Shown here: positions 1 to 64,000 of the stretch, piece by piece
Layout of the letters: every line of letters begins with the position of its first letter
Numbering within the stretch: the stretch's first letter is position 1
Assembly: GCA_030019255.1 (NCBI GenBank)
Contig: JASEFK010000008.1
Location: 43,185 to 107,184 of the forward strand
DNA: 64,000 nt
Source: Actinomycetota bacterium
Lineage (GTDB): Bacteria > Actinomycetota > Geothermincolia > Geothermincolales > RBG-13-55-18
Reading direction: 5' to 3'
Notes under the pieces: generated by a model
The model's input: only the letters and a program-made list of their open reading frames with translations
The model's database searches: none
What the model was told of the DNA's origin: nothing
Made by a program: the position numbers and the translations under genes

Positions 1-206
1 CTCCTCCGCATTTCCCCATGGGATTGCTTCGTCGGCGCTGCGCGCCTCCTCGCCATGACAAGGGCAGGAAATGTCATCGCGAGGAGCGGAGCGAGAAAGC
101 GATCTCCTCCGGTCCAACAACGTCATCGCGAGCATAAAAGAAGCGATCTCCTCCGCATTTCCCCATGGGATTGCTTCGTCGGCGCTGCGCGCCTCCTCGC
201 CATGAC
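1..206. repeat. Two 59-bp identical repeats within imperfect inverted-repeat units
   Basis: Positions 1-59 and 148-206 are identical. Between and overlapping them, 73-110 and 122-154 carry a sequence starting GTCATCGCGAG and ending GCGATCTCCTCC, which is an imperfect reverse complement of the 59-bp copies (these end in GCCATGAC and contain GGATTGCTTCG). The block is therefore stacked, partly overlapping hairpin-forming units. Similar GTCATTGCGAG-type intergenic palindromes are dispersed in many bacterial genomes; that this belongs to that class is inference. No gene is supported in 1-308. Confidence 0.75.
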
Positions 207-293
207 GTTTTTGGAATATCCCCTCGCGATTACGCTTTCGGGTGCAATTCGGAGACACGTCGCCCAATGCATACCTCGGGGGGTATCAAAAAA

Positions 294-307
294 CAAGACC
301 TGACCCC
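294..307. repeat. Solo half-site of REP/RAYT-like terminal motif
   Basis: The 14 bases CAAGACCTGACCCC are identical to 43001-43014, the right arm of the inverted-repeat element near 43 kb. Here only one arm is present, directly abutting the stop codon of the mazG-like gene. It is probably a remnant or solo copy of the same dispersed element. Confidence 0.5.
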
Positions 308-308
308 A

Positions 309-1811
309 TTACTTTGATTCTTCCCAGAGGGAGTCGAGCTCCTCCAGGCTCATGTCCTCCAGGGGACGCCCCCGCCGCCGGCATTCTTCCTCCATGGCCC
401 GGAAGCGAGCCGCGAACTTGCGCGCCGAACGCCGCAGGGCTATCTCGGGGTCCACCCGGAAGTGGCGGCACATGTTGACCACGGTGAACAGGAGGTCCCC
501 CAGCTCCTCCTCAAGGTCACCCTCGCCCTCGCGCAAGGCCTCCTCCACCTCCCGCAGCTCCTCCCGCAGCTTGGGCAGGACCTCCTCGCCGGCTCCCCAG
601 TCGAAACCCACCCGCGCTGCCCTGGACTGCAGCTTGTAGGCGTGGATGAGGGCGGGCAGGCCCTCGGAGATTCCCTCAAGCAAGGAGGGCTCTCCCCGCT
701 CCTCGGCCTTTATCCTCTCCCAGCGGGAGATGACTTCCTCCGGTGTCCGGGCCTCCGCCTCCCCGAAGACGTGGGGATGGCGGCGGACCAGCTTCTCGAT
801 TATCAGGCGCAAGACGTCGCCGATGTCGAAGGTCCCCTCCTCCTCGCCCAGCCGGGCATGCAGGACCACTTGGAGGAGGAGGTCCCCCAGTTCCTCGCAG
901 AGGTGGTCCCAGTCGCGGTGTCCAATGGCGTCCACCGCCTCGTGGGCCTCTTCCACCATGTGACGGGCCAGCGACTCGTGGGTCTGTCTGCGGTCCCAGG
1001 GACAACCGCCGGGCCCCCTCAGCCGGGCGACGATGTCCACCAGGCGGCGGAAGTCGAATATCTCCGCCTCCTGCAGGGGGGGCACCCAGATGGTTGTCAG
1101 GTGGTCGAACCTCTCCGCGCGGTCCAGCTCCTCCAGGGGTATGGTCTCCACCCTCTCCCCGGGACCTCCCGCTCCCTTGACCACCTGGACGGGGTGATGG
1201 GGAGGATAGACCTCCAGGAGTACGGCTTTCACCTCCGAGGCCTTGAGCCTGGAGTCCACCTGCGCGAGCATCAGACCCACCCTGAGGTCCAGGTTCTGCG
1301 CCCCCGTCTCCACAAGGCCCTCCCCGTCCAGCAGTAGAACCCCCTCCAGGGCGTCACGGCGTAGAGCGGAAAGTACGGCATCGAAGAAGCTCACCGCGTT
1401 GTGGAGGCGTACCTCCACCGGCTCCTGCAGCAACATCTTCACCGTGCGCTCCGCTACCAGGGGATGTCCGGGAACGGCGTACCAGGCGGTCCTGCGCTCC
1501 TCTGCGCGGCGCACCACTTCGCCGACGATGCCCCGATAGGCCTCCTCCAAGTCCTTGGAACCCTCGTACCAGTAGTCCAGGGGGCGCAGGACGATCCCCC
1601 TCTCCCGCAACTCCGCCACGCAGGGATGCTTCTCCGTGCGAAGGAGGACCTCGTCCGCGGACCTCAATTCCTCCCAGGCCTCCACGGTGAGCAGCGAAAG
1701 GGGGCCCGGACCCAGTCCCACCACGTGGACCACCGGCCGCTCCCCGGTCACCGCGCCCCACTCGCGCCGGCTCGAATCCTCATGGCTGCCCCGTTCTCCC
1801 CTCGGGTCCAT
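309..1811 (-). CDS. mazG: MazG-family nucleotide pyrophosphohydrolase with N-terminal methylase-like domain (YabN type)
   Basis: 500 residues. The N-terminal ~220 residues resemble the tetrapyrrole (corrin/porphyrin) methylase fold (VVHVVGLGPGPLSLLT near residue 27). Two MazG domains follow; both carry the EELGDLL metal-binding helix (ELGDLLLQVV, then ELGDLLFTVV), and the first has the GGCPWD segment typical of MazG. This is the YabN architecture. Bacterial MazG hydrolyses NTPs to NMP and PPi and is linked to nucleotide-pool cleaning; the role of the methylase-like part is not settled. The ATG is preceded by GGGAAGGGAG at good spacing. It lies downstream of mfd on the same strand with a gap of about 110 bp, the same neighbour relationship as in Bacillus. 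Confidence 0.92.
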   Translation of the reverse strand: MDPRGERGSHEDSSRREWGAVTGERPVVHVVGLGPGPLSLLTVEAWEELRSADEVLLRTEKHPCVAELRERGIVLRPLDYWYEGSKDLEEAYRGIVGEVVRRAEERRTAWYAVPGHPLVAERTVKMLLQEPVEVRLHNAVSFFDAVLSALRRDALEGVLLLDGEGLVETGAQNLDLRVGLMLAQVDSRLKASEVKAVLLEVYPPHHPVQVVKGAGGPGERVETIPLEELDRAERFDHLTTIWVPPLQEAEIFDFRRLVDIVARLRGPGGCPWDRRQTHESLARHMVEEAHEAVDAIGHRDWDHLCEELGDLLLQVVLHARLGEEEGTFDIGDVLRLIIEKLVRRHPHVFGEAEARTPEEVISRWERIKAEERGEPSLLEGISEGLPALIHAYKLQSRAARVGFDWGAGEEVLPKLREELREVEEALREGEGDLEEELGDLLFTVVNMCRHFRVDPEIALRRSARKFAARFRAMEEECRRRGRPLEDMSLEELDSLWEESK

Positions 1812-1919
1812 CCGGCTCTCCCTTCCCCAGGGTCCTCCGCCGGGTTAGTATATCATCATCATCAACTTCCGCCACGCTCGCGGCCCTCCCCCTCTTTTAC
1901 GGAAGCCCGTTGTTTTTCC

Positions 1920-5285
<3,366 letters not shown>

Positions 5286-5743
5286 CTTCGATCTCCAGTC
5301 CTTACCCTGACCGAAGCGGGGCGACCCGTCTTCCCGCAGGTCTCCGCTTTCTCATCCCCTGCGGGAAACCTCAACTCACCGCGGGTACAGCCCCACCCCC
5401 AGCAACAACCTTTCGGAGCTGCTTTCCCGGTTTCTCCCACCGCAACGCATCTTGATGGAGGTTGCGCCGGCTGAGGGTTCCTTCCGCCCCTCCCGCCCCA
5501 TGGTCGCGGACCTCGTCCTTTGATGACCCACCGATCCGCGTACCGGCGGTGCTTTCTCTCACATGGGTACGGGAAGCGTTTCCGAACATGCCTTCCACGC
5601 CTCGGTGCGTCGCACCCAGGCCTACCACCATTGTAACCCCGGCGGGCGCCTGTTCGGGTTGCGGTGTGGATATGCTTTACCTATAATTGTTGAGTTGTTT
5701 GCGCCAAGAAAAGGAGAGCATCCAAGGATAAGAGGTGTTGGAC
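5286..5743. other. Divergent intergenic region, mfd / rplY
   Basis: About 460 bp with no supported gene. It holds the promoter described separately for rplY and presumably the minus-strand mfd promoter, which I could not identify. Confidence 0.5.
5659..5687 (+). promoter_or_regulatory. Probable sigma-70-type promoter of rplY
   Basis: TTGCGG (5659-5664), a 17-bp spacer, and a perfect TATAAT (5682-5687). The predicted start near 5694 leaves a leader of about 50 nt before the rplY ATG. Confidence 0.65.
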
Positions 5744-6460
5744 ATGCAGACGGAGCTTGTCGCCGTGACCAGGACGGGGAAGGGCAAGGAAGCGGCCAAG
5801 AAGCTGCGCCGCTCCGGCCTCATCCCCGCCGTCCTTTACGGACACCGCTTCGAGCCGCTCCACCTAGCCCTGAAGGAAAGGACCTTCCTGGCAGCACTGC
5901 GCCGGGAGCGAGGCCTCCATGGACTGGTGAAGCTCAGGGTGGAGGACGCGGAGGACGGTGAGCACACCGTCCTGGTGAAGGAGGTACAGAGGGACCCCCT
6001 CAAGGATCACATCCTTCACGTGGACCTCCAGAAGGTCCACGCCGACGAGGAGCTCCAGGCCACGGTGTCCCTGCACTTCACCGGGGAAGCGGCGGGGGTG
6101 AAGGCGGGAGGCATACTCAACCATTACCTCTACGAGGTGCGCGTGCAGTGCCTGCCCAAGGACCTGCCGGAGTTCATCGAGGTGGACGTCTCCCACCTGA
6201 ACCTGAAGGAGAGCCTCCGGGTGGCAGACCTGCCCCGCCTGGAGGGCATCAAGTACCTGAACAAGCCCGAGGAGATAGTGGCCGCCGTGACCCCCAAGCG
6301 GGTGCGGGAAGCGGCCCGGACGGCACAGGTGCTCTTCGAGACCGCGCCGGAGGAGGAAGCCGCTGCCGGAGTAGCGGCGGAGGAAGAGGGACCCGAGGCG
6401 GAGGCTTCCGCCCCCCGGGAGGAGGGAGAAGCGGAAGCCGGAGAGTCTTCCGGAGAATAG
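5744..6460 (+). CDS. rplY: 50S ribosomal protein L25 / general stress protein Ctc
   Basis: 238 residues. The N-terminal L25 domain that binds 5S rRNA (TELVAVTRTGKGKEAAKKLRRSG, followed by the IPAVLYG segment) is followed by the TL5/Ctc-type beta domain (HILHVDLQKV, residues ~90-185) and a low-complexity Glu/Ala tail of about 45 residues. The ATG at 5744 is chosen because AGAGGTG lies six bases upstream; GTG 5735 and TTG 5738 are in frame but badly placed. The gene is adjacent to pth, as ctc-pth in Bacillus. Confidence 0.93.
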   Translation: MQTELVAVTRTGKGKEAAKKLRRSGLIPAVLYGHRFEPLHLALKERTFLAALRRERGLHGLVKLRVEDAEDGEHTVLVKEVQRDPLKDHILHVDLQKVHADEELQATVSLHFTGEAAGVKAGGILNHYLYEVRVQCLPKDLPEFIEVDVSHLNLKESLRVADLPRLEGIKYLNKPEEIVAAVTPKRVREAARTAQVLFETAPEEEAAAGVAAEEEGPEAEASAPREEGEAEAGESSGE

Positions 6461-6544
6461 GGATAGGCGCGGCTGCGGCCATCGAATTTGTGGCGGCACT
6501 GCCGCGCCTTCGCCTATAATTTCATCGCCAACCATCGCCTGCAA

Positions 6545-6566
6545 GGGCGGCCCGGCCGCCCCTTTT
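6545..6566 (+). terminator. Hairpin with T-run between rplY and pth
   Basis: GGGCGGC/GCCGCCC stem with a 3-nt loop followed by CTTTT. It would end rplY transcripts. A TATAAT at 6515-6520 lies upstream of it with no clear -35, so this hairpin could also sit in a pth leader. Confidence 0.6.
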
Positions 6567-6580
6567 CATGGGGAAGGGAG

Positions 6581-7150
6581 ATGTTTCTGGTACTCGGCCT
6601 GGGGAACCCGGGAGAACATTATCGCTGGACCCGCCACAACGCGGGGTTCTGGGCGGTGGAGATGCTGGCTCGCGACCATGGTGCGTCCTTCCTGCGGGGA
6701 AGGGGATACGACCTGGCGGAGGCGGACTTCTACACCGAGCGGGTTTTCCTGGCCCGCCCCCTCACCTACATGAACCTCAGCGGGAAGGCGGCACGCAGGC
6801 TGAGGCGCAAGCTTCACGTGGAGCCGCAGAACATCCTGGTTATCCACGACGATATCGACCTCCGGCCCGGAACCATCCGCATCCGCATGGGTGGCTCCTC
6901 GGGCGGGCACCTGGGGGTCCAGTCCATCATCGACCACCTGGGCACCCGGGAGTTCCCCCGCGTGCGGGTGGGGGTGGGGAGGCCGCCCGAGGGGGTGGAC
7001 CCCGCCGAATACGTCCTGGCAGAGATGAAGGGGGAAGAGCTGGAGGAGTTCCTCTCCTGGTGCGAAAGGGCGGCGGAGGCGGCGGAAGCGGTCATCATGG
7101 ACGGCCTGGACACGGCCATGAACCTATTCAACGCCCGTCCCGCCTCCTGA
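6581..7150 (+). CDS. pth: Peptidyl-tRNA hydrolase
   Basis: 189 residues, typical length. Pth releases peptides from prematurely dissociated peptidyl-tRNA. Starts MFLVLGLGNPG, the invariant family N-terminus, with catalytic-site N9 and H19 (RHNAGF) and the VIHDDIDL segment carrying the conserved aspartate; GGSSGGHLGVQSII also matches. The ATG at 6581 is fixed by homology. The purine-rich GGGAAGGGAG ends directly at the ATG, so the SD spacing is short; upstream in-frame sequence is not family-like. Confidence 0.95.
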   Translation: MFLVLGLGNPGEHYRWTRHNAGFWAVEMLARDHGASFLRGRGYDLAEADFYTERVFLARPLTYMNLSGKAARRLRRKLHVEPQNILVIHDDIDLRPGTIRIRMGGSSGGHLGVQSIIDHLGTREFPRVRVGVGRPPEGVDPAEYVLAEMKGEELEEFLSWCERAAEAAEAVIMDGLDTAMNLFNARPAS

Positions 7151-7256
7151 ACCTTCATCCGCCCCCCGGACCGCACAGCGCCGGGAGGCGAAGGGAAATG
7201 GGCGCGGGCAAAGAAGATTCCACCCGGAAAGGCATGGAGAGACAAGGAGGCACGGG

Positions 7257-7853
7257 TTGCGGGACCCGAAGAGGAAGCGAGCGACCTTTCTCCTCCTTTT
7301 CGCCCTGCTGGTCATGCCCTTGGTTCCGGGAGGGGGATGCGGGAAGGCCTCGCCTGAGGCCTCGGAGAAGGTGGAGGAGGCGGTCCGCATCATCTCCTCC
7401 TCACGGGAGCTCCTCGAGGACCTCCTCCTGCTTGACCAGCGGTTCAACTCCCTGGGCCAGCGTTACCCGGCCATCGAGGACACCCTGGCGGAAGGCAGAT
7501 CCCTGGCCGAGATGGCCCTGGTGAACGTGGAGGAGCTGGAATCCCGTTATTCCCGGGCCCGCGACCTTCTGCGGGAAGCGGCGGATACCGAGGGAGCCGA
7601 CGAATACCGTGACTACGCCCTGCTGGCCCTGGAGGCGGTGGAGCCGGTGTTGGAGGCGGTGAGGCTGAACCGCGAACTCCTCAACGCCGTCCACGACATG
7701 CTGGACGTGATACCCATGGCGGAGAGCGCCGAGCAGCTCTCCTATTACGTGGAGGAGATAGGGCGCCTGACGGAGGAGATTTCCGGGCTCCTCCGACGGG
7801 GGGCGGAGGCCGCGGAGGCGGCCGACGCCTACTCGCGGGAACACGGATTGTGA
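7257..7853 (+). CDS. Putative helical lipoprotein A (unknown function)
   Basis: 198 residues. The TTG start is supported by a strong AAGGAGG six bases upstream. A basic N-terminus (RDPKRKR) precedes a hydrophobic segment (ATFLLLFALLVMPLVPGG) ending in Cys within GGGC, a plausible though weak lipobox, so the protein is probably lipid-anchored outside the membrane. The rest is Glu/Ala/Leu-rich and predicted almost entirely helical. The next gene has the same layout and composition, so the two are probably a related pair in one operon. No family recognised. Confidence 0.7.
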   Translation: MRDPKRKRATFLLLFALLVMPLVPGGGCGKASPEASEKVEEAVRIISSSRELLEDLLLLDQRFNSLGQRYPAIEDTLAEGRSLAEMALVNVEELESRYSRARDLLREAADTEGADEYRDYALLALEAVEPVLEAVRLNRELLNAVHDMLDVIPMAESAEQLSYYVEEIGRLTEEISGLLRRGAEAAEAADAYSREHGL

Positions 7854-7863
7854 GAGCCACAAC

Positions 7864-8517
7864 ATGTGGTTCACGGCGATGAAGATAGAAGGTCGGAAGG
7901 GCGCACGGACGGGATCCAGGACCGGGAAGCCGAGGGGAACTTTCCCCGCCCGCCCCGGTGCCATCATGGCCATCCTCGTCCTCGCGCTGCTCGTAACCGC
8001 GGCCCTCCTCGCCGGATGCTCCTCGCGGGCCGGGCAATATGCCCGGGAGACCCGGTCCAGCTACATCACCGCCCGGGCGGTACTGGCGGAGGTCAAGGAA
8101 TTTCCATCCGCCATGGAGGAGCTGCTGCGCTCCCAGGACCCTGAGGCCCTCGAGTCCCGGGCCAGGGTCCTCATCGAAGAGTCCCGGCGCCTCATATCCG
8201 AAGCCGCCTCCGCCTTCCGCACGGTGCAGGAAAAGATCGACCTCCTGCGCGGCGAGGGAGGGGAAAGGTTCGCCCCTTACGCCGACTCCATGCGCTCCCT
8301 GGTGGACCTGAACCTGGAGGTGCTGGCCCTCTACGGGGAGTTCGTCGGGCTATCGGGGGCCGTGCTGGAAGGATTCCCCTATGCCGACAACCCGTCCAAT
8401 CTCATGCCCACCTTAAGACGCATGGACGAGCTGATGGCCCGCGTCCAGGACCTGGCCAACCGCATCGCGTCGGGTGAGGAGGAAGCCGAGAGCCTCTTCC
8501 GGGCGCTCGAGGAATGA
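7864..8517 (+). CDS. Putative helical lipoprotein B (unknown function)
   Basis: 217 residues from ATG 7864; ATG 7879 is also in frame and neither has a convincing ribosome site. A 30-residue basic N-region precedes a hydrophobic core (MAILVLALLVTAALLAG) and a canonical lipobox LLAGC at about residue 52. If translation starts at ATG 7966 the signal peptide has normal length. The mature part is helical and Glu/Arg/Leu-rich (ARAVLAEVKEFPSAMEELLRSQ), like the preceding lipoprotein, from which it is separated by 10 bp. Function unknown. Confidence 0.65.
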   Translation: MWFTAMKIEGRKGARTGSRTGKPRGTFPARPGAIMAILVLALLVTAALLAGCSSRAGQYARETRSSYITARAVLAEVKEFPSAMEELLRSQDPEALESRARVLIEESRRLISEAASAFRTVQEKIDLLRGEGGERFAPYADSMRSLVDLNLEVLALYGEFVGLSGAVLEGFPYADNPSNLMPTLRRMDELMARVQDLANRIASGEEEAESLFRALEE

Positions 8518-8522
8518 CTCCC

Positions 8523-8550
8523 GCGGGATGGGGTTGAGGAGCCCTCCCGC
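8523..8550. terminator. Possible bidirectional terminator hairpin
   Basis: GCGGGA...TCCCGC arms with additional GGG/CCC pairing lie between the convergent lipoprotein B and prs genes. There is no clear T-run on either side, so the call is tentative. Confidence 0.3.
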
Positions 8551-8577
8551 TTGCCGACGCCGCCGGGGAAGGTGCCG

Positions 8578-9543
8578 TCAGGGCTGGTTATCCCCGCCGA
8601 AAAGCTCGCTCACCGATTCGTCCTTGAACACGCTGGCGATGGTGTTGGCGAAGATGGAGGCGATGGAGAGCACCTCCACCTTCTCCGAGCGTCGCTCTTC
8701 AGGGATGGGAAGGGTGTCGGTCACCACTACCTTTTTCAGGGGGCTTTTATCCAGCCTCTCCTTGGCCGGGCCGGAGAAGATGCCATGGGTGGCGCAGGCG
8801 TATATCTCCTTCGCACCGGCCCCCGCCAGGGCCTCGGACGAAGCGGCCAGGGTCCCGGCGGTGTCGATCATGTCGTCCACCAGGACCGCCGTCCTCCCCT
8901 TGACCTCCCCCACGATGTGCAGGACCTCCGCCTGGTTGTGCCCCGGCCTCCGCTTGTGGAGGATGGCTATGGGAACCCCGAGATGGTCGGCGTACTTCTT
9001 GGCCATCTTCACCCGCCCGGCATCCGGCGAGACCACCACCACGTCGTTGCTCACGTTCCGGGAGATGTAGGAGGCCAGCAGGGGTACGGCGGTGAGGTGA
9101 TCCATGGGCCCGGAGAAGAAACCCTGTATCTGCCCGGCATGCAGGTCCATGGTCAGGATGCGGTCCGCCCCGGCCATGCGAATCATATCCGCCACCAGGC
9201 GAGCGCTTATGGGCTCCCGGGCCAGGGTCTTCTTGTCCTGCCGGGAATACCCGTAGTAGGGGACCACGGCCGAGATGCGCTTGGCGGAAGCACGCTTCAG
9301 AGCGTCGATCATCAGCAGCAGCTCCATCAGGTGATCGTTGATGGGTTCCGAGCAGGTCTGGATGACGAAAGCGTCCGAGCCACGCACGCTCTCCTCGTAG
9401 CGCACGTAAAGCTCCCCGTTGCTGAAGGTCTTCAACTCAACCTTCCCCAGGCTTATCCCCAGATGGCCGGCGATCTGGCGCCCCAGCTCCGGATAGGACC
9501 TTCCGCTGAAGATCATGAGCTTCTTACGGGTTATTTCCTTCAA
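8578..9543 (-). CDS. prs: Ribose-phosphate pyrophosphokinase
   Basis: 321 residues from TTG 9543, which has GGAGG and GGAGGG upstream; ATG 9516 (MIFSGRSYPELG) is an alternative. Makes PRPP from ribose 5-phosphate and ATP. Visible are the flexible-loop segment VVPYYGYSRQDKK, the metal/ATP-site MDLHAGQIQGFF, the ribose-phosphate part VVVSPDAGRVKMA and the PRPP loop AVLVDDMIDTAGTL. The start overlaps the end of glmU by about 20 bp, so glmU-prs is one operon, as in Bacillus. Confidence 0.96.
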   Translation of the reverse strand: MKEITRKKLMIFSGRSYPELGRQIAGHLGISLGKVELKTFSNGELYVRYEESVRGSDAFVIQTCSEPINDHLMELLLMIDALKRASAKRISAVVPYYGYSRQDKKTLAREPISARLVADMIRMAGADRILTMDLHAGQIQGFFSGPMDHLTAVPLLASYISRNVSNDVVVVSPDAGRVKMAKKYADHLGVPIAILHKRRPGHNQAEVLHIVGEVKGRTAVLVDDMIDTAGTLAASSEALAGAGAKEIYACATHGIFSGPAKERLDKSPLKKVVVTDTLPIPEERRSEKVEVLSIASIFANTIASVFKDESVSELFGGDNQP

Positions 9544-10924
9544 ATCCCTCCGCCTCCTCCTTCCTGGCCCTCTTCCGGTACTCGAGGATGTTCCTCTGCT
9601 TGCTGCGTTCCACCCCCAGGGCACCCGGGGGCACGTCCCTGGTGATGGTGGAGCCGGCCCCGGTCACCGCCCCCTCGCCGATGCGCACCGGGGCCACGAA
9701 CATGGTATCGCTGCCGATGAAGGCCCGGTCCCCGATCACCGTGCGGTGCTTGCGGATCCCGTCGTAGTTGCAGGTGATGCTCCCCGCCCCCACGTTGACG
9801 TCCTCCCCTATCTCCGCGTCGCCCATGTAGCTCAGGTGGGGGACCTTGCTCCTCCTCCCCACCACCGTCTTCTTGATCTCCACGAAGGTCCCCGCCTTGG
9901 ACCCGGCGCGCAGCACCGTGCCCGGCCGCAGGCTGGCGAAGGGGCCCACGCTCACCCCCTCCTCCAGCTCGCTCTCCCTGATCACCGACTGCTCCACGGT
10001 CACCCCGTCACCCAGGCGGGAGTCCACGATGCGCACCCCCGGCCCCAGCAGGCAGTTGCGCCCCACCACCGTCTTCCCCTCCAGGATGACCATGGGACGG
10101 AGGACGGTGTCCCGCCCGATGACCACCTCGGGGCCTATATACGCCGTGGCGGGGTCCTCCATGGTCACTCCCTCCTCCATCCACCGCCGGTTGATGCGGG
10201 AGCGCATTATCTCCTCCGCCCTGGCCAGGTGAACCCGGGAGTTGACCCCCAGCACCTCCTCCGGGTCCGGGGTGGTATATATTTCCAGTCCGCCCTCCCG
10301 GGCCAGGAGGGCCAGGGCGTCGGTGAGGTAGTACTCCCCCTTGGCGTTGTCCGGCTGGAGGCGGGGAAGCGCCGCGGAAAGGCGCCCCCAGTCGAAGACA
10401 TAGGTGGAGGTGTTCACTTCCCGGATGGCCTTCTCCTTCTCATCGGCCTCCGTCTCCTCCACCACCCCCACAACCGTTCCGCGTTCGTCCCGTTTTATCC
10501 TCCCGTAGCCCGTGGGGTCCTCCAGCACCGCGGCCAGGAGGGTTGCCGCCGGCCGCCTCTCCTCGTGCCTTCGTATCAGGGCACGCAGGGTACCCGTGGT
10601 GATGAGCGGGGAATCGGCGGTGAGCACCAGGACTTCGTCCTCCCGTACGTGGGGGGCGGCGATCATCACCGCATGGCCCGTCCCTTTCCTTTCTTCCTGG
10701 ATGATGCACTCGGCGCGGTCCCCGACCTCGGAGGCCACCTCTTGGGCCCCGTTTCCCACCACCACCAGGATGCGGTCCAGCATGCCCTCCTCCCTGATGG
10801 GCTGCAGGGCGTCCAGGACCCAGGCCACCATGGGCCTGCCGCACACGGCGTGCAGCACCTTGGGCCGGTCGGATCTCATCCGCGTCCCCTCGCCCGCGGC
10901 GAGGACCAGTGCCAGGCGGCTCAA
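9524..10924 (-). CDS. glmU: Bifunctional GlmU: GlcNAc-1-P uridyltransferase / GlcN-1-P acetyltransferase
   Basis: 466 residues from TTG 10924, which has AAGGGGG six bases upstream and begins the family-typical SRLALVLAAGEGTRM; the in-frame ATG at 10981 would add 19 unlikely residues. The N-terminal half is the nucleotidyltransferase (LAAGEGTRMRSDRPKVLH). The C-terminal half is a left-handed beta-helix acetyltransferase of hexapeptide repeats, with the His of HLSYMGDAEIG as catalytic base and a C-terminal arm. Supplies UDP-GlcNAc for peptidoglycan and other glycans. Confidence 0.96.
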   Translation of the reverse strand: MSRLALVLAAGEGTRMRSDRPKVLHAVCGRPMVAWVLDALQPIREEGMLDRILVVVGNGAQEVASEVGDRAECIIQEERKGTGHAVMIAAPHVREDEVLVLTADSPLITTGTLRALIRRHEERRPAATLLAAVLEDPTGYGRIKRDERGTVVGVVEETEADEKEKAIREVNTSTYVFDWGRLSAALPRLQPDNAKGEYYLTDALALLAREGGLEIYTTPDPEEVLGVNSRVHLARAEEIMRSRINRRWMEEGVTMEDPATAYIGPEVVIGRDTVLRPMVILEGKTVVGRNCLLGPGVRIVDSRLGDGVTVEQSVIRESELEEGVSVGPFASLRPGTVLRAGSKAGTFVEIKKTVVGRRSKVPHLSYMGDAEIGEDVNVGAGSITCNYDGIRKHRTVIGDRAFIGSDTMFVAPVRIGEGAVTGAGSTITRDVPPGALGVERSKQRNILEYRKRARKEEAEGFEGNNP

Positions 10925-11159
10925 CGCTTTCCCCCTTCCTCTCGACGCCAATATTGTATCCGAGACCCAGTGACACACCAAACCATGCCCCAGCTCCGGC
11001 GTTCCCAGGAAGGCGATCTACGAACGAACGTCCTCGCCGGCCTCAATCAGGGGCTTCCCCGACGCGGAAAATCCTCCCTAGCCGCCGCGTCAACGGAACC
11101 CGCCCTGAGAGCCCTCCTCGTCTCCCGGACGGGCATCCATGGCCCGGCCCTATCAAGGT

Positions 11160-11183
11160 AAAAAAAGAGGGCCGTGGCCCTCT
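11160..11183 (-). terminator. Rho-independent terminator after tRNA-Gln
   Basis: Read on the minus strand: AGAGGGCC, a 2-nt loop and GGCCCTCT, followed by a run of at least six T. It lies 7 bp beyond the CCA end of the tRNA. Confidence 0.85.
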
Positions 11184-11190
11184 CTTTTCC

Positions 11191-11264
11191 TGGCTGGGGC
11201 GGTAGGATTCGAACCTACGATCGCGGCTCCAAAGGCCGCTGCCTTACCGCTTGGCCACGCCCCA
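11191..11264 (-). tRNA. tRNA-Gln (anticodon UUG)
   Basis: 74 nt with encoded CCA. The acceptor stem TGGGGCG/CGCCCCA has the U1-A72 pair typical of bacterial tRNA-Gln. The D arm contains CCAAGCGGTAAGG. The anticodon stem GCGGC/GCCGC encloses the loop CTTTGGA, so the anticodon is TTG. The T arm is GTAGG TTCGAAT CCTAC. It lies 14 bp downstream of spoVG on the same strand and ahead of a strong terminator, so it may be cotranscribed with spoVG. Confidence 0.97.
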
Positions 11265-11278
11265 TCAAAGCCCGCCCC

Positions 11279-11566
11279 TCAGACGGCGTCCTCGGGAACC
11301 GGCTCTCCCTTCTCCCTCTTCATCTTGAAAAACTCGTGTAGGACCGCCCTCTGTATCTTCTCCCGCGTCTCGGCGTTGAGGGGATGGGCGATATCCTTGA
11401 AATCCCCGTTGGGCAGCTTCCGCGAGGGCATGGCCACGAAATACCCCCTGTCCCCGTCCACTACCCTGAGGTCGTGGACCACGAAGCAGTCGTCGATGAT
11501 GATGCTGGCGATCCCCTTTACCATGTTCATTTCAATCTCGCGCACGGTAACCCTTGTGATCTCCAC
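11279..11566 (-). CDS. spoVG: SpoVG family regulator
   Basis: 95 residues, normal size. Begins MEITRVTVREIE and has the conserved IIIDDCFVVHDLRVVDGDRGYFVAMPSRK segment and the IAHPLNAETREKIQ helix. SpoVG proteins are small nucleic-acid-binding regulators, named in Bacillus for a sporulation phenotype but widespread outside spore formers. The start is GTG with GGGGGAAGG just upstream. Nothing else in the window indicates sporulation. Confidence 0.95.
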   Translation of the reverse strand: MEITRVTVREIEMNMVKGIASIIIDDCFVVHDLRVVDGDRGYFVAMPSRKLPNGDFKDIAHPLNAETREKIQRAVLHEFFKMKREKGEPVPEDAV

Positions 11567-11667
11567 TGCCTTCCCCCAATGAGTCTACCGCCGGGAAAAC
11601 TTATAAACATATTATTCTCATCCGTCCGTGTTTTCAAGAAAACCGGGTTATATCCCCCTTTCCGCCC

Positions 11668-12573
11668 TCACGACCCCCACTCCTCCAGGACCACTCCATG
11701 GCTGCAGAACCTGGTTACCCTCACCACCGGCGCCGCCTCCCTGATGCGGGAGGCGATGAGCTCGGCCTCTTCGGGCCCGGAGGCGAGCATGAAGACCGTG
11801 GGCCCGCTCCCGCTCAGCAACACCCCAGGCGCCCCGGTCCGGCGCGCGGCTATCAAGATTCCAGCCAGCTCCGGAAGCAGCGCGCAGGCCGCCTCCTGGA
11901 GGGCGTTGTAGAGGTGCGCCGCCACGCCTCCCACATCCCCCGCGGCCAGGGAATCCAGGAGGGATCGCGGTCCTCCGGCCGGCGGTTCCCCGGCGGGGAG
12001 GAGGTCGAAACGCCGGTAGACCTCCGCGGTGGAAAGCCCCTTCCCGGGGTTGGCCAGCACCACCGGCAACGATGGCGCCTGCACCGCGGGGGTTACCACC
12101 TCCCCCCTGCCCTCCCCCAGGACCGTCCCTCCGAGAAGGAAGAATGGAACATCCGAACCCAGGCGCGAAGCCAGGCGGAAGAGGTTTTCTCCCCCGAGCC
12201 CAGCTCCGGTCAGGTAATCCAGGCCGCGCAGCACGGCGGCGGCGTCGGAGCTCCCGCCACCCAGGCCCGCCGCCACGGGTATGTCCTTGGTCAGCTTTAT
12301 CCTCACCCCAGCGGATATCCCGGCGGCCTCCAGGAAGAGCTCCGCGGCGCGGTGGCAGAGGTTGTCCTCCCCGGTCGGGGCCTCCCCCTCCACCTCCAGG
12401 GATATGCCGCGCCCTCCCGGCTCCACCTCCAGCTCCACCAGGTCGAACCATTCCACCGCCTGCAGCACGGTCCGCACCCGGTGGTAGCCGTCCGCGCGAC
12501 GCGGGCCCACCTCGAGATAAAGGTTTATCTTGGCCGGGGCCTTGAGCAGGGCCTTCCTGAGCAAGCCGTCCAT
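11668..12573 (-). CDS. ispE: 4-diphosphocytidyl-2-C-methyl-D-erythritol kinase
   Basis: 301 residues. GHMP-kinase fold: KAPAKINLYLEVGPRRADGYH at the N-terminus and the ATP-binding glycine loop PVAAGLGGGSSDAAA around residue 95; LLSGSGPTVF near the C-terminus is the third GHMP motif. Phosphorylates CDP-methylerythritol in the non-mevalonate isoprenoid pathway. GGGAGAGG abuts the ATG. It precedes spoVG on the same strand with a gap of about 100 bp, as in the Bacillus region. Confidence 0.95.
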   Translation of the reverse strand: MDGLLRKALLKAPAKINLYLEVGPRRADGYHRVRTVLQAVEWFDLVELEVEPGGRGISLEVEGEAPTGEDNLCHRAAELFLEAAGISAGVRIKLTKDIPVAAGLGGGSSDAAAVLRGLDYLTGAGLGGENLFRLASRLGSDVPFFLLGGTVLGEGRGEVVTPAVQAPSLPVVLANPGKGLSTAEVYRRFDLLPAGEPPAGGPRSLLDSLAAGDVGGVAAHLYNALQEAACALLPELAGILIAARRTGAPGVLLSGSGPTVFMLASGPEEAELIASRIREAAPVVRVTRFCSHGVVLEEWGS

Positions 12574-12967
12574 CCTCTCCCGCCGGTCCGTCTCCCATTT
12601 ATCTTAACACCGCTACCGATGCTCCCGATCTTCCAAGGAAGTTTGGAAAACCGGTAACTTATGGATTGGCCATCGGGATGAAGGCGGAAACCACGAGGAC
12701 GACCATGCCGGCCTGGTTTATCATGATGGCAGGAGCGGCGGGGATGCCGGGGCCGTGGGTAATCCCCGCGCGCATCACCGGGAACCGCAGCAGGTAGATG
12801 CCCTTCGGCCAAAGCCGTGGTGAGACGGTCTTCTCCACCCGGATCCCGCAGTGGGGCCTCAACGGCCACGTCCGGGCGGGAGGAGATGACCGATCACAGG
12901 ACCTGCTCCCGGGGCGAAGGGACGTTTTTCGGCCCCGCCGGGATAGGTGGACACGGGAGAGGTGGAC
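12574..12967. other. Divergent intergenic region, ispE / rsmA, possible small minus-strand ORF
   Basis: About 390 bp. On the minus strand a frame ending at 12659 encodes a hydrophobic peptide (PAIMINQAGMVVLVVSAF near its C-terminus) and could start at GTG 12838, about 59 residues. No ribosome site was found, so I do not call it a gene. No promoter was recognised. Confidence 0.35.
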
Positions 12968-13816
12968 ATGGGAGAACTTACCAAGCCGAGCGTGGTGGCG
13001 GAGATACTGGAGCGATACGGCATCCGCCTCAGCCGATCCCTGGGGCAGCACTTCCTGGTCGACGCCAACGTGCTGCGTCGCATGCTGGAGGGGGCCGAGC
13101 TCGGTCCCGGCGACGCCGTCCTGGAGATAGGGCCCGGCATCGGCACCCTCACCGAGGAGCTCTGCGAACGCGCCGGCCGGGTGGTGGCCGTGGAGGTGGA
13201 CCCGCGGCTGAAGGCGGTGCTGGACGACCTCCTCGGGGGACGGCCCAACCTCCTGACCGTGGGCGGCGACGCCATGCGCATCGACTTGGCCGGGCTCTTC
13301 TCCCCCCACGAGGCGGTGAAGGTGGTTTCCAACCTACCCTACAACGTCGCCACCCCGCTCCTGCTCCGCATAATGCGGGAGCTCCCGCAGGCAAAGCTCC
13401 TGGTGGTCACCGTGCAGCGGGAGCTCGCCGACCGTTACCTCGCTGCTCCGGGAGAACCCTCCTACGGTGCGGTATCGGTGAAGATGCAGTTCCTGGCCCG
13501 GCTGCGCCGCCTAGCCCAGGTGGCGCCCACCGTCTTTCTTCCCCCGCCCCGTGTGGGATCCACCGTCCTGCGCCTGGAGAGGACGGACCCGGAAGCCGGA
13601 ACGGGAGACGTCCATTCCTTCTTCCTTTTCCTGGACGCCTGCTTCTCCGCCAGGAGGAAAATGTTGGTAAATGCCCTGGGAGGAGGCAGGCGGCCCTACC
13701 GAACGAGGGAGGCGGTGGCCTCCGCCCTGCGGGAACTGGGCCTTCCACCCACCGCCCGCGCCGAGGAGCTCTCCCTTCGCTATCTCCTGGACCTCCACCA
13801 CCTCCTGAACCCTTGA
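12968..13816 (+). CDS. rsmA: 16S rRNA dimethyladenosine transferase (KsgA)
   Basis: 282 residues. Dimethylates the two adjacent adenines in the 3' terminal helix of 16S rRNA. SLGQHFLVDANVL at the N-terminus, the SAM-binding EIGPGIGTLT and catalytic-loop SNLPYNVATP are all present, as is the C-terminal helical domain. The ATG at 12968 has GGGAGAGG five bases upstream; the in-frame GTG at 12947 is less likely. Confidence 0.96.
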   Translation: MGELTKPSVVAEILERYGIRLSRSLGQHFLVDANVLRRMLEGAELGPGDAVLEIGPGIGTLTEELCERAGRVVAVEVDPRLKAVLDDLLGGRPNLLTVGGDAMRIDLAGLFSPHEAVKVVSNLPYNVATPLLLRIMRELPQAKLLVVTVQRELADRYLAAPGEPSYGAVSVKMQFLARLRRLAQVAPTVFLPPPRVGSTVLRLERTDPEAGTGDVHSFFLFLDACFSARRKMLVNALGGGRRPYRTREAVASALRELGLPPTARAEELSLRYLLDLHHLLNP

Positions 13817-14010
13817 GCCGGCAGGAGGGACACCGTTCCGCCGCACGGGTGGTCCAGAAGGAAGGGAGACCGCCCACCCACCCGGGCAGGGACCTCGCTC
13901 CCGCCCGGGGCCAACCGGCGACGGGGCACGGATTGTCCGAGGATTCAAGACGGGAAATCCCGCCATGCCACCCTTCGCCGACTACATCGACTTGGAACAC
14001 ACGGAAGCAA

Positions 14011-14033
14011 AGAGCGGGCCTTTCGCCCGCTCT
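14011..14033 (-). terminator. Terminator hairpin of abrB-like gene
   Basis: AGAGCGGGC/GCCCGCTCT stem with a 5-nt loop, 9-bp perfect. It lies about 20 bp beyond the stop of the minus-strand gene; the T-run on that strand is only two T followed by GCTT. Confidence 0.6.
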
Positions 14034-14054
14034 CGTGTAAACGATGGGATCAGC

Positions 14055-14297
14055 CTACTTGCGCTTCAGCTCGTTGATGCACTTCTGGCAGACGCGGTTC
14101 CCCTTGAAGGTGCGCAGGTTCTCCGCACTCCCGCAAAGCACGCAGCCCGGCTTGTACTTGACCAGGACGATCTTCTCCCCGTCGACGAAGATCTCGATGG
14201 GGTCACGCTCCTTGATGTCCAGGGTCCTGCGCAGCTCCATGGGGATGACTATCCTCCCCAGCTCGTCGATCTTCCTAACGATACCCGTCGCCTTCAT
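14055..14297 (-). CDS. abrB: AbrB-family transcriptional regulator with Cys4 tail
   Basis: 80 residues from ATG 14297 (MKATGIVRKIDELGRIVIP), an almost textbook AbrB swapped-hairpin DNA-binding domain (residues 1-50); the frame extends upstream but not in family-like sequence. The C-terminus is short and carries CVLCG...CQKC, two CxxC pairs that could bind zinc, unlike the Bacillus AbrB tail. Divergent from metG with a shared ~160-bp spacer, as abrB-metS in Bacillus. AbrB proteins are transition-state regulators; the targets here are unknown. Confidence 0.9.
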   Translation of the reverse strand: MKATGIVRKIDELGRIVIPMELRRTLDIKERDPIEIFVDGEKIVLVKYKPGCVLCGSAENLRTFKGNRVCQKCINELKRK

Positions 14298-14359
14298 GTC
14301 TCGCCCACCCTTTCCTCGTACTCCCGGCCCTCGAAGCCGGGTTCTTACCATCTTTATCC

Positions 14360-14391
14360 TTGACAACAGCCGCTCATTCCAGGCTTATAAT
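14360..14391 (+). promoter_or_regulatory. Candidate promoter of metG
   Basis: Perfect TTGACA (14360-14365) and TATAAT (14386-14391), but the 20-bp spacer is longer than optimal. A TTATAA one base earlier gives 19. Confidence 0.5.
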
Positions 14392-14454
14392 TATATGAAC
14401 GTCCAGAAAAGGATGTCAAGAAAATTTTACCTTTTTTTGCATGGGAAGGAAAAA

Positions 14455-15987
14455 ATGAACAAATCGTACTACGTGACCACGCCCATTTATTACGTCAACG
14501 ATATGCCTCACATCGGCACCGCCTACACCACGGTGGCCGCCGACGCCCTAGCCCGGTACCACCGCCTGAGGGGCGAGGAGGTCTTCTTCCTCACCGGCAC
14601 CGATGAGCACGGCCAGCACGTGGCTCGCGCCGCGGAGCGCCACGGCGTGTCCCCCCAGGAGTGGGCGGACCGCATGGTGGTGCACTTCACCGAGGTCTGG
14701 GAGCGCCTGAACATAAGCAACGACTACTTCATCCGCACCACCGACCCCAAGCACGTGGAGGTGGCCCGCAAATTCATCCAGCTCCTCTACGACAAAGGGG
14801 ACATCTACCTGGACACCTACGAGGGCTGGTACTGCGTACCCGACGAGTCCTTCTGGCTGCCCTCACAGCTGGTGGACGGGAAGTGTCCTCAGTGCGGGCG
14901 GGAGGTAGAGATAGTCCAGGAAGAGAACTACTTCTTCCGGCTTTCCGCCTACGCCGACCGGCTACTGGCCCACATCGAGTCCCACCCCGAGTTCGTGCAG
15001 CCGGAGATCAGGCGCAACGAGGTCATCAGCTTCATCAAGCAGGGACTCACCGACCAGAGCATCAGCCGGAAGACCATAACCTGGGGGATACCCCTGCCCT
15101 TCGACGAGAGCCAGGTCATGTACGTGTGGTTCGACGCCCTGCTCAACTACATCAGCGCCATCGATTACGGTCTGGACGAGGAACGCTTCCGGCGCACCTG
15201 GCCCGCCGACGTCCACCTCATCGGCAAGGAGATCCTCCGCTTCCACGCCATCGTCTGGCCGGCCATGCTCATGGCCGCCGACCTGCCCCTGCCCCGCCAG
15301 GTCTTCGCCCATGGGTGGCTGACCGTGGAGGGGGAGAAGATGTCCAAGTCCAAGGGCAACGTCATCAGCCCCCACGAGCTCATCGACGAGTACGGGGTGG
15401 ACGCCTACCGCTATTACTTCCTGCGGGAGTTCTCCTTCGGGTACGACGGCAACTTCTCCCGCGAGAACATGACCGGGCGCTACAACGCCGACCTGGCCAA
15501 CTCCCTGGGGAACATGGTCAGCCGGGTGCTGGCCATGGTGGAACGCTACCGCGGCGGGGAGGTCCCGGAGCCCTCGGGCCGGGAGGAGGAGCCGGACGCC
15601 GCGCTGCGCGAGAGCGCCGCCCGTGTCTTCCCGGAGGTCGACCGGAGCATGGAGCGGCTGGCCTTCAACGAGGCCCTGCAGGCCATCTGGAATTATCTGG
15701 CAGCCATCAACCGCTACGTGGACGAGACCGCCGCCTGGGACCTGGCCAAGGATCCCGCGCTGTCCGGGAGGCTGGACACCGTTCTCTACAACATGGTTGA
15801 GGCGGTGAGGCTGACCGCCTTCCTGGTTGTCCCCTTCCTCCCGGTCACCGGCGAGGGCATCTGGCAACGCCTGGGCTTCACCGATTCCATCCACACCCAC
15901 CACCTCCCGGAGGCCGCCGCCTGGGGGCTCTTCCCGCCCGGGCAGAAGGTCTCCAAGGGAGCGCCCCTCTTCCCCCGCAAGAAATGA
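14455..15987 (+). CDS. metG: Methionyl-tRNA synthetase
   Basis: 510 residues, the short form lacking the C-terminal tRNA-binding (EMAP-like) domain. Class I signatures: PHIGT at 18-22 (HIGH equivalent) and EKMSKSKGN about residue 300. A partial metal-knuckle CPQCGREV lies in the connecting peptide. ATG 14455 has GGGAAGGA five bases upstream; the longer open frame upstream overlaps the divergent abrB and is not family-like. It overlaps tatD by 4 bp (ATGA), so they are translationally coupled. Confidence 0.96.
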   Translation: MNKSYYVTTPIYYVNDMPHIGTAYTTVAADALARYHRLRGEEVFFLTGTDEHGQHVARAAERHGVSPQEWADRMVVHFTEVWERLNISNDYFIRTTDPKHVEVARKFIQLLYDKGDIYLDTYEGWYCVPDESFWLPSQLVDGKCPQCGREVEIVQEENYFFRLSAYADRLLAHIESHPEFVQPEIRRNEVISFIKQGLTDQSISRKTITWGIPLPFDESQVMYVWFDALLNYISAIDYGLDEERFRRTWPADVHLIGKEILRFHAIVWPAMLMAADLPLPRQVFAHGWLTVEGEKMSKSKGNVISPHELIDEYGVDAYRYYFLREFSFGYDGNFSRENMTGRYNADLANSLGNMVSRVLAMVERYRGGEVPEPSGREEEPDAALRESAARVFPEVDRSMERLAFNEALQAIWNYLAAINRYVDETAAWDLAKDPALSGRLDTVLYNMVEAVRLTAFLVVPFLPVTGEGIWQRLGFTDSIHTHHLPEAAAWGLFPPGQKVSKGAPLFPRKK

Positions 15988-16808
15988 GTGCACCGGGCAG
16001 GAGACCGGGAACGCCGGCAGACCCGGACGGTCCTCTCCGGGAGGGAGAGCGGCACCGCGGCCTCTTCCTGGTGGATACCCACGCCCACCTGGACCTCCTC
16101 GAGGAGGAGGTGGGCAAGGCCCTGCACCAGGCCCGCGAGGCGGGAGTGGCCGGGGTGGTCACCGTGGGCATCAACCTGGATTCCAGCCGGAAGGCGGTGG
16201 AGATGGCCCGCGTCCACCCCGATGTCCGCGCCGTGGTCGGCGTCCATCCCCACGAAGCCGGGAACCTGGACCGGGAGACCCTGCGGGAGCTGAAGCGCCT
16301 GGCCGCGCACCCCGCGGTGGTGGGCATCGGCGAGACCGGCCTCGATTTCTACCGCAACCTGTCAGCCCGCTCCGACCAGGAACGCGCCTTCCGCACCCAG
16401 CTCGAACTGGCGTGCGAGCTGGCCCTGCCGGTGGTGGTGCACGACCGGGAGGCCCACGCGGAGACCCTGCGTATCCTCGAGGAGTACGCCCCCTTCGAGG
16501 GCCGTCTGGTCATGCACTGCTTCTCCGGGGACCTGGGGATGGCCCGGGCCATCCTGGACCTGGGAGGGTACATCTCCGTGGCCGGGCCGGTGACCTTCCA
16601 CAACGCCGCCAGGCTGCAGGAGGTGGTACGCCGGATCCCCCTAGAACGGCTGCTCATCGAGACCGACTGCCCCTTCCTCTCACCCCATCCCTACCGGGGG
16701 AGACCCAACACGCCGGAGCGCCTGGTGCTGGTCGCCGCCAAGGTGGCCGAACTCAAGGGCGTGCCCCTCGAGAAATTACGCCTTTCCGACCCCTTCACCC
16801 GGGAATGA
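15984..16808 (+). CDS. tatD: TatD-family metal-dependent DNase
   Basis: 274 residues. TIM-barrel hydrolase with HxH (DTHAHLD, residue ~31), GIGETGLDFYR, LPVVVHDREA, MHCFSG and LIETDCPFL, which supply the metal ligands. TatD proteins are 3'-5' nucleases. The N-terminal ~26 residues before the barrel are extra, and the C-terminus ends LEKLRLSDPFTRE instead of the usual TTxNAxRLF helix, so the last turn has diverged or been altered by a nearby indel. The start lies within the metG stop. Confidence 0.92.
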   Translation: MSAPGRRPGTPADPDGPLREGERHRGLFLVDTHAHLDLLEEEVGKALHQAREAGVAGVVTVGINLDSSRKAVEMARVHPDVRAVVGVHPHEAGNLDRETLRELKRLAAHPAVVGIGETGLDFYRNLSARSDQERAFRTQLELACELALPVVVHDREAHAETLRILEEYAPFEGRLVMHCFSGDLGMARAILDLGGYISVAGPVTFHNAARLQEVVRRIPLERLLIETDCPFLSPHPYRGRPNTPERLVLVAAKVAELKGVPLEKLRLSDPFTRE

Positions 16809-16823
16809 CTCCAGGGGGAGGAT

Positions 16824-17681
16824 TCAATCGGTTCGCCACCTCCCCTCCCTGCGCTCCAGCCAGGCGCGGTAGACGTCCCTCTGGGAGACGCCGTGTCTCT
16901 GGGCCACCGCCCTCACCGCCTCTCGGGTGGGCTCCCCCGACAGAACCAGGGCAGAAACCTCGTCCGCCAGCTGCGCCAGGGGCGGTGCTTCCCCCTCCTT
17001 TCCCGGGGCCAACACCAGGACGAACTCGCCCCGGGGCCTCCGCTCGCGCAGGGCTTCGAGGAGCTCATCCGCCGTGCCCCGTAGAACCTCCTCGTGAAGC
17101 TTGGTCAGCTCGCGAGCGAGGACCACCTGCCTTTCGGGAGCCAGCTCCGCTATGTCGCTCATGGTGTCCAGGATGCGGTGGGGAGCCTCGTAGAGGACCA
17201 CGGCTTCCCCCTCGCCCAGCAGGCTCATCAGGCGCGAACGTCTCCTCGTCCTGGCCGGAGGCAGGAATCCCTCGTAGCGGAATCGCGCGAGGGGCAGTCC
17301 GGAAAGGGCCAGGGCCGCGGTCAGGGAACTGGGGCCTGGGACCACCTCCACCTCCAGGCCTCGCCGGACGCACTCCTCCACGGCCCGGAAGCCTGGGTCC
17401 GCGACCCCGGGCATACCGGCGTCGCTCACCAGGGCCACCTTCTTTCCCGCCTCCACCTCCCGGGCCACGGCCTCCGCCTTCTCCCGCTCGTTGTGCCCGT
17501 GGTAGGAGGTGAGGGGGGTGTGGATGTCGTACCGGCTGAGGAGCTTGCGGGCCCGCCGGGTGTCCTCGGCGGCTATGAGGTCGGCCTCGCGCAGCACGCG
17601 CAGGGCCCGGAGGGTGATGTCCTCGAGGTTCCCAATGGGGGTGCCCACCAGGTAGAGCCTGCCCCGGCCGCCTTCCGCCAT
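16824..17681 (-). CDS. rsmI: 16S rRNA (cytidine1402-2'-O)-methyltransferase
   Basis: 285 residues, full length. LYLVGTPIGNLEDITLRAL at the N-terminus, AAEDTRRARKLLSRY, and ALVSDAGMPGVADPG with VVPGPSSLTAALALSG are the RsmI signatures; FLPPARTRRRSRL is also typical. Works with RsmH on C1402 of 16S rRNA. The start has GGAAGGGGGACG upstream. Convergent with tatD with only 15 bp between the stops. Confidence 0.96.
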   Translation of the reverse strand: MAEGGRGRLYLVGTPIGNLEDITLRALRVLREADLIAAEDTRRARKLLSRYDIHTPLTSYHGHNEREKAEAVAREVEAGKKVALVSDAGMPGVADPGFRAVEECVRRGLEVEVVPGPSSLTAALALSGLPLARFRYEGFLPPARTRRRSRLMSLLGEGEAVVLYEAPHRILDTMSDIAELAPERQVVLARELTKLHEEVLRGTADELLEALRERRPRGEFVLVLAPGKEGEAPPLAQLADEVSALVLSGEPTREAVRAVAQRHGVSQRDVYRAWLERREGRWRTD

Positions 17682-17972
17682 GCTCTTACGTCCCCCTTCC
17701 CGGACCGATCCCGGCCCCGGCGCCCGTACCCAACCTGTACGGACGGCAGGATCGCGACAGGACTATTCTATCCCCCGATATTGCCGGCGATGAAGTATGC
17801 CGAGAAGCGCGTTGCGCAAAGCACCGGCAGCAGCCCGGTATCACCAGGGTTACACGTGCCGTCCGTGCTCTATCTGGGATACCTTCCTTCGGTTCGCGGC
17901 TTCTTACGGGAGGATCAAGGGAACGGGATAAGGTTTCGGTGTCGCCTATGCTACATGGAGGAGAAAGGTACT
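17682..17972. other. Intergenic region, no gene seen
   Basis: About 290 bp between rsmI and a small HTH gene. No terminator or promoter could be supported. Confidence 0.4.
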
Positions 17973-18311
17973 TTAGGATGTCCCGCCGTGCCGGGCCAGC
18001 AGTTTTTCCACCAGCTCGAGCTGGACTTCGTAGTCCAGGTAGGGGGCCAGTTCGGCCAGCCGCCTGAGGATGCGCGCCGTGGCGTAATACATGTAGATGG
18101 GCTGCGGTCGGCTGTCCAGCCGGCAGCATATCCCGCGCTCCGTCAGCTCCTCGAGGGACCTCTCCACCTCCTCCTTCGACCTACCCAGGCGCATCCCGAT
18201 CCTTTCCGCGCTGTCCACGGTTCCGGGATTGTCCTTGAAGAAGGTGATAAGTTCGAGCTTGATGCGGTCGATATCCGAATCGCGTACGATGAACTTCCCT
18301 ATCCTCGCCAA
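17973..18311 (-). CDS. Small putative winged-helix protein
   Basis: 112 residues. TTG start with GAGGTG five bases upstream. The middle (VDSAERIGMRLGRSKEEVERSLEELTERGICCRLD, residues ~33-67) looks like a winged-helix DNA-binding core, with a wing-like strand pair and a C-terminal amphipathic helix that could dimerise (YLDYEVQLELVEKLLARHG). The N-terminal FIVRDSDIDRIKLELITFFKDN may be the first helix. Monocistronic. No specific family recognised and regulatory targets unknown. Confidence 0.75.
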   Translation of the reverse strand: MARIGKFIVRDSDIDRIKLELITFFKDNPGTVDSAERIGMRLGRSKEEVERSLEELTERGICCRLDSRPQPIYMYYATARILRRLAELAPYLDYEVQLELVEKLLARHGGTS

Positions 18312-18877
18312 GTCTGCACCTCGGAGCTATTCTTTTGCGCTTAACCTCCGGCCCGGACACCACTCGCGCGGCCTTGCGGGCATGGTCTTCCCTCACCCGC
18401 TCCCCCGCTCCGCAAGATTCATACCTTTCCTCACCTTGAAAAAATCTTGTTTATTAATCGGCAGGAGGCCACTTCCGCTTTACCATCTCCCTCGAAGTGG
18501 TTGGGAATACGGATAATGTTGCAGGGTTTCTCCCCGCCGCTCCCCGGCCGTTTAGTTACTGTCATATGCTCGTTAAACGTTGCCCTTGGCCGGCTGACGG
18601 GGGTCCCTGTTGCCGGGCCCCCGATTTGGCCGCGGTGAAGGGCGTGCCACCGATTTGGTCGGCTGACGGATGCCGTTCGTCCCTGCAGGCACTTTTGAGT
18701 TGAAGAAGGTTGAGAGACCACCCCGTCATCCTGGCGAAAAACACAGGTTGACAGGATGAAGGGAGTTACTGGGTCCTTGTCGCCGGGCCCGGCGTGGACG
18801 ATAATTTAGCCTGACCCATCCCGTTACGTCCGAGTCGAAAGTCGGAGCATGAGAACGGCAAGCCGGAGTCGCAGGAC
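18312..18877. other. Long intergenic region upstream of L,D-transpeptidase gene
   Basis: About 565 bp. Two related segments (around 18598-18628 and 18770-18796, GGGTCC...TTG..GCCGGGCCC) recur, and GATTTGG with the CGGCTGACGG motif also repeats near 18595 and 18660. I looked for a known riboswitch (c-di-AMP, c-di-GMP) ahead of the cell-wall gene and could not assign one. Confidence 0.4.
18777..18805 (+). promoter_or_regulatory. Candidate promoter of the L,D-transpeptidase gene
   Basis: TTGTCG (18777-18782), 17-bp spacer, GATAAT (18800-18805), giving a leader of about 65-70 nt. A TTGACA at 18748 has no matching -10. Confidence 0.45.
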
Positions 18878-21016
18878 ATGAACAGGGAAAGCTACCGCAT
18901 AAGGGCTACCCGCCCGCGGGCGGGGAGGAGGACACGCCCTGCGCTTCCCACGGCGTCGAGGGTCCTCCTGCTTGCGCTCCTTCTTCCGGCGCTCACCCTG
19001 GCACCGGTACCATCCGCCCGCGGGGAGAACCGCCCCCTGCCCCCCCGGGACGCCTGGGCCCGCGACCGTCCCGACGACGGCGGGCAGAAGGTCGACCTGG
19101 GCTGGTCGGAAAGCCCCTCGCCGGGTATCGCCTCCTACCGCGTGTACAGGTCGGAGAGCCCCGGCGGTCCCTTCCGGCTGGTGGGAGTGAGGTCCACCGA
19201 CGCCTTCGTCAACTACCTGGGCTACGTGGACACCGGGCTAACCGACGGGGTTACCTATTACTACCGGGTGACCGCGGTGAACCGGCAGGGAAGGGAGAGC
19301 GAACCCACCCCCGTGCTCTCAGCCGTACCCGAGGCTCAGGTCTTCCAGGCCGCCGTGACCATCCGGAAATCCATGGTCGTATCCCTGGCCGAACAGAGGC
19401 TGTACTGCCTGGAGAACGGGCGCGTGGTCTACGTGTTCCTGGTCTCCACGGGGACCGCCTCCAAGCCCACGCCGACGGGGAATTTCCGCATCCTCTACCA
19501 TGACTACGTTCACCCCATCCCTAAGTATCCCGGCACGGTCTGCTACTACTGGATGGGCTTCTACGAGGACTACGCCATCCACGCCTGGCCAGTGTACAAC
19601 GGGGTGCAGGGAGATTATTCCAGCCTGGGGCGCCCCGCCTCGAACGGTTGCGTGAGGCTGGACCCCCGACTGGCCCACATCCCCTATTACTGGGCCCCCG
19701 ACGGGACGCCCCTGTCCATCATCCCGGGTCGCTTCCAGCCGCCCCCTCCGCCCGTCCGGGGCGGCCATGTTGCGGCCAGCGTCGACAGTCCCTCCCAGGA
19801 GTGGTACTTCGCCGAGGGGTTCACCGGGGCGGGCTTCGACGAGTACATCCTCATCCTCAACCCCGGGGAGGAGGCCGCCCGGGTGGAACTGGACTTCATG
19901 CTCCCCGACGGGAGGGTGGAGGGGCGGGAGTACCTGGCCTCGCCCCACAGCCGGCTCACGGTGGGAGTGGATTCCATCCCCGGCCTGGAGAACACCGAGG
20001 TGTCGGCGCGGGTGACCTCCGACCGCCCGGTGGTGGCGGAGAGGGCCATGTACTTCGATTACCTGGGCAGGACGGGAGGACACGCCGCCGTTGGCTCACC
20101 CTCCCCGTCCACGCAGTGGTACTTCGCCGAGGGGTTCACCGGGGCGGGCTTCGACGAGTACATCCTCATCCTCAACCCCGGGGAGGAGGCCGCCCGGGTG
20201 GAACTGGACTTCATGCTCCCCGACGGGAGGGTGGAGGGGCGGGAGTACCTGGCCTCGCCCCACAGCCGGCTCACGGTGGGAGTGGATTCCATCCCCGGCC
20301 TGGAGAACACCGAGGTGTCGGCGCGGGTGACCTCCGACCGCCCGGTGGTGGCGGAGAGGGCCATGTACTTCGGGTATCCCTCCGGTGACGACGGCCATGC
20401 CTGCACCGGCGTTTCCGAGGCCTCCACGCAGTGGTACTTCGCCGAGGGGTTCACCGGGGCGGGCTTCGACGAGTACATCCTCATCCTCAACCCCGGGGAG
20501 GAGGCCGCCCGGGTGGAACTGGACTTCATGCTCCCCGACGGGAGGGTGGAGGGGCGGGAGTACCTGGCCTCGCCCCACAGCCGGCTCACGGTGGGAGTGG
20601 ATTCCATCCCCGGCCTGGAGAACACCGAGGTGTCGGCGCGGGTGACCTCCGACCGCCCGGTGGTGGCGGAGAGGGCCATGTACTTCGGGTACCCGGAATG
20701 CCCCGGCGGACACGCGGAGACGGGCAGGACGCAAGCTTCCTCCCGGCACTTCCTGGCGGAGGGTTACACCTCCCCCTTCTTCGAGACCTATCTCCTCTTC
20801 CAGAACCCCGGCGATTCCGCCGTCACCGCCGACGTTTCCTTCCTCAAGCCGGACGGCACGGAAATCCGCGAGGAAATCGCCCTCGGACCCCGCAGCCGGG
20901 GGACCCTCAAGGTTAACCAGATCCCCGGGTTGGAAGGGACGGAGTTCTCCGTGGTGGTGACGGCCGACGGCCCCATCCTCGTGGAGCGCTCCACCTATTT
21001 CAACTACCCGCGCTGA
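18878..21016 (+). CDS. Secreted L,D-transpeptidase with FN3 and four YFAEG repeat modules
   Basis: 712 residues. Signal peptide (SRVLLLALLLPALTLAPVPSARG, about 27-50). A fibronectin type III-like domain follows (about 60-150, PGIASYRVYRS to YYYRVTAVNRQGRESEP). A YkuD L,D-transpeptidase domain (about 160-285) has the catalytic motif SNGCVRLD and upstream AIHAWP His. The C-terminal half is four beta-type modules of about 105 residues beginning WYFAEGFTG; the first three are identical in sequence, the fourth (FLAEGYTSPFFETYLLFQNPG) is diverged. The enzyme class makes 3-3 cross-links in peptidoglycan or attaches proteins to it; the modules probably bind cell wall or matrix. Monocistronic. Confidence 0.88.
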   Translation: MNRESYRIRATRPRAGRRTRPALPTASRVLLLALLLPALTLAPVPSARGENRPLPPRDAWARDRPDDGGQKVDLGWSESPSPGIASYRVYRSESPGGPFRLVGVRSTDAFVNYLGYVDTGLTDGVTYYYRVTAVNRQGRESEPTPVLSAVPEAQVFQAAVTIRKSMVVSLAEQRLYCLENGRVVYVFLVSTGTASKPTPTGNFRILYHDYVHPIPKYPGTVCYYWMGFYEDYAIHAWPVYNGVQGDYSSLGRPASNGCVRLDPRLAHIPYYWAPDGTPLSIIPGRFQPPPPPVRGGHVAASVDSPSQEWYFAEGFTGAGFDEYILILNPGEEAARVELDFMLPDGRVEGREYLASPHSRLTVGVDSIPGLENTEVSARVTSDRPVVAERAMYFDYLGRTGGHAAVGSPSPSTQWYFAEGFTGAGFDEYILILNPGEEAARVELDFMLPDGRVEGREYLASPHSRLTVGVDSIPGLENTEVSARVTSDRPVVAERAMYFGYPSGDDGHACTGVSEASTQWYFAEGFTGAGFDEYILILNPGEEAARVELDFMLPDGRVEGREYLASPHSRLTVGVDSIPGLENTEVSARVTSDRPVVAERAMYFGYPECPGGHAETGRTQASSRHFLAEGYTSPFFETYLLFQNPGDSAVTADVSFLKPDGTEIREEIALGPRSRGTLKVNQIPGLEGTEFSVVVTADGPILVERSTYFNYPR
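19802..20687 (+). repeat. Three identical 256-bp coding repeats, period 315 bp
   Basis: Cores at 19802-20057, 20117-20372 and 20432-20687 are identical at every base as read, including synonymous positions. The 59-bp linkers between cores differ. A fourth module downstream is diverged. This indicates very recent duplication or gene conversion inside the transpeptidase gene. Confidence 0.9.
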
Positions 21017-21476
21017 AGTCCGACGGCTCAGCCCGGCCGGACCAGGCGCCGGAGCTGCCCAGCATGTGGCCAGGCCGCGTCTTATATGATATGAAGCGTA
21101 AAGCGGTGTGATCTCCGGACAGGACGTGACCGCTACCTTTACGCGCCGCCTCGACGGCGGACGAAGGCGAAGGGTCGGTGGGAGTAGAAGTATTTATGGG
21201 CCGGAGGGAAGGCTGCCCCGGCATCCTCATCCCGGGGGCAGGCGCGAGAGGAGGGGAACGGAAAACGACCCGAGCGGGTAGGGGACGGCGAGGCGTCGAC
21301 GCGGGCGCGGCACCCGGGATGAGTGGGTGAACGTGCGGCGAGAGGAGAGGTCCCCGCGCTGCGTTTCCCCTGTTCAAGCAAGGGATGAGGGACGGGAAAC
21401 GGGACGGGGACAGGTAAAGCATGACGAAGCGACAAGACGAGCAGGTACACGGCAGGAAGTGGTGGAGGTATAGGAG
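21017..21476. other. Intergenic region with long hairpin
   Basis: About 460 bp without a supported gene. GCGTAAAGCGGT at 21096-21107 pairs imperfectly with ACCGC..CTTTACGC at 21129-21144; there is no T-run, so it may be a factor-dependent terminator or an RNA structure. TATGAT at 21085 is a possible -10. Confidence 0.35.
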
Positions 21477-22244
21477 TTGATCTGCCCGGAATGCGGAACC
21501 TACCAGCCGGACAGGGCTAAGTTCTGCGGGTTGTGCGGCACGCCGCTTTCCCAGGACGGCCTGGTGGAAAGCTTCCTTCGCCAGGAGCCGGAGGAGGATA
21601 TCGTCCTGCCCCGGCACCGCAGCCCCTGGTTCTACCTGGCCGTCTTCCTGCTCCTGTCCGCCGCCCTTGCCGTCCTCGCCGGTGCCGTCTTCCTGGTCTA
21701 CCGGACGGTGAGCGGGAACCGCGAGGGAAGCGAGACGGCGGAGGAGACGCAGGAGAACACGGCCAGCTTTCACCACCCCGAGCTGGGCTTCGGTCTCACC
21801 TACCCGGAGGACTGGAACCTGGAACAGGGCTTTCCTGCCGGCGACGAGCTGGCCGCCCTGCGCGTGGTCCTGACTTCCAGGAAATTTATGGAAGTCAAGG
21901 TCCTGGTCCTGGATCCCGTGGTCACCGTGGGAGGCCTGGAGGGCATCCGCGAGTACTTGGAAGGGGAAGCGGAAGAGCAGGTGCGCTCCCTCGGCGGCAC
22001 CGTCCAGGATACGGAGGCCGAGCTCTTCACCTATACCCGGGCCGGGGACATGCCCGCCTTTTACCTGGAGTTCGAGGCTAATCTCCTGGGGGAAAGGACG
22101 GCCTTCATCCTCTGCTACGTGGTGGGCGGGAATTACTGTTTCCGCTTCGAGGGTCGCGCGCCCTACGACGAGTACCGGTCCGTGCGCCCCCTCTTCTGGT
22201 CGATCATCGACTCCGTGTACGAGAACGCGGAGGCGCAACGGTAA
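21477..22244 (+). CDS. Zinc-ribbon single-pass membrane protein, unknown function
   Basis: 255 residues from TTG 21477 with GGAGG at 21464-21468. An N-terminal zinc ribbon (CPECGTYQPDRAKFCGLCG, two CxxC pairs) precedes a transmembrane helix (YLAVFLLLSAALAVLAGAVFLVY, about 52-75) and an extracytoplasmic domain of about 160 residues (FHHPELGFGLTYPEDWNLEQG) that resembles the PsbP/DUF1795-like fold found in many surface proteins. The zinc ribbon is probably cytoplasmic. Function unknown. Confidence 0.8.
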   Translation: MICPECGTYQPDRAKFCGLCGTPLSQDGLVESFLRQEPEEDIVLPRHRSPWFYLAVFLLLSAALAVLAGAVFLVYRTVSGNREGSETAEETQENTASFHHPELGFGLTYPEDWNLEQGFPAGDELAALRVVLTSRKFMEVKVLVLDPVVTVGGLEGIREYLEGEAEEQVRSLGGTVQDTEAELFTYTRAGDMPAFYLEFEANLLGERTAFILCYVVGGNYCFRFEGRAPYDEYRSVRPLFWSIIDSVYENAEAQR

Positions 22245-22456
22245 GGCCGGGGCGGCCGGGTTCCACGCCCGCGGCGCCGGGGGCTCGCGGCGAGGGGCGC
22301 CTCCACCGGAGGAAGCGAGGGGTGGGATGCGCGGACCTCTGGCCGCCCCGCGTGATACAGAAGGGCAAGGGATCGGTGGTTCCGGCCGGGGATCCCGGCA
22401 AACGGGAGGTACCGTGACGGCAACATGGTAACATATTCCATGAGGAGGTGAGCCCG

Positions 22457-23407
22457 GTGCGCATCCTGGTAACGGGAGGAGCCGGCTTCATAGGTTCCAA
22501 CCTGGTGGACGCCCTCCTTCGGGACGGACATACGGTGACCGTAGTGGATAATCTTTCCACCGGGAAGTTCGAGAACCTGTATAACGTTAAGGAAGCGGCA
22601 CGGGAAAACCGCTTCGCCTTCTTCCACACCGACATCCGCGACGATTCCCTGCTGGCGGCCTTCCGGAACCGCGAACAGGAGGTGGTCATCCACCTCGCCG
22701 CCCAGCCGGACGTGAGGGTCTCGGTGAGGAACCCGGTTATGGACGCGGAGGTCAACGTGCTGGGGACCATCAACGTGCTCCAGCTGGCGGTGAAGAACGG
22801 CGTGAGGCGGTTCATCAACACCAGCTCCGGTGGTTGCGTGTACGGGGAACCCGAGTCGCTGCCCGTCTCCGAGGACGCGCCGCGGCACCCCGACTCTCCC
22901 TACGGGGTGAGCAAGAACGTGGCCGAGGAATACCTGCGTTATTACCAGCGCGCCCACGGGCTCTCCTATTGCACCCTGGCCCCGGCCAACGTCTACGGGC
23001 CACGCCAGAATCCTTTCGGTGAGGCCGGCGTGGTGGCCATCTTCATTGGCCGCATGCTGGCCGGCGAGGCGCCGGTCATTTACGGCGACGGGGAACAGAC
23101 CCGGGATTTCGTCTTCGTGGAGGACGTGGTGGAGGCCTACCGGGCGGCGCTGACCAGGGGGGACGGCGAGTTCATCAACCTGGGAACCGGGGTGGAGACC
23201 TCGGTCAACCAGCTCTACCGCATGCTGGCGGACATCCTGGACTTCGAGGGGGAACCGGAATACGCGCCCCCGCGCCAGGGGGAGCTTTCCCGCATCGCCC
23301 TCAAGGCGGAGAAGGCCGGCGAGCTCCTGGGGTGGAAGCCCCGTACACCTCTTTCCGAGGGACTGGCCCGCACCGTGGAGTGGTACCGCCAAAACCTACG
23401 GAGGTAG
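22457..23407 (+). CDS. NAD-dependent epimerase/dehydratase (UDP-glucose 4-epimerase-like)
   Basis: 316 residues from GTG 22457, with GAGGAGG eight bases upstream; the in-frame GTG at 22448 is too close to that site. Extended SDR: ILVTGGAGFIGSNL nucleotide-binding loop, NTSSGGCVYGEP with the catalytic Ser region, YGVSK catalytic Tyr and Lys, LAPANVYGPRQ, and RDFVFVEDVVEA. Converts a nucleotide sugar, most likely UDP-glucose or UDP-GlcNAc to the galacto form; substrate not decided by sequence. Directly followed by a CpsB-like gene, which suggests surface polysaccharide synthesis. Confidence 0.9.
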   Translation: MRILVTGGAGFIGSNLVDALLRDGHTVTVVDNLSTGKFENLYNVKEAARENRFAFFHTDIRDDSLLAAFRNREQEVVIHLAAQPDVRVSVRNPVMDAEVNVLGTINVLQLAVKNGVRRFINTSSGGCVYGEPESLPVSEDAPRHPDSPYGVSKNVAEEYLRYYQRAHGLSYCTLAPANVYGPRQNPFGEAGVVAIFIGRMLAGEAPVIYGDGEQTRDFVFVEDVVEAYRAALTRGDGEFINLGTGVETSVNQLYRMLADILDFEGEPEYAPPRQGELSRIALKAEKAGELLGWKPRTPLSEGLARTVEWYRQNLRR

Positions 23408-23410
23408 GGC

Positions 23411-24203
23411 TTGGCCTTCATTGACCTCCACTGCCACATCCTGCCGGGCCTGGACGACGGCGCAGCTGAAGAGGAAGAATTCCTGGCCATGGCCCGGGTG
23501 GCCCTGGAGGGAGGCACGGGGATCATGGTGGCCACTCCCCACTGGGACCTGGAGGAGAGGTCCACGCCATGGGATTTAATCCCTCCCCTGGTGGAGAAGT
23601 ACAGGAAGAAACTGGAACTCGAGGGGCTGGGCCTGGAGCTGCTCCCCGGGGCGGAGATACGCCTGAACGCGGGGCTCTACCGCCTCGCCGGGGGGAGGCG
23701 GCAAAAAGGCTGCCCTGGCCGGAAACGGCAGGTCTCTCCTGGTCGATTTACCTCTCATGGACGTTCCCGTGGGCGCGGAGGAAACCATCTTCCGGCTCCA
23801 GCTTCACGGCTGCACACCCATCCTGGCCCACCCGGAACGCAACCGCCGCCTGGCGGACGACCTGGCCCTGCTGCGGGACTTGGTGGACAGGGGAGTGGAA
23901 CTGCAGGTGAATTCGGGCTCCCTCCTGGGAACCTACGGGCGCACCGCCCGGCGCGTGGCAACCGCTCTTTTGCGTGAGGGCCTGGCCAGGCTGATGGCCT
24001 CCGACGCCCACCGGGCCGTGGAAAGGCATCCCGACCTTTCCGAGGCCTGGAAGAAGGTCCGGGGGCTGCTGGGGGAGGGGGCGGCAGACGTCCTGCTTCG
24101 GGAAAACCCACGGGCGGTGCTGTACGGAGAGGTCCTGCAACCCCTTCCCCTTCCGGGCTCCACCCGGCGCAGCCTAGTACGCAGGCGACGGTCCGGTGGA
24201 TAG
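23411..24203 (+). pseudogene. CpsB/YwqE-type PHP phosphatase, frameshifted
   Basis: The first ~95 codons from TTG 23411 encode a PHP N-terminus (DLHCHILPGLDDGA, VATPHW, GAEIRLN). The frame is then lost; the family sequence resumes in the +1 frame (LLVDLPLMDVPVGAEETIF, PILAHPERN, MASDAH) up to 24203. The switch lies at the G6 run 23690-23695: with five G the reading continues LAGGGGKKAALAGNG without a break. It may be a real frameshift, phase variation or a sequencing error. Family members are Mn-dependent tyrosine phosphatases controlling capsule assembly kinases. It starts 4 bp after the epimerase gene, behind GGAGG. Confidence 0.85.
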
Positions 24204-24477
24204 GATAACGCTTAAGGTGGCCACGGAGGACATCCCCCGCGCCTTGCCTCGCCCCGTGAGGGCCATCTTCATCCATGCCCCCAGCTCCCGGGGCTCGAAC
24301 TTCCCCCTGCAAGAGCACTTCCAACCCCGGAGGCGTTGCGCCGGCGGGCGTCGATATATACCATCAGGGAAAAATCGAGGTTGACGGACTCCAGGCCCGT
24401 AGTTCCCGCCCCGCTCCCTCGTGGAGGTGATCCCGGGCCACGGGCACTGCTCAGAGTCGGAACGACGGAGGAGGGAC

Positions 24478-25251
24478 ATGGAATCCACCTGGACGAGAGA
24501 TTTCCGGAACGACCCCCGCCACAGCGGGATATTCCTGGACTTCGACGGGACCATAAGCGACATCGCTCCCTCCCCCGGCGGCGCCGTCCTCCATCCCCGG
24601 GCGGCCGAGCTCCTCCCCAGGCTGGCCAGGCACTACCCCCTGTGCATTCTCTCCGGCAGGCGGGCCGCCGACGTGGCCTCCCTGGTGGGAATGCCCCATG
24701 TCCACTACGTGGGAATCCACGGCATGGAGTGGCTGGAGGGAGACGAGCCGCGCCTGGATTCGGAAATACTGCCCTACCTTCCGATCCTGGACCGAGCCCG
24801 CGGGGAGATCCGGGAGGTCCTGCCCGGGCTGCCCGGGGTGACCCTGGAGGATAAGGTGGCCTCCCTCACCCTGCATTTCCGGGAAGCCCCCCGGAGCGAG
24901 GAACAAGCGGTGCGCCTGGCCGAGGGGCTGGCCCTCAGACTGGGGTTGCGGGTGAGGCGGGGGCGCAGGTCGGTGGAGATACGGCCGCCGGTGGAGATCG
25001 ACAAGGGCACGGTGATCATCCGGCTGGCCCGGGGCTGGAAGTTGCGCCGCGGCCTCTTCGCCGGCGACGACCTGACGGACGTGGACGGTTTCCGGGGCCT
25101 GCGCCACCTGATGCGGGAGGGTGGCTTCGAGGGGGTGGCTGTGGCCGTCCTTTCCGAAGAGACGCCGGTGGAGTTGGAGGCGGTGGCCGATCTGACCGTG
25201 CAGGGACCCGAGGGACTGCTCGACCTCCTCACGGAGCTCGTAGTGGATTGA
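24478..25251 (+). CDS. otsB: Trehalose-6-phosphate phosphatase-like HAD enzyme
   Basis: 257 residues from ATG 24478 with GGAGGAGGG immediately upstream. HAD motif I GIFLDFDGTISDI with the nucleophile Asp, motif II LCILSGR, YVGIHGMEW typical of OtsB, EIRPPVEIDKG with motif III Lys, and motif IV FAGDDLTDVDGF. Removes phosphate from trehalose 6-phosphate or a related disaccharide phosphate. Two other trehalose-type genes lie within 5 kb (TreT-like and GT20). Confidence 0.88.
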   Translation: MESTWTRDFRNDPRHSGIFLDFDGTISDIAPSPGGAVLHPRAAELLPRLARHYPLCILSGRRAADVASLVGMPHVHYVGIHGMEWLEGDEPRLDSEILPYLPILDRARGEIREVLPGLPGVTLEDKVASLTLHFREAPRSEEQAVRLAEGLALRLGLRVRRGRRSVEIRPPVEIDKGTVIIRLARGWKLRRGLFAGDDLTDVDGFRGLRHLMREGGFEGVAVAVLSEETPVELEAVADLTVQGPEGLLDLLTELVVD

Positions 25252-25278
25252 GGACGCGATCCCGGCCCGGCCGTCGAG

Positions 25279-26007
25279 TTACCAGGTGAGCTCCATGGCG
25301 TCCTTGGGGTTTTCCGTCTCGATGATCTCCGCGATGCGCCCGCTGTGCAGGCGTATCGTCCGGTGGGACATCTCCGCGATGGCCGAGTTGTGGGTCACCA
25401 GGATGATGGTCTGCCCCTTCTCCCGGTTGATCTCCTGCATGACGCGCAGCACGTTCTTCCCCGTCTCGTAATCCAGTTCCCCGGTGGGCTCGTCGCAGAG
25501 GAGGATGGGCGGATCCTTGACCATGGCCCTGGCAATGGCCACCCTTTGCTGTTCCCCTCCCGAAAGCTGGCTGGGGAAATGGTTGGTACGCTCTCCCAGC
25601 CCCACCATCTCCAGGGCCTTCCTGGCCTTGTCCCTGGTGTTGTCCGAGACCAGCTCCAGGGCGAACTCCACGTTCTCCAGGGCGGTCAGGGTGGGGATGA
25701 GGTTGAAGAACTGGAAGATGAAACCTATCTGGGTACGCCGGTAGTCGGTGAGGCTCTTCACGTCCAGCCCGGAGATGTCCCGACCGTTGACCACCAGGCG
25801 CCCGCTGCTCACCGTGTCCATACCCCCGATGAGGTTGAGGAGGGTGGTCTTCCCGGAACCGCTGGGGCCCAGGATGACCACGAATTCCCCCTCCCGGATG
25901 ACCAGGTCCACGTCCTGGAGGGCCCTTACCTCCGTCTCCCCCAGGGAGTAGACCTTGTTCACCTTCTCGAAGACGATGATCTCCCTGCCGTTCATTCCCG
26001 AATACAA
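25279..26007 (-). CDS. ABC transporter ATP-binding protein (LolD/MacB type), orphan
   Basis: 242 residues from TTG 26007, which has AGAGGGG six bases upstream; ATG 25995 is an alternative. Walker [11 protein letters not shown]-loop [16 protein letters not shown], signature [16 protein letters not shown], Walker [13 protein letters not shown] and switch His VTHN are all intact. Belongs to the MacB/LolD/FtsE-like class that drives extracellular-loop permeases. No permease gene is adjacent, so its partner is elsewhere. Confidence 0.9.
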
Positions 26008-26278
26008 CGCCGCCCCTCTTCCCGCCTCACCGGCTTTCCTCCACCCGGCATAAACCGGCCGCCGTCCGGTCCTTCCCTCCGTCCTTCTTCCCTCCGTCCT
26101 TCTTCCCGCCTATCGCGCGTCCGCTTCCAACTCTTCCCATTACCCGTCTTCCGGACGTGTCTTGAGCGGCCGGACCCCGCTTCCCGCCGACCTCATGTTC
26201 ACCCGTGCCGCTCCCCGCCCACCGACTTGCCTCCTTCCGCCGTCCTTCCCCCGGTATATATCGGCCTCTTAGCCCCCG
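26008..26278. other. Intergenic region with short tandem repeat
   Basis: About 270 bp. A pyrimidine-rich tract near 26072-26108 repeats TCCCTCCGTCCTTCT twice with a third degenerate copy (GCCGTCCTTCCC near 26240). No gene seen. Confidence 0.4.
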
Positions 26279-27523
26279 TCATGAGGTCAGACGGCGGAAA
26301 AGCCTCAGGTAGTCCAGGAGGTGCCGGGTGCACAGGAAATTCCGCCTCACCTTCTCGTGGCCCGCGTCGCCCATGCGCCGGGCGGTATCGGGGTTCTCCA
26401 GGAGAAGGCAGACCTTCTCCGCCGCCTCCTCGATGCGGTCCACCAGGAAACCGTTCACCCCGTCCTCCACCTGGAGCAGGATGCCCCCCACGCGTCCGGC
26501 TACCACCGGCTTCCGCTTCCACATGGCCTCGGTAACCGTCAGCCCGAAGCCCTCCCGCAGGGACTTCTGGAGCACCACGGTGGCCATGGCCTGGAAGGCG
26601 CTCACCTCCACGTTCCCCACCCCCTGCTGGTTGGAGAGGAGGAAGATGTCCGGGTCCCCGGCGCTGTACTCGAAGGTCTTCTGGTAATAGTGCCACCCCT
26701 CCGGGTCATCGTCGGCCATGGAGGCCAGGTAGACCAGCTGCACGTCGGGATGCCTCCTCTTGACCTCGCGGTAGCAGTCCACCAGCCCGAGGGGGTCCTT
26801 CCAGGGGTCGAAGCGTGACACCTGGAGCATGATGGGTCGGTTCTCGTCCACCCCGTAGCGCCGCGCGATATCCGACTGCACCCGCTTCTCCGGGATGATG
26901 TTCTTGGCGCTGAGAGGGTCTATGGAGGGCATGATGAAGGCCACGTGGGGCACAGCCAAGGGAGACTTCACGTAATCCTTCATGGTGAAGACGGCGGCGT
27001 CGTAACGGTCGATGTAGGCCTTGAGGAAGCTCCAGGCATCCTCCCGGGCGAAGGTGGAGTCGATGTGGCACCTCCATATCCACCTGGCCTTGCGGTAAAC
27101 GGTGCCCTCCAGGGCGGCGATCATGGCGCAGGGCTGAGGGTCGTGCACGATGACGAAATCGTATTCCCCCTCGAAGCGGGAGGCGTTCTCCTCGCACACG
27201 GATAGGTATTTTATCTTCATCTCATCGGTGATGGGTATCTCCATCCCCTGCAGGGCGTTATGGAACAACTTGGTAATGGTGAAGAAATCCTGGTCCCCGT
27301 GGATGAGACGCCATTCCGCGTCGAGCCCCACGCTCTCCATCAGGGGCACCAGGGTGTAGAGCATCTCCGCCACCCCTCCCCCGTGGGCCGTGCTGTTGAT
27401 GTGCACCACCCTCGCCCCCTTCAGGGAACGGGCCAGCGTCCGGATCTCGTCCAGCACCTCCTGGTCGGCGAGGCCTCGGTACTGCTCTATGTGGCGGGGC
27501 TGCACGGGTACCCTGGGCAGCAT
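26279..27523 (-). CDS. treT: Trehalose synthase-type GT4 glycosyltransferase (TreT-like)
   Basis: 414 residues, normal length. ARVVHINSTAHGGGVAEML at residues ~35-55 is the donor/acceptor loop of TreT, and FVIVHDPQPCAMI, WIWRCHIDS, IMLQVSRFDPWKDP and LREGFGLTVTEAMWKRKPVV are GT4 motifs. TreT joins glucose from NDP-glucose directly to glucose, making trehalose (the reaction is reversible in some organisms). AAGGAGGAGG precedes the ATG. Together with otsB and a GT20 gene this gives two potential trehalose routes. Confidence 0.88.
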   Translation of the reverse strand: MLPRVPVQPRHIEQYRGLADQEVLDEIRTLARSLKGARVVHINSTAHGGGVAEMLYTLVPLMESVGLDAEWRLIHGDQDFFTITKLFHNALQGMEIPITDEMKIKYLSVCEENASRFEGEYDFVIVHDPQPCAMIAALEGTVYRKARWIWRCHIDSTFAREDAWSFLKAYIDRYDAAVFTMKDYVKSPLAVPHVAFIMPSIDPLSAKNIIPEKRVQSDIARRYGVDENRPIMLQVSRFDPWKDPLGLVDCYREVKRRHPDVQLVYLASMADDDPEGWHYYQKTFEYSAGDPDIFLLSNQQGVGNVEVSAFQAMATVVLQKSLREGFGLTVTEAMWKRKPVVAGRVGGILLQVEDGVNGFLVDRIEEAAEKVCLLLENPDTARRMGDAGHEKVRRNFLCTRHLLDYLRLFRRLTS

Positions 27524-27868
27524 CTCCTCCTCCTTTGAACCCTCGCGTTCGGTCGCGGCAGCGCCCCTCCACCAGCGCTGCGACCTCGGACCTGAAAACG
27601 CCTGGCCTCCGAAAAATCCCTTCCGGAAAACAAGTGTAATTGTATACCAACCGTGGCTTTATCACCCCAGCCCGCGCCGGGGACGCACTCGACGCGCAGC
27701 GCCTTTGCCGCTCTCGCCGGAAGCTTCCCGCCGCGGCAGCAGCGCCGCCCCGCATCGCCTCCGGGTACGGCATGCAAAACCTACGGCCCTGCCCGCACAT
27801 GTGTTAGATTCATAGGTGCACGCCTTCGGTCCGCAGGAACGGGAAAACGAGAGGGAGGCGATGAGGAC
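27524..27868. other. Divergent intergenic region, treT / nitroreductase
   Basis: About 345 bp. An AT-richer stretch around 27615-27650 (GTGTAATTGTATACC) is the likely minus-strand promoter zone and one around 27800-27815 the plus-strand zone, but neither yields a clear -35/-10 pair. Confidence 0.35.
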
Positions 27869-28384
27869 ATGGTGATGAGGGTCTTCGAGGAGAGGAGGAG
27901 CATCCGCAGGTACGGCGACCGCCCGGTGGAGGAGGAAAAACTGCAGGCCGTCCTGGAAGCCGCGCGCCTGGCCCCCTCCTGGGCCAACATGCAGTGCTGG
28001 ACCTACATCGTGGTCCGCGCCGGGGCTACCCGGGAGGCCATCTCCGCCACCCTAGAGAAGAACCCCGCCCAGAAGGCGGTAGCCACGGCCCCGGTGCTCA
28101 TCGTGGCCTGCGCCGACCCGGAAAAATCCGGAAAAGTCAAGGATCAGCACTATTACCTGGTGGACATCGGCATAAGCCTGGAACACCTCTGCCTGGAGGC
28201 CTGCAACCAAGGCCTGGGGACCTGCTGGATAGGGTGGTTCGACGAGGACCGGGTACGTTCAATACTGGGCGTCCCGGAGAACATACGCATCGTGGCCATG
28301 ACCCCCCTCGGGTACCCGGCCGTCTACCCGGAGGCCCGGGGCCGCAAGCCCCTGAAGGAGATGGTACGCTACGAGAGGTGGTGA
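27869..28384 (+). CDS. Nitroreductase family protein (FMN)
   Basis: 171 residues from ATG 27869; the reading frame is open further upstream but the family N-terminus begins RVFEERRSIRRYGDRPVEEE. FMN contacts are suggested by RRSIRRY, ARLAPSWANMQCW and the C-terminal GYPAVYPEARGRK. HLCLEACNQGLGTCWIGWF is the central helix motif. Short members of this family reduce varied substrates with NAD(P)H; the substrate cannot be read from sequence. Monocistronic. Confidence 0.88.
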   Translation: MVMRVFEERRSIRRYGDRPVEEEKLQAVLEAARLAPSWANMQCWTYIVVRAGATREAISATLEKNPAQKAVATAPVLIVACADPEKSGKVKDQHYYLVDIGISLEHLCLEACNQGLGTCWIGWFDEDRVRSILGVPENIRIVAMTPLGYPAVYPEARGRKPLKEMVRYERW

Positions 28385-28414
28385 CGATCGAGCCGCCGGT
28401 GCAAACCGGGCCGT

Positions 28415-28446
28415 TTGACGGCGCGGAGGATAGCTTTCCATATAAT
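28415..28446 (+). promoter_or_regulatory. Candidate promoter of the GT20 gene
   Basis: TTGACG (28415-28420) and a perfect TATAAT (28441-28446) with a long 20-bp spacer. A second -10-like TATACT lies at 28480-28485, too close to the ribosome site to be the main start. Confidence 0.4.
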
Positions 28447-28503
28447 GTCAATTCATTATAAAGGCGGCCGGGATGCTGTTATACTTTAGGCAGGGAGGTC
28501 GCC

Positions 28504-30093
28504 ATGGAATGGGACGAGCTGGATCTGGAGACGGTCACGCCGCGCCAGGTCCGGCAGTACCTCAGGGACAAGTACGTCATCGTGGCCTCCAACCGGGGAC
28601 CGGTGGAGTTCCGCCGGGACCCGGAGGGGAGGATAAGACCCTACCGGGGGGCTGGCGGCGTGGTGACCGCCATGTCCACCGCGCTCACGGCCACCGACGC
28701 GGTGTGGATATCGGCGGCCCGTACCCGGGAGGACGCGCTGGTGGCCGGCAGCGCTCCCGGGCAGCGGCTTCCCATGCCTCCCGAAAGACCCCAGTACTGG
28801 GTGAAGTTCGTGACCCCCGAGCGGGAGGATTTCCACCAGTACTACAACGTGATCAGCAACTCCCTCCTCTGGCCCCTCCAGCACTATCTCTTCGACATCA
28901 CCCGCCGCCCCTCCATAGACGATACGGTCTACGAGGCCTGGAAGAACGGCTACCGGAGGGTCAACCGGCTCTTCGCCGAGGAGATAATCAGGGAGATCCG
29001 CTCCACGGACAAGAAGCCCCTGGTCTTCCTCCAGGATTACCACCTCTTCCTCTGCGCCGCCTACATCAGGAGGCGTGAGCCGGAAGTCCTCATCCACCAC
29101 TTCACCCACTGTCCCTGGGTCCAGCCCGACTACCTGCGCTTCCTGCCCCAACCCATGCGCAGGGAACTCCTTCAGGGGATGCTGGCCAACGACGTCCTCG
29201 GGTTCCACACCCACCACTACGTGAATAATTTCCTGCAGTGCTGCCGCGAGGCGGAAGCGGTGCGGGCCTCGGTGGACGCCAAGAGGAGGGCGGTCCGCCT
29301 CGGCGACCGGGAGACCCTGGTGCGGCATTATCCGATCTCTATCGATCATGAGGCCCTGGAAAAATCTGCCAGCAGACCCGATGTGCTCTTTCACCGGGAG
29401 AGACTGCGTTCCCTGGCCGGAGACCGCAAGCTCCTGGTGCGCGTGGACCGGGTGGAGCCGTCCAAGAATATCCTCCGCGGCCTGCAGGCCTACGAGCTCT
29501 TCCTCCGCCACAACCCCCAGTGGCACGAGAGGGTGGTGTTCGCCAACCTCCTCTATCCCTCCCGGCTGGACCTGCCCCTCTATCGGGACCTGAAGAGGGA
29601 GATCGAGGAGTTTTCCCATTCCATCAACCGGGAATTCGGCACCCTGGAGTGGGACCCGGTCCACCTGGAGATCGAAGACAACTACCCACGGTCGGTGGCC
29701 GCTCTGCGGGAATTCGACGTCCTTCTGGTCAACCCGATCATCGACGGCATGAACCTGGTCTCCAAGGAAGGGGCGGTACTCAACGCCCGCGACGGGGTGA
29801 TCATTCTCTCCGTAGGCGCCGGCGCCTACCAGGAGCTCAGGGGAGGTGTGCTTCCCGTGAACCCGCTGGACGTGGCGGAAACCGCCCAGACCATCCGGAA
29901 AGCCCTGGAGCTCGGGGAGAGGAAGAGGAGGGCCATGGCCAGGGCGGCCAGGGAGGCCGTCCGGGCCAACACCTCCTTCAAGTGGTTCGTGCAACAGATG
30001 CGGGCCCTGCGCTACGTGGAGAGGCAGCGCGAGGAGGCGCACCGCCGGCCGGAGGGCTTCCCCGCCCTGGCCCCCTACGAGAAATTGACTTAA
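28504..30093 (+). CDS. GT20 trehalose-6-phosphate synthase-like glycosyltransferase
   Basis: 529 residues; GGGAGGT precedes the ATG. GT20 landmarks: [38 protein letters not shown] and [13 protein letters not shown]. Several differ from classical OtsA: SNRGPVEF replaces SNRLP, FTHCPW replaces HIPFP, and [12 protein letters not shown] replaces the DRLDYTKG type. These variants define a subgroup I know from actinobacterial proteins annotated as trehalose-6-phosphate synthase. The sugar-phosphate acceptor may therefore not be glucose 6-phosphate. otsB 3 kb upstream could supply the phosphatase step. Stop codon overlaps that of a gene fragment on the other strand. Confidence 0.87.
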
Positions 30094-30416
30094 GCCCGAC
30101 TTACCTTCCCCGCCAGCTCGATGAACTCGGTCTGGAAATCGTACTCCCTGGCCTTCCAGGAGAGGTAGTATGGATCCACGGGGATGCAGTGACCGCCCAG
30201 CCCGGGCCCAGGCCAGAAGGGCATGAACCCGAAGGGCTTGGTGGAGGCCGCCTCGATGACCTCCCACACGTCCAGCCCCATGCGGTCGCAGAGCATCCAC
30301 AGCTCGTTCACCAGGGCGATGTTCACGCCGCGGAAGATGTTCTCCAGGAGCTTGGCCATCTCCGCCACTTCCGGGGAACTCACCCTGACCGTCCTCTCCA
30401 CGAAGGAACCGTAGAA
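30090..30416 (-). pseudogene. Internal fragment of nucleotide-sugar (UDP-sugar) dehydrogenase
   Basis: About 109 codons match the central part of the UDP-glucose/UDP-ManNAc dehydrogenase family: [27 protein letters not shown], then [26 protein letters not shown] and FIELAGK. The N-terminal NAD-binding domain is absent upstream, where the frame is non-homologous, and the C-terminal domain including its UDP-binding part is lost at a stop right after GKVSRA. The catalytic Cys region (GGHCIP) remains but the protein cannot be functional. This is decay or a breakpoint in a former polysaccharide cluster. Confidence 0.85.
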
Positions 30417-30829
30417 CCTCCGCCTTCCGTCCTTTTCAGCCCTGCTCTGCACGGTTGCCCCGGAATGACGGGGATTGCCGCCCGGTGAAAGCTTACCCGT
30501 CCCGCTCCGCGGACCGCAAGGCCGAGCTTCTCGAACGGGGGATGGCTTACAATATCCATTTATTGGCATCATCCTCCCCTTCCCGGCTCCCGGAGGAACA
30601 TGATGCCGATACCCGGCGCCCTCCACCGGCATGCCCTCCTAATGGAGGATACACCTTGCGCCGCGTATCCCTTCACCATGCGTCCCTCCTCATTGGGCCG
30701 GCGGGGTACGGCAAGGCGGGGTATGGTATTATTCAGAAAGATTAGCCGAGATCGGGAATCGGGGGGCGGCCGCGCCCAGGCGGTCGCCGTCTAAGGGTGT
30801 GGCGTTGGAACACGCTTGGGAGGTCCGGG
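30417..30829. other. Intergenic region upstream of nadE
   Basis: About 410 bp. No gene; a TATTAT at 30727-30732 may be part of the nadE promoter but lacks a convincing -35. Confidence 0.35.
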
Positions 30830-31603
30830 ATGAAAAAGCTGCCCGAACTGGATGCACAGAAAGCCCTGCCCCGCCTGCTTAACTTCATACGGGAACGCAC
30901 CGCGGCGGCGGGTAAGACCCGGCTGGTGATCGGCCTCTCCGGCGGCATCGATTCCGCCGTCTCCGCCTACCTCGGGGTGCGGGCGCTGGGCAGGGAGAAC
31001 CTCACCGCCTTCCTCCTCCCCTACCGCACCACGCGACCCGAATCACTGGAGGACGCCCTGCTGGTGGTCGAGGAACTGGGCATCGAACACCGCCGCATTG
31101 ACATCACCCCCATGGTAGACGCCTATTTCCAGTTCTTTCCTGAAGCCGATCCCAAGCGCCGCGGCAACTTCATGGCCCGCTGCCGCATGGCCGTGCTCTA
31201 CGACCAGTCCGCGGCCCTGGACGCCCTGGTGCTGGGCACCGGCAACCGCACCGAGGCCCTTCTCGGCTACACCACCCTCTGGGGGGACATGGCCTGCGCC
31301 TTCACCCCCCTGGGAGGCCTGTACAAGACCCAGGTCAGGCAGCTGGCCGCCTTCCTGGGGGTTCCGGCACGGATAATCGACAAGGTCCCCACCGCCGACC
31401 TCTGGGAGGGCCAGACCGACGAGGGCGAGATGGGGATTTCCTACGCCGAAGCCGACCTCATCCTCTACCACCTTTACGACCTCGGCTACCCGGAGGAGAG
31501 GGTGGTGCGCGAGGGCTTCGACCCCCGGGTGGTGCGCAAGGTGAAATCCATGGTGGAGGCTTCCACCTTCAAGAGACGCATGCCTCCCTACTGCGAGCTC
31601 TGA
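30830..31603 (+). CDS. nadE: NH3-dependent NAD+ synthetase
   Basis: 257 residues from ATG 30830 with GGGAGGT five bases upstream; the longer frame from 30797 is unlikely. N-type ATP pyrophosphatase loop VIGLSGGIDSAVSAYLGVRALG, then ALVLGTGNRTEALLGY, FTPLGGLYKTQVRQLAAFLGVP and PTADLWEGQTDEGEMG, all NadE signatures. Makes NAD from deamido-NAD with ammonia; there is no glutaminase domain, so ammonia must be free or supplied by another protein. Confidence 0.95.
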   Translation: MKKLPELDAQKALPRLLNFIRERTAAAGKTRLVIGLSGGIDSAVSAYLGVRALGRENLTAFLLPYRTTRPESLEDALLVVEELGIEHRRIDITPMVDAYFQFFPEADPKRRGNFMARCRMAVLYDQSAALDALVLGTGNRTEALLGYTTLWGDMACAFTPLGGLYKTQVRQLAAFLGVPARIIDKVPTADLWEGQTDEGEMGISYAEADLILYHLYDLGYPEERVVREGFDPRVVRKVKSMVEASTFKRRMPPYCEL

Positions 31604-31605
31604 AC

Positions 31606-31674
31606 GTGTCCCGGAAGCTGAAGATCCTGGAGGTCTGCAACCTGGACCGCTTCGCGGCCGCTCCGCACGGATAA
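31606..31674 (+). pseudogene. 5' remnant of a glycosyltransferase-like gene
   Basis: A GTG two bases after the nadE stop opens 22 codons, MSRKLKILEVCNLDRF then AAAPHG, ending in TAA. The peptide looks like the first strand and loop of a GT4 glycosyltransferase, and nothing family-like follows. It is probably the truncated start of a lost gene, or chance translation. Confidence 0.35.
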
Positions 31675-31679
31675 GGCAT

Positions 31680-31717
31680 CAATCCCTTTCCGTGCCTGCG
31701 GTCAAGGAAAGGGATTG
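31680..31717. terminator. 12-bp perfect inverted repeat between convergent genes
   Basis: CAATCCCTTTCC (31680-31691) pairs exactly with GGAAAGGGATTG (31706-31717), 14-nt loop. It is placed between nadE and the convergent response regulator. No T-run adjoins it, but the position suggests bidirectional termination. Confidence 0.5.
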
Positions 31718-31723
31718 AGCCCA

Positions 31724-32413
31724 TTATATTCTTGAGCTGAGGAAGAGTTTTACCGCCGCGGTACGGGATACCACTCCCAGCTTGCGGTAGATGCCGGAGA
31801 TTATCTTCTCCACCGTCTTGGTGGATATGAACAGGCTGGCGGCGATGTCCTTATTGCTCATCCCTTCGCTCATCATGGCCAACACGTCGTACTCGCGAGG
31901 GGTGAGGGTATCCAGGGGCCCGCTCCCCGCGGCATCGCGCCCCTCCTCGCGCAGGGAAGCCACGATCATGTCCAGCACCTGGGGGCTGAAGGCCTTCTCC
32001 CCTCGTACGGCCCTGCGCACCGCCTGCACCAGCTCCGATCCGGCGGCCTTCTTCAGGAGGTAACCGTCCGCGCCCACCTGGAGGGCCCGATGGATGTACT
32101 CGAAGTCCTCGTACATGGAGAGCACGATGACCTTCATCTCCGGAAAGCGGGCCTTGAGGAGCCGGCAGGCCTCGATGCCCGACATGCCCGGCAGCTTGAT
32201 GTCCAGGACCACCAGGTCCGGTCGAAGGCGGTCCGCCTTTTCCAGGCATTCCTTTCCGTCCGAAGCCTCCCCCACCACCTCCACGTCCCGCTGCTTCTCC
32301 AGGAGTGAAGCCAACCCCTCGCGGAGAATGGCATGGTCGTCGGCCAGAAGGACCCTTATTCCCGACCCTTCTTTCCCTTCTCCTTTTAATGCAGGATGCT
32401 CCTCGTGTGCCAT
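31724..32413 (-). CDS. NarL/LuxR-family response regulator
   Basis: 229 residues from ATG 32413, which has GAGAGGTGGAG upstream; the frame extends to 32449 without support. Receiver domain with the acidic pair LLADDH, phospho-acceptor Asp in LVVLDIKLPG and Lys in YLLKKAA; C-terminal LuxR-type HTH (LTPREYDVLAMMSEGMSNKDIAASL, TKTVEKIISGIYRKLG). It is downstream of the PocR-domain kinase on the same strand and is its likely partner. Confidence 0.93.
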   Translation of the reverse strand: MAHEEHPALKGEGKEGSGIRVLLADDHAILREGLASLLEKQRDVEVVGEASDGKECLEKADRLRPDLVVLDIKLPGMSGIEACRLLKARFPEMKVIVLSMYEDFEYIHRALQVGADGYLLKKAAGSELVQAVRRAVRGEKAFSPQVLDMIVASLREEGRDAAGSGPLDTLTPREYDVLAMMSEGMSNKDIAASLFISTKTVEKIISGIYRKLGVVSRTAAVKLFLSSRI

Positions 32414-32670
32414 TCTCCACCTCTCCCAGATCCGTGGTCGATTCTTCAATTACTGGGTATACGCCCCATTCCCGGGTGTTATGGGAGTCCTTCTCCTGCC
32501 GCCGACTTTCTTGTTCCCGCTTCCCGTTTTCTCCATTTCCGGGCCCCTCTTGCCGTCACTTTTTCACATCATCGCGCACTTAAGGCCGCCGCGAACGACT
32601 TCCTCGGGGTTCCGTTCGACGGGCCGCGACCGCCCTTTGCCGCTTGGCCCGAAGGCGTTGGGGACCGTTT

Positions 32671-34296
32671 TCAATCCTCCAGGGGTACGTGCACCGCAAC
32701 CGTGACTCCCCCGTTCTCGGAGAAGACGCGGAAGTTCCCGCCCACTTGGGAGGCCCTTTCCCTCATGTTGACCAGCCCCAGGTGCACCTTCCCGTCCTCC
32801 ACCGGGGGAGAGAAACCCCGGCCGTTGTCCATCACCAGGAGGTCCACGCCCTCGCCGTCCCTTCCGAAGTACACCGTGGCGCGGGTGGCACCGGAATGCT
32901 TGACCACGTTGGCCAAGGCTTCCTGGGCGATGCGGTAGAGGTTTATCCTCACCTCCCCGGGCAGCTCCCCCTCCTCCCCTCTGACCACCAGGCTGAAATC
33001 GATGGGGTGATCGGCGTTCAGGCGGCGGACCAGGTTGCGCAGGGCCTCCAGCAGCCCCAGGTCGTCCAGCATGTGGGGGTGCAGGGAGGCGGAGATGTCA
33101 TGCAACTTTTCCATGACCTGAGAGATGGACTCCGCCGCGGAACGCAGGTGGCGGCGGGCCTCCTCGGGGAGGCCTTCCTCGGAGAGGGCCATCTCCAGAT
33201 TCACCAGGGCATTGGTGAGATGCTGGCCCGTGTCGTCGTGGAGGTCTCGGGCCACCGCCGCCTTCTCCCTCTCCTGGATCTCGGTGACCGCCTGGAAGAG
33301 GGAGCGCAACTCGAAGTTCTTCTGCTCCAGCTCACGGTTCAGCCGGTTGTTCACAAACTGTTTATAGCTCATCTCCGTGACCGAGCGGGCCAGGGCGTTG
33401 ACCACCGAGAGAAGGAACTCCACCTCTTCCAGTTTCACCGTGCGCACCTTCTTTAGCGAGGCCAGGAGGGGCGCGGGGTCGATGCCCAGCTCCTCCGCGA
33501 GTTTCCGGTATCTCTCCGGATCGGGAGGATCGGAGAGGGAAGCGTCGCCGCTGATCATGCCCACCATCTCATCGCCCAGGATGAGCGGGGCGTCGAAACA
33601 GATGAAGCCGGCGTGGCAGATGCGCACCCGGGGAGCCATGGATTTCTTCAGCTCCGCGAGCCCCCCGATGGCCGAACCGTAGCAGCGCATCACCCCCTCC
33701 AGGGAATCGATGATCAGCTGGCAGTGCTCTCCTCCGGTGGAGCTCACCACCACCGGCATGCAGTCCATGTCCAGGACCCAGAGGCGCACCCCGGTGATGC
33801 GCGCCAGCTCGTCCACCAGCTCCTGCAGATACTCCACGTCAAGGACTTCCGTGAAGGCTATATCCCGAAGCCGAAGGGGCTCGATAAGCCTACGATATTC
33901 CTCCGGGGGGGAAAGCACGTGGATGCCCATGAGGAACCGACCCACTCCCAGGGTCCAGAGCTCCATGAAGGAACCGAGTATCTCCAGCCTCAGCCTTCCC
34001 TCCCCCACCAGGGACAGGAAAACGGCCCCGAATTCCTTCGCCGTTTTCACCGCGCCGAAGGCCGCGAGATCGGAAGGGTCCCGGAAATGGAGTTCCATGA
34101 AAGGCCGGGAGCGGTGAGGGTCCACGAGGGACATTCGGCCGTCCTGCTTCATCCCCGCCGCGCATCCCCCCGGTGCGCAGACCTTGATGCAGGCCCCGTC
34201 CTTGAGGGCTCCCACGGCGCCTCGGATAGGACTTTCCTCGCATATGAAAAGCCTCTCCGCCAGGTCCTCCAGGAGCCCCTGCACTTCCCGGCCCAT
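32671..34296 (-). CDS. PocR-domain sensor histidine kinase (HisKA_3 type)
   Basis: 541 residues from ATG 34296; a start at 34368 would add 24 residues. The N-terminal ~150 residues (VCAPGGCAAG and other Cys) are unassigned. A PocR-type ligand domain follows (about 150-285: VEYLQELVDELARITG, CHAGFICFDAPLILGDEMVG), then a coiled linker and a NarX-like core with the phospho-His in VARDLHDDTGQHL and ATPase motifs DNGRGF and GLVNMRERA. No transmembrane segment, so it senses a cytoplasmic small molecule. It lies downstream of the 2-hydroxyacyl-CoA dehydratase-like operon and may control it. Confidence 0.88.
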   Translation of the reverse strand: MGREVQGLLEDLAERLFICEESPIRGAVGALKDGACIKVCAPGGCAAGMKQDGRMSLVDPHRSRPFMELHFRDPSDLAAFGAVKTAKEFGAVFLSLVGEGRLRLEILGSFMELWTLGVGRFLMGIHVLSPPEEYRRLIEPLRLRDIAFTEVLDVEYLQELVDELARITGVRLWVLDMDCMPVVVSSTGGEHCQLIIDSLEGVMRCYGSAIGGLAELKKSMAPRVRICHAGFICFDAPLILGDEMVGMISGDASLSDPPDPERYRKLAEELGIDPAPLLASLKKVRTVKLEEVEFLLSVVNALARSVTEMSYKQFVNNRLNRELEQKNFELRSLFQAVTEIQEREKAAVARDLHDDTGQHLTNALVNLEMALSEEGLPEEARRHLRSAAESISQVMEKLHDISASLHPHMLDDLGLLEALRNLVRRLNADHPIDFSLVVRGEEGELPGEVRINLYRIAQEALANVVKHSGATRATVYFGRDGEGVDLLVMDNGRGFSPPVEDGKVHLGLVNMRERASQVGGNFRVFSENGGVTVAVHVPLED

Positions 34297-34712
34297 GATT
34301 CTTCCGCCTTCTTCTCCGTGGACCTCCACATCCCTGACCAACCTCGAGACCCGGGTAACTCCGGCCACCTGTTTCCAGGCCTTGACGGGTCACTCCCCTC
34401 CGGCCTTCCTGCCGGGTCGCATACCCGCTCCCATCATCCCGTTCATCGCGTGACCGGCGAGAGGTTTTCCCCCGCACCAGAATCCGGGGCCGGCTTCCTT
34501 GTTTTCACCGTGTTCACCGGTTCGAGGTCACGTGCGTTCAACAATTTCATTATAGGTCACCGGTGGAGGGCGCCGCTTTCTTCCGCATCGTTCTCCAGTG
34601 GGCGGCAGGGAGAAAAAGGAGATCCTCACTTCCGGGTAATCCCGGAATCGGACAGGGACTATGCCTGACCGGCCGCGGGCCTTACCTCAAAACCCCTCCC
34701 TTTCCGCTTCCC
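34297..34712. other. Intergenic region upstream of the PocR kinase
   Basis: About 415 bp. On the minus strand a TATAAT (plus positions 34549-34554) lies 250 bp upstream of the kinase; no clear -35. Between them, GGTGAACACGGTGAA (minus strand, near 34503-34520) is a short direct repeat that could be a regulator site. Confidence 0.4.
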
Positions 34713-36113
34713 TCAACGTGCCCGCGCCGCGCGACGCCCCTTTCTCTTGACCACCGTGTCCACGAACTCCTCGATGAGCTCCTGGAGGGTCTCGATGGGG
34801 GTCATGCGCCGGATCCAGGAGTCGCCCTGCAGGATGAGGGTGGGTATTCCGGCCCTTTTCATGAGCTCGTTGCGCACCATCGAGGCCGCGCTCCAGGTCT
34901 GCTTGCAGCTGTGATGCCCGCAGTAGATGCAGCAGTCCGCGTTCAGCTCCCTCGCCGCCCAGGTGATGTCCTCCAGCCATTGCACGGACATGGAGGGGGC
35001 GCCCATCTGCCGGGTCATGGGCATGTTGCGGGCCGCCTCCGCCAGCCCGGTAAGCATGCTCTCCCGGGAGGAGACGTCGATCACCTGCGGGAAGAGGAGG
35101 TCCAGCCCGTCGCCGAGGTGAGTTATGCCATTTTCTTCCATCCAGTTGAAGAGCCCGGCCATGTCGAAGTAATAACTGGTGTAGGTCCAGAGGCTTCGGG
35201 CCACCTCCTCCGGCGCCGGGTACTCGCCTTTCTCCAACCTCTCCTTGGAGGTCTCCACCATGGAACGCATGACCTTCACCGCCTCCTCCGTCCCCCACAT
35301 GGTGTAGCGTACCCCGTAGGTCATGAGGGAGAAGGCGTTGGGAACCGGGCAGGGCGCGAACTTGTGCAGGTCCCAGAGCTCCCAGTAGAGCTCCGAGGCC
35401 TGGTTGGCGTACTCGATGACCTGACGCATGCGCTCCTCATCCAGCTTCTCCTCCAGGAACTCCTCCAGGTCCCGGATGAGGGCCATGAAGTAGCGGTAAT
35501 ACTGCCGTATCCCCCGTTCCGTGTTGTCCACCGTCTTCTCCAGGAAGAAGAGTGGGATGTCCAGATAGCGGGCCAGGAACTCGTGGGTCTTGGAGTTGAT
35601 GTCGCAGGAGGCGAAACAGTCCGAGATCACCGCGTCGGGCACGAAATCGGATTCTGTGAGGCAGGAACCCACCTCGATCATGTTGGCCGAGCAGGCGAAG
35701 TCGGGAAGCCCCAGGCCCATGGCGTAGTCCCAGTACCTCTCCCCCTGTCCCTCCAGGGCGGCCACCCCCAGGGTGGAGAGGACCTCGCTAGTGATGGGCC
35801 AGGCGTTTTGGAAGCAGTGGATTATCTCCGGCGGGAAGTTGAAGGGGACCAGGAGCACCTTCCTTCCCTCCCGCTTGGCGCGATGGGCTCCGTCCAGCCA
35901 GGCCTTCATGAGCTTCAAGAAATCCAGGCTGGATCGTCGCACGCGGGGGACCAGGAAGGCCCGCATGGTGTTCCGGAGGTCGGAAGGAAGCAGGCGCGCT
36001 ACCCCCTCCACCTCCTCGTCGCTCATCTCGTAGGGCAGCATGTCCACGATGGAGAAAATTTCGTAGACCCTGTTGATGAGCCCCTCGTAGGGGTTGAACT
36101 GTCTCACCGTCAT
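34713..36113 (-). CDS. 2-hydroxyacyl-CoA dehydratase / benzoyl-CoA reductase-like subunit (larger)
   Basis: 466 residues. Family of HgdA/HgdB, FldB/C and BcrB/C, whose subunits each bind a [4Fe-4S] cluster and reduce or dehydrate CoA thioesters by single-electron chemistry. Matches include VLLVPFNFPPEIIHCFQNAWPITSE, CLTESDFVPDAVISDCFASCDINSK, PLFFLEK and the C-terminal CCIYCGHHSCKQTW with RAGIPTLILQGD. Cys positions in these segments are candidate cluster ligands. Paired 61 bp downstream of a second member. The ATP-dependent activator that such enzymes require is not in the window. Confidence 0.85.
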   Translation of the reverse strand: MTVRQFNPYEGLINRVYEIFSIVDMLPYEMSDEEVEGVARLLPSDLRNTMRAFLVPRVRRSSLDFLKLMKAWLDGAHRAKREGRKVLLVPFNFPPEIIHCFQNAWPITSEVLSTLGVAALEGQGERYWDYAMGLGLPDFACSANMIEVGSCLTESDFVPDAVISDCFASCDINSKTHEFLARYLDIPLFFLEKTVDNTERGIRQYYRYFMALIRDLEEFLEEKLDEERMRQVIEYANQASELYWELWDLHKFAPCPVPNAFSLMTYGVRYTMWGTEEAVKVMRSMVETSKERLEKGEYPAPEEVARSLWTYTSYYFDMAGLFNWMEENGITHLGDGLDLLFPQVIDVSSRESMLTGLAEAARNMPMTRQMGAPSMSVQWLEDITWAARELNADCCIYCGHHSCKQTWSAASMVRNELMKRAGIPTLILQGDSWIRRMTPIETLQELIEEFVDTVVKRKGRRAARAR

Positions 36114-36174
36114 CCCTCATTCCCCCTTCCACGCCCTCCGGCGGCGGTAGGAACAGCCCACCGGACCGGCATTT

Positions 36175-37335
36175 TCATCGGGCGGCTTCCGCCCTCTCTG
36201 CCGTCTTGCTTCCAATTCTTTCCAGGAATGCCTGTACGCGCGTCCGGATGCGGCCGGCATCCGCCGGCGAACCGTAATCCTTCTCCAGTACCAGGACAGG
36301 GATACCGTTTTTTTCCAGATCCTGGCGAAGGGACACGGATTCCACCCCATGCAGGTCGCAGAACTTGTTGTAGGTGATGATGGCGCCGTCCACACGAGCC
36401 TGCCTCGCCCGCTCCAGGATGAAGTCCCGCCGCCGCTCGTACTCCGTGAACATGCGCGGGCAGAAGAGGTTCCCCAAGTACTTCTCGGCCAGGTAGCGCA
36501 GGGGTTCCTCCACGCTCTCCCCTTCCCGGCCCCAGAAGGAGCGGGACCCGTAGCAGAGGGCATCGGCCACCACCAGCCCTCCCTGGTTCTCGATCTCCGC
36601 CACCAGGTCCACTTCGTCGGTGGCGCTCCCCAGGAGGAGCAGACGGGCGCGCCCCTCGATCGCCGGACCCCTCGATTTCTCCTCCACCAGGCGGTCCAGA
36701 AGAGAGAGGAAGTCGGCGGCGCGCATGGAGGAACCGGTGCAGATCACCTGTAGGGCCTCGGCTCCGCTCAGCCGCGGCCTTTCCCCCTCCCGAAGCAAGT
36801 AGAGGTCCTTCAGCCTGGCCTGCACCTGGTTCACGGTGCCGATGGCCTCGCGGACGGCGTCATCGGATATTTCCACCCCGAAGTGTTCCTCCAGGGCCAG
36901 GCGGAGGAGGCCGAGCTCCTCGGTGAAATATTCCAGGGAATCCTGGCGCACGAAGTGCGGGACCTTGAGGTAGTGGAAGAAATCATATTTCTTTGCGTAC
37001 TGCCAGTTCTCGAACATCCCCCGCAGGTGGTCACAGCCGTTGGTCTCGATGAGTCCGTCCAGGAAATCGTAGGTGCCGTCGAGTCCGAGCTGCAGGCAGG
37101 AGCGGCAGAAGCGGCAGTTGAAGCGGGCCAGGTAGGAATCCCCCAGCTCGGTGTCCGGATGCCCGAAGGCCTTGATGCGGTAGGGCAGTATTCCCGCCGC
37201 CTCGATTATCTCCACCGGAGTAGCCACGCAGGCGTACCCCAGTACCTTCCCTCCTTCCTCCTTCCACCGCCGGACGTAATCCGTGAAGATGTCCGAGGAT
37301 CGCCGCTGCAAACTTTCCACCCTATTCACCCCCAA
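36175..37335 (-). CDS. 2-hydroxyacyl-CoA dehydratase / benzoyl-CoA reductase-like subunit (smaller)
   Basis: 386 residues. VLGYACVATPVEIIEAAGILPYRI is the family N-terminal helix; CRFCRSCLQLGL, TNGCDHLRGMFENW and IITYNKFCDLHGVE carry the Cys likely to bind the [4Fe-4S] cluster, and PVLVLEKDYG is the typical C-terminal strand. It is the probable heterodimer partner of the following gene. The substrate cannot be read; the neighbouring acyl-CoA dehydrogenases suggest a CoA ester of a fatty, aromatic or amino-acid-derived acid. Confidence 0.87.
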   Translation of the reverse strand: MGVNRVESLQRRSSDIFTDYVRRWKEEGGKVLGYACVATPVEIIEAAGILPYRIKAFGHPDTELGDSYLARFNCRFCRSCLQLGLDGTYDFLDGLIETNGCDHLRGMFENWQYAKKYDFFHYLKVPHFVRQDSLEYFTEELGLLRLALEEHFGVEISDDAVREAIGTVNQVQARLKDLYLLREGERPRLSGAEALQVICTGSSMRAADFLSLLDRLVEEKSRGPAIEGRARLLLLGSATDEVDLVAEIENQGGLVVADALCYGSRSFWGREGESVEEPLRYLAEKYLGNLFCPRMFTEYERRRDFILERARQARVDGAIITYNKFCDLHGVESVSLRQDLEKNGIPVLVLEKDYGSPADAGRIRTRVQAFLERIGSKTAERAEAAR

Positions 37336-37473
37336 ACGTCTCCGGGGCTAGCTTCCCCTCCCGTCCGGAGAAGGTTCCGGGTTCTATCCCCCGGCCTGTC
37401 CGCTCATGCGAAAGGCCTTGACCTCCATATCGATCCCTGTTCCTTTTCGGACTTACTTCCGAACTTACCGGAT

Positions 37474-39099
37474 TCAGCCTGCTTGGCAATTATTACCATA
37501 TACTCTCCTCGCCCTCCACCTCCTGCGCAACCGCCACAGGGCCAACAGCCCTGCCACGGCGCCGCCTAAGGCCAGGGTCATTTTTTTCATCCTTTCCCCT
37601 ATCCGCGTCTCCCGCATGAAAGTCTTCATCAGAGGGAGGGCGAAACCGGCGGCTGCTCTCCTCAACTCCCTCCCGTCCACCGCCGCCAGGGTGCGGGCCG
37701 CCTTCTCCGCCAGCGCTCCCGGGTTCTCCTCCAGCCAGCGGTTGACGGCGGCGAGGGCCGCGTTTATCTTCTCCCCCAACGCCTCCGGCTGCATGGCCTC
37801 CTGCATTCCAGGGTCGGAGAGGAGGGCGTCCCGGGCCTGGAACAACATGGACTTCCCCGCCTTCGCCAACTCCTCCCGGTCCAGGGCGGAGAGGATCTCC
37901 CTAAGGGTCTCCCCGGCCAAGTCCGGTGCCACCTGGAAGGTCTTGTTGAGGATGGCCGCGTTGTAATTTACCACCCGGGCCAGCTCGCGCGGCTGGAACG
38001 CCTCCCGGTAATGGGAGACCATGCGCTCCACCCCCTCGGGGGGAAGCTCGGCGAAGCGGCGCAGGAACTCCGCGGTGGCGCGCAGGGCGGCGTTCACCGC
38101 CGTGTACATGACACCGGCCACCCGGGCCGTGCTCTCGGGGGTGGCGTAGAGGTACTCGGAGACTACCTCGCCCACCACCTTGCCGTCCTCCCCCAGGGCA
38201 ACCAGGGCCTCGCGAAGCTTTTCCCCGTCCACGACGTCCACCGCCCGCCGGCTCACCCGGCGCAGGACGTCCTTGAAACGCGGTTCGTCCCTTCCCAGCA
38301 CCAGGTTCCCCCGGTGCAGGGTGATCACCAAATCGGAGAGGGCGTTCACCAGCCCCCCGATCTCCACCTGGTCGATATCCTCCAGGAGCTGGAAGACGGC
38401 GTTGGCCAGTATCTCCGCGGGGAGCTTGAGGCCCTGCAGGGTGCGGGTGAGCACCCTGAGCAGGTAGTTGACTAGGGGCGGCACCACCCCCAGCAGGTTG
38501 GAGAGGGCCACGGGGTTGGCGAGTGGCGGTTCCCCGGAGAGCTCCCTCCTGCGCCTCTCGAAGTGTCCGGTGAGGCCCACCCTCACCTTGCCGAAATCCG
38601 CCGTGTTCCCCACCTTTTTCAGGGCCGGCCCCACCGCCTGCAGGACGGATTCTGCCAGCGATCCCAACCCCGCCAGGAAGGCATCCAGGGCCTCGCGGTC
38701 CTCGAGCAGGAGCTCGTTGACCAGCGGAGCGTAAGCTCCGGGTATGGCCTTGATCTTTTTCAGGTCCAACTCCCGGCCCATGCGGGAAAGAAAATCCCGC
38801 AGGATGTCCCGGGTGAAGTTGTTCAGCTGGACCCCCAGTTCCAGCAGGGCCTCCGCCAGCCAGTTCACCACCCTGGGGGAGCTTCCCAGGATACCCATGG
38901 AGAACCCCACGTCCTCCCAGAGGAAGGCCCTGACCGCCTCGCGGGCGGAAGCGGGATCCAGTTCCCGGAGATGGATATTCACCAGTTCCTTGAAACCCGG
39001 TGAGCGTATCAGTTCCCGCAGGATTCCGGCCAGGGCGGCCTCGGAAGACCCCTCCTGACCTTCAATATCAACCTCTACTTTACCTTTAATATCATCCAT
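37474..39099 (-). CDS. Unknown protein with C-terminal membrane anchor; paralogue of next gene
   Basis: 541 residues, predicted mostly helical. Residues ~25-125 (LIRSPGFKELVNIHLRELDP, LWEDVGFSMG, LGVQLNNFTRDILRDFLSRMG) align with almost the whole of the small protein encoded just upstream. A hydrophobic segment near the C-terminus (LALGGAVAGLLALW) followed by RRRWRARR suggests a tail anchor on the inner membrane face. The middle contains repeated HEAT-like helices (VVPPLVNYLLRVLTRTLQGL). It lies within the acyl-CoA dehydrogenase/dehydratase operon, so a scaffold or membrane-docking role for these enzymes is possible. Family not recognised. Confidence 0.75.
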   Translation of the reverse strand: MDDIKGKVEVDIEGQEGSSEAALAGILRELIRSPGFKELVNIHLRELDPASAREAVRAFLWEDVGFSMGILGSSPRVVNWLAEALLELGVQLNNFTRDILRDFLSRMGRELDLKKIKAIPGAYAPLVNELLLEDREALDAFLAGLGSLAESVLQAVGPALKKVGNTADFGKVRVGLTGHFERRRRELSGEPPLANPVALSNLLGVVPPLVNYLLRVLTRTLQGLKLPAEILANAVFQLLEDIDQVEIGGLVNALSDLVITLHRGNLVLGRDEPRFKDVLRRVSRRAVDVVDGEKLREALVALGEDGKVVGEVVSEYLYATPESTARVAGVMYTAVNAALRATAEFLRRFAELPPEGVERMVSHYREAFQPRELARVVNYNAAILNKTFQVAPDLAGETLREILSALDREELAKAGKSMLFQARDALLSDPGMQEAMQPEALGEKINAALAAVNRWLEENPGALAEKAARTLAAVDGRELRRAAAGFALPLMKTFMRETRIGERMKKMTLALGGAVAGLLALWRLRRRWRARRVYGNNCQAG

Positions 39100-39277
39100 A
39101 CCCCATCCCCCTCGTCGTCTCAGCTTGAGAGTGGGAGGCGGAGGTCACCAACTTTCGCGCCATGTCCCTCCATCCACACTCCGCCACCCAACCTTGACAC
39201 CCGCCTCTGCATGCCATTACCTTTTCCGGCAGCCTCCGCAAACCTGGGTGCGGGGACATGAAAAGCGTGAAGCCCGG

Positions 39278-39763
39278 TCATTCCTCCTCCCTTCCGGGGG
39301 ACTCGAGGGCCACCGCCTTCACTGCCCGCTCCCGCAAACCCTCGACCACGGGTCCAATCTTCTCCAGGAGCAGCCTTGTTTCCCGGGCCGCCCTCTCCAG
39401 GCCCTGGAAATCGATCTCCCCCGCCAGCCGGTTGAGAAAGCCCAGGAGTATCTCCGGGGGGAAGGCATTGAGCTGCACGGCTACCTCCTCCGCCGCGCGG
39501 ATCATGAAATTGAACAGCCTAGGCAGGGCGCTTGCCGTGCCCATGAAGGTTTCCACGTCCCCCCACATGAGGGCCCTCACCAGCCCAGGAGCGTGATCCG
39601 GGTCGATGCCCCTTAGAATTATGTTCAAGCTCGATTTGAACTTTGGACTTCTTATCAGCCGGCGCAGGATCCTTTCCCCCAGTCCCTCCGCCGCCTCCCC
39701 ACCTCCGGGTATGCCGGTCCCCATAACCTGCGCAGGCGATACCGTTTCCTTCATCTCCCTCAC
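39278..39763 (-). CDS. Unknown small helical protein, paralogous to N-terminus of the 541-aa protein
   Basis: 161 residues, starting 12 bp after the acyl-CoA dehydrogenase stop. Residues ~33-130 (RRLIRSPKFKSSLNIILRG, LMWGDVETFMG, VAVQLNAFPPEILLGFLNRLAG) match the first domain of the neighbouring long protein; it then ends without the rest of that protein or its membrane segment. Conserved LIRSP-FK and the (D/N)xF(P/T)xxIL helix are the marks of the family. Tight spacing to the dehydrogenase argues for a shared function. No known family. Confidence 0.75.
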   Translation of the reverse strand: MREMKETVSPAQVMGTGIPGGGEAAEGLGERILRRLIRSPKFKSSLNIILRGIDPDHAPGLVRALMWGDVETFMGTASALPRLFNFMIRAAEEVAVQLNAFPPEILLGFLNRLAGEIDFQGLERAARETRLLLEKIGPVVEGLRERAVKAVALESPGREEE

Positions 39764-39775
39764 CCGCCTCCAAGC

Positions 39776-41044
39776 TCAAAGGGTCTGACACTCGAAGAAC
39801 CAGCGGGCGACCTCCGCCTGGCATAACTGCTTTCCTCCCATCCACAGCTGGACGATCTTCAGGTCGCGCCAGTGCTTCTCCACGTCCCAGTCCCGGTCGG
39901 CCCCGAAGAGTCCCATGAGGTTCATGGCCCGGCCCACGTCTTCCATCGCCCGGTCGCAGGCCCAGTACTTGTAGGCCCTCCCCTTGGCCACCATCTCGTC
40001 GCTCCACCGCGGACCGTAGAGGTCCGGGCGGTCGATCATGCGCGCGTACTGGTAGCCCACGATGCGGATGATCTCGATGTCCCTGGCGATGTCCGCCAGG
40101 GCTCCAGCCACGGCATCGTGTTCCTTGAGGGGCTTCCCGCGGTAGGTCTCCTCGCTCACAAACTGGTAGAGCCTCTCGTAGACGTTCATCATGGAACCCC
40201 CCACGAAGGCGATGCTCCCCAGGTTGCCGAAGGTGATGACCTCCTTGAAGTAGAGGAGGTCCAGCCCGGGGCCGTGGGCGCGGTAATGCTTGGGAACTCG
40301 CACGTTCTCGAACCATATGTCCCCGTTCTTGTCCGCGGCCATACCCGCCTTCTCGTAAGGGGGTCCCTGGGTCACTCCCGGGGTGTCCGCGGGAACGAAG
40401 ATGAAGGCGAAGTCGTTGGGATCCTCGGAACCCGGGTTGGTGGTGCACACCACCCCGAATAGGTTGCACACCCCTCCGGAGTTGGTGGGCCACAGTTTAT
40501 GGCCGTTGATCACCCACTCGTCACCGTCCAGGACCGCCGTGGTCTGGATGGTGGAACCCTTGACGATCTCCATGTTCTCGATGTCCGCCCCGCCCTGCGG
40601 CTCGGTCATGGCGTTGGCCGCGAAGCGGGGTTCGGTGGTGGAGCAGAAGATGGGGGCGAACTCCTCGCACAGCTCCCGGTTGACGTGGGGTTCCATGCAG
40701 ATCATCACTAGGGGCCAGAAGACCACCCCGAAGGCCACGGCCATTCCCGAGTCGGCGCGCGCCACCTCCTCGAAGAGCCGGTAGGAAGCGGTCCCGGCGT
40801 AGTTGGAGCGTCCCAGCCCCCATCCCCCCAGGTCCTCGGGGAAAAGCACCCTCTGCAGGCCCAGCTCCCCCATGAGACGCTTGAACGCGGGCTCGATGAG
40901 CCGGTGCTCCTTCCAGTCCTCGTCGAAGCTCCGGCGGTGGGGGATGACCCAGGTCTCCGCCCACTCCCGGACGATCATCCCCAGGGGATCGTCCAGGGGA
41001 GAGAGGTATTCCAGAGGCCGGGTGAAATCGTCTATGGTTCTCAT
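39776..41044 (-). CDS. Acyl-CoA dehydrogenase family protein
   Basis: 422 residues. MRTIDDFTRPLEYLSPLD N-terminus, VLFPEDLGGWGLG, AMTEPQGGADIENM (FAD/substrate loop), DEWVINGHKLWPTN, ENVRVPKHYR and a C-terminal helical domain ending WFFECQTL. FAD-dependent alpha,beta-dehydrogenation of an acyl-CoA (or a related reductase role in anaerobes). The usual C-terminal catalytic Glu segment is not in its standard form, so the exact chemistry is unsure. A close paralogue lies 228 bp upstream; both probably form one functional enzyme pair. Confidence 0.88.
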   Translation of the reverse strand: MRTIDDFTRPLEYLSPLDDPLGMIVREWAETWVIPHRRSFDEDWKEHRLIEPAFKRLMGELGLQRVLFPEDLGGWGLGRSNYAGTASYRLFEEVARADSGMAVAFGVVFWPLVMICMEPHVNRELCEEFAPIFCSTTEPRFAANAMTEPQGGADIENMEIVKGSTIQTTAVLDGDEWVINGHKLWPTNSGGVCNLFGVVCTTNPGSEDPNDFAFIFVPADTPGVTQGPPYEKAGMAADKNGDIWFENVRVPKHYRAHGPGLDLLYFKEVITFGNLGSIAFVGGSMMNVYERLYQFVSEETYRGKPLKEHDAVAGALADIARDIEIIRIVGYQYARMIDRPDLYGPRWSDEMVAKGRAYKYWACDRAMEDVGRAMNLMGLFGADRDWDVEKHWRDLKIVQLWMGGKQLCQAEVARWFFECQTL

Positions 41045-41105
41045 CTCCTGATCCTCCCGTTACTTCCCGGGGACGTTACCGTTTCCGTGCCTACGCCTTC
41101 CCTCT

Positions 41106-41212
41106 CCGGAAACTCCCGTCCCCATCAGGAACCTCCGTCTCCAATCGACCTTGCCCCGTTTTGCGCTCCTTTAATGGACCGGAAACTCCCGTTCCCATCA
41201 GGAACTTCCGTC
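41106..41212. repeat. Two 34-bp direct repeats between acyl-CoA dehydrogenase genes
   Basis: 41106-41139 and 41179-41212 (CCGGAAACTCCCGT..CCCATCAGGAAC and following bases) differ at only two positions, with a 39-bp spacer. Shorter related bits (GTTTCCGTGCC, GAGGAACCTGTTCC) flank them. In the mRNA they would sit between two cotranscribed genes. Confidence 0.7.
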
Positions 41213-41271
41213 CCCTACAACGCCGTCCCTCCACCCCGAGGAACCTGTTCCTCGAGCCGCCCCGAAAACCC

Positions 41272-42480
41272 CTACAGGGTGCTCGCCCGGTAGAAGTACC
41301 GGGAGACGTCCATCTTGGCCAGCTCGTAGGGCCCCAGGGAAAGTTGCATGGTCTTCACGTCCCGCCAGTAGCGCTCCAGGTTCCATTCCTTTGCGTAACC
41401 CGCCGAGGCCATCATCTCCATGGCGTGGTTGATGGCCTTCTCCGCCGACTGGGAAACCTGGTGGGACACGACGAGTGCGGTCACGTAATTGGCCTCATCT
41501 CCCGGTGACCCGTAGACGGTCGGCTCGGAGAGCATGCGGGCGAGGTCCCAGGTGAGCAGGCGCGAGATGGACACCTCCTTGGCCACCTCGGCCATCACCG
41601 ATGCGGTGAGCGGGTTCTCCTTGAAGATGTTGCCCCTCCCCTTGATGACCCGGTTGTCGCCCCATTCCCGGAGGATCTCGTAGGAGGCGAAAAGCGCACC
41701 CACGTTGCTGGCGGAAATTCCCAGGTATAACCAGGAGAGAACCGCCCGGCAGGCTTCCGCGCCCCGGGCCACGCACATTTCCTCTGGTACCTTCACCTTG
41801 GCCAGTTCCACCGCGGCGTTACGGTCCGCGGCCAGCCCGGTTCGCTTCAGGACCTCGCCGCGCTTGACCCCCTTGGCATCCCCGGGCACCACGACCAGGC
41901 CCACGCCGTCCTCGGAGCCCTCCAGCTCGCAGAACACCCCGAAGAGGACGCCGTTCGCGCCGCACGCCGCCGGCCGAGCCCCGGAAGCCTCCACCGTCCA
42001 TCCGCCCTTGCCCTCCCTGGCCTTGGCCTGGTAGCCCTCCCGGAAAAGGGGCAGGACCAGGGAGACCAGGGCCGGCCCGCCGTCGCCGGCGATCACATCG
42101 CGCAGCGCGGCGCAGGTCTCCCGGTTGACCGAACCCTCCATGGCCACTGCGCTTTGCAGGGCGAGGAGGCAGGAGAGGAGGAAGGCGATGCCCACGTCCC
42201 CCCGTGCCACCTGCTCCAGGGCCGCGGTGATGGTAATGGCCGCGGAGGGATGGTTATGTCCATCACCCCCGTATTCCTCCGGCCAGAGCAGCCGCTGCAG
42301 GCCTATGTCCTGAAAAAGCTTGCGCATGGCCGGCTCCAGTAGCCCCTGGTAATCCTCCTTGAGCTCCAGGCGCCTGGCCATGACCTCGTTTTCCGCCCAT
42401 CGCCTGAGGTTTTCGGCCAGGGAGACGTCCATCTCGCTCATCCACTCGTGGAGAAAGGGGAAGGGTAGGTGTTCGTTCAT
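41272..42480 (-). CDS. Acyl-CoA dehydrogenase family protein (divergent)
   Basis: 402 residues. LQRLLWPEEYGGDG and the N-terminal helical domain match the family, as do ALEQVARGDVGIAF and the C-terminal domain (MEMMASAGYAKEWNLERYWRD, ending YFYRASTL). The central beta domain is degenerate: the usual TEP.GGSD FAD loop is replaced by LVLPLFREGY and related sequence, so it may bind FAD poorly and act as a partner subunit to the next acyl-CoA dehydrogenase. First gene of the six-gene minus-strand cluster. The ATG follows AGGAGGT closely. Confidence 0.82.
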   Translation of the reverse strand: MNEHLPFPFLHEWMSEMDVSLAENLRRWAENEVMARRLELKEDYQGLLEPAMRKLFQDIGLQRLLWPEEYGGDGHNHPSAAITITAALEQVARGDVGIAFLLSCLLALQSAVAMEGSVNRETCAALRDVIAGDGGPALVSLVLPLFREGYQAKAREGKGGWTVEASGARPAACGANGVLFGVFCELEGSEDGVGLVVVPGDAKGVKRGEVLKRTGLAADRNAAVELAKVKVPEEMCVARGAEACRAVLSWLYLGISASNVGALFASYEILREWGDNRVIKGRGNIFKENPLTASVMAEVAKEVSISRLLTWDLARMLSEPTVYGSPGDEANYVTALVVSHQVSQSAEKAINHAMEMMASAGYAKEWNLERYWRDVKTMQLSLGPYELAKMDVSRYFYRASTL

Positions 42481-43024
42481 GGATACCTCCTCAACATCCG
42501 TGACCCTCGTGCCCTTGCCGGCCCGGGATCTGGCGGGAGCACATCGTTCCGCCTCACGTTAGGCTACCGGGGAATTTTCACTCCTTTTCGCTGCCCGGTC
42601 TCCGCCTTCTTTCCCGCTTCCCGATCCCGGAGCCGTCTTCCGGACGCATCCTGGAAGCCGTTGCCGTCCGGCTCCCTTCCTCGTGGTCTATCCCGCTCAC
42701 GGAATCCATCTGGACAACATGCGTGACCCCTTTTTCCGCATCTATGAAAGACCCACGCCTCATGGCGGCCTGCATGCGCATGTCCGCGGGTATGGCGATT
42801 GCCGACAGCCGGACAGCGTGGAAACGGTTCACATACAATCACATGGTTTCCGCACGGCAATAATAAAATTGTTTTCCTCGCGCGGGCAATGGGGGATTCC
42901 CCCCTCTCCCGTGCGGGTTAACCCTAAAATGGGGGCAGGTCTTGAATTTTGCATTTATGGCACGCAGTTTTAAATCATTTCGGGCTGAAAACGCAAAATT
43001 CAAGACCTGACCCCTTTACGTTGG
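42481..43024. other. Intergenic region upstream of acyl-CoA operon, contains REP-like element
   Basis: About 545 bp. It includes the inverted-repeat element listed below and an AT-rich stretch (42855-42885). Promoter of the operon is expected here on the minus strand but no clear -35/-10 pair was found. GGGGGATTCCCCCC at 42891-42904 is a separate short palindrome. Confidence 0.4.
42931..43014. repeat. REP/RAYT-type inverted-repeat element without transposase
   Basis: Arms 42931-42952 (GGGGGCAGGTCTTGAATTTT then GC) and 42993-43014 are reverse complements with a single mismatch over 22 bases; 40-bp spacer. This GGGGTCAGGTCTTG-type end is one I associate with short elements mobilised by REP-associated tyrosine (Y1) transposases. 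No transposase in the window, so a miniature non-autonomous copy. It sits about 10 bp beyond the stop of the HEAT-repeat gene. A 14-base half-site recurs at 294-307. Confidence 0.7.
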
Positions 43025-44461
43025 CTAATCAGGTCTCCCATCCAAACCGGCCCTGTCGGTCAGCGACCTGTCGTCTCCGCTGTCCCGCCGGCGAATTGAC
43101 TCCAGGGCGACCCGTGCCGCCTCCCGAACCTCCCAGTCGCGGTCCTTGAGGGCACTCTGAAGTGCGCTCACCGCCCTTTCGTCCCCCATGCGGCCCAGGA
43201 GTTCGGCGGCCGCCTTGCGCACCGGTATGTGGTGATGCTTGAGGGCGTCCATCAACGGTCCCAGGGCGGGCTCCCCTATCTTCAGGAGCGCCTTCCCCGC
43301 CGCCTCCCGGACGTTGAAGAAATAGAGGGCCTCGATGAGGGGTTTCACCGCCCAGGCCTCCCCGATCTCACCCAGCAGCGCGGCCATCCTCGCCCGCGAC
43401 CAGGTATCGCCATCCTTGAGGGCCGAGAGCACGAAGGCGTGTACCAGGGGCTCCATGTCGGGGGATTGGTAGAAGAGACCGATCACCTCCGCTACCCTTC
43501 CCTTGATCTCCGGGTCCCCCTCCTTGAGGGCGGAAACCAGCGGGTACAGGGCGGGGGTTCCTATACGCAATAGGGCCTCGGCCACCTCCTTGCGGACCTC
43601 GTCATCCGGATCCTTAAGGGCGGCGATGAGGGGCTCCACCGCCTTGCGGCGTCCCGCCTGTCCCAGCGACCAGGCAGCCGCCTTGCGTACCAGGGGATGG
43701 ATGTCCTGGATGGCTTCCGCCATAACCCTGAAAGTCGAGGGATCCCGTATGCGCCCCAGGGCCCGGACCGCCCTTTCCCTCAACACCTCATCGGAGCAGG
43801 AACGTATCAGGGCTACCAGGGGCGGGACGGCATGTCTTCCCAGCTCCACCACCCCATCCCAGTCCCCGCTGAGGATGCGGTAGACGGCGCCTTCCTCGCT
43901 GTGGTCCGCCCTCCATCCCAGCTCCCGCAGGGCTTCAGCCGCTGCCGTGCGCTTCTCCCATCCCCCCCTTTTCAGTGCCTCCCGGAGGATCCTCACCGCC
44001 TCCTCGCTGCCCAGGTCGCGGAGGGCACGAACGGCAGTGGATCTCACCCCCTCGTCGGCGTCCTCCAGGAGAGGCTCGAGGGCCCCCTCCACCCCAGGTC
44101 CGCCGCGTTTTCCCAGCTCCTTGGCCGCCTCACCCCTGACCCTGGGACTGGCGTCCCGCAGGTCCTCCATCAACTCCCGGAGGGAACGAGTCATGGGAGC
44201 CGACTCTTCCCCGCCTCCGGTCTCCGCGGAGCTTGTGGAAACGGCGGGACCCTTTAGCTCCCCATCCGACCTTCCATCCTCCGTTAAGCCCACTTCGCCG
44301 CCCGGCACACACCGGGGGCCTTCCGCCTCCAGGCCGGAGAGGAGGGTGGTCCTCGAGCCCTTGTTGATCTCCGCGTGCTGCCTGTACTCCCTTGCCAGGC
44401 GGCCCAGGAATTCCCATCCCCGGCGTAAGATATCCAAGGCCTTCTCGCCGCGGCCGTTCAT
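43025..44461 (-). CDS. HEAT-repeat (PBS lyase-like) protein
   Basis: 478 residues from ATG 44461, after GGAGAGG; the frame opens 12 codons earlier. After a ~100-residue N-terminal region (EYRQHAEINKGSR, then a Gly/Ser-rich linker) about ten HEAT repeats follow (SPRVRGEAAKELGKRG, DEGVRSTAVRALRDLG, HPLVRKAAAWSLGQAGR, DDEVRKEVAEALLRIG, DWEVREAARVALESI). Such alpha solenoids are protein-binding scaffolds or, in phycobilisome systems, chromophore lyases; nothing suggests a phycobilin role here. Confidence 0.9.
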   Translation of the reverse strand: MNGRGEKALDILRRGWEFLGRLAREYRQHAEINKGSRTTLLSGLEAEGPRCVPGGEVGLTEDGRSDGELKGPAVSTSSAETGGGEESAPMTRSLRELMEDLRDASPRVRGEAAKELGKRGGPGVEGALEPLLEDADEGVRSTAVRALRDLGSEEAVRILREALKRGGWEKRTAAAEALRELGWRADHSEEGAVYRILSGDWDGVVELGRHAVPPLVALIRSCSDEVLRERAVRALGRIRDPSTFRVMAEAIQDIHPLVRKAAAWSLGQAGRRKAVEPLIAALKDPDDEVRKEVAEALLRIGTPALYPLVSALKEGDPEIKGRVAEVIGLFYQSPDMEPLVHAFVLSALKDGDTWSRARMAALLGEIGEAWAVKPLIEALYFFNVREAAGKALLKIGEPALGPLMDALKHHHIPVRKAAAELLGRMGDERAVSALQSALKDRDWEVREAARVALESIRRRDSGDDRSLTDRAGLDGRPD

Positions 44462-44663
44462 CTCAACCTCTCCACCCCTATCCTCAAAGTCTTCCACGAG
44501 GAGCCGTCAGAGAATCCAGGCTTTCACGGGCATGCCCTTTCGGCATTTCTTCATCAAGCGGGGTTCACGCGGCCGGTCCATGGTGTCCTCAACAATGCCC
44601 TGTAACTATAATACATCCGAATTCCACCGCCGTGAACGCGCGAACGGATGCAGATCGAACGGA

Positions 44664-44681
44664 TATAATACCTCTGTCATG
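44664..44681 (+). promoter_or_regulatory. TATAAT nine bases from ATG: probable leaderless start
   Basis: Perfect TATAAT at 44664-44669; ATG at 44679-44681. A transcript starting 7 to 10 bases after the -10 would begin at or beside the ATG. No Shine-Dalgarno precedes the ATG (CCTCTGTC). No good -35. Confidence 0.55.
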
Positions 44682-46199
44682 AAGGCGCTGGACAAGCTAT
44701 GGGTGAGATACGCCGTATTCCGGGAGAGGCACCCGCGCCTCGTCTCCTGGCTGTCCCGCTATTCCATCTACCTGGTGGTCCTTTTCTTCGCCATGCTCTA
44801 CTGCGCCATCTCCCTGCTCAAGCACATGAACTTCCAGTCCCACGGGTGGGACCTGGGGATATTCGACCAGCACATCTGGCAGCTCTCGCGCTTCGAGTTC
44901 GGCTTCAACACGGTAAGGATGGTCCCCTCCCTCTGGGGCGACCACTTCCACCCCATCTTCTTCCTGGTGGTGCCGGCCTACTGGATCTGGTCCGACGCCC
45001 GCATGCTCCTGGTGTACCAGGCGGTGCTGGTGGCCTTGGGTGCCATACCCGTCTATTACGCCTGCCGTTATGCCCTGCGGAGCGGCTTCTGCGCCCTGTG
45101 CCTGGCCGTGGTCTACCTTTTCTTCTGGGGGACCATGGAGCTCATCTTCTTCGACTTCCACGAGCTGGCCTTCGCCGGCCCCATCCTGGCCCTGTCCTTC
45201 CTGCTCATACAGCGGGAGAAATGGGCGGGTTACCTCCTTACCGTGCCCTTTCTGCTCATGATCAAGGAGACCATGGCCCTCCTGGTGTTCTTCCTGGGTC
45301 TCTATGTGATTGTTTTTCACCGCAAGTGGTTCGAGGGGTTCACCACCTGCCTCATCGCCGCCGCCTGGTTCTACTTCATCACCAAAAAGGTCATGCCTCC
45401 GCTCTCGGCGGGTGGGGATTACTTCTACTTCAAGTACTATTCCCACCTGGGGGAGAACTGGGTGGACGCCGGCAAGTACCTTCTGACTCATCCCTGGGAA
45501 TTGGTCAAGCAGACCTTCTGGCCCCTGCACAAAGCCAAGTTGCTCCTGTTCCTCCTGGCCCCCTTCCTCTTTCTCCCGCTGATCGGAGCCTTCGCCATCG
45601 TGGCTATACCCCCCCTGTACGAACACCTTCTATCCAACTACTTCCCCCACTGGGAGATATTGCGCCACTACCACGCAGTCTTCGCCCCCATCTTCATCTT
45701 CGCCCTCCTGGACGCCTTTCCCCGGCTGCACCGCTGGCTGGCCCGCCGGGGCCGGGAGGTGGACTACCGGAAGATGGTCCTGGCCCTGTGCGTCATCATC
45801 CTGGTGCTCCAGGTGCCCTTCACCCTGAGCCGCTCCACCAAGACCCTTTTCGATCCCAACTTCTACCGGCTCGACCCACGCATGGAAAAAACCGGTTACG
45901 ACATCCTGTCCATGATCCCCCCCGACGCCTCGATCTGCGCCCAGGACCCGGTGGTACCGCACCTCTCCCACCGCGAGCATATCTACCAGTTCGACGGCAA
46001 CACCTACGGAGCAGAATACGTCATCCTGAACAAGTTCCTCGACTGTTATCCCCTTACCGATCGCACCCTGGTCTGGGAAATCGCCAAGATGTACCGGGAT
46101 CCTCGCTACGAGGCCCACCGCTTCGGGTACGGATGGGTGGTCTTCACCATCAAGCCCCAGTACGACCTGGAAGGTAAACTACAACCCTTCCCCATCTGA
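44679..46199 (+). CDS. Multi-pass membrane protein, DUF2079-like
   Basis: 506 residues. About ten hydrophobic segments (SIYLVVLFFAMLYCAISLL near 30, FFLVVPAYWIW, LLVYQAVLVALGAIPVYY, LCLAVVYLFFWGTMELIFF, LLLFLLAPFLFLPLIGAFAIV and others), with a loop motif HGWDLGIFDQHIWQLSRFE and FHPIFF typical of the DUF2079 group, which has distant similarity to glycosyltransferase-C type membrane enzymes. C-terminal soluble part (ILSMIPPDASICAQDPVVPHLSHRE). Biochemical role unknown. The start is fixed by homology and by the adjacent TATAAT. Confidence 0.85.
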   Translation: MKALDKLWVRYAVFRERHPRLVSWLSRYSIYLVVLFFAMLYCAISLLKHMNFQSHGWDLGIFDQHIWQLSRFEFGFNTVRMVPSLWGDHFHPIFFLVVPAYWIWSDARMLLVYQAVLVALGAIPVYYACRYALRSGFCALCLAVVYLFFWGTMELIFFDFHELAFAGPILALSFLLIQREKWAGYLLTVPFLLMIKETMALLVFFLGLYVIVFHRKWFEGFTTCLIAAAWFYFITKKVMPPLSAGGDYFYFKYYSHLGENWVDAGKYLLTHPWELVKQTFWPLHKAKLLLFLLAPFLFLPLIGAFAIVAIPPLYEHLLSNYFPHWEILRHYHAVFAPIFIFALLDAFPRLHRWLARRGREVDYRKMVLALCVIILVLQVPFTLSRSTKTLFDPNFYRLDPRMEKTGYDILSMIPPDASICAQDPVVPHLSHREHIYQFDGNTYGAEYVILNKFLDCYPLTDRTLVWEIAKMYRDPRYEAHRFGYGWVVFTIKPQYDLEGKLQPFPI

Positions 46200-46542
46200 C
46201 GGCCAGACCGACCAACAACGGCCCGATCAACTATTTCTTGGCCTTTTTGTGGACGGCAACCAGCACCACTACCTACGGGAAAACTAGTTCGCAAGAGGCT
46301 ATAATTAGTATCATAGTCGTGTTTATTTAAGGGAATGCGACGCGGTCGCCGTAGTCGTTCGACTTGCCGGTAAAGGATGGAGCGTAAACTTCTCACCGCG
46401 GATGACTTTCCTGGATTTTCGCCTGCTCCCGGCCTGGTGGCCAGGCAATGGTTGTAGGTTTTTCGCCACGGAAAGCCTTTCCGTGGCCTTAGCAAGGATG
46501 GCGAGGGATTTCCTTGCCGGAGAGCGAGAAGGAGGTTGCGCT
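46200..46542. other. Long leader/intergenic region of acyl-CoA synthetase
   Basis: About 340 bp. TATAAT at 46300-46305 without a good -35. A perfect hairpin at 46465-46487 (GCCACGGAAA, 3-nt loop, TTTCCGTGGC) lies 60 bp before the start codon, in what would be a 5' leader of more than 200 nt. No known riboswitch consensus recognised. Confidence 0.45.
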
Positions 46543-48213
46543 ATGGGTTACGAGATCGTGCAGGGATTTCCGTCCACCTCTAACAACGGTTACCAGCTCA
46601 ACGTTCCCACCATTTTGAGGCACGCAGCCAGGTCCTATGGCGAGGTGGAGATCGCCTCCCGCAACCTGGACGGGAGCGTGTTGCGTTACAATTACCTGGA
46701 ATGCTACCGCCGTGTATGTCGCCTGGCCAACGCCCTGAAGAAGCTGGGCATCGGTCCCGGAGACCGGGTGGGGGTCCTGGATTTCAATACCCACCGCTTC
46801 GCTGAGCTCTTCTATGCCATCTCCGGGCTGGGGGCAGTGCTCCTGCAGATCAATCCACGGGTGTCCATGGAAGACCGTGCCTATATCATCAACCACAGCG
46901 AGGCCAAGTTGATTTGCGTATCCGACCTGCTCATTCCTCTCGTCGAGCCCATCGCCCCGGAGCTCAAGACGGTGGAGGGTTACCTGGTCATCACCGACCG
47001 CCCGGCGGATTCCCTGCCCACGCAGCTCAGCCCCCTCCATGCCTACGAGGAACTTATCCGGGACGAGGATCCGGACATCGACTGGCCCATGGTGGACGAG
47101 AAAGCGGCCTGTACCGCCTGCTACACCACTGGGACCACCGGCAAGCCCAAGGGCGTCTATGTCTCCCACCGCGCCCTCTACCTCCACACCCTGGCCGTGG
47201 CCATCAACCTCCACCTCACCCGGCACGACGTGATGATGCAAATCACCCCCATGTTCCACGTGCTGGGGTGGGGTGCCTTCATCACCGCGCCCCTGGTGGG
47301 GGCCAAGCTGGTCTTCCCGGGCATGTACACCCTGGAGATGGCCAACGTGCTGGTTGACATGCTCCTCTCCGAAGGAGTCACCGTGACCTGCGGGGCGCCG
47401 GCCATCTTCATGCCCATGCTGGAGTACATCCGCAAGATGGACCCCAAGCCGGACCTCAAGGGTTGCCGCATGGTATCCGGGGCCAGCGAACCACCCCTGG
47501 CCATGATGAAGGAGTACTGGGAGCTGGGGAAGGCCGACGTCATCCACGCCTACGGGGCCACAGAGACCACGCCCCTGGTTTCCATAAACTTCCTCAAGGC
47601 CGCCCTGGAGGGGCTCTCCGAGGAGGAGAAGTGGGACCTGAAGCGGAGGCAGGGCATTCCCGTGGTGGGCATCGACGTGAAGCTGGTGGACGAGGAGGGC
47701 AAGGAACTCCCCTTCGACGGCAAGTCCGTGGGCGAGCTCCTGATAAGGGGGCCCTGGGTCACCTGCTCCTATTACAACGACCCGCGCAGCGCCGAGGCCT
47801 TCACCGAGGATGGGTACTGGAGGAGCGGAGACGCGGCGGTCATCGATCCCAACTGCTACATCAAGATCGTGGACCGCTTCAAGGACCTGGTGAAGAGCGG
47901 TGGGGAGTGGATATCCACCGTGGACCTGGAGAACGCCATCATGGCCCATCCCGCCGTCCTGGAGGCGGGAGTCATCGGCATACCTCACCCGGAATGGGAA
48001 GAACGACCGCTGGCTCTGGTGGTCCTCCGGGAGGAATACCGGGGGAAGGTGTCCAAGGAGGATATCCTGGATTTCATCGCCCCCAGGTTCGCCAAGTGGC
48101 AGCTTCCCGACGAAGTCCTCTTCGTGGAAGAAATTCCCAAGACCTCGGTGGGCAAGATAGCCAAGAGGATAGCCCGGGAACAATACGGGGATTATTACCA
48201 GCGCAGAAAATAG
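46543..48213 (+). CDS. AMP-dependent acyl-CoA synthetase / ligase
   Basis: 556 residues from ATG 46543 behind a consensus AAGGAGGT. ATP/AMP motif YTTGTTGKPKG, second motif YGATETTPL, GYWRSGDAAVIDP and the hinge VDRFKDLVKSGGEWIS are intact; the C-terminal catalytic Lys is in KTSVGKIAKR. Activates a carboxylic acid to its CoA ester via an acyl-adenylate. Length and FADD-like motifs suit medium/long-chain or aromatic acids. With the dehydrogenases 4 kb away it fits anaerobic fatty or aromatic acid metabolism. Confidence 0.93.
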   Translation: MGYEIVQGFPSTSNNGYQLNVPTILRHAARSYGEVEIASRNLDGSVLRYNYLECYRRVCRLANALKKLGIGPGDRVGVLDFNTHRFAELFYAISGLGAVLLQINPRVSMEDRAYIINHSEAKLICVSDLLIPLVEPIAPELKTVEGYLVITDRPADSLPTQLSPLHAYEELIRDEDPDIDWPMVDEKAACTACYTTGTTGKPKGVYVSHRALYLHTLAVAINLHLTRHDVMMQITPMFHVLGWGAFITAPLVGAKLVFPGMYTLEMANVLVDMLLSEGVTVTCGAPAIFMPMLEYIRKMDPKPDLKGCRMVSGASEPPLAMMKEYWELGKADVIHAYGATETTPLVSINFLKAALEGLSEEEKWDLKRRQGIPVVGIDVKLVDEEGKELPFDGKSVGELLIRGPWVTCSYYNDPRSAEAFTEDGYWRSGDAAVIDPNCYIKIVDRFKDLVKSGGEWISTVDLENAIMAHPAVLEAGVIGIPHPEWEERPLALVVLREEYRGKVSKEDILDFIAPRFAKWQLPDEVLFVEEIPKTSVGKIAKRIAREQYGDYYQRRK

Positions 48214-48243
48214 CCCCGGGAACGGCTTTGACTTTTTGGTACG

Positions 48244-48280
48244 TAAGCGCCGCCACCGGATGTAGCGGCTACGTCGCTTA
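48244..48280. terminator. Hairpin between convergent acyl-CoA synthetase and sufB
   Basis: TAAGCG/CGCTTA outer arms with inner GCCGC/GCGGC pairing; no T-run. Tentative bidirectional terminator. Confidence 0.35.
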
Positions 48281-48357
48281 AGGGGAGGTTAAGGGTCGTA
48301 ATCTCCTTACCAGGCTATATCCACTTTGTCTTCTCCGGCAGGGGAACAGGCCCGATC

Positions 48358-49581
48358 TTAGAGGGCTTTCTCCTCCGAGAGTTCCATCATCCGCCGCATC
48401 TCCTGCTCCAGGAGAGGTGGGAGGCCCTCTATCTTCACGTTCAGGAAGCCGCGTACGATGGTGGAGACGGCCTCTTCCTCGCTCAAGCCCCGGGCCATGA
48501 GGTATTCCACCTCCTCCTGGGCGATCTTCCCCACCGCCGCCTCGTGGGACATGTCCACGTCCTCCGCCCTTCCCTCCAGCTCGGGCACGGCGTGGATCAC
48601 ACCACGCCCGTCGAGGATGAGCCCCCGGCACTCCAGGTGGGCCTTGACGCCTCCCACCTCGCCCCGGATGTGGCCCCGGGCGGCGATGTAGCCTCCCTTG
48701 GTAATGGCCCGGGAGATTATCTCCGCGCTGCAGCGGGGAGCGCCCAGGATGACCCGCGAGCCCACGTCCAGCTCGCTCCCCGGCTGGGCCACCAGGATGG
48801 AGTGGAACCGCGCCGTGGCCCCCTCCCCTACCAGCCTCGCCGTGGGATAGAGCTGCAGGGATTTCACCGGTTCCATGACCACGTAGTTGGACATGAAGAG
48901 CCCGCCCTCCTCCACCACGATGCCGCTGCGGGGCCGCACGTCCATACCCTCCGCCCAGTTGTGGACCATGGTGAAGGTTATCCTGGCGTTCTTCTTCACG
49001 TAGAACTCGGAGACGCCCAGGTGCAGGCCGGCCCGGATCTCGTGCTCGCTGGCGCACCCGGTGATGATGTGCAACTCCGAGCCCTCCTCGGCGATGATGA
49101 TGTTATGCACCCGTTGCGCAAAGCGAGGCTGGCGGATGTACAGGCAAGCCTGCAGGGGATATATGGTACGTGAACCGGGCAGGGCGCGCATGAAGTAACC
49201 CTCGAAGGGGCCGAGCTCCACCGCCGCCGTGTACTTGTCGGCGTCCACGGCCACGGCCTTCCAATAGTAGTCCCATATCCAGTCATATTTTTCCAGCGCC
49301 TCCCGGGTGCTCAGTATCTCCAGGCCTTTTTCCAGGGCCTTGCGGTGCACCACCGAGCCGTCAATCTGCACGAAGGAGCCGGAGCGCCGGCGGCCGCTCT
49401 TCTCCACCCCGGCGCGGGCCAGCTCCTCCTCGCCAAGTTCCTCAAGCTGCTCCAGGGAATCCACGTAGGAGCGCTCGGGGGCCGCACCGACATAGGCGCC
49501 GAGGTCAAGGTCGCTCCCGTAGGGGGCGGGTTTATCCGCCGCCGCCCTGGCCCTTTCCCTGAGTTCCTTCAACGCGTGCAT
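48358..49581 (-). CDS. sufB: SufB-type Fe-S cluster scaffold protein (SMS/minimal SUF)
   Basis: 407 residues from ATG 49581, overlapping the sufC stop by 13 bp. SufB/SufD family beta-helix: IIIAEEGSELHIITGCAS, HNWAEGMDVRPRSGIVVEEGG, LGAPRCSAEIISRAITKGG and DMSHEAAVGKIAQEEVEYLMARGLSEEEA, the last being the family C-terminal signature. Short, with no separate SufD, SufS, SufE or SufU nearby. A SufB-like protein paired only with SufC is the arrangement described as the SUF-like minimal system. The CASEH and GAPRC Cys are candidate cluster ligands. Confidence 0.93.
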   Translation of the reverse strand: MHALKELRERARAAADKPAPYGSDLDLGAYVGAAPERSYVDSLEQLEELGEEELARAGVEKSGRRRSGSFVQIDGSVVHRKALEKGLEILSTREALEKYDWIWDYYWKAVAVDADKYTAAVELGPFEGYFMRALPGSRTIYPLQACLYIRQPRFAQRVHNIIIAEEGSELHIITGCASEHEIRAGLHLGVSEFYVKKNARITFTMVHNWAEGMDVRPRSGIVVEEGGLFMSNYVVMEPVKSLQLYPTARLVGEGATARFHSILVAQPGSELDVGSRVILGAPRCSAEIISRAITKGGYIAARGHIRGEVGGVKAHLECRGLILDGRGVIHAVPELEGRAEDVDMSHEAAVGKIAQEEVEYLMARGLSEEEAVSTIVRGFLNVKIEGLPPLLEQEMRRMMELSEEKAL

Positions 49582-50321
49582 CGCGCACACTCCTCGAACC
49601 CGTAACGACGAATCCCCTCCAGTTGCTCCCGGGGGTTGCCTGAACACACGATGGTCCCCTCGCAGAGCACGTGACCAACATCCGCCTCCACGTAGTCCAG
49701 GATGTAACCGGTGTGGGTGATGATCAGCCCGCACCGGGTGCGGCGACGGCGGAGGTCCTTCTGGAGAAGCTTGCGGATGGCCCTGCCCACCAGCTGCAGG
49801 TTCTCCATGTCCACCCCGGACTCCGGCTCGTCCAGAAGCACCACGCGGGGATCCTGGGCCAGGAGCTGCAGGAGCTCGGAGCGTTTTATCTCCCCCCCGG
49901 AGAACCCGTGGTTCACGTCCCGCGAAAGGAACTCCACGAGGTTGAGGTCCGCGGCCAGCTTCTCCACGTCCACCCCGTCCCGCGAGCACAGAGCCACCAT
50001 CTGAGCCAGGGAGACCCCCCTCACCGTGGGAGGCCGCTGGAACATGATGCCTATACCCCGCCTGGCTCTCTCGTGGGGGGGCAGGTGGGTGATGTCCTCC
50101 CCTCCCAGGATTATCCTCCCCCGGGTAACCCGGTAGCGGGGAAAGCCCATCACCGCCATAAGCAGGGTGGTCTTGCCCGAGCCGTTGGGCCCGAAGAGAA
50201 CGTGGGTCTCCCCGCACCTGATGTCCAGGTTCACCCCGTGGAGGATCTGCCGTCCCTCCACCTCTACATGAAGGTCCTCCACCTTCAGGGTGGTGTCCCG
50301 TTCTTCCCTTGCTTCCTCCAA
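49569..50321 (-). CDS. sufC: SufC ATPase of minimal SUF system
   Basis: 250 residues from TTG 50321, which has GGGAGGTGA five bases upstream; the frame is open to 50423 but that extension is not family-like. Walker [33 protein letters not shown], signature FSGGEIKRSELLQLLAQDP, Walker B VVLLDEPESGVDMENL and ITHTGYILDYVEAD. Cytosolic ABC ATPase that drives cluster assembly on SufB. First gene of the two-gene operon. Confidence 0.94.
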   Translation of the reverse strand: MEEAREERDTTLKVEDLHVEVEGRQILHGVNLDIRCGETHVLFGPNGSGKTTLLMAVMGFPRYRVTRGRIILGGEDITHLPPHERARRGIGIMFQRPPTVRGVSLAQMVALCSRDGVDVEKLAADLNLVEFLSRDVNHGFSGGEIKRSELLQLLAQDPRVVLLDEPESGVDMENLQLVGRAIRKLLQKDLRRRRTRCGLIITHTGYILDYVEADVGHVLCEGTIVCSGNPREQLEGIRRYGFEECARCTR

Positions 50322-50729
50322 TTTCTCACCTCCCGGTTCCGGGATAGTCGGTTCCGCCGCCGACGGTGATAACGTCCGCTTTCCGGCCTCATCGTATCGA
50401 CGGTGACGATTCGCGAATCCCATCGACCTTGCTATCCGCCTTAGCCTGGACCATGCCCGACTGCGCCTCTGCTCGCCATCAATTTTACCCCCGCAGAAAA
50501 GGGGCCTAAAACCCTTCCTCCCCTTCCGGTAAATTGCGGGAGGCAGTTATCTCCTGAACAATCCTTGGGATAAAAGTTTGAAAAGTCTGTTTATCCTCGA
50601 TCAAGCAAGCTGAAGGAAAGGGGTGTTTATCCTGATTCGGCCAGCGGTCTTCGCTAACCGCAATTACCCCTTAAAGCCACCCTCCGGTTCACCGCAAGAT
50701 ACTGCGGACAGCTGGATCCCGCGTCATGC
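50322..50729. other. Intergenic region upstream of sufC
   Basis: About 400 bp. A 12-bp palindrome GATTCGCGAATC lies at 50408-50419, 87 bp before the sufC start, and GACGGTGA is repeated around 50362 and 50400; these may be operators. No promoter match is convincing. Confidence 0.4.
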
Positions 50730-50918
50730 TCAACTTCCCGAACTCGCAGGCTTCTTCCCGGCCCTGAGCAGGTCGTTGACGTGTTTTTGCACCTGGGGGA
50801 ACTGCGGGTGGTTGTTGCACGTCAAGAAGGGACAGTCCCGACATTCCCCCCGCGGAAAGAGATTACACAAAGCGAACCTCTCCCTCCCTCGGCCCACCTT
50901 CCATTCATACCATTCCAC
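50730..50918 (-). CDS. Small Cys-motif protein (CxDCPF type)
   Basis: 62 residues from GTG 50918 (VEWYEWKVGRGRERFALCN), preceded by AAGGGGACAGGG. Cys at 18, 26, 29 and 34 (FALCN, GECRDCPFLTCNNHP) could bind one metal ion or an Fe-S cluster. The CRDCPF core recurs as CGDCPF in another small protein encoded at 60.5 kb. It ends in an amphipathic helix (VQKHVNDLLRAGKK). Function unknown; lies 400 bp upstream of the SUF pair in the same orientation. Confidence 0.55.
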   Translation of the reverse strand: MEWYEWKVGRGRERFALCNLFPRGECRDCPFLTCNNHPQFPQVQKHVNDLLRAGKKPASSGS

Positions 50919-51347
50919 GCCCTGTCCCCTTTTCCTTCCCTGGACCTGATACTCCGGCCGGGAACCCGCCGGCCGCAAGGCAGGCTCCCCGCCGGCTGCG
51001 GTGCGGACGCTGTTAATACCCTGACATTCCTTTCCACTCCTCCGCCTGCGCGGCCACGAACCGTCGGGGGTACTTCGACCCGAGGAAGACTCCTGCCCAT
51101 ATCCACCGCCTCCCGACCCCGATTCCAGGATAGCGAGAGGGGGTGACATCCCTTCTCCCCGCCAACCGGCTACATGTGGACAAGAGGAGTACACGCATCC
51201 CCCCGAAAGACCCCCCGCCGGACGACATCCCGTATCCCGCTCGGCAGCCGGAAATAGGGACCATGAGAAGGCCCAGGTCTCAGGGATCCGGGCTTTCTCT
51301 CCTTCGGCCGCGACCGAGCCAGCTGGCCCGTTACCGACCTTGACATC
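50919..51347. other. Intergenic region, no gene seen
   Basis: About 430 bp between the dehydratase stop and the small Cys-motif gene; open frames here are GC-driven and lack ribosome sites. Confidence 0.4.
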
Positions 51348-52778
51348 CTAATCCTGGATGCCGGCCAGGAACTTGGCTATCTGCTTCTTCTCCTCGATGT
51401 TGTAGGTCCCCAGGATGGCGATGTCCTCCATGATGGGCGAGCCGCCGCCGTGCACCCCGGCGTATTGCATGACCCCGGCCATGGAGGAACAGGAGAAGTC
51501 GCTGATCCAGGCGAAGCACTTGTAGATGTTCTCCGGGCTCACCCCGTCCTTGCGGGCCAGGTACTTCTTCACCAGCTCCCCCACCTCCGGGCTGGCGAAC
51601 TCCTCGCTGTAAGGGAGGGTGGCCGGAAGTCCCCCGGCGACCTCGGCCAGAATGTCATACTCGTGGTAGAGGTTCACCCCGGCGTGCTTGCGGGCCACGT
51701 TGCAGAAGACCACGTCCGGTATCTGGGTTCCCGAGGGAGCCTTGGTGGACTTCACCGCGGCGGCGATGCCGCACCCGTAGACCAGCTCGGCCACGCTGAT
51801 CAGCTCGGCCAGGTTGTGGCGGACGTGGGGCTCGCGCTCGATGCCATTGTACTCCGCCACCAGGGCAGTGGTGCCCATGATGACGTCGGACATGGCCGGC
51901 TTGCAGCCGGTGTAGGAATGGCGGTGATAGAGGGCGAAGAGCAAGGCCAGCTGCCCGCCGAACTCCGTCTCCCCGCAGAGGAAGACCCTCTCCCAGGGCA
52001 CGAAGACGTCGTCGAAGATGGTCAAGGACTCGATCTCCCCCTTGCCAGAGAGGGGCGAGGCCACCTCGGGGACGCGCTCCCGGTAGCGGGCCCCCCGGCA
52101 CACCAGCTTGACCCCCGGCCAGTCGCTGGGCACGGCAAAGGCCACCGCCCAGGGGCCCTCCTCGGGGGTCAGGAAGCGGGTGGGGATGGCGATGATCTCG
52201 TGGGCCAGGGGGGCGAAAGAATTGTGGGCCTTGGCCCCTCGCACCACGATGCCGTCTTTCCTCTTCTCGATGACCCGCAGGTAGAGGTCAGGGTCGGTCT
52301 GTTCGTGGGGGCGACGCTTGCGGTGTCCCTTGACGTCGGACTGGGCACAGCAGCCCACGATGTCGTTGGCCTGCCAGTACTTGAGGTATTCCAGCCACCG
52401 CTGGTGGTACTCGGTGCCGTGCACCTGGTCGCACTGGTAGGTGATCACCGAGAGGGCGTTCATGGCATCGATGCCCATGCAGCGGGCAATGCATCCGCCC
52501 ACCAGGCGCGCCGCCACCCGGGTCATCTCCTGCTTGGCCATGAGGTCCTGCTCGTTCTGATGGATGTGGCAGAAGCGGTTGATGGTCTCCCCGGTGAGGT
52601 GGGACTTGGCAGTGGTGAGGTGCTGGAGTTCCTTGTTGTGCGCCAGGTCGCAGGTGAGCTCCAGGATTTCCGTTCCCGGTAGGTTCTCCCGTCCCAGGAT
52701 CTCGCCCCCCATGTAGATGTTGGGCTTCATGGACTTCAGGCTCTCCCGATACTCGGCCCCGGTGCGGATCATTTTCAT
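51348..52778 (-). CDS. abfD: 4-hydroxybutyryl-CoA dehydratase / vinylacetyl-CoA isomerase
   Basis: 476 residues. Flavin plus [4Fe-4S] enzyme of the HpaB-like fold. The four cluster ligands of the Clostridium aminobutyricum enzyme (C99, C103, H292, C299) have equivalents with identical spacing: C96 and C100 in GGCIARCMG, and H285 and C292 in YHRHSYTGC. Converts 4-hydroxybutyryl-CoA to crotonyl-CoA, used in aminobutyrate fermentation, succinate/ethanol metabolism or the 4-hydroxybutyrate carbon-fixation cycles. It stands alone, without other abf genes. Driven by a TTGACA promoter shared with a divergent TetR gene. Confidence 0.92.
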   Translation of the reverse strand: MKMIRTGAEYRESLKSMKPNIYMGGEILGRENLPGTEILELTCDLAHNKELQHLTTAKSHLTGETINRFCHIHQNEQDLMAKQEMTRVAARLVGGCIARCMGIDAMNALSVITYQCDQVHGTEYHQRWLEYLKYWQANDIVGCCAQSDVKGHRKRRPHEQTDPDLYLRVIEKRKDGIVVRGAKAHNSFAPLAHEIIAIPTRFLTPEEGPWAVAFAVPSDWPGVKLVCRGARYRERVPEVASPLSGKGEIESLTIFDDVFVPWERVFLCGETEFGGQLALLFALYHRHSYTGCKPAMSDVIMGTTALVAEYNGIEREPHVRHNLAELISVAELVYGCGIAAAVKSTKAPSGTQIPDVVFCNVARKHAGVNLYHEYDILAEVAGGLPATLPYSEEFASPEVGELVKKYLARKDGVSPENIYKCFAWISDFSCSSMAGVMQYAGVHGGGSPIMEDIAILGTYNIEEKKQIAKFLAGIQD

Positions 52779-52814
52779 CCCCTCCCAAGTTCAAATCTGG
52801 ATACTTGCCTTTCT

Positions 52815-52854
52815 AATATAGAATAATTATAATTTTTATGTCAATTTTAAAATT
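52815..52854 (-). promoter_or_regulatory. Strong promoter of abfD with overlapping palindromic operator
   Basis: Minus-strand TTGACA (plus 52839-52844), 18-bp spacer, TATATT (plus 52815-52820); leader about 30 nt. A perfect palindrome AATTTTAAAATT (52843-52854) overlaps the -35 end and lies in a ~90-bp region that is about 80 percent AT, in sharp contrast to its surroundings. It is well placed as the operator of the divergent TetR protein. Confidence 0.7.
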
Positions 52855-52877
52855 TAATTTTAATATAAGGATTATCA

Positions 52878-53543
52878 ATGGGGAATGATTTTAAAAGTCG
52901 GGATAAATTTACAACCATCATAAACGCGGCTCTCAAGGTCTTTGGCGAAAAGGGTTATTACAATGCCACCATCTCCGAGATAGCCCGTACCGCCGGCGTC
53001 TCCGAAGCCACCATCTACGAGTACTTCGGAAGCAAGGAGGACCTCCTCTTCGCCATCCCCGGGGAGATCACCCGCCAGGCGGTGGATTTCCTGGAGGGCA
53101 TGGCCCCCTTCATCAAGGGAGCGGTGAACAAGGTCCGGGCCATCGTCTACGGGTACTACCGGTTGTACAAGGAAAACCCCGATTACTCCTCGCTGGTGCT
53201 CCTTGACCTGAAGCATAACCGTAAATTCATGGAAGCCGAAGGCTACCAGGCGGTGAGAAAGGCCGCCGGCCTCCTCCTGGAGGCCATCAAGGAGGGCATG
53301 GGGTCGGGAGAATTCCGGCAGGATATCGATCCCTACCTGGTGCGCTCCATCATCCTGGGGACCATCGAGCACATCTTCTTCCGCTGGCACCTCAAGGGGC
53401 GCCGGGAGGATCTCCCCGACTTCGTGGATCCCTTACTGGAAATTCTTACCAGGGGGATAGGGAAATCCCCCGAACCGCCCACTTACCAGATAAACATCTC
53501 CCTCCCGGCGGAACCGGAGCCCGGCAGTCGGCCCGGCGGATAA
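52878..53543 (+). CDS. TetR/AcrR-family regulator
   Basis: 221 residues. N-terminal HTH (INAALKVFGEKGYYNATISEIARTAGVSEATIYEYFGSKEDLL, residues 14-57) and a FadR/AcrR-like ligand domain. Divergent from abfD across a 99-bp AT-rich spacer with a palindrome. Probably represses abfD and itself, with a CoA ester or related acid as ligand. AAGGA lies seven bases upstream of the ATG. The C-terminal ~30 residues (PEPPTYQINISLPAEPEPG) are probably unstructured. Confidence 0.92.
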   Translation: MGNDFKSRDKFTTIINAALKVFGEKGYYNATISEIARTAGVSEATIYEYFGSKEDLLFAIPGEITRQAVDFLEGMAPFIKGAVNKVRAIVYGYYRLYKENPDYSSLVLLDLKHNRKFMEAEGYQAVRKAAGLLLEAIKEGMGSGEFRQDIDPYLVRSIILGTIEHIFFRWHLKGRREDLPDFVDPLLEILTRGIGKSPEPPTYQINISLPAEPEPGSRPGG

Positions 53544-53812
53544 AGGCAACCCCGGGGCCAATCGCCTCCCCAAGCATCCCAGGCTTTTCTGGCGGGAAAG
53601 CGGGTCGTTCTCCTGGGTACGAGAGTACCCCGCCGAGAAGTAGCGCTGCGCAAGGTAAGCCCCGTGAGGTTGAGAAGGGCCAGGGTCAGGATGACCACCG
53701 CCAGGAACTTGGTGGTCGTTCTACCGGAATGATCACCCTTGAGGAACCCCAGCGCGAAAAGGAAAAAGAAACCAGTGGCCAGGACAACCAGGAAATAGCA
53801 AACCCGGTACAT
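53483..53812 (-). CDS. Small membrane protein, two predicted TM segments
   Basis: About 110 residues from ATG 53812 (AGGTGACCTGT upstream); GTG 53821 overlaps the stop of an upstream membrane-protein frame as GTGA. Hydrophobic segments CYFLVVLATGFFFLFALGFL and FLAVVILTLALLNLTGLTL suit a two-helix membrane protein. The C-terminal half is basic, Pro-rich and overlaps the end of the TetR gene, so the gene may be decaying at its 3' end. Confidence 0.4.
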   Translation of the reverse strand: MYRVCYFLVVLATGFFFLFALGFLKGDHSGRTTTKFLAVVILTLALLNLTGLTLRSATSRRGTLVPRRTTRFPARKAWDAWGGDWPRGCLYPPGRLPGSGSAGREMFIW

Positions 53813-53817
53813 ACAGG

Positions 53818-54020
53818 TCACCTAAAAGGACTGCGGTCCATTACCAGCAGGTGAGAGTAGGAGCCGGCGATCCACAGGCTGAAGAAGAACGTTGCCGCTG
53901 CCGGTATGCAATTGAGGAAGTTGCCTGGTCGGGCCCGGTACACAGAGATGGAGAGGAAAAGGCTGAAGGCGGCGGGAGGACTTGCGGAGAATATTAATCC
54001 AGCCGCAGCTGTTTTTGTGC
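53818..54020 (-). pseudogene. Possible C-terminal remnant of a polytopic membrane protein
   Basis: A frame ending at 53818 encodes FSLFLSISVYRARPGNFLNC followed by IPAAATFFFSLWIAGSYSHLL, two transmembrane helices with a G-x6-IP loop reminiscent of the last helices of carbon-starvation (CstA) transporters. Upstream of this the frame is Arg/Ser-rich and not membrane-like, so any original gene is truncated. Confidence 0.3.
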
Positions 54021-54239
54021 GGGTAGATTTTACGCCCCGGTGGCTGGAAAACCCGAATCCGCGCGAGGAGGCGAAGGGCGAGCCGAGACGTACCGCCTTG
54101 CGTATATCATTCGGCGCTCGACGATCGCTTCCAGGAGACGTTCCGGCCCGACGCACCACTTGCCGACGGGGAAAGCGCGGAGTTCATAAGCGACGGGGCG
54201 GGGAGGCCCTAAGGGCACGGGAGGGATGGCGAGATAAAG
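54021..54239. other. Intergenic region
   Basis: No gene or promoter supported. Confidence 0.3.
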
Positions 54240-54935
54240 ATGCGTCCCCTGATAAGGGAAGCGCCAGCAGATGGAAGGCCTGCTTCCGGCCGCCCTCTTC
54301 TACCCGTTCACGTTCCGCTTCGCTGCCGATCCAAGGGATGGAACAGACATTGCTTCACCCTACGGTACCTCCTCCCGCTAGCCGGCCTGATCCTCCTCGC
54401 CTCCTGCCTCCCCTGCCTGGGGCAGGACGTGGTCTCGGTGACCCCTACCCGCGTACCCCTGAGCCTCTCTCCCGGCGAGTCGGCCACCGTGCCGGTGACG
54501 GTCATCAACCAGGGAAGCGGACGTCTCCTCCTCCTGCCCCGGATTCTGGAAGTCCTGGGCGGGGAGGGCGAGCCGCCGGTATTGGCCACCAGCGAGCGTT
54601 GCCTTTGGGTGGAACCGGAAGGCGAGGAGCTCTTCCTGGAACCCCATTCCAAGGTTGACTTCACCTTCCGTGTCCAACCTCCCCCCGGCTCTCCGCAGGG
54701 TAATTATCGTTTCGCCCTGGCCTTCATCCCCCGGCAGGAGAAGCCCGGGGCTATAGCTTTCACCGGCGGCCTGGCGGTGCTCCTCGAGCTTGAAGTCCTC
54801 CCCCCTCCCCCATCTTCCGGCAGCGCCTCGTACCCCTACGTGCTTCTCGCTGTCGGCTCCGTTCTCTCCCTCTTGCTGGCCGCCTTCATCCTGGGGAGGG
54901 AGAGGAGGAGGAGGGAAAGCAGGGGGGAGGCATGA
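54240..54935 (+). CDS. Secreted or lipid-anchored Ig-like protein with C-terminal TM
   Basis: 231 residues; the start is uncertain (ATG 54240 has no clear SD and gives a 40-residue basic N-region). A signal segment (YLLPLAGLILLASCLPCLGQ) could be a lipoprotein signal, with LASC as lipobox. It is followed by a beta-sandwich (VSVTPTRVPLSLSPGESATVPVTVINQG, then HSKVDFTFRVQPPPGSPQGNYRFALAF), typical of DUF916-type or Ig-like surface proteins, and by a C-terminal transmembrane helix plus RRRRESRGE. Possibly a chaperone or anchor for the secreted protein encoded next. Confidence 0.7.
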   Translation: MRPLIREAPADGRPASGRPLLPVHVPLRCRSKGWNRHCFTLRYLLPLAGLILLASCLPCLGQDVVSVTPTRVPLSLSPGESATVPVTVINQGSGRLLLLPRILEVLGGEGEPPVLATSERCLWVEPEGEELFLEPHSKVDFTFRVQPPPGSPQGNYRFALAFIPRQEKPGAIAFTGGLAVLLELEVLPPPPSSGSASYPYVLLAVGSVLSLLLAAFILGRERRRRESRGEA

Positions 54936-55260
54936 AGACTACATTCTCTTTCCGTTTTCGGAGCGGTAATGAGAATGTCCTTCCGTCCGGTCATTGTCGA
55001 AAAAAGGAGATGGTCGCCGCCCGGGATACGCCCGGTCGGCCTCACTTTTAGACCGCTGACCGGCGGAATGGCTCCTTGCACCGCACCTGCTGAAAAATAG
55101 GCCTCCGGCGGCCGAAAATAGTACATGACAGCCATGTTGGGGATGAGGAAACCGTCCGAAATAGGAAACGAGCCAGGAAAATTGCCCGGAGGCAGAAGAA
55201 TAGACGGAGGAGAAAATATACTCGACGGCCAAGTGCGTCAACAGCGTCAAAGGTGGGGAG
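54936..55260. other. Intergenic region
   Basis: About 325 bp between the two surface-protein genes. No gene, promoter or repeat recognised. Confidence 0.4.
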
Positions 55261-56949
55261 ATGACGAAGAGGTTCGGCATAAAGACATGGAAAAAGGCGA
55301 CGGTCCTGCTGGCGACCGCAGCCCTGCTGCTTTCCGCCTTTTTCCTGCCCCCGCCGCGCCAGGCGGGAGCCGATACCGCTTACAAACTTATAACCGCCCT
55401 TCCCTCCATTACCGTCGGGCAGCGAATTTCCGGGAGATTCCGGGACACCTGGACCTCCGATAATTCCTATCTCCAATATCGTGAGCAAAGGATTATCTGG
55501 GAGTTTTTCAATGCCCGCCTGGACATCCAGTTCAATTCCTGGCAGGCTTTCTCCGAGGCGCCACTGGAGAAGCTCCTGGACATCCGGGTGGAATTCGAGG
55601 GTTACCAGAGCGATACTGACGAATCGTGGTATGTCCAGTTCTACGATTTCACCGCCGGGGACTGGTACGATTTCTGGTATTTCCTGGGAAGTTTTCCCAC
55701 TATCCCGGATGGAACGCTCACCATGAGCGTGAGCGATCCCACCCTGGCCCGCCGCTTCGTTGGTCCGGCCGGGGCATTCCGCCTCCGTTTCGCCGATGCC
55801 GGAACGGCCTTGGGAACCTATGAAACGACACGGACCAGGGTTTACTTCGACCTTATCCAGGCCGCCTTCATCTATGACATCACCCCTCCCATCTCCTCCG
55901 TGACCGCTCCTGCGGACATGGAATACACCAATGCGACGACCTACACCGTTCGGGGTATTTCCTCCGACCCCGCCCCGGACCCCAGCGGGGTGCAGTTGGT
56001 GGAGGTATCCACGGACGGGGGAAGCACCTGGTATGCCACCGATCCCGCGGCTCCGGGAGATTATTCGTCCTGGAGCTACCAGTGGCTCATCCCCGCCGAG
56101 GGCACCTACAACATCCGGAGCCTGGCCTCGGACTGGGTTAACAACCTGGAGGTGCCCGGAGCGGGGGTAAGGGTGGTGGTGGACTGGACTCCGCCCCAGG
56201 TTTCCTCGGTATCCCCTCTTCCGGGGAGCGTGAATGTCCCCGTGGATACCCTGGTCACCGCCACCTTCTCCGACGCCAACGGGATGCTGGCCTCCTCCAT
56301 CAACCCCTCCACTTTCACCCTGGTGGACGAGGAAGGAACTTCCATCCCCGGTACCGTGTCCTACGACCCGGGGACCATGACCGCCACCTTCGATCCGGAT
56401 GTCGACCTCTTCTACGGGTACACCTACACCGCCACCCTCACCACCGGCATCACCGACCTGGCGGGAAACCCGCTCCCCGCCCCCTATTCCTGGTCTTTCC
56501 GCACCGCGGACATCCTCTCCCTCACCCTAGTGGAGACCTACAACCGGGACGGGACCCCCGGAGGGGGAGGGGTGAGCTTTGGAAGCATCAGCCCGGAGAG
56601 CTCGCCCTTCGTCATCGGCGGAGGCACTCCACCCTATGCGGCGAGGCTCAACGTCCTCAGCTCCACCAGCTGGAACCTCTTCCTTCGGGCCGATTCCGAC
56701 CTCACCGACGCCTCTCAGAATCCGCCGGCGGTCATCCCCATATCCAGCCTGCAGTGGAGGTTGACCGGGCCCGGAACCTGGATTCCCTTCTCCCTGACCG
56801 AGACCCCGGTCTTCAATCCGGCTCCCGGCCGTACCCCCCAGCCGGGGGGGAGCAACGTGGACCTGGACCTCCTGCTGCAGTTGAACTGGGAGGACCTGCC
56901 GGGCAGTTACTCCACCACCGTGGTCTGCATCCTCATGGTCCAGCCTTGA
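55261..56949 (+). CDS. Secreted Ig-like surface protein with C-terminal beta module
   Basis: 562 residues. Signal peptide (KATVLLATAALLLSAFFLPPPRQAGA, about 12-38). A unique N-terminal beta domain (SITVGQRISGRF to ALGTYETTRTRVYFDL) precedes an Ig-like part with TPPISSVTAP and a Big_5/SbsA-type Ig domain (TPPQVSSVSPLPGSVNVPVDTLVTATFSD, ending AGNPLPAPYSWSFRT, about 300-415). A final ~145-residue module (SPESSPFVIGGGTPPYAARLNV to GSYSTTVVCILMVQP) resembles small surface beta-domains of the WxL kind. The ATG follows GGTGGGGAG. A copy of its last codons occurs downstream. Confidence 0.75.
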   Translation: MTKRFGIKTWKKATVLLATAALLLSAFFLPPPRQAGADTAYKLITALPSITVGQRISGRFRDTWTSDNSYLQYREQRIIWEFFNARLDIQFNSWQAFSEAPLEKLLDIRVEFEGYQSDTDESWYVQFYDFTAGDWYDFWYFLGSFPTIPDGTLTMSVSDPTLARRFVGPAGAFRLRFADAGTALGTYETTRTRVYFDLIQAAFIYDITPPISSVTAPADMEYTNATTYTVRGISSDPAPDPSGVQLVEVSTDGGSTWYATDPAAPGDYSSWSYQWLIPAEGTYNIRSLASDWVNNLEVPGAGVRVVVDWTPPQVSSVSPLPGSVNVPVDTLVTATFSDANGMLASSINPSTFTLVDEEGTSIPGTVSYDPGTMTATFDPDVDLFYGYTYTATLTTGITDLAGNPLPAPYSWSFRTADILSLTLVETYNRDGTPGGGGVSFGSISPESSPFVIGGGTPPYAARLNVLSSTSWNLFLRADSDLTDASQNPPAVIPISSLQWRLTGPGTWIPFSLTETPVFNPAPGRTPQPGGSNVDLDLLLQLNWEDLPGSYSTTVVCILMVQP

Positions 56950-57016
56950 AAGCTCACGAAATCGCCCTGAAGGCCGGATCGATCACGCTGCGCCAGGACT
57001 GGTGAGGTATCTTGCT

Positions 57017-57055
57017 TCCACCGTGGTCTGCATCCTCATGGTTCAATCCTGAAAG
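57017..57055 (+). repeat. Duplicated 3' end of the surface-protein gene
   Basis: TCCACCGTGGTCTGCATCC and the following TCATGGTTCAATCCTGAAAG repeat the last codons and stop of the gene ending at 56949 with few differences. This is likely the tail of a former tandem paralogue deleted by recombination. Confidence 0.65.
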
Positions 57056-57171
57056 ACCCCACAGGGGCGCTTACACCGTTCAGGATCCGAACACGCGTGC
57101 CAGTGGGCAAGGTAATCGGTAGGGGACTCGAAAAGCAGACCGAAGACCTGAATTAAACTGCATAAACCCAG

Positions 57172-57281
57172 GGTTTTCCCTGCTCCATGCCGGGTAATAA
57201 ACACCGCATCTTATACGCGACAAGTGGTCAAGCCCTGGTTCAGATGGTTTTTCCTACTCCATGCCGGGAAATAAGCGCTGC
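57172..57281. repeat. Imperfect 36-bp direct repeat
   Basis: 57172-57207 and 57246-57281 share CTCCATGCCGGG and flanks (about 28 of 36 positions). No gene in 56950-57381; the whole stretch looks like decayed or duplicated sequence. Confidence 0.5.
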
Positions 57282-57381
57282 ACCCGCGGTACCCGTCATT
57301 TTGCCCCAAGCGGACTCCGGTGCACGCTTCCCGGCGCTGGTGATGAACGATAACGGATTGCCCGTCACCGGGGCAAAATGT

Positions 57382-60108
57382 TCAGGCCTTTCTGGCCAGG
57401 GGGATGGTGAAGCGGAAGATGGAGCCGCCGCCAAGGCGCGGCTCATACCATATCCTTCCGCCGTGGGCCTCGGCGATGCTCCTCCCGATGTACAGCCCCA
57501 GGCCCAGCCCCGGCCCCGCGTGGTGCAGGACGTCCTCTACCTGGTAGAAGCGCTCGAATATGCGCTCGCGGTCCTCCTCGGGCACTCCCCGGCCCCTGTC
57601 CAGCACGGTGAAGAGCGCCGCATCCCCATTCCTTTCCACCACCAGCTCCACGGGCGTTCCCCGCGGGGAGTATTTCACCGCGTTGTCCAGGAGGATGATC
57701 AGTAGGCGCACCAGCCGCTCGGCGTCGGCCCGGACCTTCTCCAGGCCCGGGGCTACCCGCAACTCCATCTCCCGGTCCGGGAACCTCTCACGCATTTCCT
57801 CCACCGCCCTCCGCGCCAACTCCCCGGGTTCCACTTCCCTCAGCTCCAGCCTGAGGCGGTTCCTCTCCACCCGCGCCGCCTCCAGGAGCTCCTCCACCAC
57901 CCCCACCAGCCGGTCCGCACCCTTCTCAATGGCCCGCAGCGCATCGGAGCGGGCCTCTTCGTCCATCCTGTCCCCGTACTCCCTGAGGGTTACGGCGTAA
58001 CCCTTGAGCAGGGTGGCTGGGTGACGCAGCTCGTGGGCAGCGATGTCCAGGAAGTCGCGCATCTCCTCCGCCCGCCTCTCCAATTCTTTCTCGTAAGCCT
58101 TCTTCTCCGAGATATCCAGGAGGGAGATGACGCTTTCCTCCAGTCCTGGGAGCATGGCCACGGTTATCAGGGCGGGGACGGGTCGGCCGGAGCGGTGGCG
58201 GGCCATGATCTCCACCTGCAGGGGACTGGGTATCTCGCCGGAGAGAAGCTTCCGAGAGAAGGTCTTGACCCGCTCCACGTCCTCGGGCATGAGCAGGTCC
58301 ATGTAGCGCATCCTGCCCACCATCTCCTCACGGGCATATCCGAAGAGCCTCTCCGCCTCCCGGTTGGCGTCGGTTATCACCGCCTTCCGGTCCACGTGGA
58401 ACATGGCCGTGCCCGTAGCTTCGAATGTCGCCCTGTAACGCTCCTCGCTATGCCGCAGCGCCTCCTCCGCCCGCTTGCGCTCGGTCACATCCCGCCCCAC
58501 GTTGATGATTTCTATTACTCTACCCTCCCTGTCCAACAGGGAAGCAGCGGTGATCTCGGCCAGAATCTCCTCGCCGCCCTTGCGCACGAGGCGGATTTCG
58601 TCGCTTATGGTACCCTCGCCGGCCAGGAGGCTCCCGACGTCCTTGAGGACCTTCTCGAAATCTTCCGGGTGGATAATTCCCAGCTCCAGGATGTTTTTCC
58701 CCACCAACTCGTCACGGGAATAGCCTACTATCTCGCAGGCCCTCCGGTTCACCCCGGTCAGGGCGAGAGACCTGTCGTAGCTGAAGATGGCCTCCCCGGC
58801 GTACTCGTGCAGTAGCCGATACCTGGTTTCCGACTCCCGCAGCCGCTCCAGCAGCCTGTGGCGGGCATAGGCCTGGGCTATCTGCGTCCCCGCGGCCTCT
58901 ATGAACTCCAGCGTTCCCGGCGATAACCCCCCTTCACGGGTTCCAGCCAGAACGCACCCCACCATCCTCCCCTCCCATAGAAGGGGGGCTACGACCGCCG
59001 CCTCCAGCTCTTCACCGGATTGAAATCCAGCCTCCCGGCACAGGTCGCCCCAGGCATCGTAGAGCACCTCTCCCCGTGACAGCAGCTCCACCAACCGTGC
59101 ATCCGCGGCGATAAATACCGCTTTCAGGAGCAAGTCTCCCGTATATCCGTAGTGGTTAACAAGCCGGTAGCCTCCCTCCCCTTCCTCCAGGTAAACGGCG
59201 CAGCAATCAATTTCCCCAATCTGGATCACGATACGTACCGCCCGGTCCATGAAATCGTCTAGTCGCATGGCGGAGGCTGCGGCAATGGCCAAGTCGCGCT
59301 GTAGGCGGGTCACCCTCTCCGCCCACACCCTCTCGGTGATGTCGGTGATGAAGCCCTGCAAGTAGAGCAACTCCCCTGCTTCGGAAAGCACACCCCTGCC
59401 CTGTTCCCATACCCACTTTCTCTCGCCGGAAGCGGTGCGGATGCGGTAGATAAGCTGGAAGGGCTCCCCACGTTGCAGGGCCTCCTGCACTTCCCTCCAC
59501 ACCCTGTCACGATCCTGAGGGTGGATTAGTGCGGCGTAGGATACCGCGGCGTTCTCCCGAAGGTCCTCGGGCGCATACCCGGTGAGCTCCCGGCAGCCCT
59601 CGCTGACGAAGAGCATGGTCCACTGCGGCTCGTTGCGGCACCGGTAGGCCATCCCCGGCAGGTTGGAGAGCAGGGTGGCCATCTCCCTGCGGCTCTCCCC
59701 CAGTTCTTTTTCCATGTTCATCCTCTCGGTGACGTCGCGGGAGTTGATGACCAGCCCCCTCACCCTGGGGTCATCGAGGAGGTTCAAGGCGCTGGCTTCG
59801 TGGTGCCGCCAGGTGCCGTCCTTGTGACGGATACGCTGGAGGGAATACTGGGTAACGCCGGGGCGTTTCAAGGCCAGCTCCAGGTTAGAGGCGCTACTCT
59901 TACGGTCGTCGGGATGGATGAAGTCCATAATGTTCCGACCCAGGAGTTCTCCCTCTTCGTAACCGAGCAGGCGTTTCACGGAAGGACTGATGAAACCTAC
60001 CCTTCCTTCCCCGTCCAGGACCACGACGAGGTCCAGGGAATTTTCCACTAGTAGGCGGAAGAAGTCCTCCCGGCTCGAGAAAGGGCCCCGCTTCGTTCCT
60101 TCTTCCAT
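57382..60108 (-). CDS. Cytoplasmic multi-PAS/GAF sensor histidine kinase
   Basis: 908 residues. Domains in order: PAS (about 15-130), PAS with PAC end ITDITERVWAE (150-268), GAF (290-430), PAS (440-560, VGRDVTERKRAEEALRHSEERYR), PAS (565-690), HisKA with phospho-His in IAAHELRHPATLLKGY (~705-715), and HATPase with N box LIILLDNAVKYSPRG, DRGRGVPEEDRERIFERFYQ and GLGLGLYIGRSIAEAHGG. No transmembrane helix. Orphan: no response regulator next to it. The signal is unknown; PAS/GAF domains suggest redox, light or small-molecule input. Confidence 0.93.
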   Translation of the reverse strand: MEEGTKRGPFSSREDFFRLLVENSLDLVVVLDGEGRVGFISPSVKRLLGYEEGELLGRNIMDFIHPDDRKSSASNLELALKRPGVTQYSLQRIRHKDGTWRHHEASALNLLDDPRVRGLVINSRDVTERMNMEKELGESRREMATLLSNLPGMAYRCRNEPQWTMLFVSEGCRELTGYAPEDLRENAAVSYAALIHPQDRDRVWREVQEALQRGEPFQLIYRIRTASGERKWVWEQGRGVLSEAGELLYLQGFITDITERVWAERVTRLQRDLAIAAASAMRLDDFMDRAVRIVIQIGEIDCCAVYLEEGEGGYRLVNHYGYTGDLLLKAVFIAADARLVELLSRGEVLYDAWGDLCREAGFQSGEELEAAVVAPLLWEGRMVGCVLAGTREGGLSPGTLEFIEAAGTQIAQAYARHRLLERLRESETRYRLLHEYAGEAIFSYDRSLALTGVNRRACEIVGYSRDELVGKNILELGIIHPEDFEKVLKDVGSLLAGEGTISDEIRLVRKGGEEILAEITAASLLDREGRVIEIINVGRDVTERKRAEEALRHSEERYRATFEATGTAMFHVDRKAVITDANREAERLFGYAREEMVGRMRYMDLLMPEDVERVKTFSRKLLSGEIPSPLQVEIMARHRSGRPVPALITVAMLPGLEESVISLLDISEKKAYEKELERRAEEMRDFLDIAAHELRHPATLLKGYAVTLREYGDRMDEEARSDALRAIEKGADRLVGVVEELLEAARVERNRLRLELREVEPGELARRAVEEMRERFPDREMELRVAPGLEKVRADAERLVRLLIILLDNAVKYSPRGTPVELVVERNGDAALFTVLDRGRGVPEEDRERIFERFYQVEDVLHHAGPGLGLGLYIGRSIAEAHGGRIWYEPRLGGGSIFRFTIPLARKA

Positions 60109-60549
60109 GCGTTTAAACGGGTTATCGTTTTCTTATCAGCTTTCCCGCCTACCACCCTACCCTTTATCCGGAAGTACCGCAAGCGGAGAATTTGACTGCC
60201 ACGCGGCGGATGTTTAGCTTTCGCCCGTTTCAGCGGGAATCCCAATCCCAAATTTTACACCTAAAGGGCTTCGTCGTCCCATTGAACTTGCATGCCCCGC
60301 CGGGATGAAGGGTGATCTCTCTAACAAAGCAAGATTTTCAATCGTTGTCTTAGAAAAACTGGGGCGAAATGAGATCAGGCTATCCTGGCCTTAGTCTTCT
60401 CTTTCCTGTCGGATTCCCTTGGTTATCCAAAGTTATAAAGGCGTGCCCGGAACGTCACCGCATATCGTGCTCGAGGGCGATAAGTGAACATGTTCAGGGG
60501 GCATGCGCATCTGCCATAATGTCCCTGATGGGCGAGGAAGGAGGTCGAG
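60109..60549. other. Divergent intergenic region
   Basis: About 440 bp, less GC-rich than the flanks. Promoters for the kinase and the small gene are expected; none recognised with confidence. Confidence 0.4.
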
Positions 60550-60801
60550 GTGGAGGAGAGGTTTCCCGCATTCCGTGCCAAGGCCGAGGAGGTCATACGG
60601 AGAGTCTCGAGCCTGGAGGGGGAGGAGGACTACCGCGAGCTTCTCTGCGGAGATTGTCCCTTTTATCACCATGGAGAGGAGGAGAACGAGGAATGTGGAA
60701 GTTACCGCCTCCTCCGTGCCCTCCTGGAGGCCGGGGCCCTTGATCTCAAGGCTTTGCTCGAGGCCCTAGACGGAAACGGTCCGCGGAACCGGCAGCCGTG
60801 A
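60550..60801 (+). CDS. Small Cys-motif protein (CxDCPF type)
   Basis: 83 residues. GTG start with AAGGAGGT four bases upstream, so translation is well supported. A helical N-terminus precedes LLCGDCPFYHHGEEENEECGSY (Cys 33, 36 and 49 plus two His), a plausible metal or Fe-S site, and a leucine-rich helix. Shares the C-x-D-C-P-F core with the 62-residue protein at 50.7 kb. It is 230 bp upstream of the radical SAM gene in the same orientation. No family recognised. Confidence 0.7.
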   Translation: MEERFPAFRAKAEEVIRRVSSLEGEEDYRELLCGDCPFYHHGEEENEECGSYRLLRALLEAGALDLKALLEALDGNGPRNRQP

Positions 60802-61027
60802 ACCGCGGAGGCGGTACACGCCAGATCTTGCAGGCTGGAATTGACGACCTCAAACTTGCCGAAATGTCCTTAAAGTGCAAGCCGGAGGGGATACCGGGTT
60901 TCGCGGGTCGGTGGAGACAAAGTCAATCGCGTTTCCCGCCGGGAACGTAAATGTTGAAAGAAACGGCCCACGCTTCGTACAGCCCGGGCTCCGGGGTGAA
61001 CGGAACCAGCAAGGGGAGTGAAAGTTC

Positions 61028-62212
61028 GTGGAGGGCAGAAGCGCCTACCCCCGGCTCCAGGCCGGGGTCTACCTCAAACAATTGGAGAAACCATGCGTTT
61101 ACGACACGCGCACCGATGAGCTGTACGAGCTATCCCCGGAGGCCATGACCTTCCTCTGCCGGTGCGACGGCAGCCGCAACCTCGGGGAGCTGCGGCCGGA
61201 GGAAGGCTTCCTAGCTTACTGCCTGGAGGAGGGCATCCTTGAAATACTGGAACGGCCCGAACCCTCGCCTTTAAAGGTGGGGATCAACGAGCTCCCTTCC
61301 CTGCGCTACCTGATGGTGGAGGTGACCGAGCGCTGCAACCTGCGCTGCCGTCACTGTTACCTGGGAGAGGCCGGGGAGAAGGATCTGGAACCCGCTATAC
61401 TCCTTCGTATACTGGACGATTTCGATGACCTGGGGGGCTTGCGCCTGATGGTGACCGGTGGTGAACCTCTCCTCTATCCCTATTTGGACCGCCTCAACCG
61501 GGCCCTGGGGGGCAGGAGCTTCCGCCCCGTGCTCATCACCAACGGCACCCTCCTGGACCGGAGAATGATAACCACCCTTAACTTCCGGGAAATCCAGTTC
61601 TCCCTGGACGGCCTGGAGGAAGGACACGACTTCCTGCGTGGAAAGGGCACTTTCCGGAAGGTCATGGAGGCCATGAAGAAAGCTCTCCATGCCGACCTTG
61701 AGGTTTCCGTGGCCACAGTCATCCACAGGAAAAACGTGCATGAGTTGGAAAAGCTTGGCAAGATGCTGGCGGACATGGGGGTATCTTCCTGGACCCTCGA
61801 ATACCCGGTGGCCTGTGGACGCCTGGCCGATAACCCGGACCTTATGCTCGGGGTGGACGAAGCCGCTCCCCTCTTCGACTTGGAATGGGGTTCCGGTCCC
61901 CACGCTGGGGAAGGCGGTTATGCCTGCGGGGCCCACCTGGCGGCGGTGGACGCGTCGGGCCGCCTCATCAAGTGCGGCTACTACCGTGAATTGAGCGGGG
62001 GTTCGGCGGGCGGGGGACTGCGCTCCGCCTGGCGCGCCCTTCCCAAGATGCGCCTGGAGGGTTCCTGTACTTCGTGCCCCGCGCTCGAGGAATGCGGGGG
62101 CGGATGCCGCTACCGCGCCGAGCTCATGGAGGGACCCGGGGGAAGGGACCTGCTCATGTGCGCCCGCCTGGGTATGCTCCAGCAGAAGGTGCAGCCCCCA
62201 CGCCGCGCTTGA
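61028..62212 (+). CDS. Radical SAM/SPASM peptide maturase with PqqD-like N-terminus
   Basis: 394 residues. GTG start preceded by AAGGGGAGTGAAA. Residues ~10-75 (YLKQLEKPCVYDTRTDELYELSPEAMTFL, then GILEI) look like a PqqD/RRE peptide-binding domain. The radical SAM core has CNLRCRHC (C103, C107, C110), MVTGGEPLLYP and ITNGTLLDRR. The C-terminal SPASM domain is rich in Cys (YACGAHL, IKCGYY, CTSCPALEECGGGC, MCARL), enough for one or two auxiliary [4Fe-4S] clusters. Fused RRE plus SPASM is the layout of RiPP maturases forming C-S or C-C cross-links. A 21-residue three-Cys peptide is encoded 260 bp downstream. Confidence 0.9.
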   Translation: MEGRSAYPRLQAGVYLKQLEKPCVYDTRTDELYELSPEAMTFLCRCDGSRNLGELRPEEGFLAYCLEEGILEILERPEPSPLKVGINELPSLRYLMVEVTERCNLRCRHCYLGEAGEKDLEPAILLRILDDFDDLGGLRLMVTGGEPLLYPYLDRLNRALGGRSFRPVLITNGTLLDRRMITTLNFREIQFSLDGLEEGHDFLRGKGTFRKVMEAMKKALHADLEVSVATVIHRKNVHELEKLGKMLADMGVSSWTLEYPVACGRLADNPDLMLGVDEAAPLFDLEWGSGPHAGEGGYACGAHLAAVDASGRLIKCGYYRELSGGSAGGGLRSAWRALPKMRLEGSCTSCPALEECGGGCRYRAELMEGPGGRDLLMCARLGMLQQKVQPPRRA

Positions 62213-62430
62213 TCTCCTCGGGCCCCCTGGAAAACCCCAACTTCGCCCGCGGGAGAAACGACCTCCGAGTGCGAGAAGCGTGCACGCCGACCCCCCGGCC
62301 ATTCCATGCAACCTGCCAGGAAATGACTTGTGAAAAGGGCCTCCCGGAATCTTTTCATTGCCTCATCTCGAATATGCAGGTACCCGGAAAATACTTCCTG
62401 CGCCCCGGTTTATCCTTTCCCCGACCGGTG

Positions 62431-62436
62431 TATAAT
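62431..62436 (+). promoter_or_regulatory. -10 element of the small peptide gene
   Basis: Perfect TATAAT directly preceded by TG, 35 bp before the peptide start codon and 22 bp before its ribosome site; the -35 (TTTATC near 62409) is weak. The small gene probably has its own transcript in addition to any read-through from the radical SAM gene. Confidence 0.55.
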
Positions 62437-62471
62437 AATATTAAGGAACCCACTACCAAGGAGGTGGTGAG

Positions 62472-62537
62472 ATGAGGATCACGAAGATCCCCAGGAAGAA
62501 GGGCGGAACCTGCAAGTGCAATAAGAGCTGCGGCTGA
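62472..62537 (+). CDS. 21-residue three-cysteine peptide, candidate RiPP precursor
   Basis: ATG with a consensus AAGGAGGT six bases upstream, 21 codons, TGA, then a perfect intrinsic terminator 10 bp later. The sequence is MRITKIPRKKGG followed by TCKCNKSCG: a basic 12-residue leader ending in a double glycine, and a 9-residue segment with Cys at 14, 16 and 20. Directly downstream of the PqqD-fused radical SAM/SPASM gene. Thioether or similar cross-linking of the Cys, and cleavage after GG, are inferences; a small metal-binding peptide is the alternative. Confidence 0.75.
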   Translation: MRITKIPRKKGGTCKCNKSCG

Positions 62538-62547
62538 TACGCCCGAA

Positions 62548-62580
62548 AACAGGGAGGCCGGACGGCCTCCCTGTTTTTTT
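62548..62580 (+). terminator. Strong rho-independent terminator
   Basis: AACAGGGAGGCCG, loop GA, CGGCCTCCCTGTT, then T7. The 13-bp stem is perfect. It ends the peptide transcript and separates it from the convergent ferredoxin-like gene. Confidence 0.95.
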
Positions 62581-62591
62581 CTTATGCGCTC

Positions 62592-63689
62592 CTATTTCCT
62601 ACGCATGGAGGCCATGAACTCCTCCCTGGTGGGCACCAGCGTGGTTTCGTCACGCCTCTTCAGGGCTATGGCTCCACCCGTGCAGTTGGTAACGCATACC
62701 CCACAACCCAGGCACAGCCTGCGATCGACCCGGGCCAGCTCGTGCTCGTCCAGGCCCACCGCGCCCACCGGGCACCTCTCCTCGCACTCCCCGCATCCCA
62801 CGCACGTCTCCCGGTCCACGCGCGCCAGGTAGCTGGAGGTGTTTACCGCGTTGTCGAACCTCAACTCCAGCCTGCCCCTCATGAACACACAGCAGCAGGA
62901 ACAGCAGCAGCACAGGGTGTTTACCTCTCCCTGGTAGTTGTCGGTCAAGAAAATCAGGCCCGCCTCGCGGGCTTCCTCCAGCTTGCGCACCGATTCCTCG
63001 AGCGAAATCTCCCATCCCATCCCCTGCTCCGCCAGGAAACGACCGAAGGAACCGAAGTGGAAACAGTTTTCCCTTTCGTGGTCGCAACCGCCCCCCGCAT
63101 AGGCCGCCATTGTTCGGCAGGCGCAGTGGGACACGGCCCGGAAGGAAGCCTGTTCCACCAGCTCCTTGGCCGTCTCGAAGGGGAGGATCTCCGCCGCCTC
63201 GTCGATGTCCTCCTCCAGGGGGACCACCCTCACCAGGGGGAGTTCCCGGTCAGCTATTTCCCTTCCCCAGGCCTTGCGGAAGTAGCGTAACCACAGGTCC
63301 GCCAGCCGCCGCGCTTCCTCGGTGTCCCGACCCGTCCAGAAGGGCGCTTCCCTGAGGCCCATCAAGCCGGGCACAAGGCGGTAACTGGCCACTCCATCCT
63401 TCAACTCCTTGTACACGATACCCCTGGAGGCCATGGCATCCAGGGCGCCTTGAAGCTCATCCTCGGGCATTCCCAGCTCGGCGGCGATGTCCGGGAGGGG
63501 CGTGTCCCGATAGGGAAGCCGCGCCGCCAGCCGGGCCTCCTCGGGTTCGAAGAGAACGCGCAGTATCTCCAGCCGTTCCTCGCTCGGGGGAAAGCCGACC
63601 GGCATGCCGTCGAGATGTTCAGCCAGCGCGGAATAGACCTCGTCCTCCAACACCATCACCCCCGCTTCCGACTCCTTAAATTTTAACAT
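62592..63689 (-). CDS. Winged-helix / dicluster 4Fe-4S ferredoxin-like protein with Cys-rich loop
   Basis: 365 residues from ATG 63689, or 354 from ATG 63656. The N-terminal part looks like a winged helix (TPLPDIAAELGMPEDELQGALDAMASRGIVYKE, residues ~60-100). The middle has SHCACRTM, CDHERENC and a striking CCCCSCCC stretch after EVNTL. The C-terminus has two [4Fe-4S] motifs (CVGCGECEERCPVGAV and CLGCGVCVTNCTGGAI). Probably a redox or cluster-sensing protein; related proteins with CCxCCC are known from anaerobes without assigned function. Convergent with the peptide gene. Confidence 0.85.
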   Translation of the reverse strand: MLKFKESEAGVMVLEDEVYSALAEHLDGMPVGFPPSEERLEILRVLFEPEEARLAARLPYRDTPLPDIAAELGMPEDELQGALDAMASRGIVYKELKDGVASYRLVPGLMGLREAPFWTGRDTEEARRLADLWLRYFRKAWGREIADRELPLVRVVPLEEDIDEAAEILPFETAKELVEQASFRAVSHCACRTMAAYAGGGCDHERENCFHFGSFGRFLAEQGMGWEISLEESVRKLEEAREAGLIFLTDNYQGEVNTLCCCCSCCCVFMRGRLELRFDNAVNTSSYLARVDRETCVGCGECEERCPVGAVGLDEHELARVDRRLCLGCGVCVTNCTGGAIALKRRDETTLVPTREEFMASMRRK

Positions 63690-63913
63690 CCCTGCGGTGG
63701 AGTCAAGCAGAGCCGGGATGGGTTAGACGGTTACCCTTCCGCCCGCGCATCCTTCGGAGTTACCTTCGGAAGCCGGCGCCGCTCCCCCTTTATCCGGCCT
63801 TCTCCGGCAACGGGAGTTCGGGTTTCCCGACCGCCCCCACAAGGAATAACCGGAGCCCACGATGGCCGGAAGGTCGTCCTTCATGACCCCAGCCGGGGAA
63901 CATGGGTACGGGA
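63690..63913. other. Intergenic region
   Basis: No gene, repeat or promoter supported. Confidence 0.35.
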
Positions 63914-64000
63914 CTACAATTCTCCGCCCACCACGGAACGGAGAAACTCCATCGGCGGCAGGGATTCCTTCCCGGGAACCTTTCCCTCCCCCGCCGGGTG
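63914..64000 (-). CDS. C-terminal end of a gene running off the right edge
   Basis: The minus strand is open from the window edge to a TAG at 63914-63916, reading GKESLPPMEFLRSVVGGEL at its end. 28 codons only; it looks like a normal protein C-terminus but cannot be identified. Confidence 0.4.
   Translation of the reverse strand, partial: HPAGEGKVPGKESLPPMEFLRSVVGGEL

Follow-up and report, generated by a model that had tools for sequence, protein, structure and literature searches.

Among ribosomal peptides that radical SAM enzymes modify, conservation from one phylum to another is rare; the known cases, PQQ and mycofactocin, are redox cofactors. PQQ, a cofactor and not a bacteriocin, involves a short precursor, a SPASM enzyme and a PqqD-type recognition domain; its precursor PqqA averages 23 residues (PMC3023750). 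In the mycofactocin system, a short and strikingly conserved peptide tail is paired with a radical SAM/SPASM enzyme in different phyla, and genome evidence of the kind used here led to its discovery (PMC3023750). In the SCIFF/CteB system, a well-conserved Cys-rich ribosomal peptide of Clostridia, with about six Cys in 45 residues, is paired with one RRE-bearing radical SAM/SPASM enzyme, and the bond as first reported links Cys32 to Thr37 (PMC8172795). The sactipeptide maturases SkfB, AlbA and StsB are also built of RRE, radical SAM and SPASM parts.

The locus described here lies in an Actinomycetota genome, in a stretch of 64,000 nucleotides (contig JASEFK010000008.1) that is called the window below. 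It resembles each of these systems in part. As in SCIFF, a conserved Cys-rich peptide accompanies a single RRE-bearing enzyme. However, the peptide has three Cys in 20 residues and occurs in other phyla and in archaea, the locus has an additional Cys-protein partner and a hairpin leader, and there is no common sequence family. The features of ranthipeptide precursors (six Cys in 45 residues, or PapB-type Cys-X3-Asp repeats) are absent, as are Asp acceptors. Compared with PQQ, where PqqD is a separate protein, the recognition domain is fused to the enzyme, and the cross-linked Glu and Tyr of PqqA are both missing from the peptide; there is neither a PqqE equivalog nor a PqqA-type precursor, and the locus showed no further pqq-like gene. 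Mycofactocin differs in its invariant residues and enzyme family, and its glycosyltransferase and nicotinoprotein context was not seen here. Finally, unlike sactipeptide loci, this one has no exporter, protease or immunity genes, and its peptide, which is much shorter, is almost invariant. What the locus does possess are the general features of RRE radical SAM/SPASM RiPP systems, namely the Cys motifs, an RRE-type domain and a conserved precursor that tracks the enzyme. It is best read as an undescribed RRE/SPASM peptide-modification system, in which the kind of modification is known and, as far as libraries show, the precursor family, its partner, its leader RNA and its taxonomic span are not described.

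A conserved 21-codon gene downstream of the enzyme

The features of the locus, all on the forward strand, are as follows.

60550-60801, +: small Cys protein (LLCxDCxFYxxxEExxECGxY...), 83 aa, GTG start
61028-62212, +: radical SAM/SPASM peptide maturase, 394 aa, GTG start; Pfam Radical_SAM, E 2e-20
61028-61255, +: N-terminal PqqD/RRE-like winged-helix domain, residues 1-76, from AF2 topology
61334-61357, +: radical SAM motif CX3CX2C (C103, C107, C110), invariant in 51 of 51 aligned enzymes
61925-62161, +: SPASM seven-Cys motif from sequence, C300 X10 G X4 C316 ... C347X2C350X5C356X3C360 ... C378
62431-62436, +: TATAAT -10 box of the peptide transcript, from sequence
62451-62469, +: leader hairpin CACTACC-AAGGA-GGTGGTG holding the ribosome site, -10.2 kcal/mol, z -2.0
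62458-62464, +: Shine-Dalgarno AAGGAGG of the peptide gene, from sequence
62472-62537, +: precursor peptide gene, ATG at 62472, stop codon ending at 62537, 21 codons, product MRITKIPRKKGGTCKCNKSCG
62476-62490, +: possible second hairpin GGATC-ACGAA-GATCC over codons 2-7, a putative predicted fold
62545-62578, +: intrinsic terminator, 15 pairs plus T tail, fold -27.5 kcal/mol, z -5.95

The peptide gene starts 259 bp after the enzyme stop codon, and the original prediction had placed the enzyme and the 21-codon gene, with its ribosome site, TATAAT and perfect terminator, where we find them. The span that it delimited (60550-62580) also contains the 83-aa Cys protein; it missed that protein as a component, together with the leader RNA, the ribosome-site hairpin and the spread between phyla and domains. 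A strict sigma-70 scan of the forward strand found no promoter at the peptide gene and no strict -35 element, so that the evidence for a promoter is the -10 box, which is similarly placed in relatives.

A 21-codon open reading frame is by itself weak evidence for a gene, and the proof rests on conservation. The peptide is found in 14 of the 15 genomes of the window's family at 90-100% identity, while the enzymes are 53-77% identical. The same 14 genomes hold both the peptide and the orthologous enzyme, the exception being a genome that is 79% complete (G010). In 12 of the 14 the peptide gene lies 3' of the enzyme gene within a few hundred bases; of the other two, G004 has both genes at contig ends and G005 carries the peptide elsewhere in the genome. 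Apart from one GTG start, the only changes at the protein level in the family are K/R and N/S exchanges. Synonymous changes occur in the 14 genomes at codons 7-21, most of which vary, and are totally absent from codons 2-6. The variation of synonymous sites from codon 7 onwards, together with the conservative replacements, therefore indicates that the protein is under selection, and the invariance of codons 2-6 suggests an extra constraint on the RNA. Because it is kept in 14 of 15 family genomes and recurs in other phyla, the three-Cys peptide is encoded by a real, conserved coding gene.

A gene encoding 365 aa converges on the peptide gene in the window (62592-63689, reverse strand); its product contains two 4Fe-4S motifs and the run CCCCSCCC, and its match to a NirDL-like HTH is weak. 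In another Actinomycetota family (f27) a different small ferredoxin gene likewise converges on the peptide gene. Elsewhere in the window (48358-50423, reverse strand), adjacent open reading frames read as SufC- and SufB-type iron-sulfur assembly proteins in the list of open reading frames.

An RRE-bearing radical SAM/SPASM enzyme

The enzyme consists of an RRE-like domain, a radical SAM core and a SPASM domain. In the latter, C300, C316, C350, C356, C360 and C378 are invariant in the 51 enzymes, the CX2C pair reads CXC in many, and the spacing agrees with the motif quoted in PMC5715301. The N-terminal domain carries a conserved LKxLExPxVYxxxxDELYELD stretch and is matched by Pfam PqqD in only one of the 51 enzymes (E 0.038). 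Nevertheless, the PqqD/RRE-like N-terminus proposed from the sequence is supported by the AlphaFold model (pLDDT 93.7), in which strand-strand-strand topology plus three helices occupies residues 7-74 (strands at 7-10, 14-18, 22-26 and 31-34; helices at 37-44, 52-55 and 59-67), as well as by full-length matches to RRE-bearing maturases. The best folds in the PDB are SkfB (E 4.8e-16), SuiB, which is RRE-bearing, and CteB, aligned over most of the chain including the RRE region; sequence-profile matches also place SkfB first and include PqqE and CteB. An RRE domain is documented for both SkfB and CteB (PMC8172795).

No NCBIfam equivalog reaches its cut-off with the enzyme: scores are 81 bits for StsB (cut-off 625), 67 for PqqE (381), 64 and 50 for PapB (340), and 69-94 for mycofactocin MftC TIGR03962 (265), and the best scores against the curated sactipeptide maturase families (AlbA, SkfB, StsB) are all far below the cut-offs. 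The enzyme is usually present in a single copy per genome, and its tree is clustered by phylum, with Methanoperedens forming one clade.

A peptide family shared by bacteria and archaea

Single-sequence and profile searches of 397 Actinomycetota genomes gave MIKKIVRRKGGTCKCNKSCG, MRIAKVAKKASSTCKCSKSC, MKIRKVSRRRSSTCKCSSSC and others, nearly always beside homologues of the enzyme. A search anchored on the enzyme in another Actinomycetota class gave 17 loci with a CKCxxSC peptide near most of them, one of which has Leu instead of Thr at position 13; here only C-x-C or CKC had been fixed beforehand, and CKCxxSC was still recovered. We then ran a codon-degenerate pattern on about 85,000 species genomes (one per GTDB species), which gave at least 119 loci where about three are expected by chance from base frequencies. 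A start codon stands at the expected place in 118 of the 120 matches listed, and two of the 120 look like chance hits. The matches listed come from Nitrospirota, the methane-oxidising archaea Candidatus Methanoperedens, Solincola, Geothermincola and other Actinomycetota, Syntrophaceae and other deltaproteobacteria, and Rokubacteria (a Rokubacterium), with the consensus M[KRTV]I[KR]K[VI]x[KR]xx[AS]xTCKCxxSC. Residues I3, K5, T13, C14, K15, C16, C20 and, mostly, S19 were fixed by the scan pattern and are therefore conserved by construction in that set; the freer enzyme-anchored and profile sets agree with the consensus except at T13, which may also be L or N.

These searches bear out the proposed pairing of precursor and maturase: the peptide is kept beside homologues of the enzyme in the window's family and in other phyla, all three of its Cys are invariant, and no other precursor turned up with homologues of the enzyme. 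The suggestion that the peptide is far below usual precursor length was overstated, since the 23-residue average of PqqA (PMC3023750) provides a precedent for length by itself. Searches of NCBIfam and Pfam with the peptide, at E up to 10, gave zero matches, and a search with the core strings and the names Nitrospirota, Methanoperedens and Thermodesulfovibrio in full-text literature, and in the titles and abstracts of mining reviews, gave nothing.

Some genomes have duplicate peptide genes. L125 has copies at 233-286 and 1676-1729, and L205 (G662) near 6100 and 7600, the second copy of the latter having its own leader RNA and lying 3' of a duplicated end of the enzyme gene. Methanoperedens nitroreducens Mnv1 (L116/L170) has two diverged copies, neither of them beside an enzyme gene in the fetched stretch.

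The nearest folds of the enzyme, SkfB and CteB, and the Cys-rich C-terminus of the peptide would be compatible with a secreted bacteriocin or a signalling peptide of the sactipeptide or ranthipeptide type, released at a double-glycine leader cleavage site. In that sense the original prediction took the GG to end a 12-residue leader. This has to be rejected because GG at positions 11-12 is specific to the window's order, and SS, AT, ST, RG, AG or MP stand there elsewhere; moreover, no recurrent exporter or C39 peptidase gene lies near the peptide or the enzyme, and the NHLP/double-glycine type thus lacks both its cleavage site and a linked C39/ABC exporter. Across phyla and domains the core hardly changes, and as a rule a genome has one copy of the enzyme, which is the opposite of an arms race, and the phylum-clustered enzyme tree is likewise unlike that of an arms-race bacteriocin. 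A secreted bacteriocin or signal is accordingly improbable.

Peptide and enzyme occur together, often unlinked

Among the 119 loci listed, 63 have an enzyme gene in the same fetched stretch, which in 57 is upstream and on the same strand, and of 33 genomes whose peptide is unlinked, 27 encode the enzyme elsewhere. Across 198 Nitrospirota genomes, both genes occur in 53, the enzyme alone in 15, the peptide alone in one and neither in 129 (Fisher p 3.7e-33). Inspection of the 15 enzyme-only genomes showed a slightly divergent peptide beside the enzyme in two, an unlinked peptide in 11 (ten of them M-I-[KR]-K-[VI]-S-G-K-x-x-[PS]-T-C-K-C-K-x-S-C), a copy whose frame is broken in a poly-A tract in one, and no peptide in one. 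The peptide is thus present, often unlinked, in 66 of the 68 Nitrospirota genomes with the enzyme, and the system is therefore obligate even if dispersed. In one genome (G776), the peptide is present and no enzyme was detected.

The peptide gene does not adjoin the enzyme gene in roughly 40% of loci. As a rule, though with exceptions, a RiPP precursor is encoded close to its maturase (PMC3023750); this proportion is unusual for RiPPs and counts against our best explanation. A survey of neighbours showed no dependent enzyme or pathway near the peptide. The only recurrent neighbours, a TPR protein, ispE and prs, were rejected as functional context, this Nitrospirota synteny being judged coincidental. 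Genes for superoxide dismutase- or rubrerythrin-like proteins recur on the opposite strand near some Nitrospirota loci (L232, L124, L204 and similar ones), which may point to oxidative stress or to synteny alone.

The NCBIfam neighbours of the enzyme include NirJ and AhbC/AhbD, and in some clades the small Cys protein is a stricter gene neighbour than the peptide. The enzyme might therefore act on another substrate, either that protein or a tetrapyrrole as its NirJ/AhbC relatives do, leaving the peptide as a co-regulated passenger. However, the NirJ/Ahb scores are far below the curated cut-offs and cover the radical SAM core alone, the RRE-like N-terminus suits peptide recognition, and peptide and enzyme co-occur even where they are unlinked. 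We thus regard another substrate as unlikely.

A structured leader RNA specific to the peptide gene

The ribosome-site hairpin is kept across the window's family, and a relative from the same order (L148) has CAACACT-AAGGA-GGTGTTG, where other pairs build the same stem. In Nitrospirota and one actinobacterial family, two hairpins precede the ATG, the first with an A(N)GAA-type loop and the second of the form CCCT-ANGAA-AGGG, whose 3' arm is the ribosome site. Covariation shows that this leader RNA has been conserved in Nitrospirota and the related actinobacterial group: 95.7% of cells are paired, and the score is 0.545 versus 0.179 when shuffled (0/500) and at most 0.129 when the partners are slid. 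Leaders from Nitrospirota usually have two hairpins; those of Thermodesulfovibrionales-like loci L353-L363 have three in tandem, with identical AUGAA loops and differing stem pairs, about 75 bases before the ATG.

With a covariance model, strong matches in 45 genomes were found solely 5' of peptide genes, in one genome also at a second copy. The leader is therefore cis-acting on the peptide gene, and a regulon role was rejected on the same grounds. Binding of the hairpins by the basic peptide itself, in the manner of lambda boxB, was set aside because the loops are not GNRA-like. A putative recognition of the AGGA loop by CsrA was also left aside. Rfam reported just tRNAs at the gathering score in 18 loci, and a loose scan of one leader gave sub-threshold matches that we treated as chance.

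Given a structured and conserved leader RNA, and codons 2-6 whose nucleotides stay fixed in the window's family, the short open reading frame could be a mere leader peptide, an attenuator or part of a regulatory RNA, with the RNA conserved rather than the protein. We consider this very improbable. Other synonymous sites vary while the residues stay (TGC/TGT, AAA/AAG, TCN/AGY), the peptide gene has its own terminator and shares no downstream gene, and in Actinomycetota and Methanoperedens the protein motif persists even with a different RNA leader.

A small Cys protein as third component

In Actinomycetota, Methanoperedens, deltaproteobacterial groups and Rokubacteria, homologues of the small Cys protein are encoded immediately 5' of the enzyme; in many Nitrospirota a tandem two-domain version faces the enzyme. 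Among the matches listed, 39 of the 63 enzyme loci have it. The alignment gives the domain motif C-x2-C-x-[FY]-[YF] ... [LE]EC[GSA], which has no family in Pfam or NCBIfam, and the AF2 model is helical (pLDDT 84.9), without a fold match in the PDB. The small Cys protein probably assists the enzyme, either by carrying the peptide or as a protein that binds metal or an iron-sulfur cluster.

A Cys-rich partner, the CxCxxxC thiolates of the peptide and its combination of three Cys with basic residues would also suit a Cu, Zn or Fe mini-metallothionein or carrier, unmodified or delivering metal to an enzyme that needs the peptide and does not modify it. Such a role is unlikely, as the enzyme carries an RRE-like domain and folds most like peptide maturases, and RRE plus SPASM normally implies a peptide substrate. 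The unmodified peptide could still itself bind metal.

A possible peptide-derived cofactor

Taking these data together, we think it likely that the RRE/SPASM enzyme modifies the short peptide into a conserved intracellular factor, with the Cys protein and the leader RNA as parts of the system. The RRE would bind the basic, conserved N-terminal half (MxIxK[VI]x[KR]...) of the 20-21-residue peptide, and radical chemistry would then act on the invariant TCKCxxSC tail, most likely introducing at least one Cys thioether cross-link. A candidate bond is Cys14 to the invariant Ser19, because its i+5 spacing would equal that of Cys32-Thr37 in SCIFF (PMC8172795), whose enzyme CteB is among the best folds. 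The small Cys protein would probably help as an iron-sulfur or metal protein or as a peptide carrier. The peptide mRNA would be transcribed separately, with its 5' leader hairpins controlling access of the ribosome.

Rather than a bacteriocin, the product is probably a conserved factor inside the cell, either a redox cofactor or a metal ligand. A cofactor fits better because of the frozen sequence, the usually single-copy enzyme, the phylum-wide inheritance and the absence of an exporter, and a similar 'cofactor grammar' has been described for mycofactocin (PMC3023750). Probably the peptides give rise to a product that is made on the ribosome, resembles a cofactor, is undescribed and has escaped gene callers. 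That it is a peptide-derived cofactor or metal-binding prosthetic group common to Nitrospirota, ANME-2d archaea, deep Actinomycetota and others we put forward tentatively, at a little short of an even chance; the peptide would have escaped notice because gene callers do not accept so short a gene, and its synthesis may be feedback-controlled via tandem A(N)GAA-loop hairpins unique to the peptide mRNA.

The peptide family, which reaches the archaea and is absent from Pfam and NCBIfam, is among the shortest precursor families, and illustrates that unannotated open reading frames of about 20 codons can hold conserved biology. Through it one can approach, by direct tests, a product that could be of consequence in Nitrospirota and Methanoperedens, which are environmentally important anaerobes.
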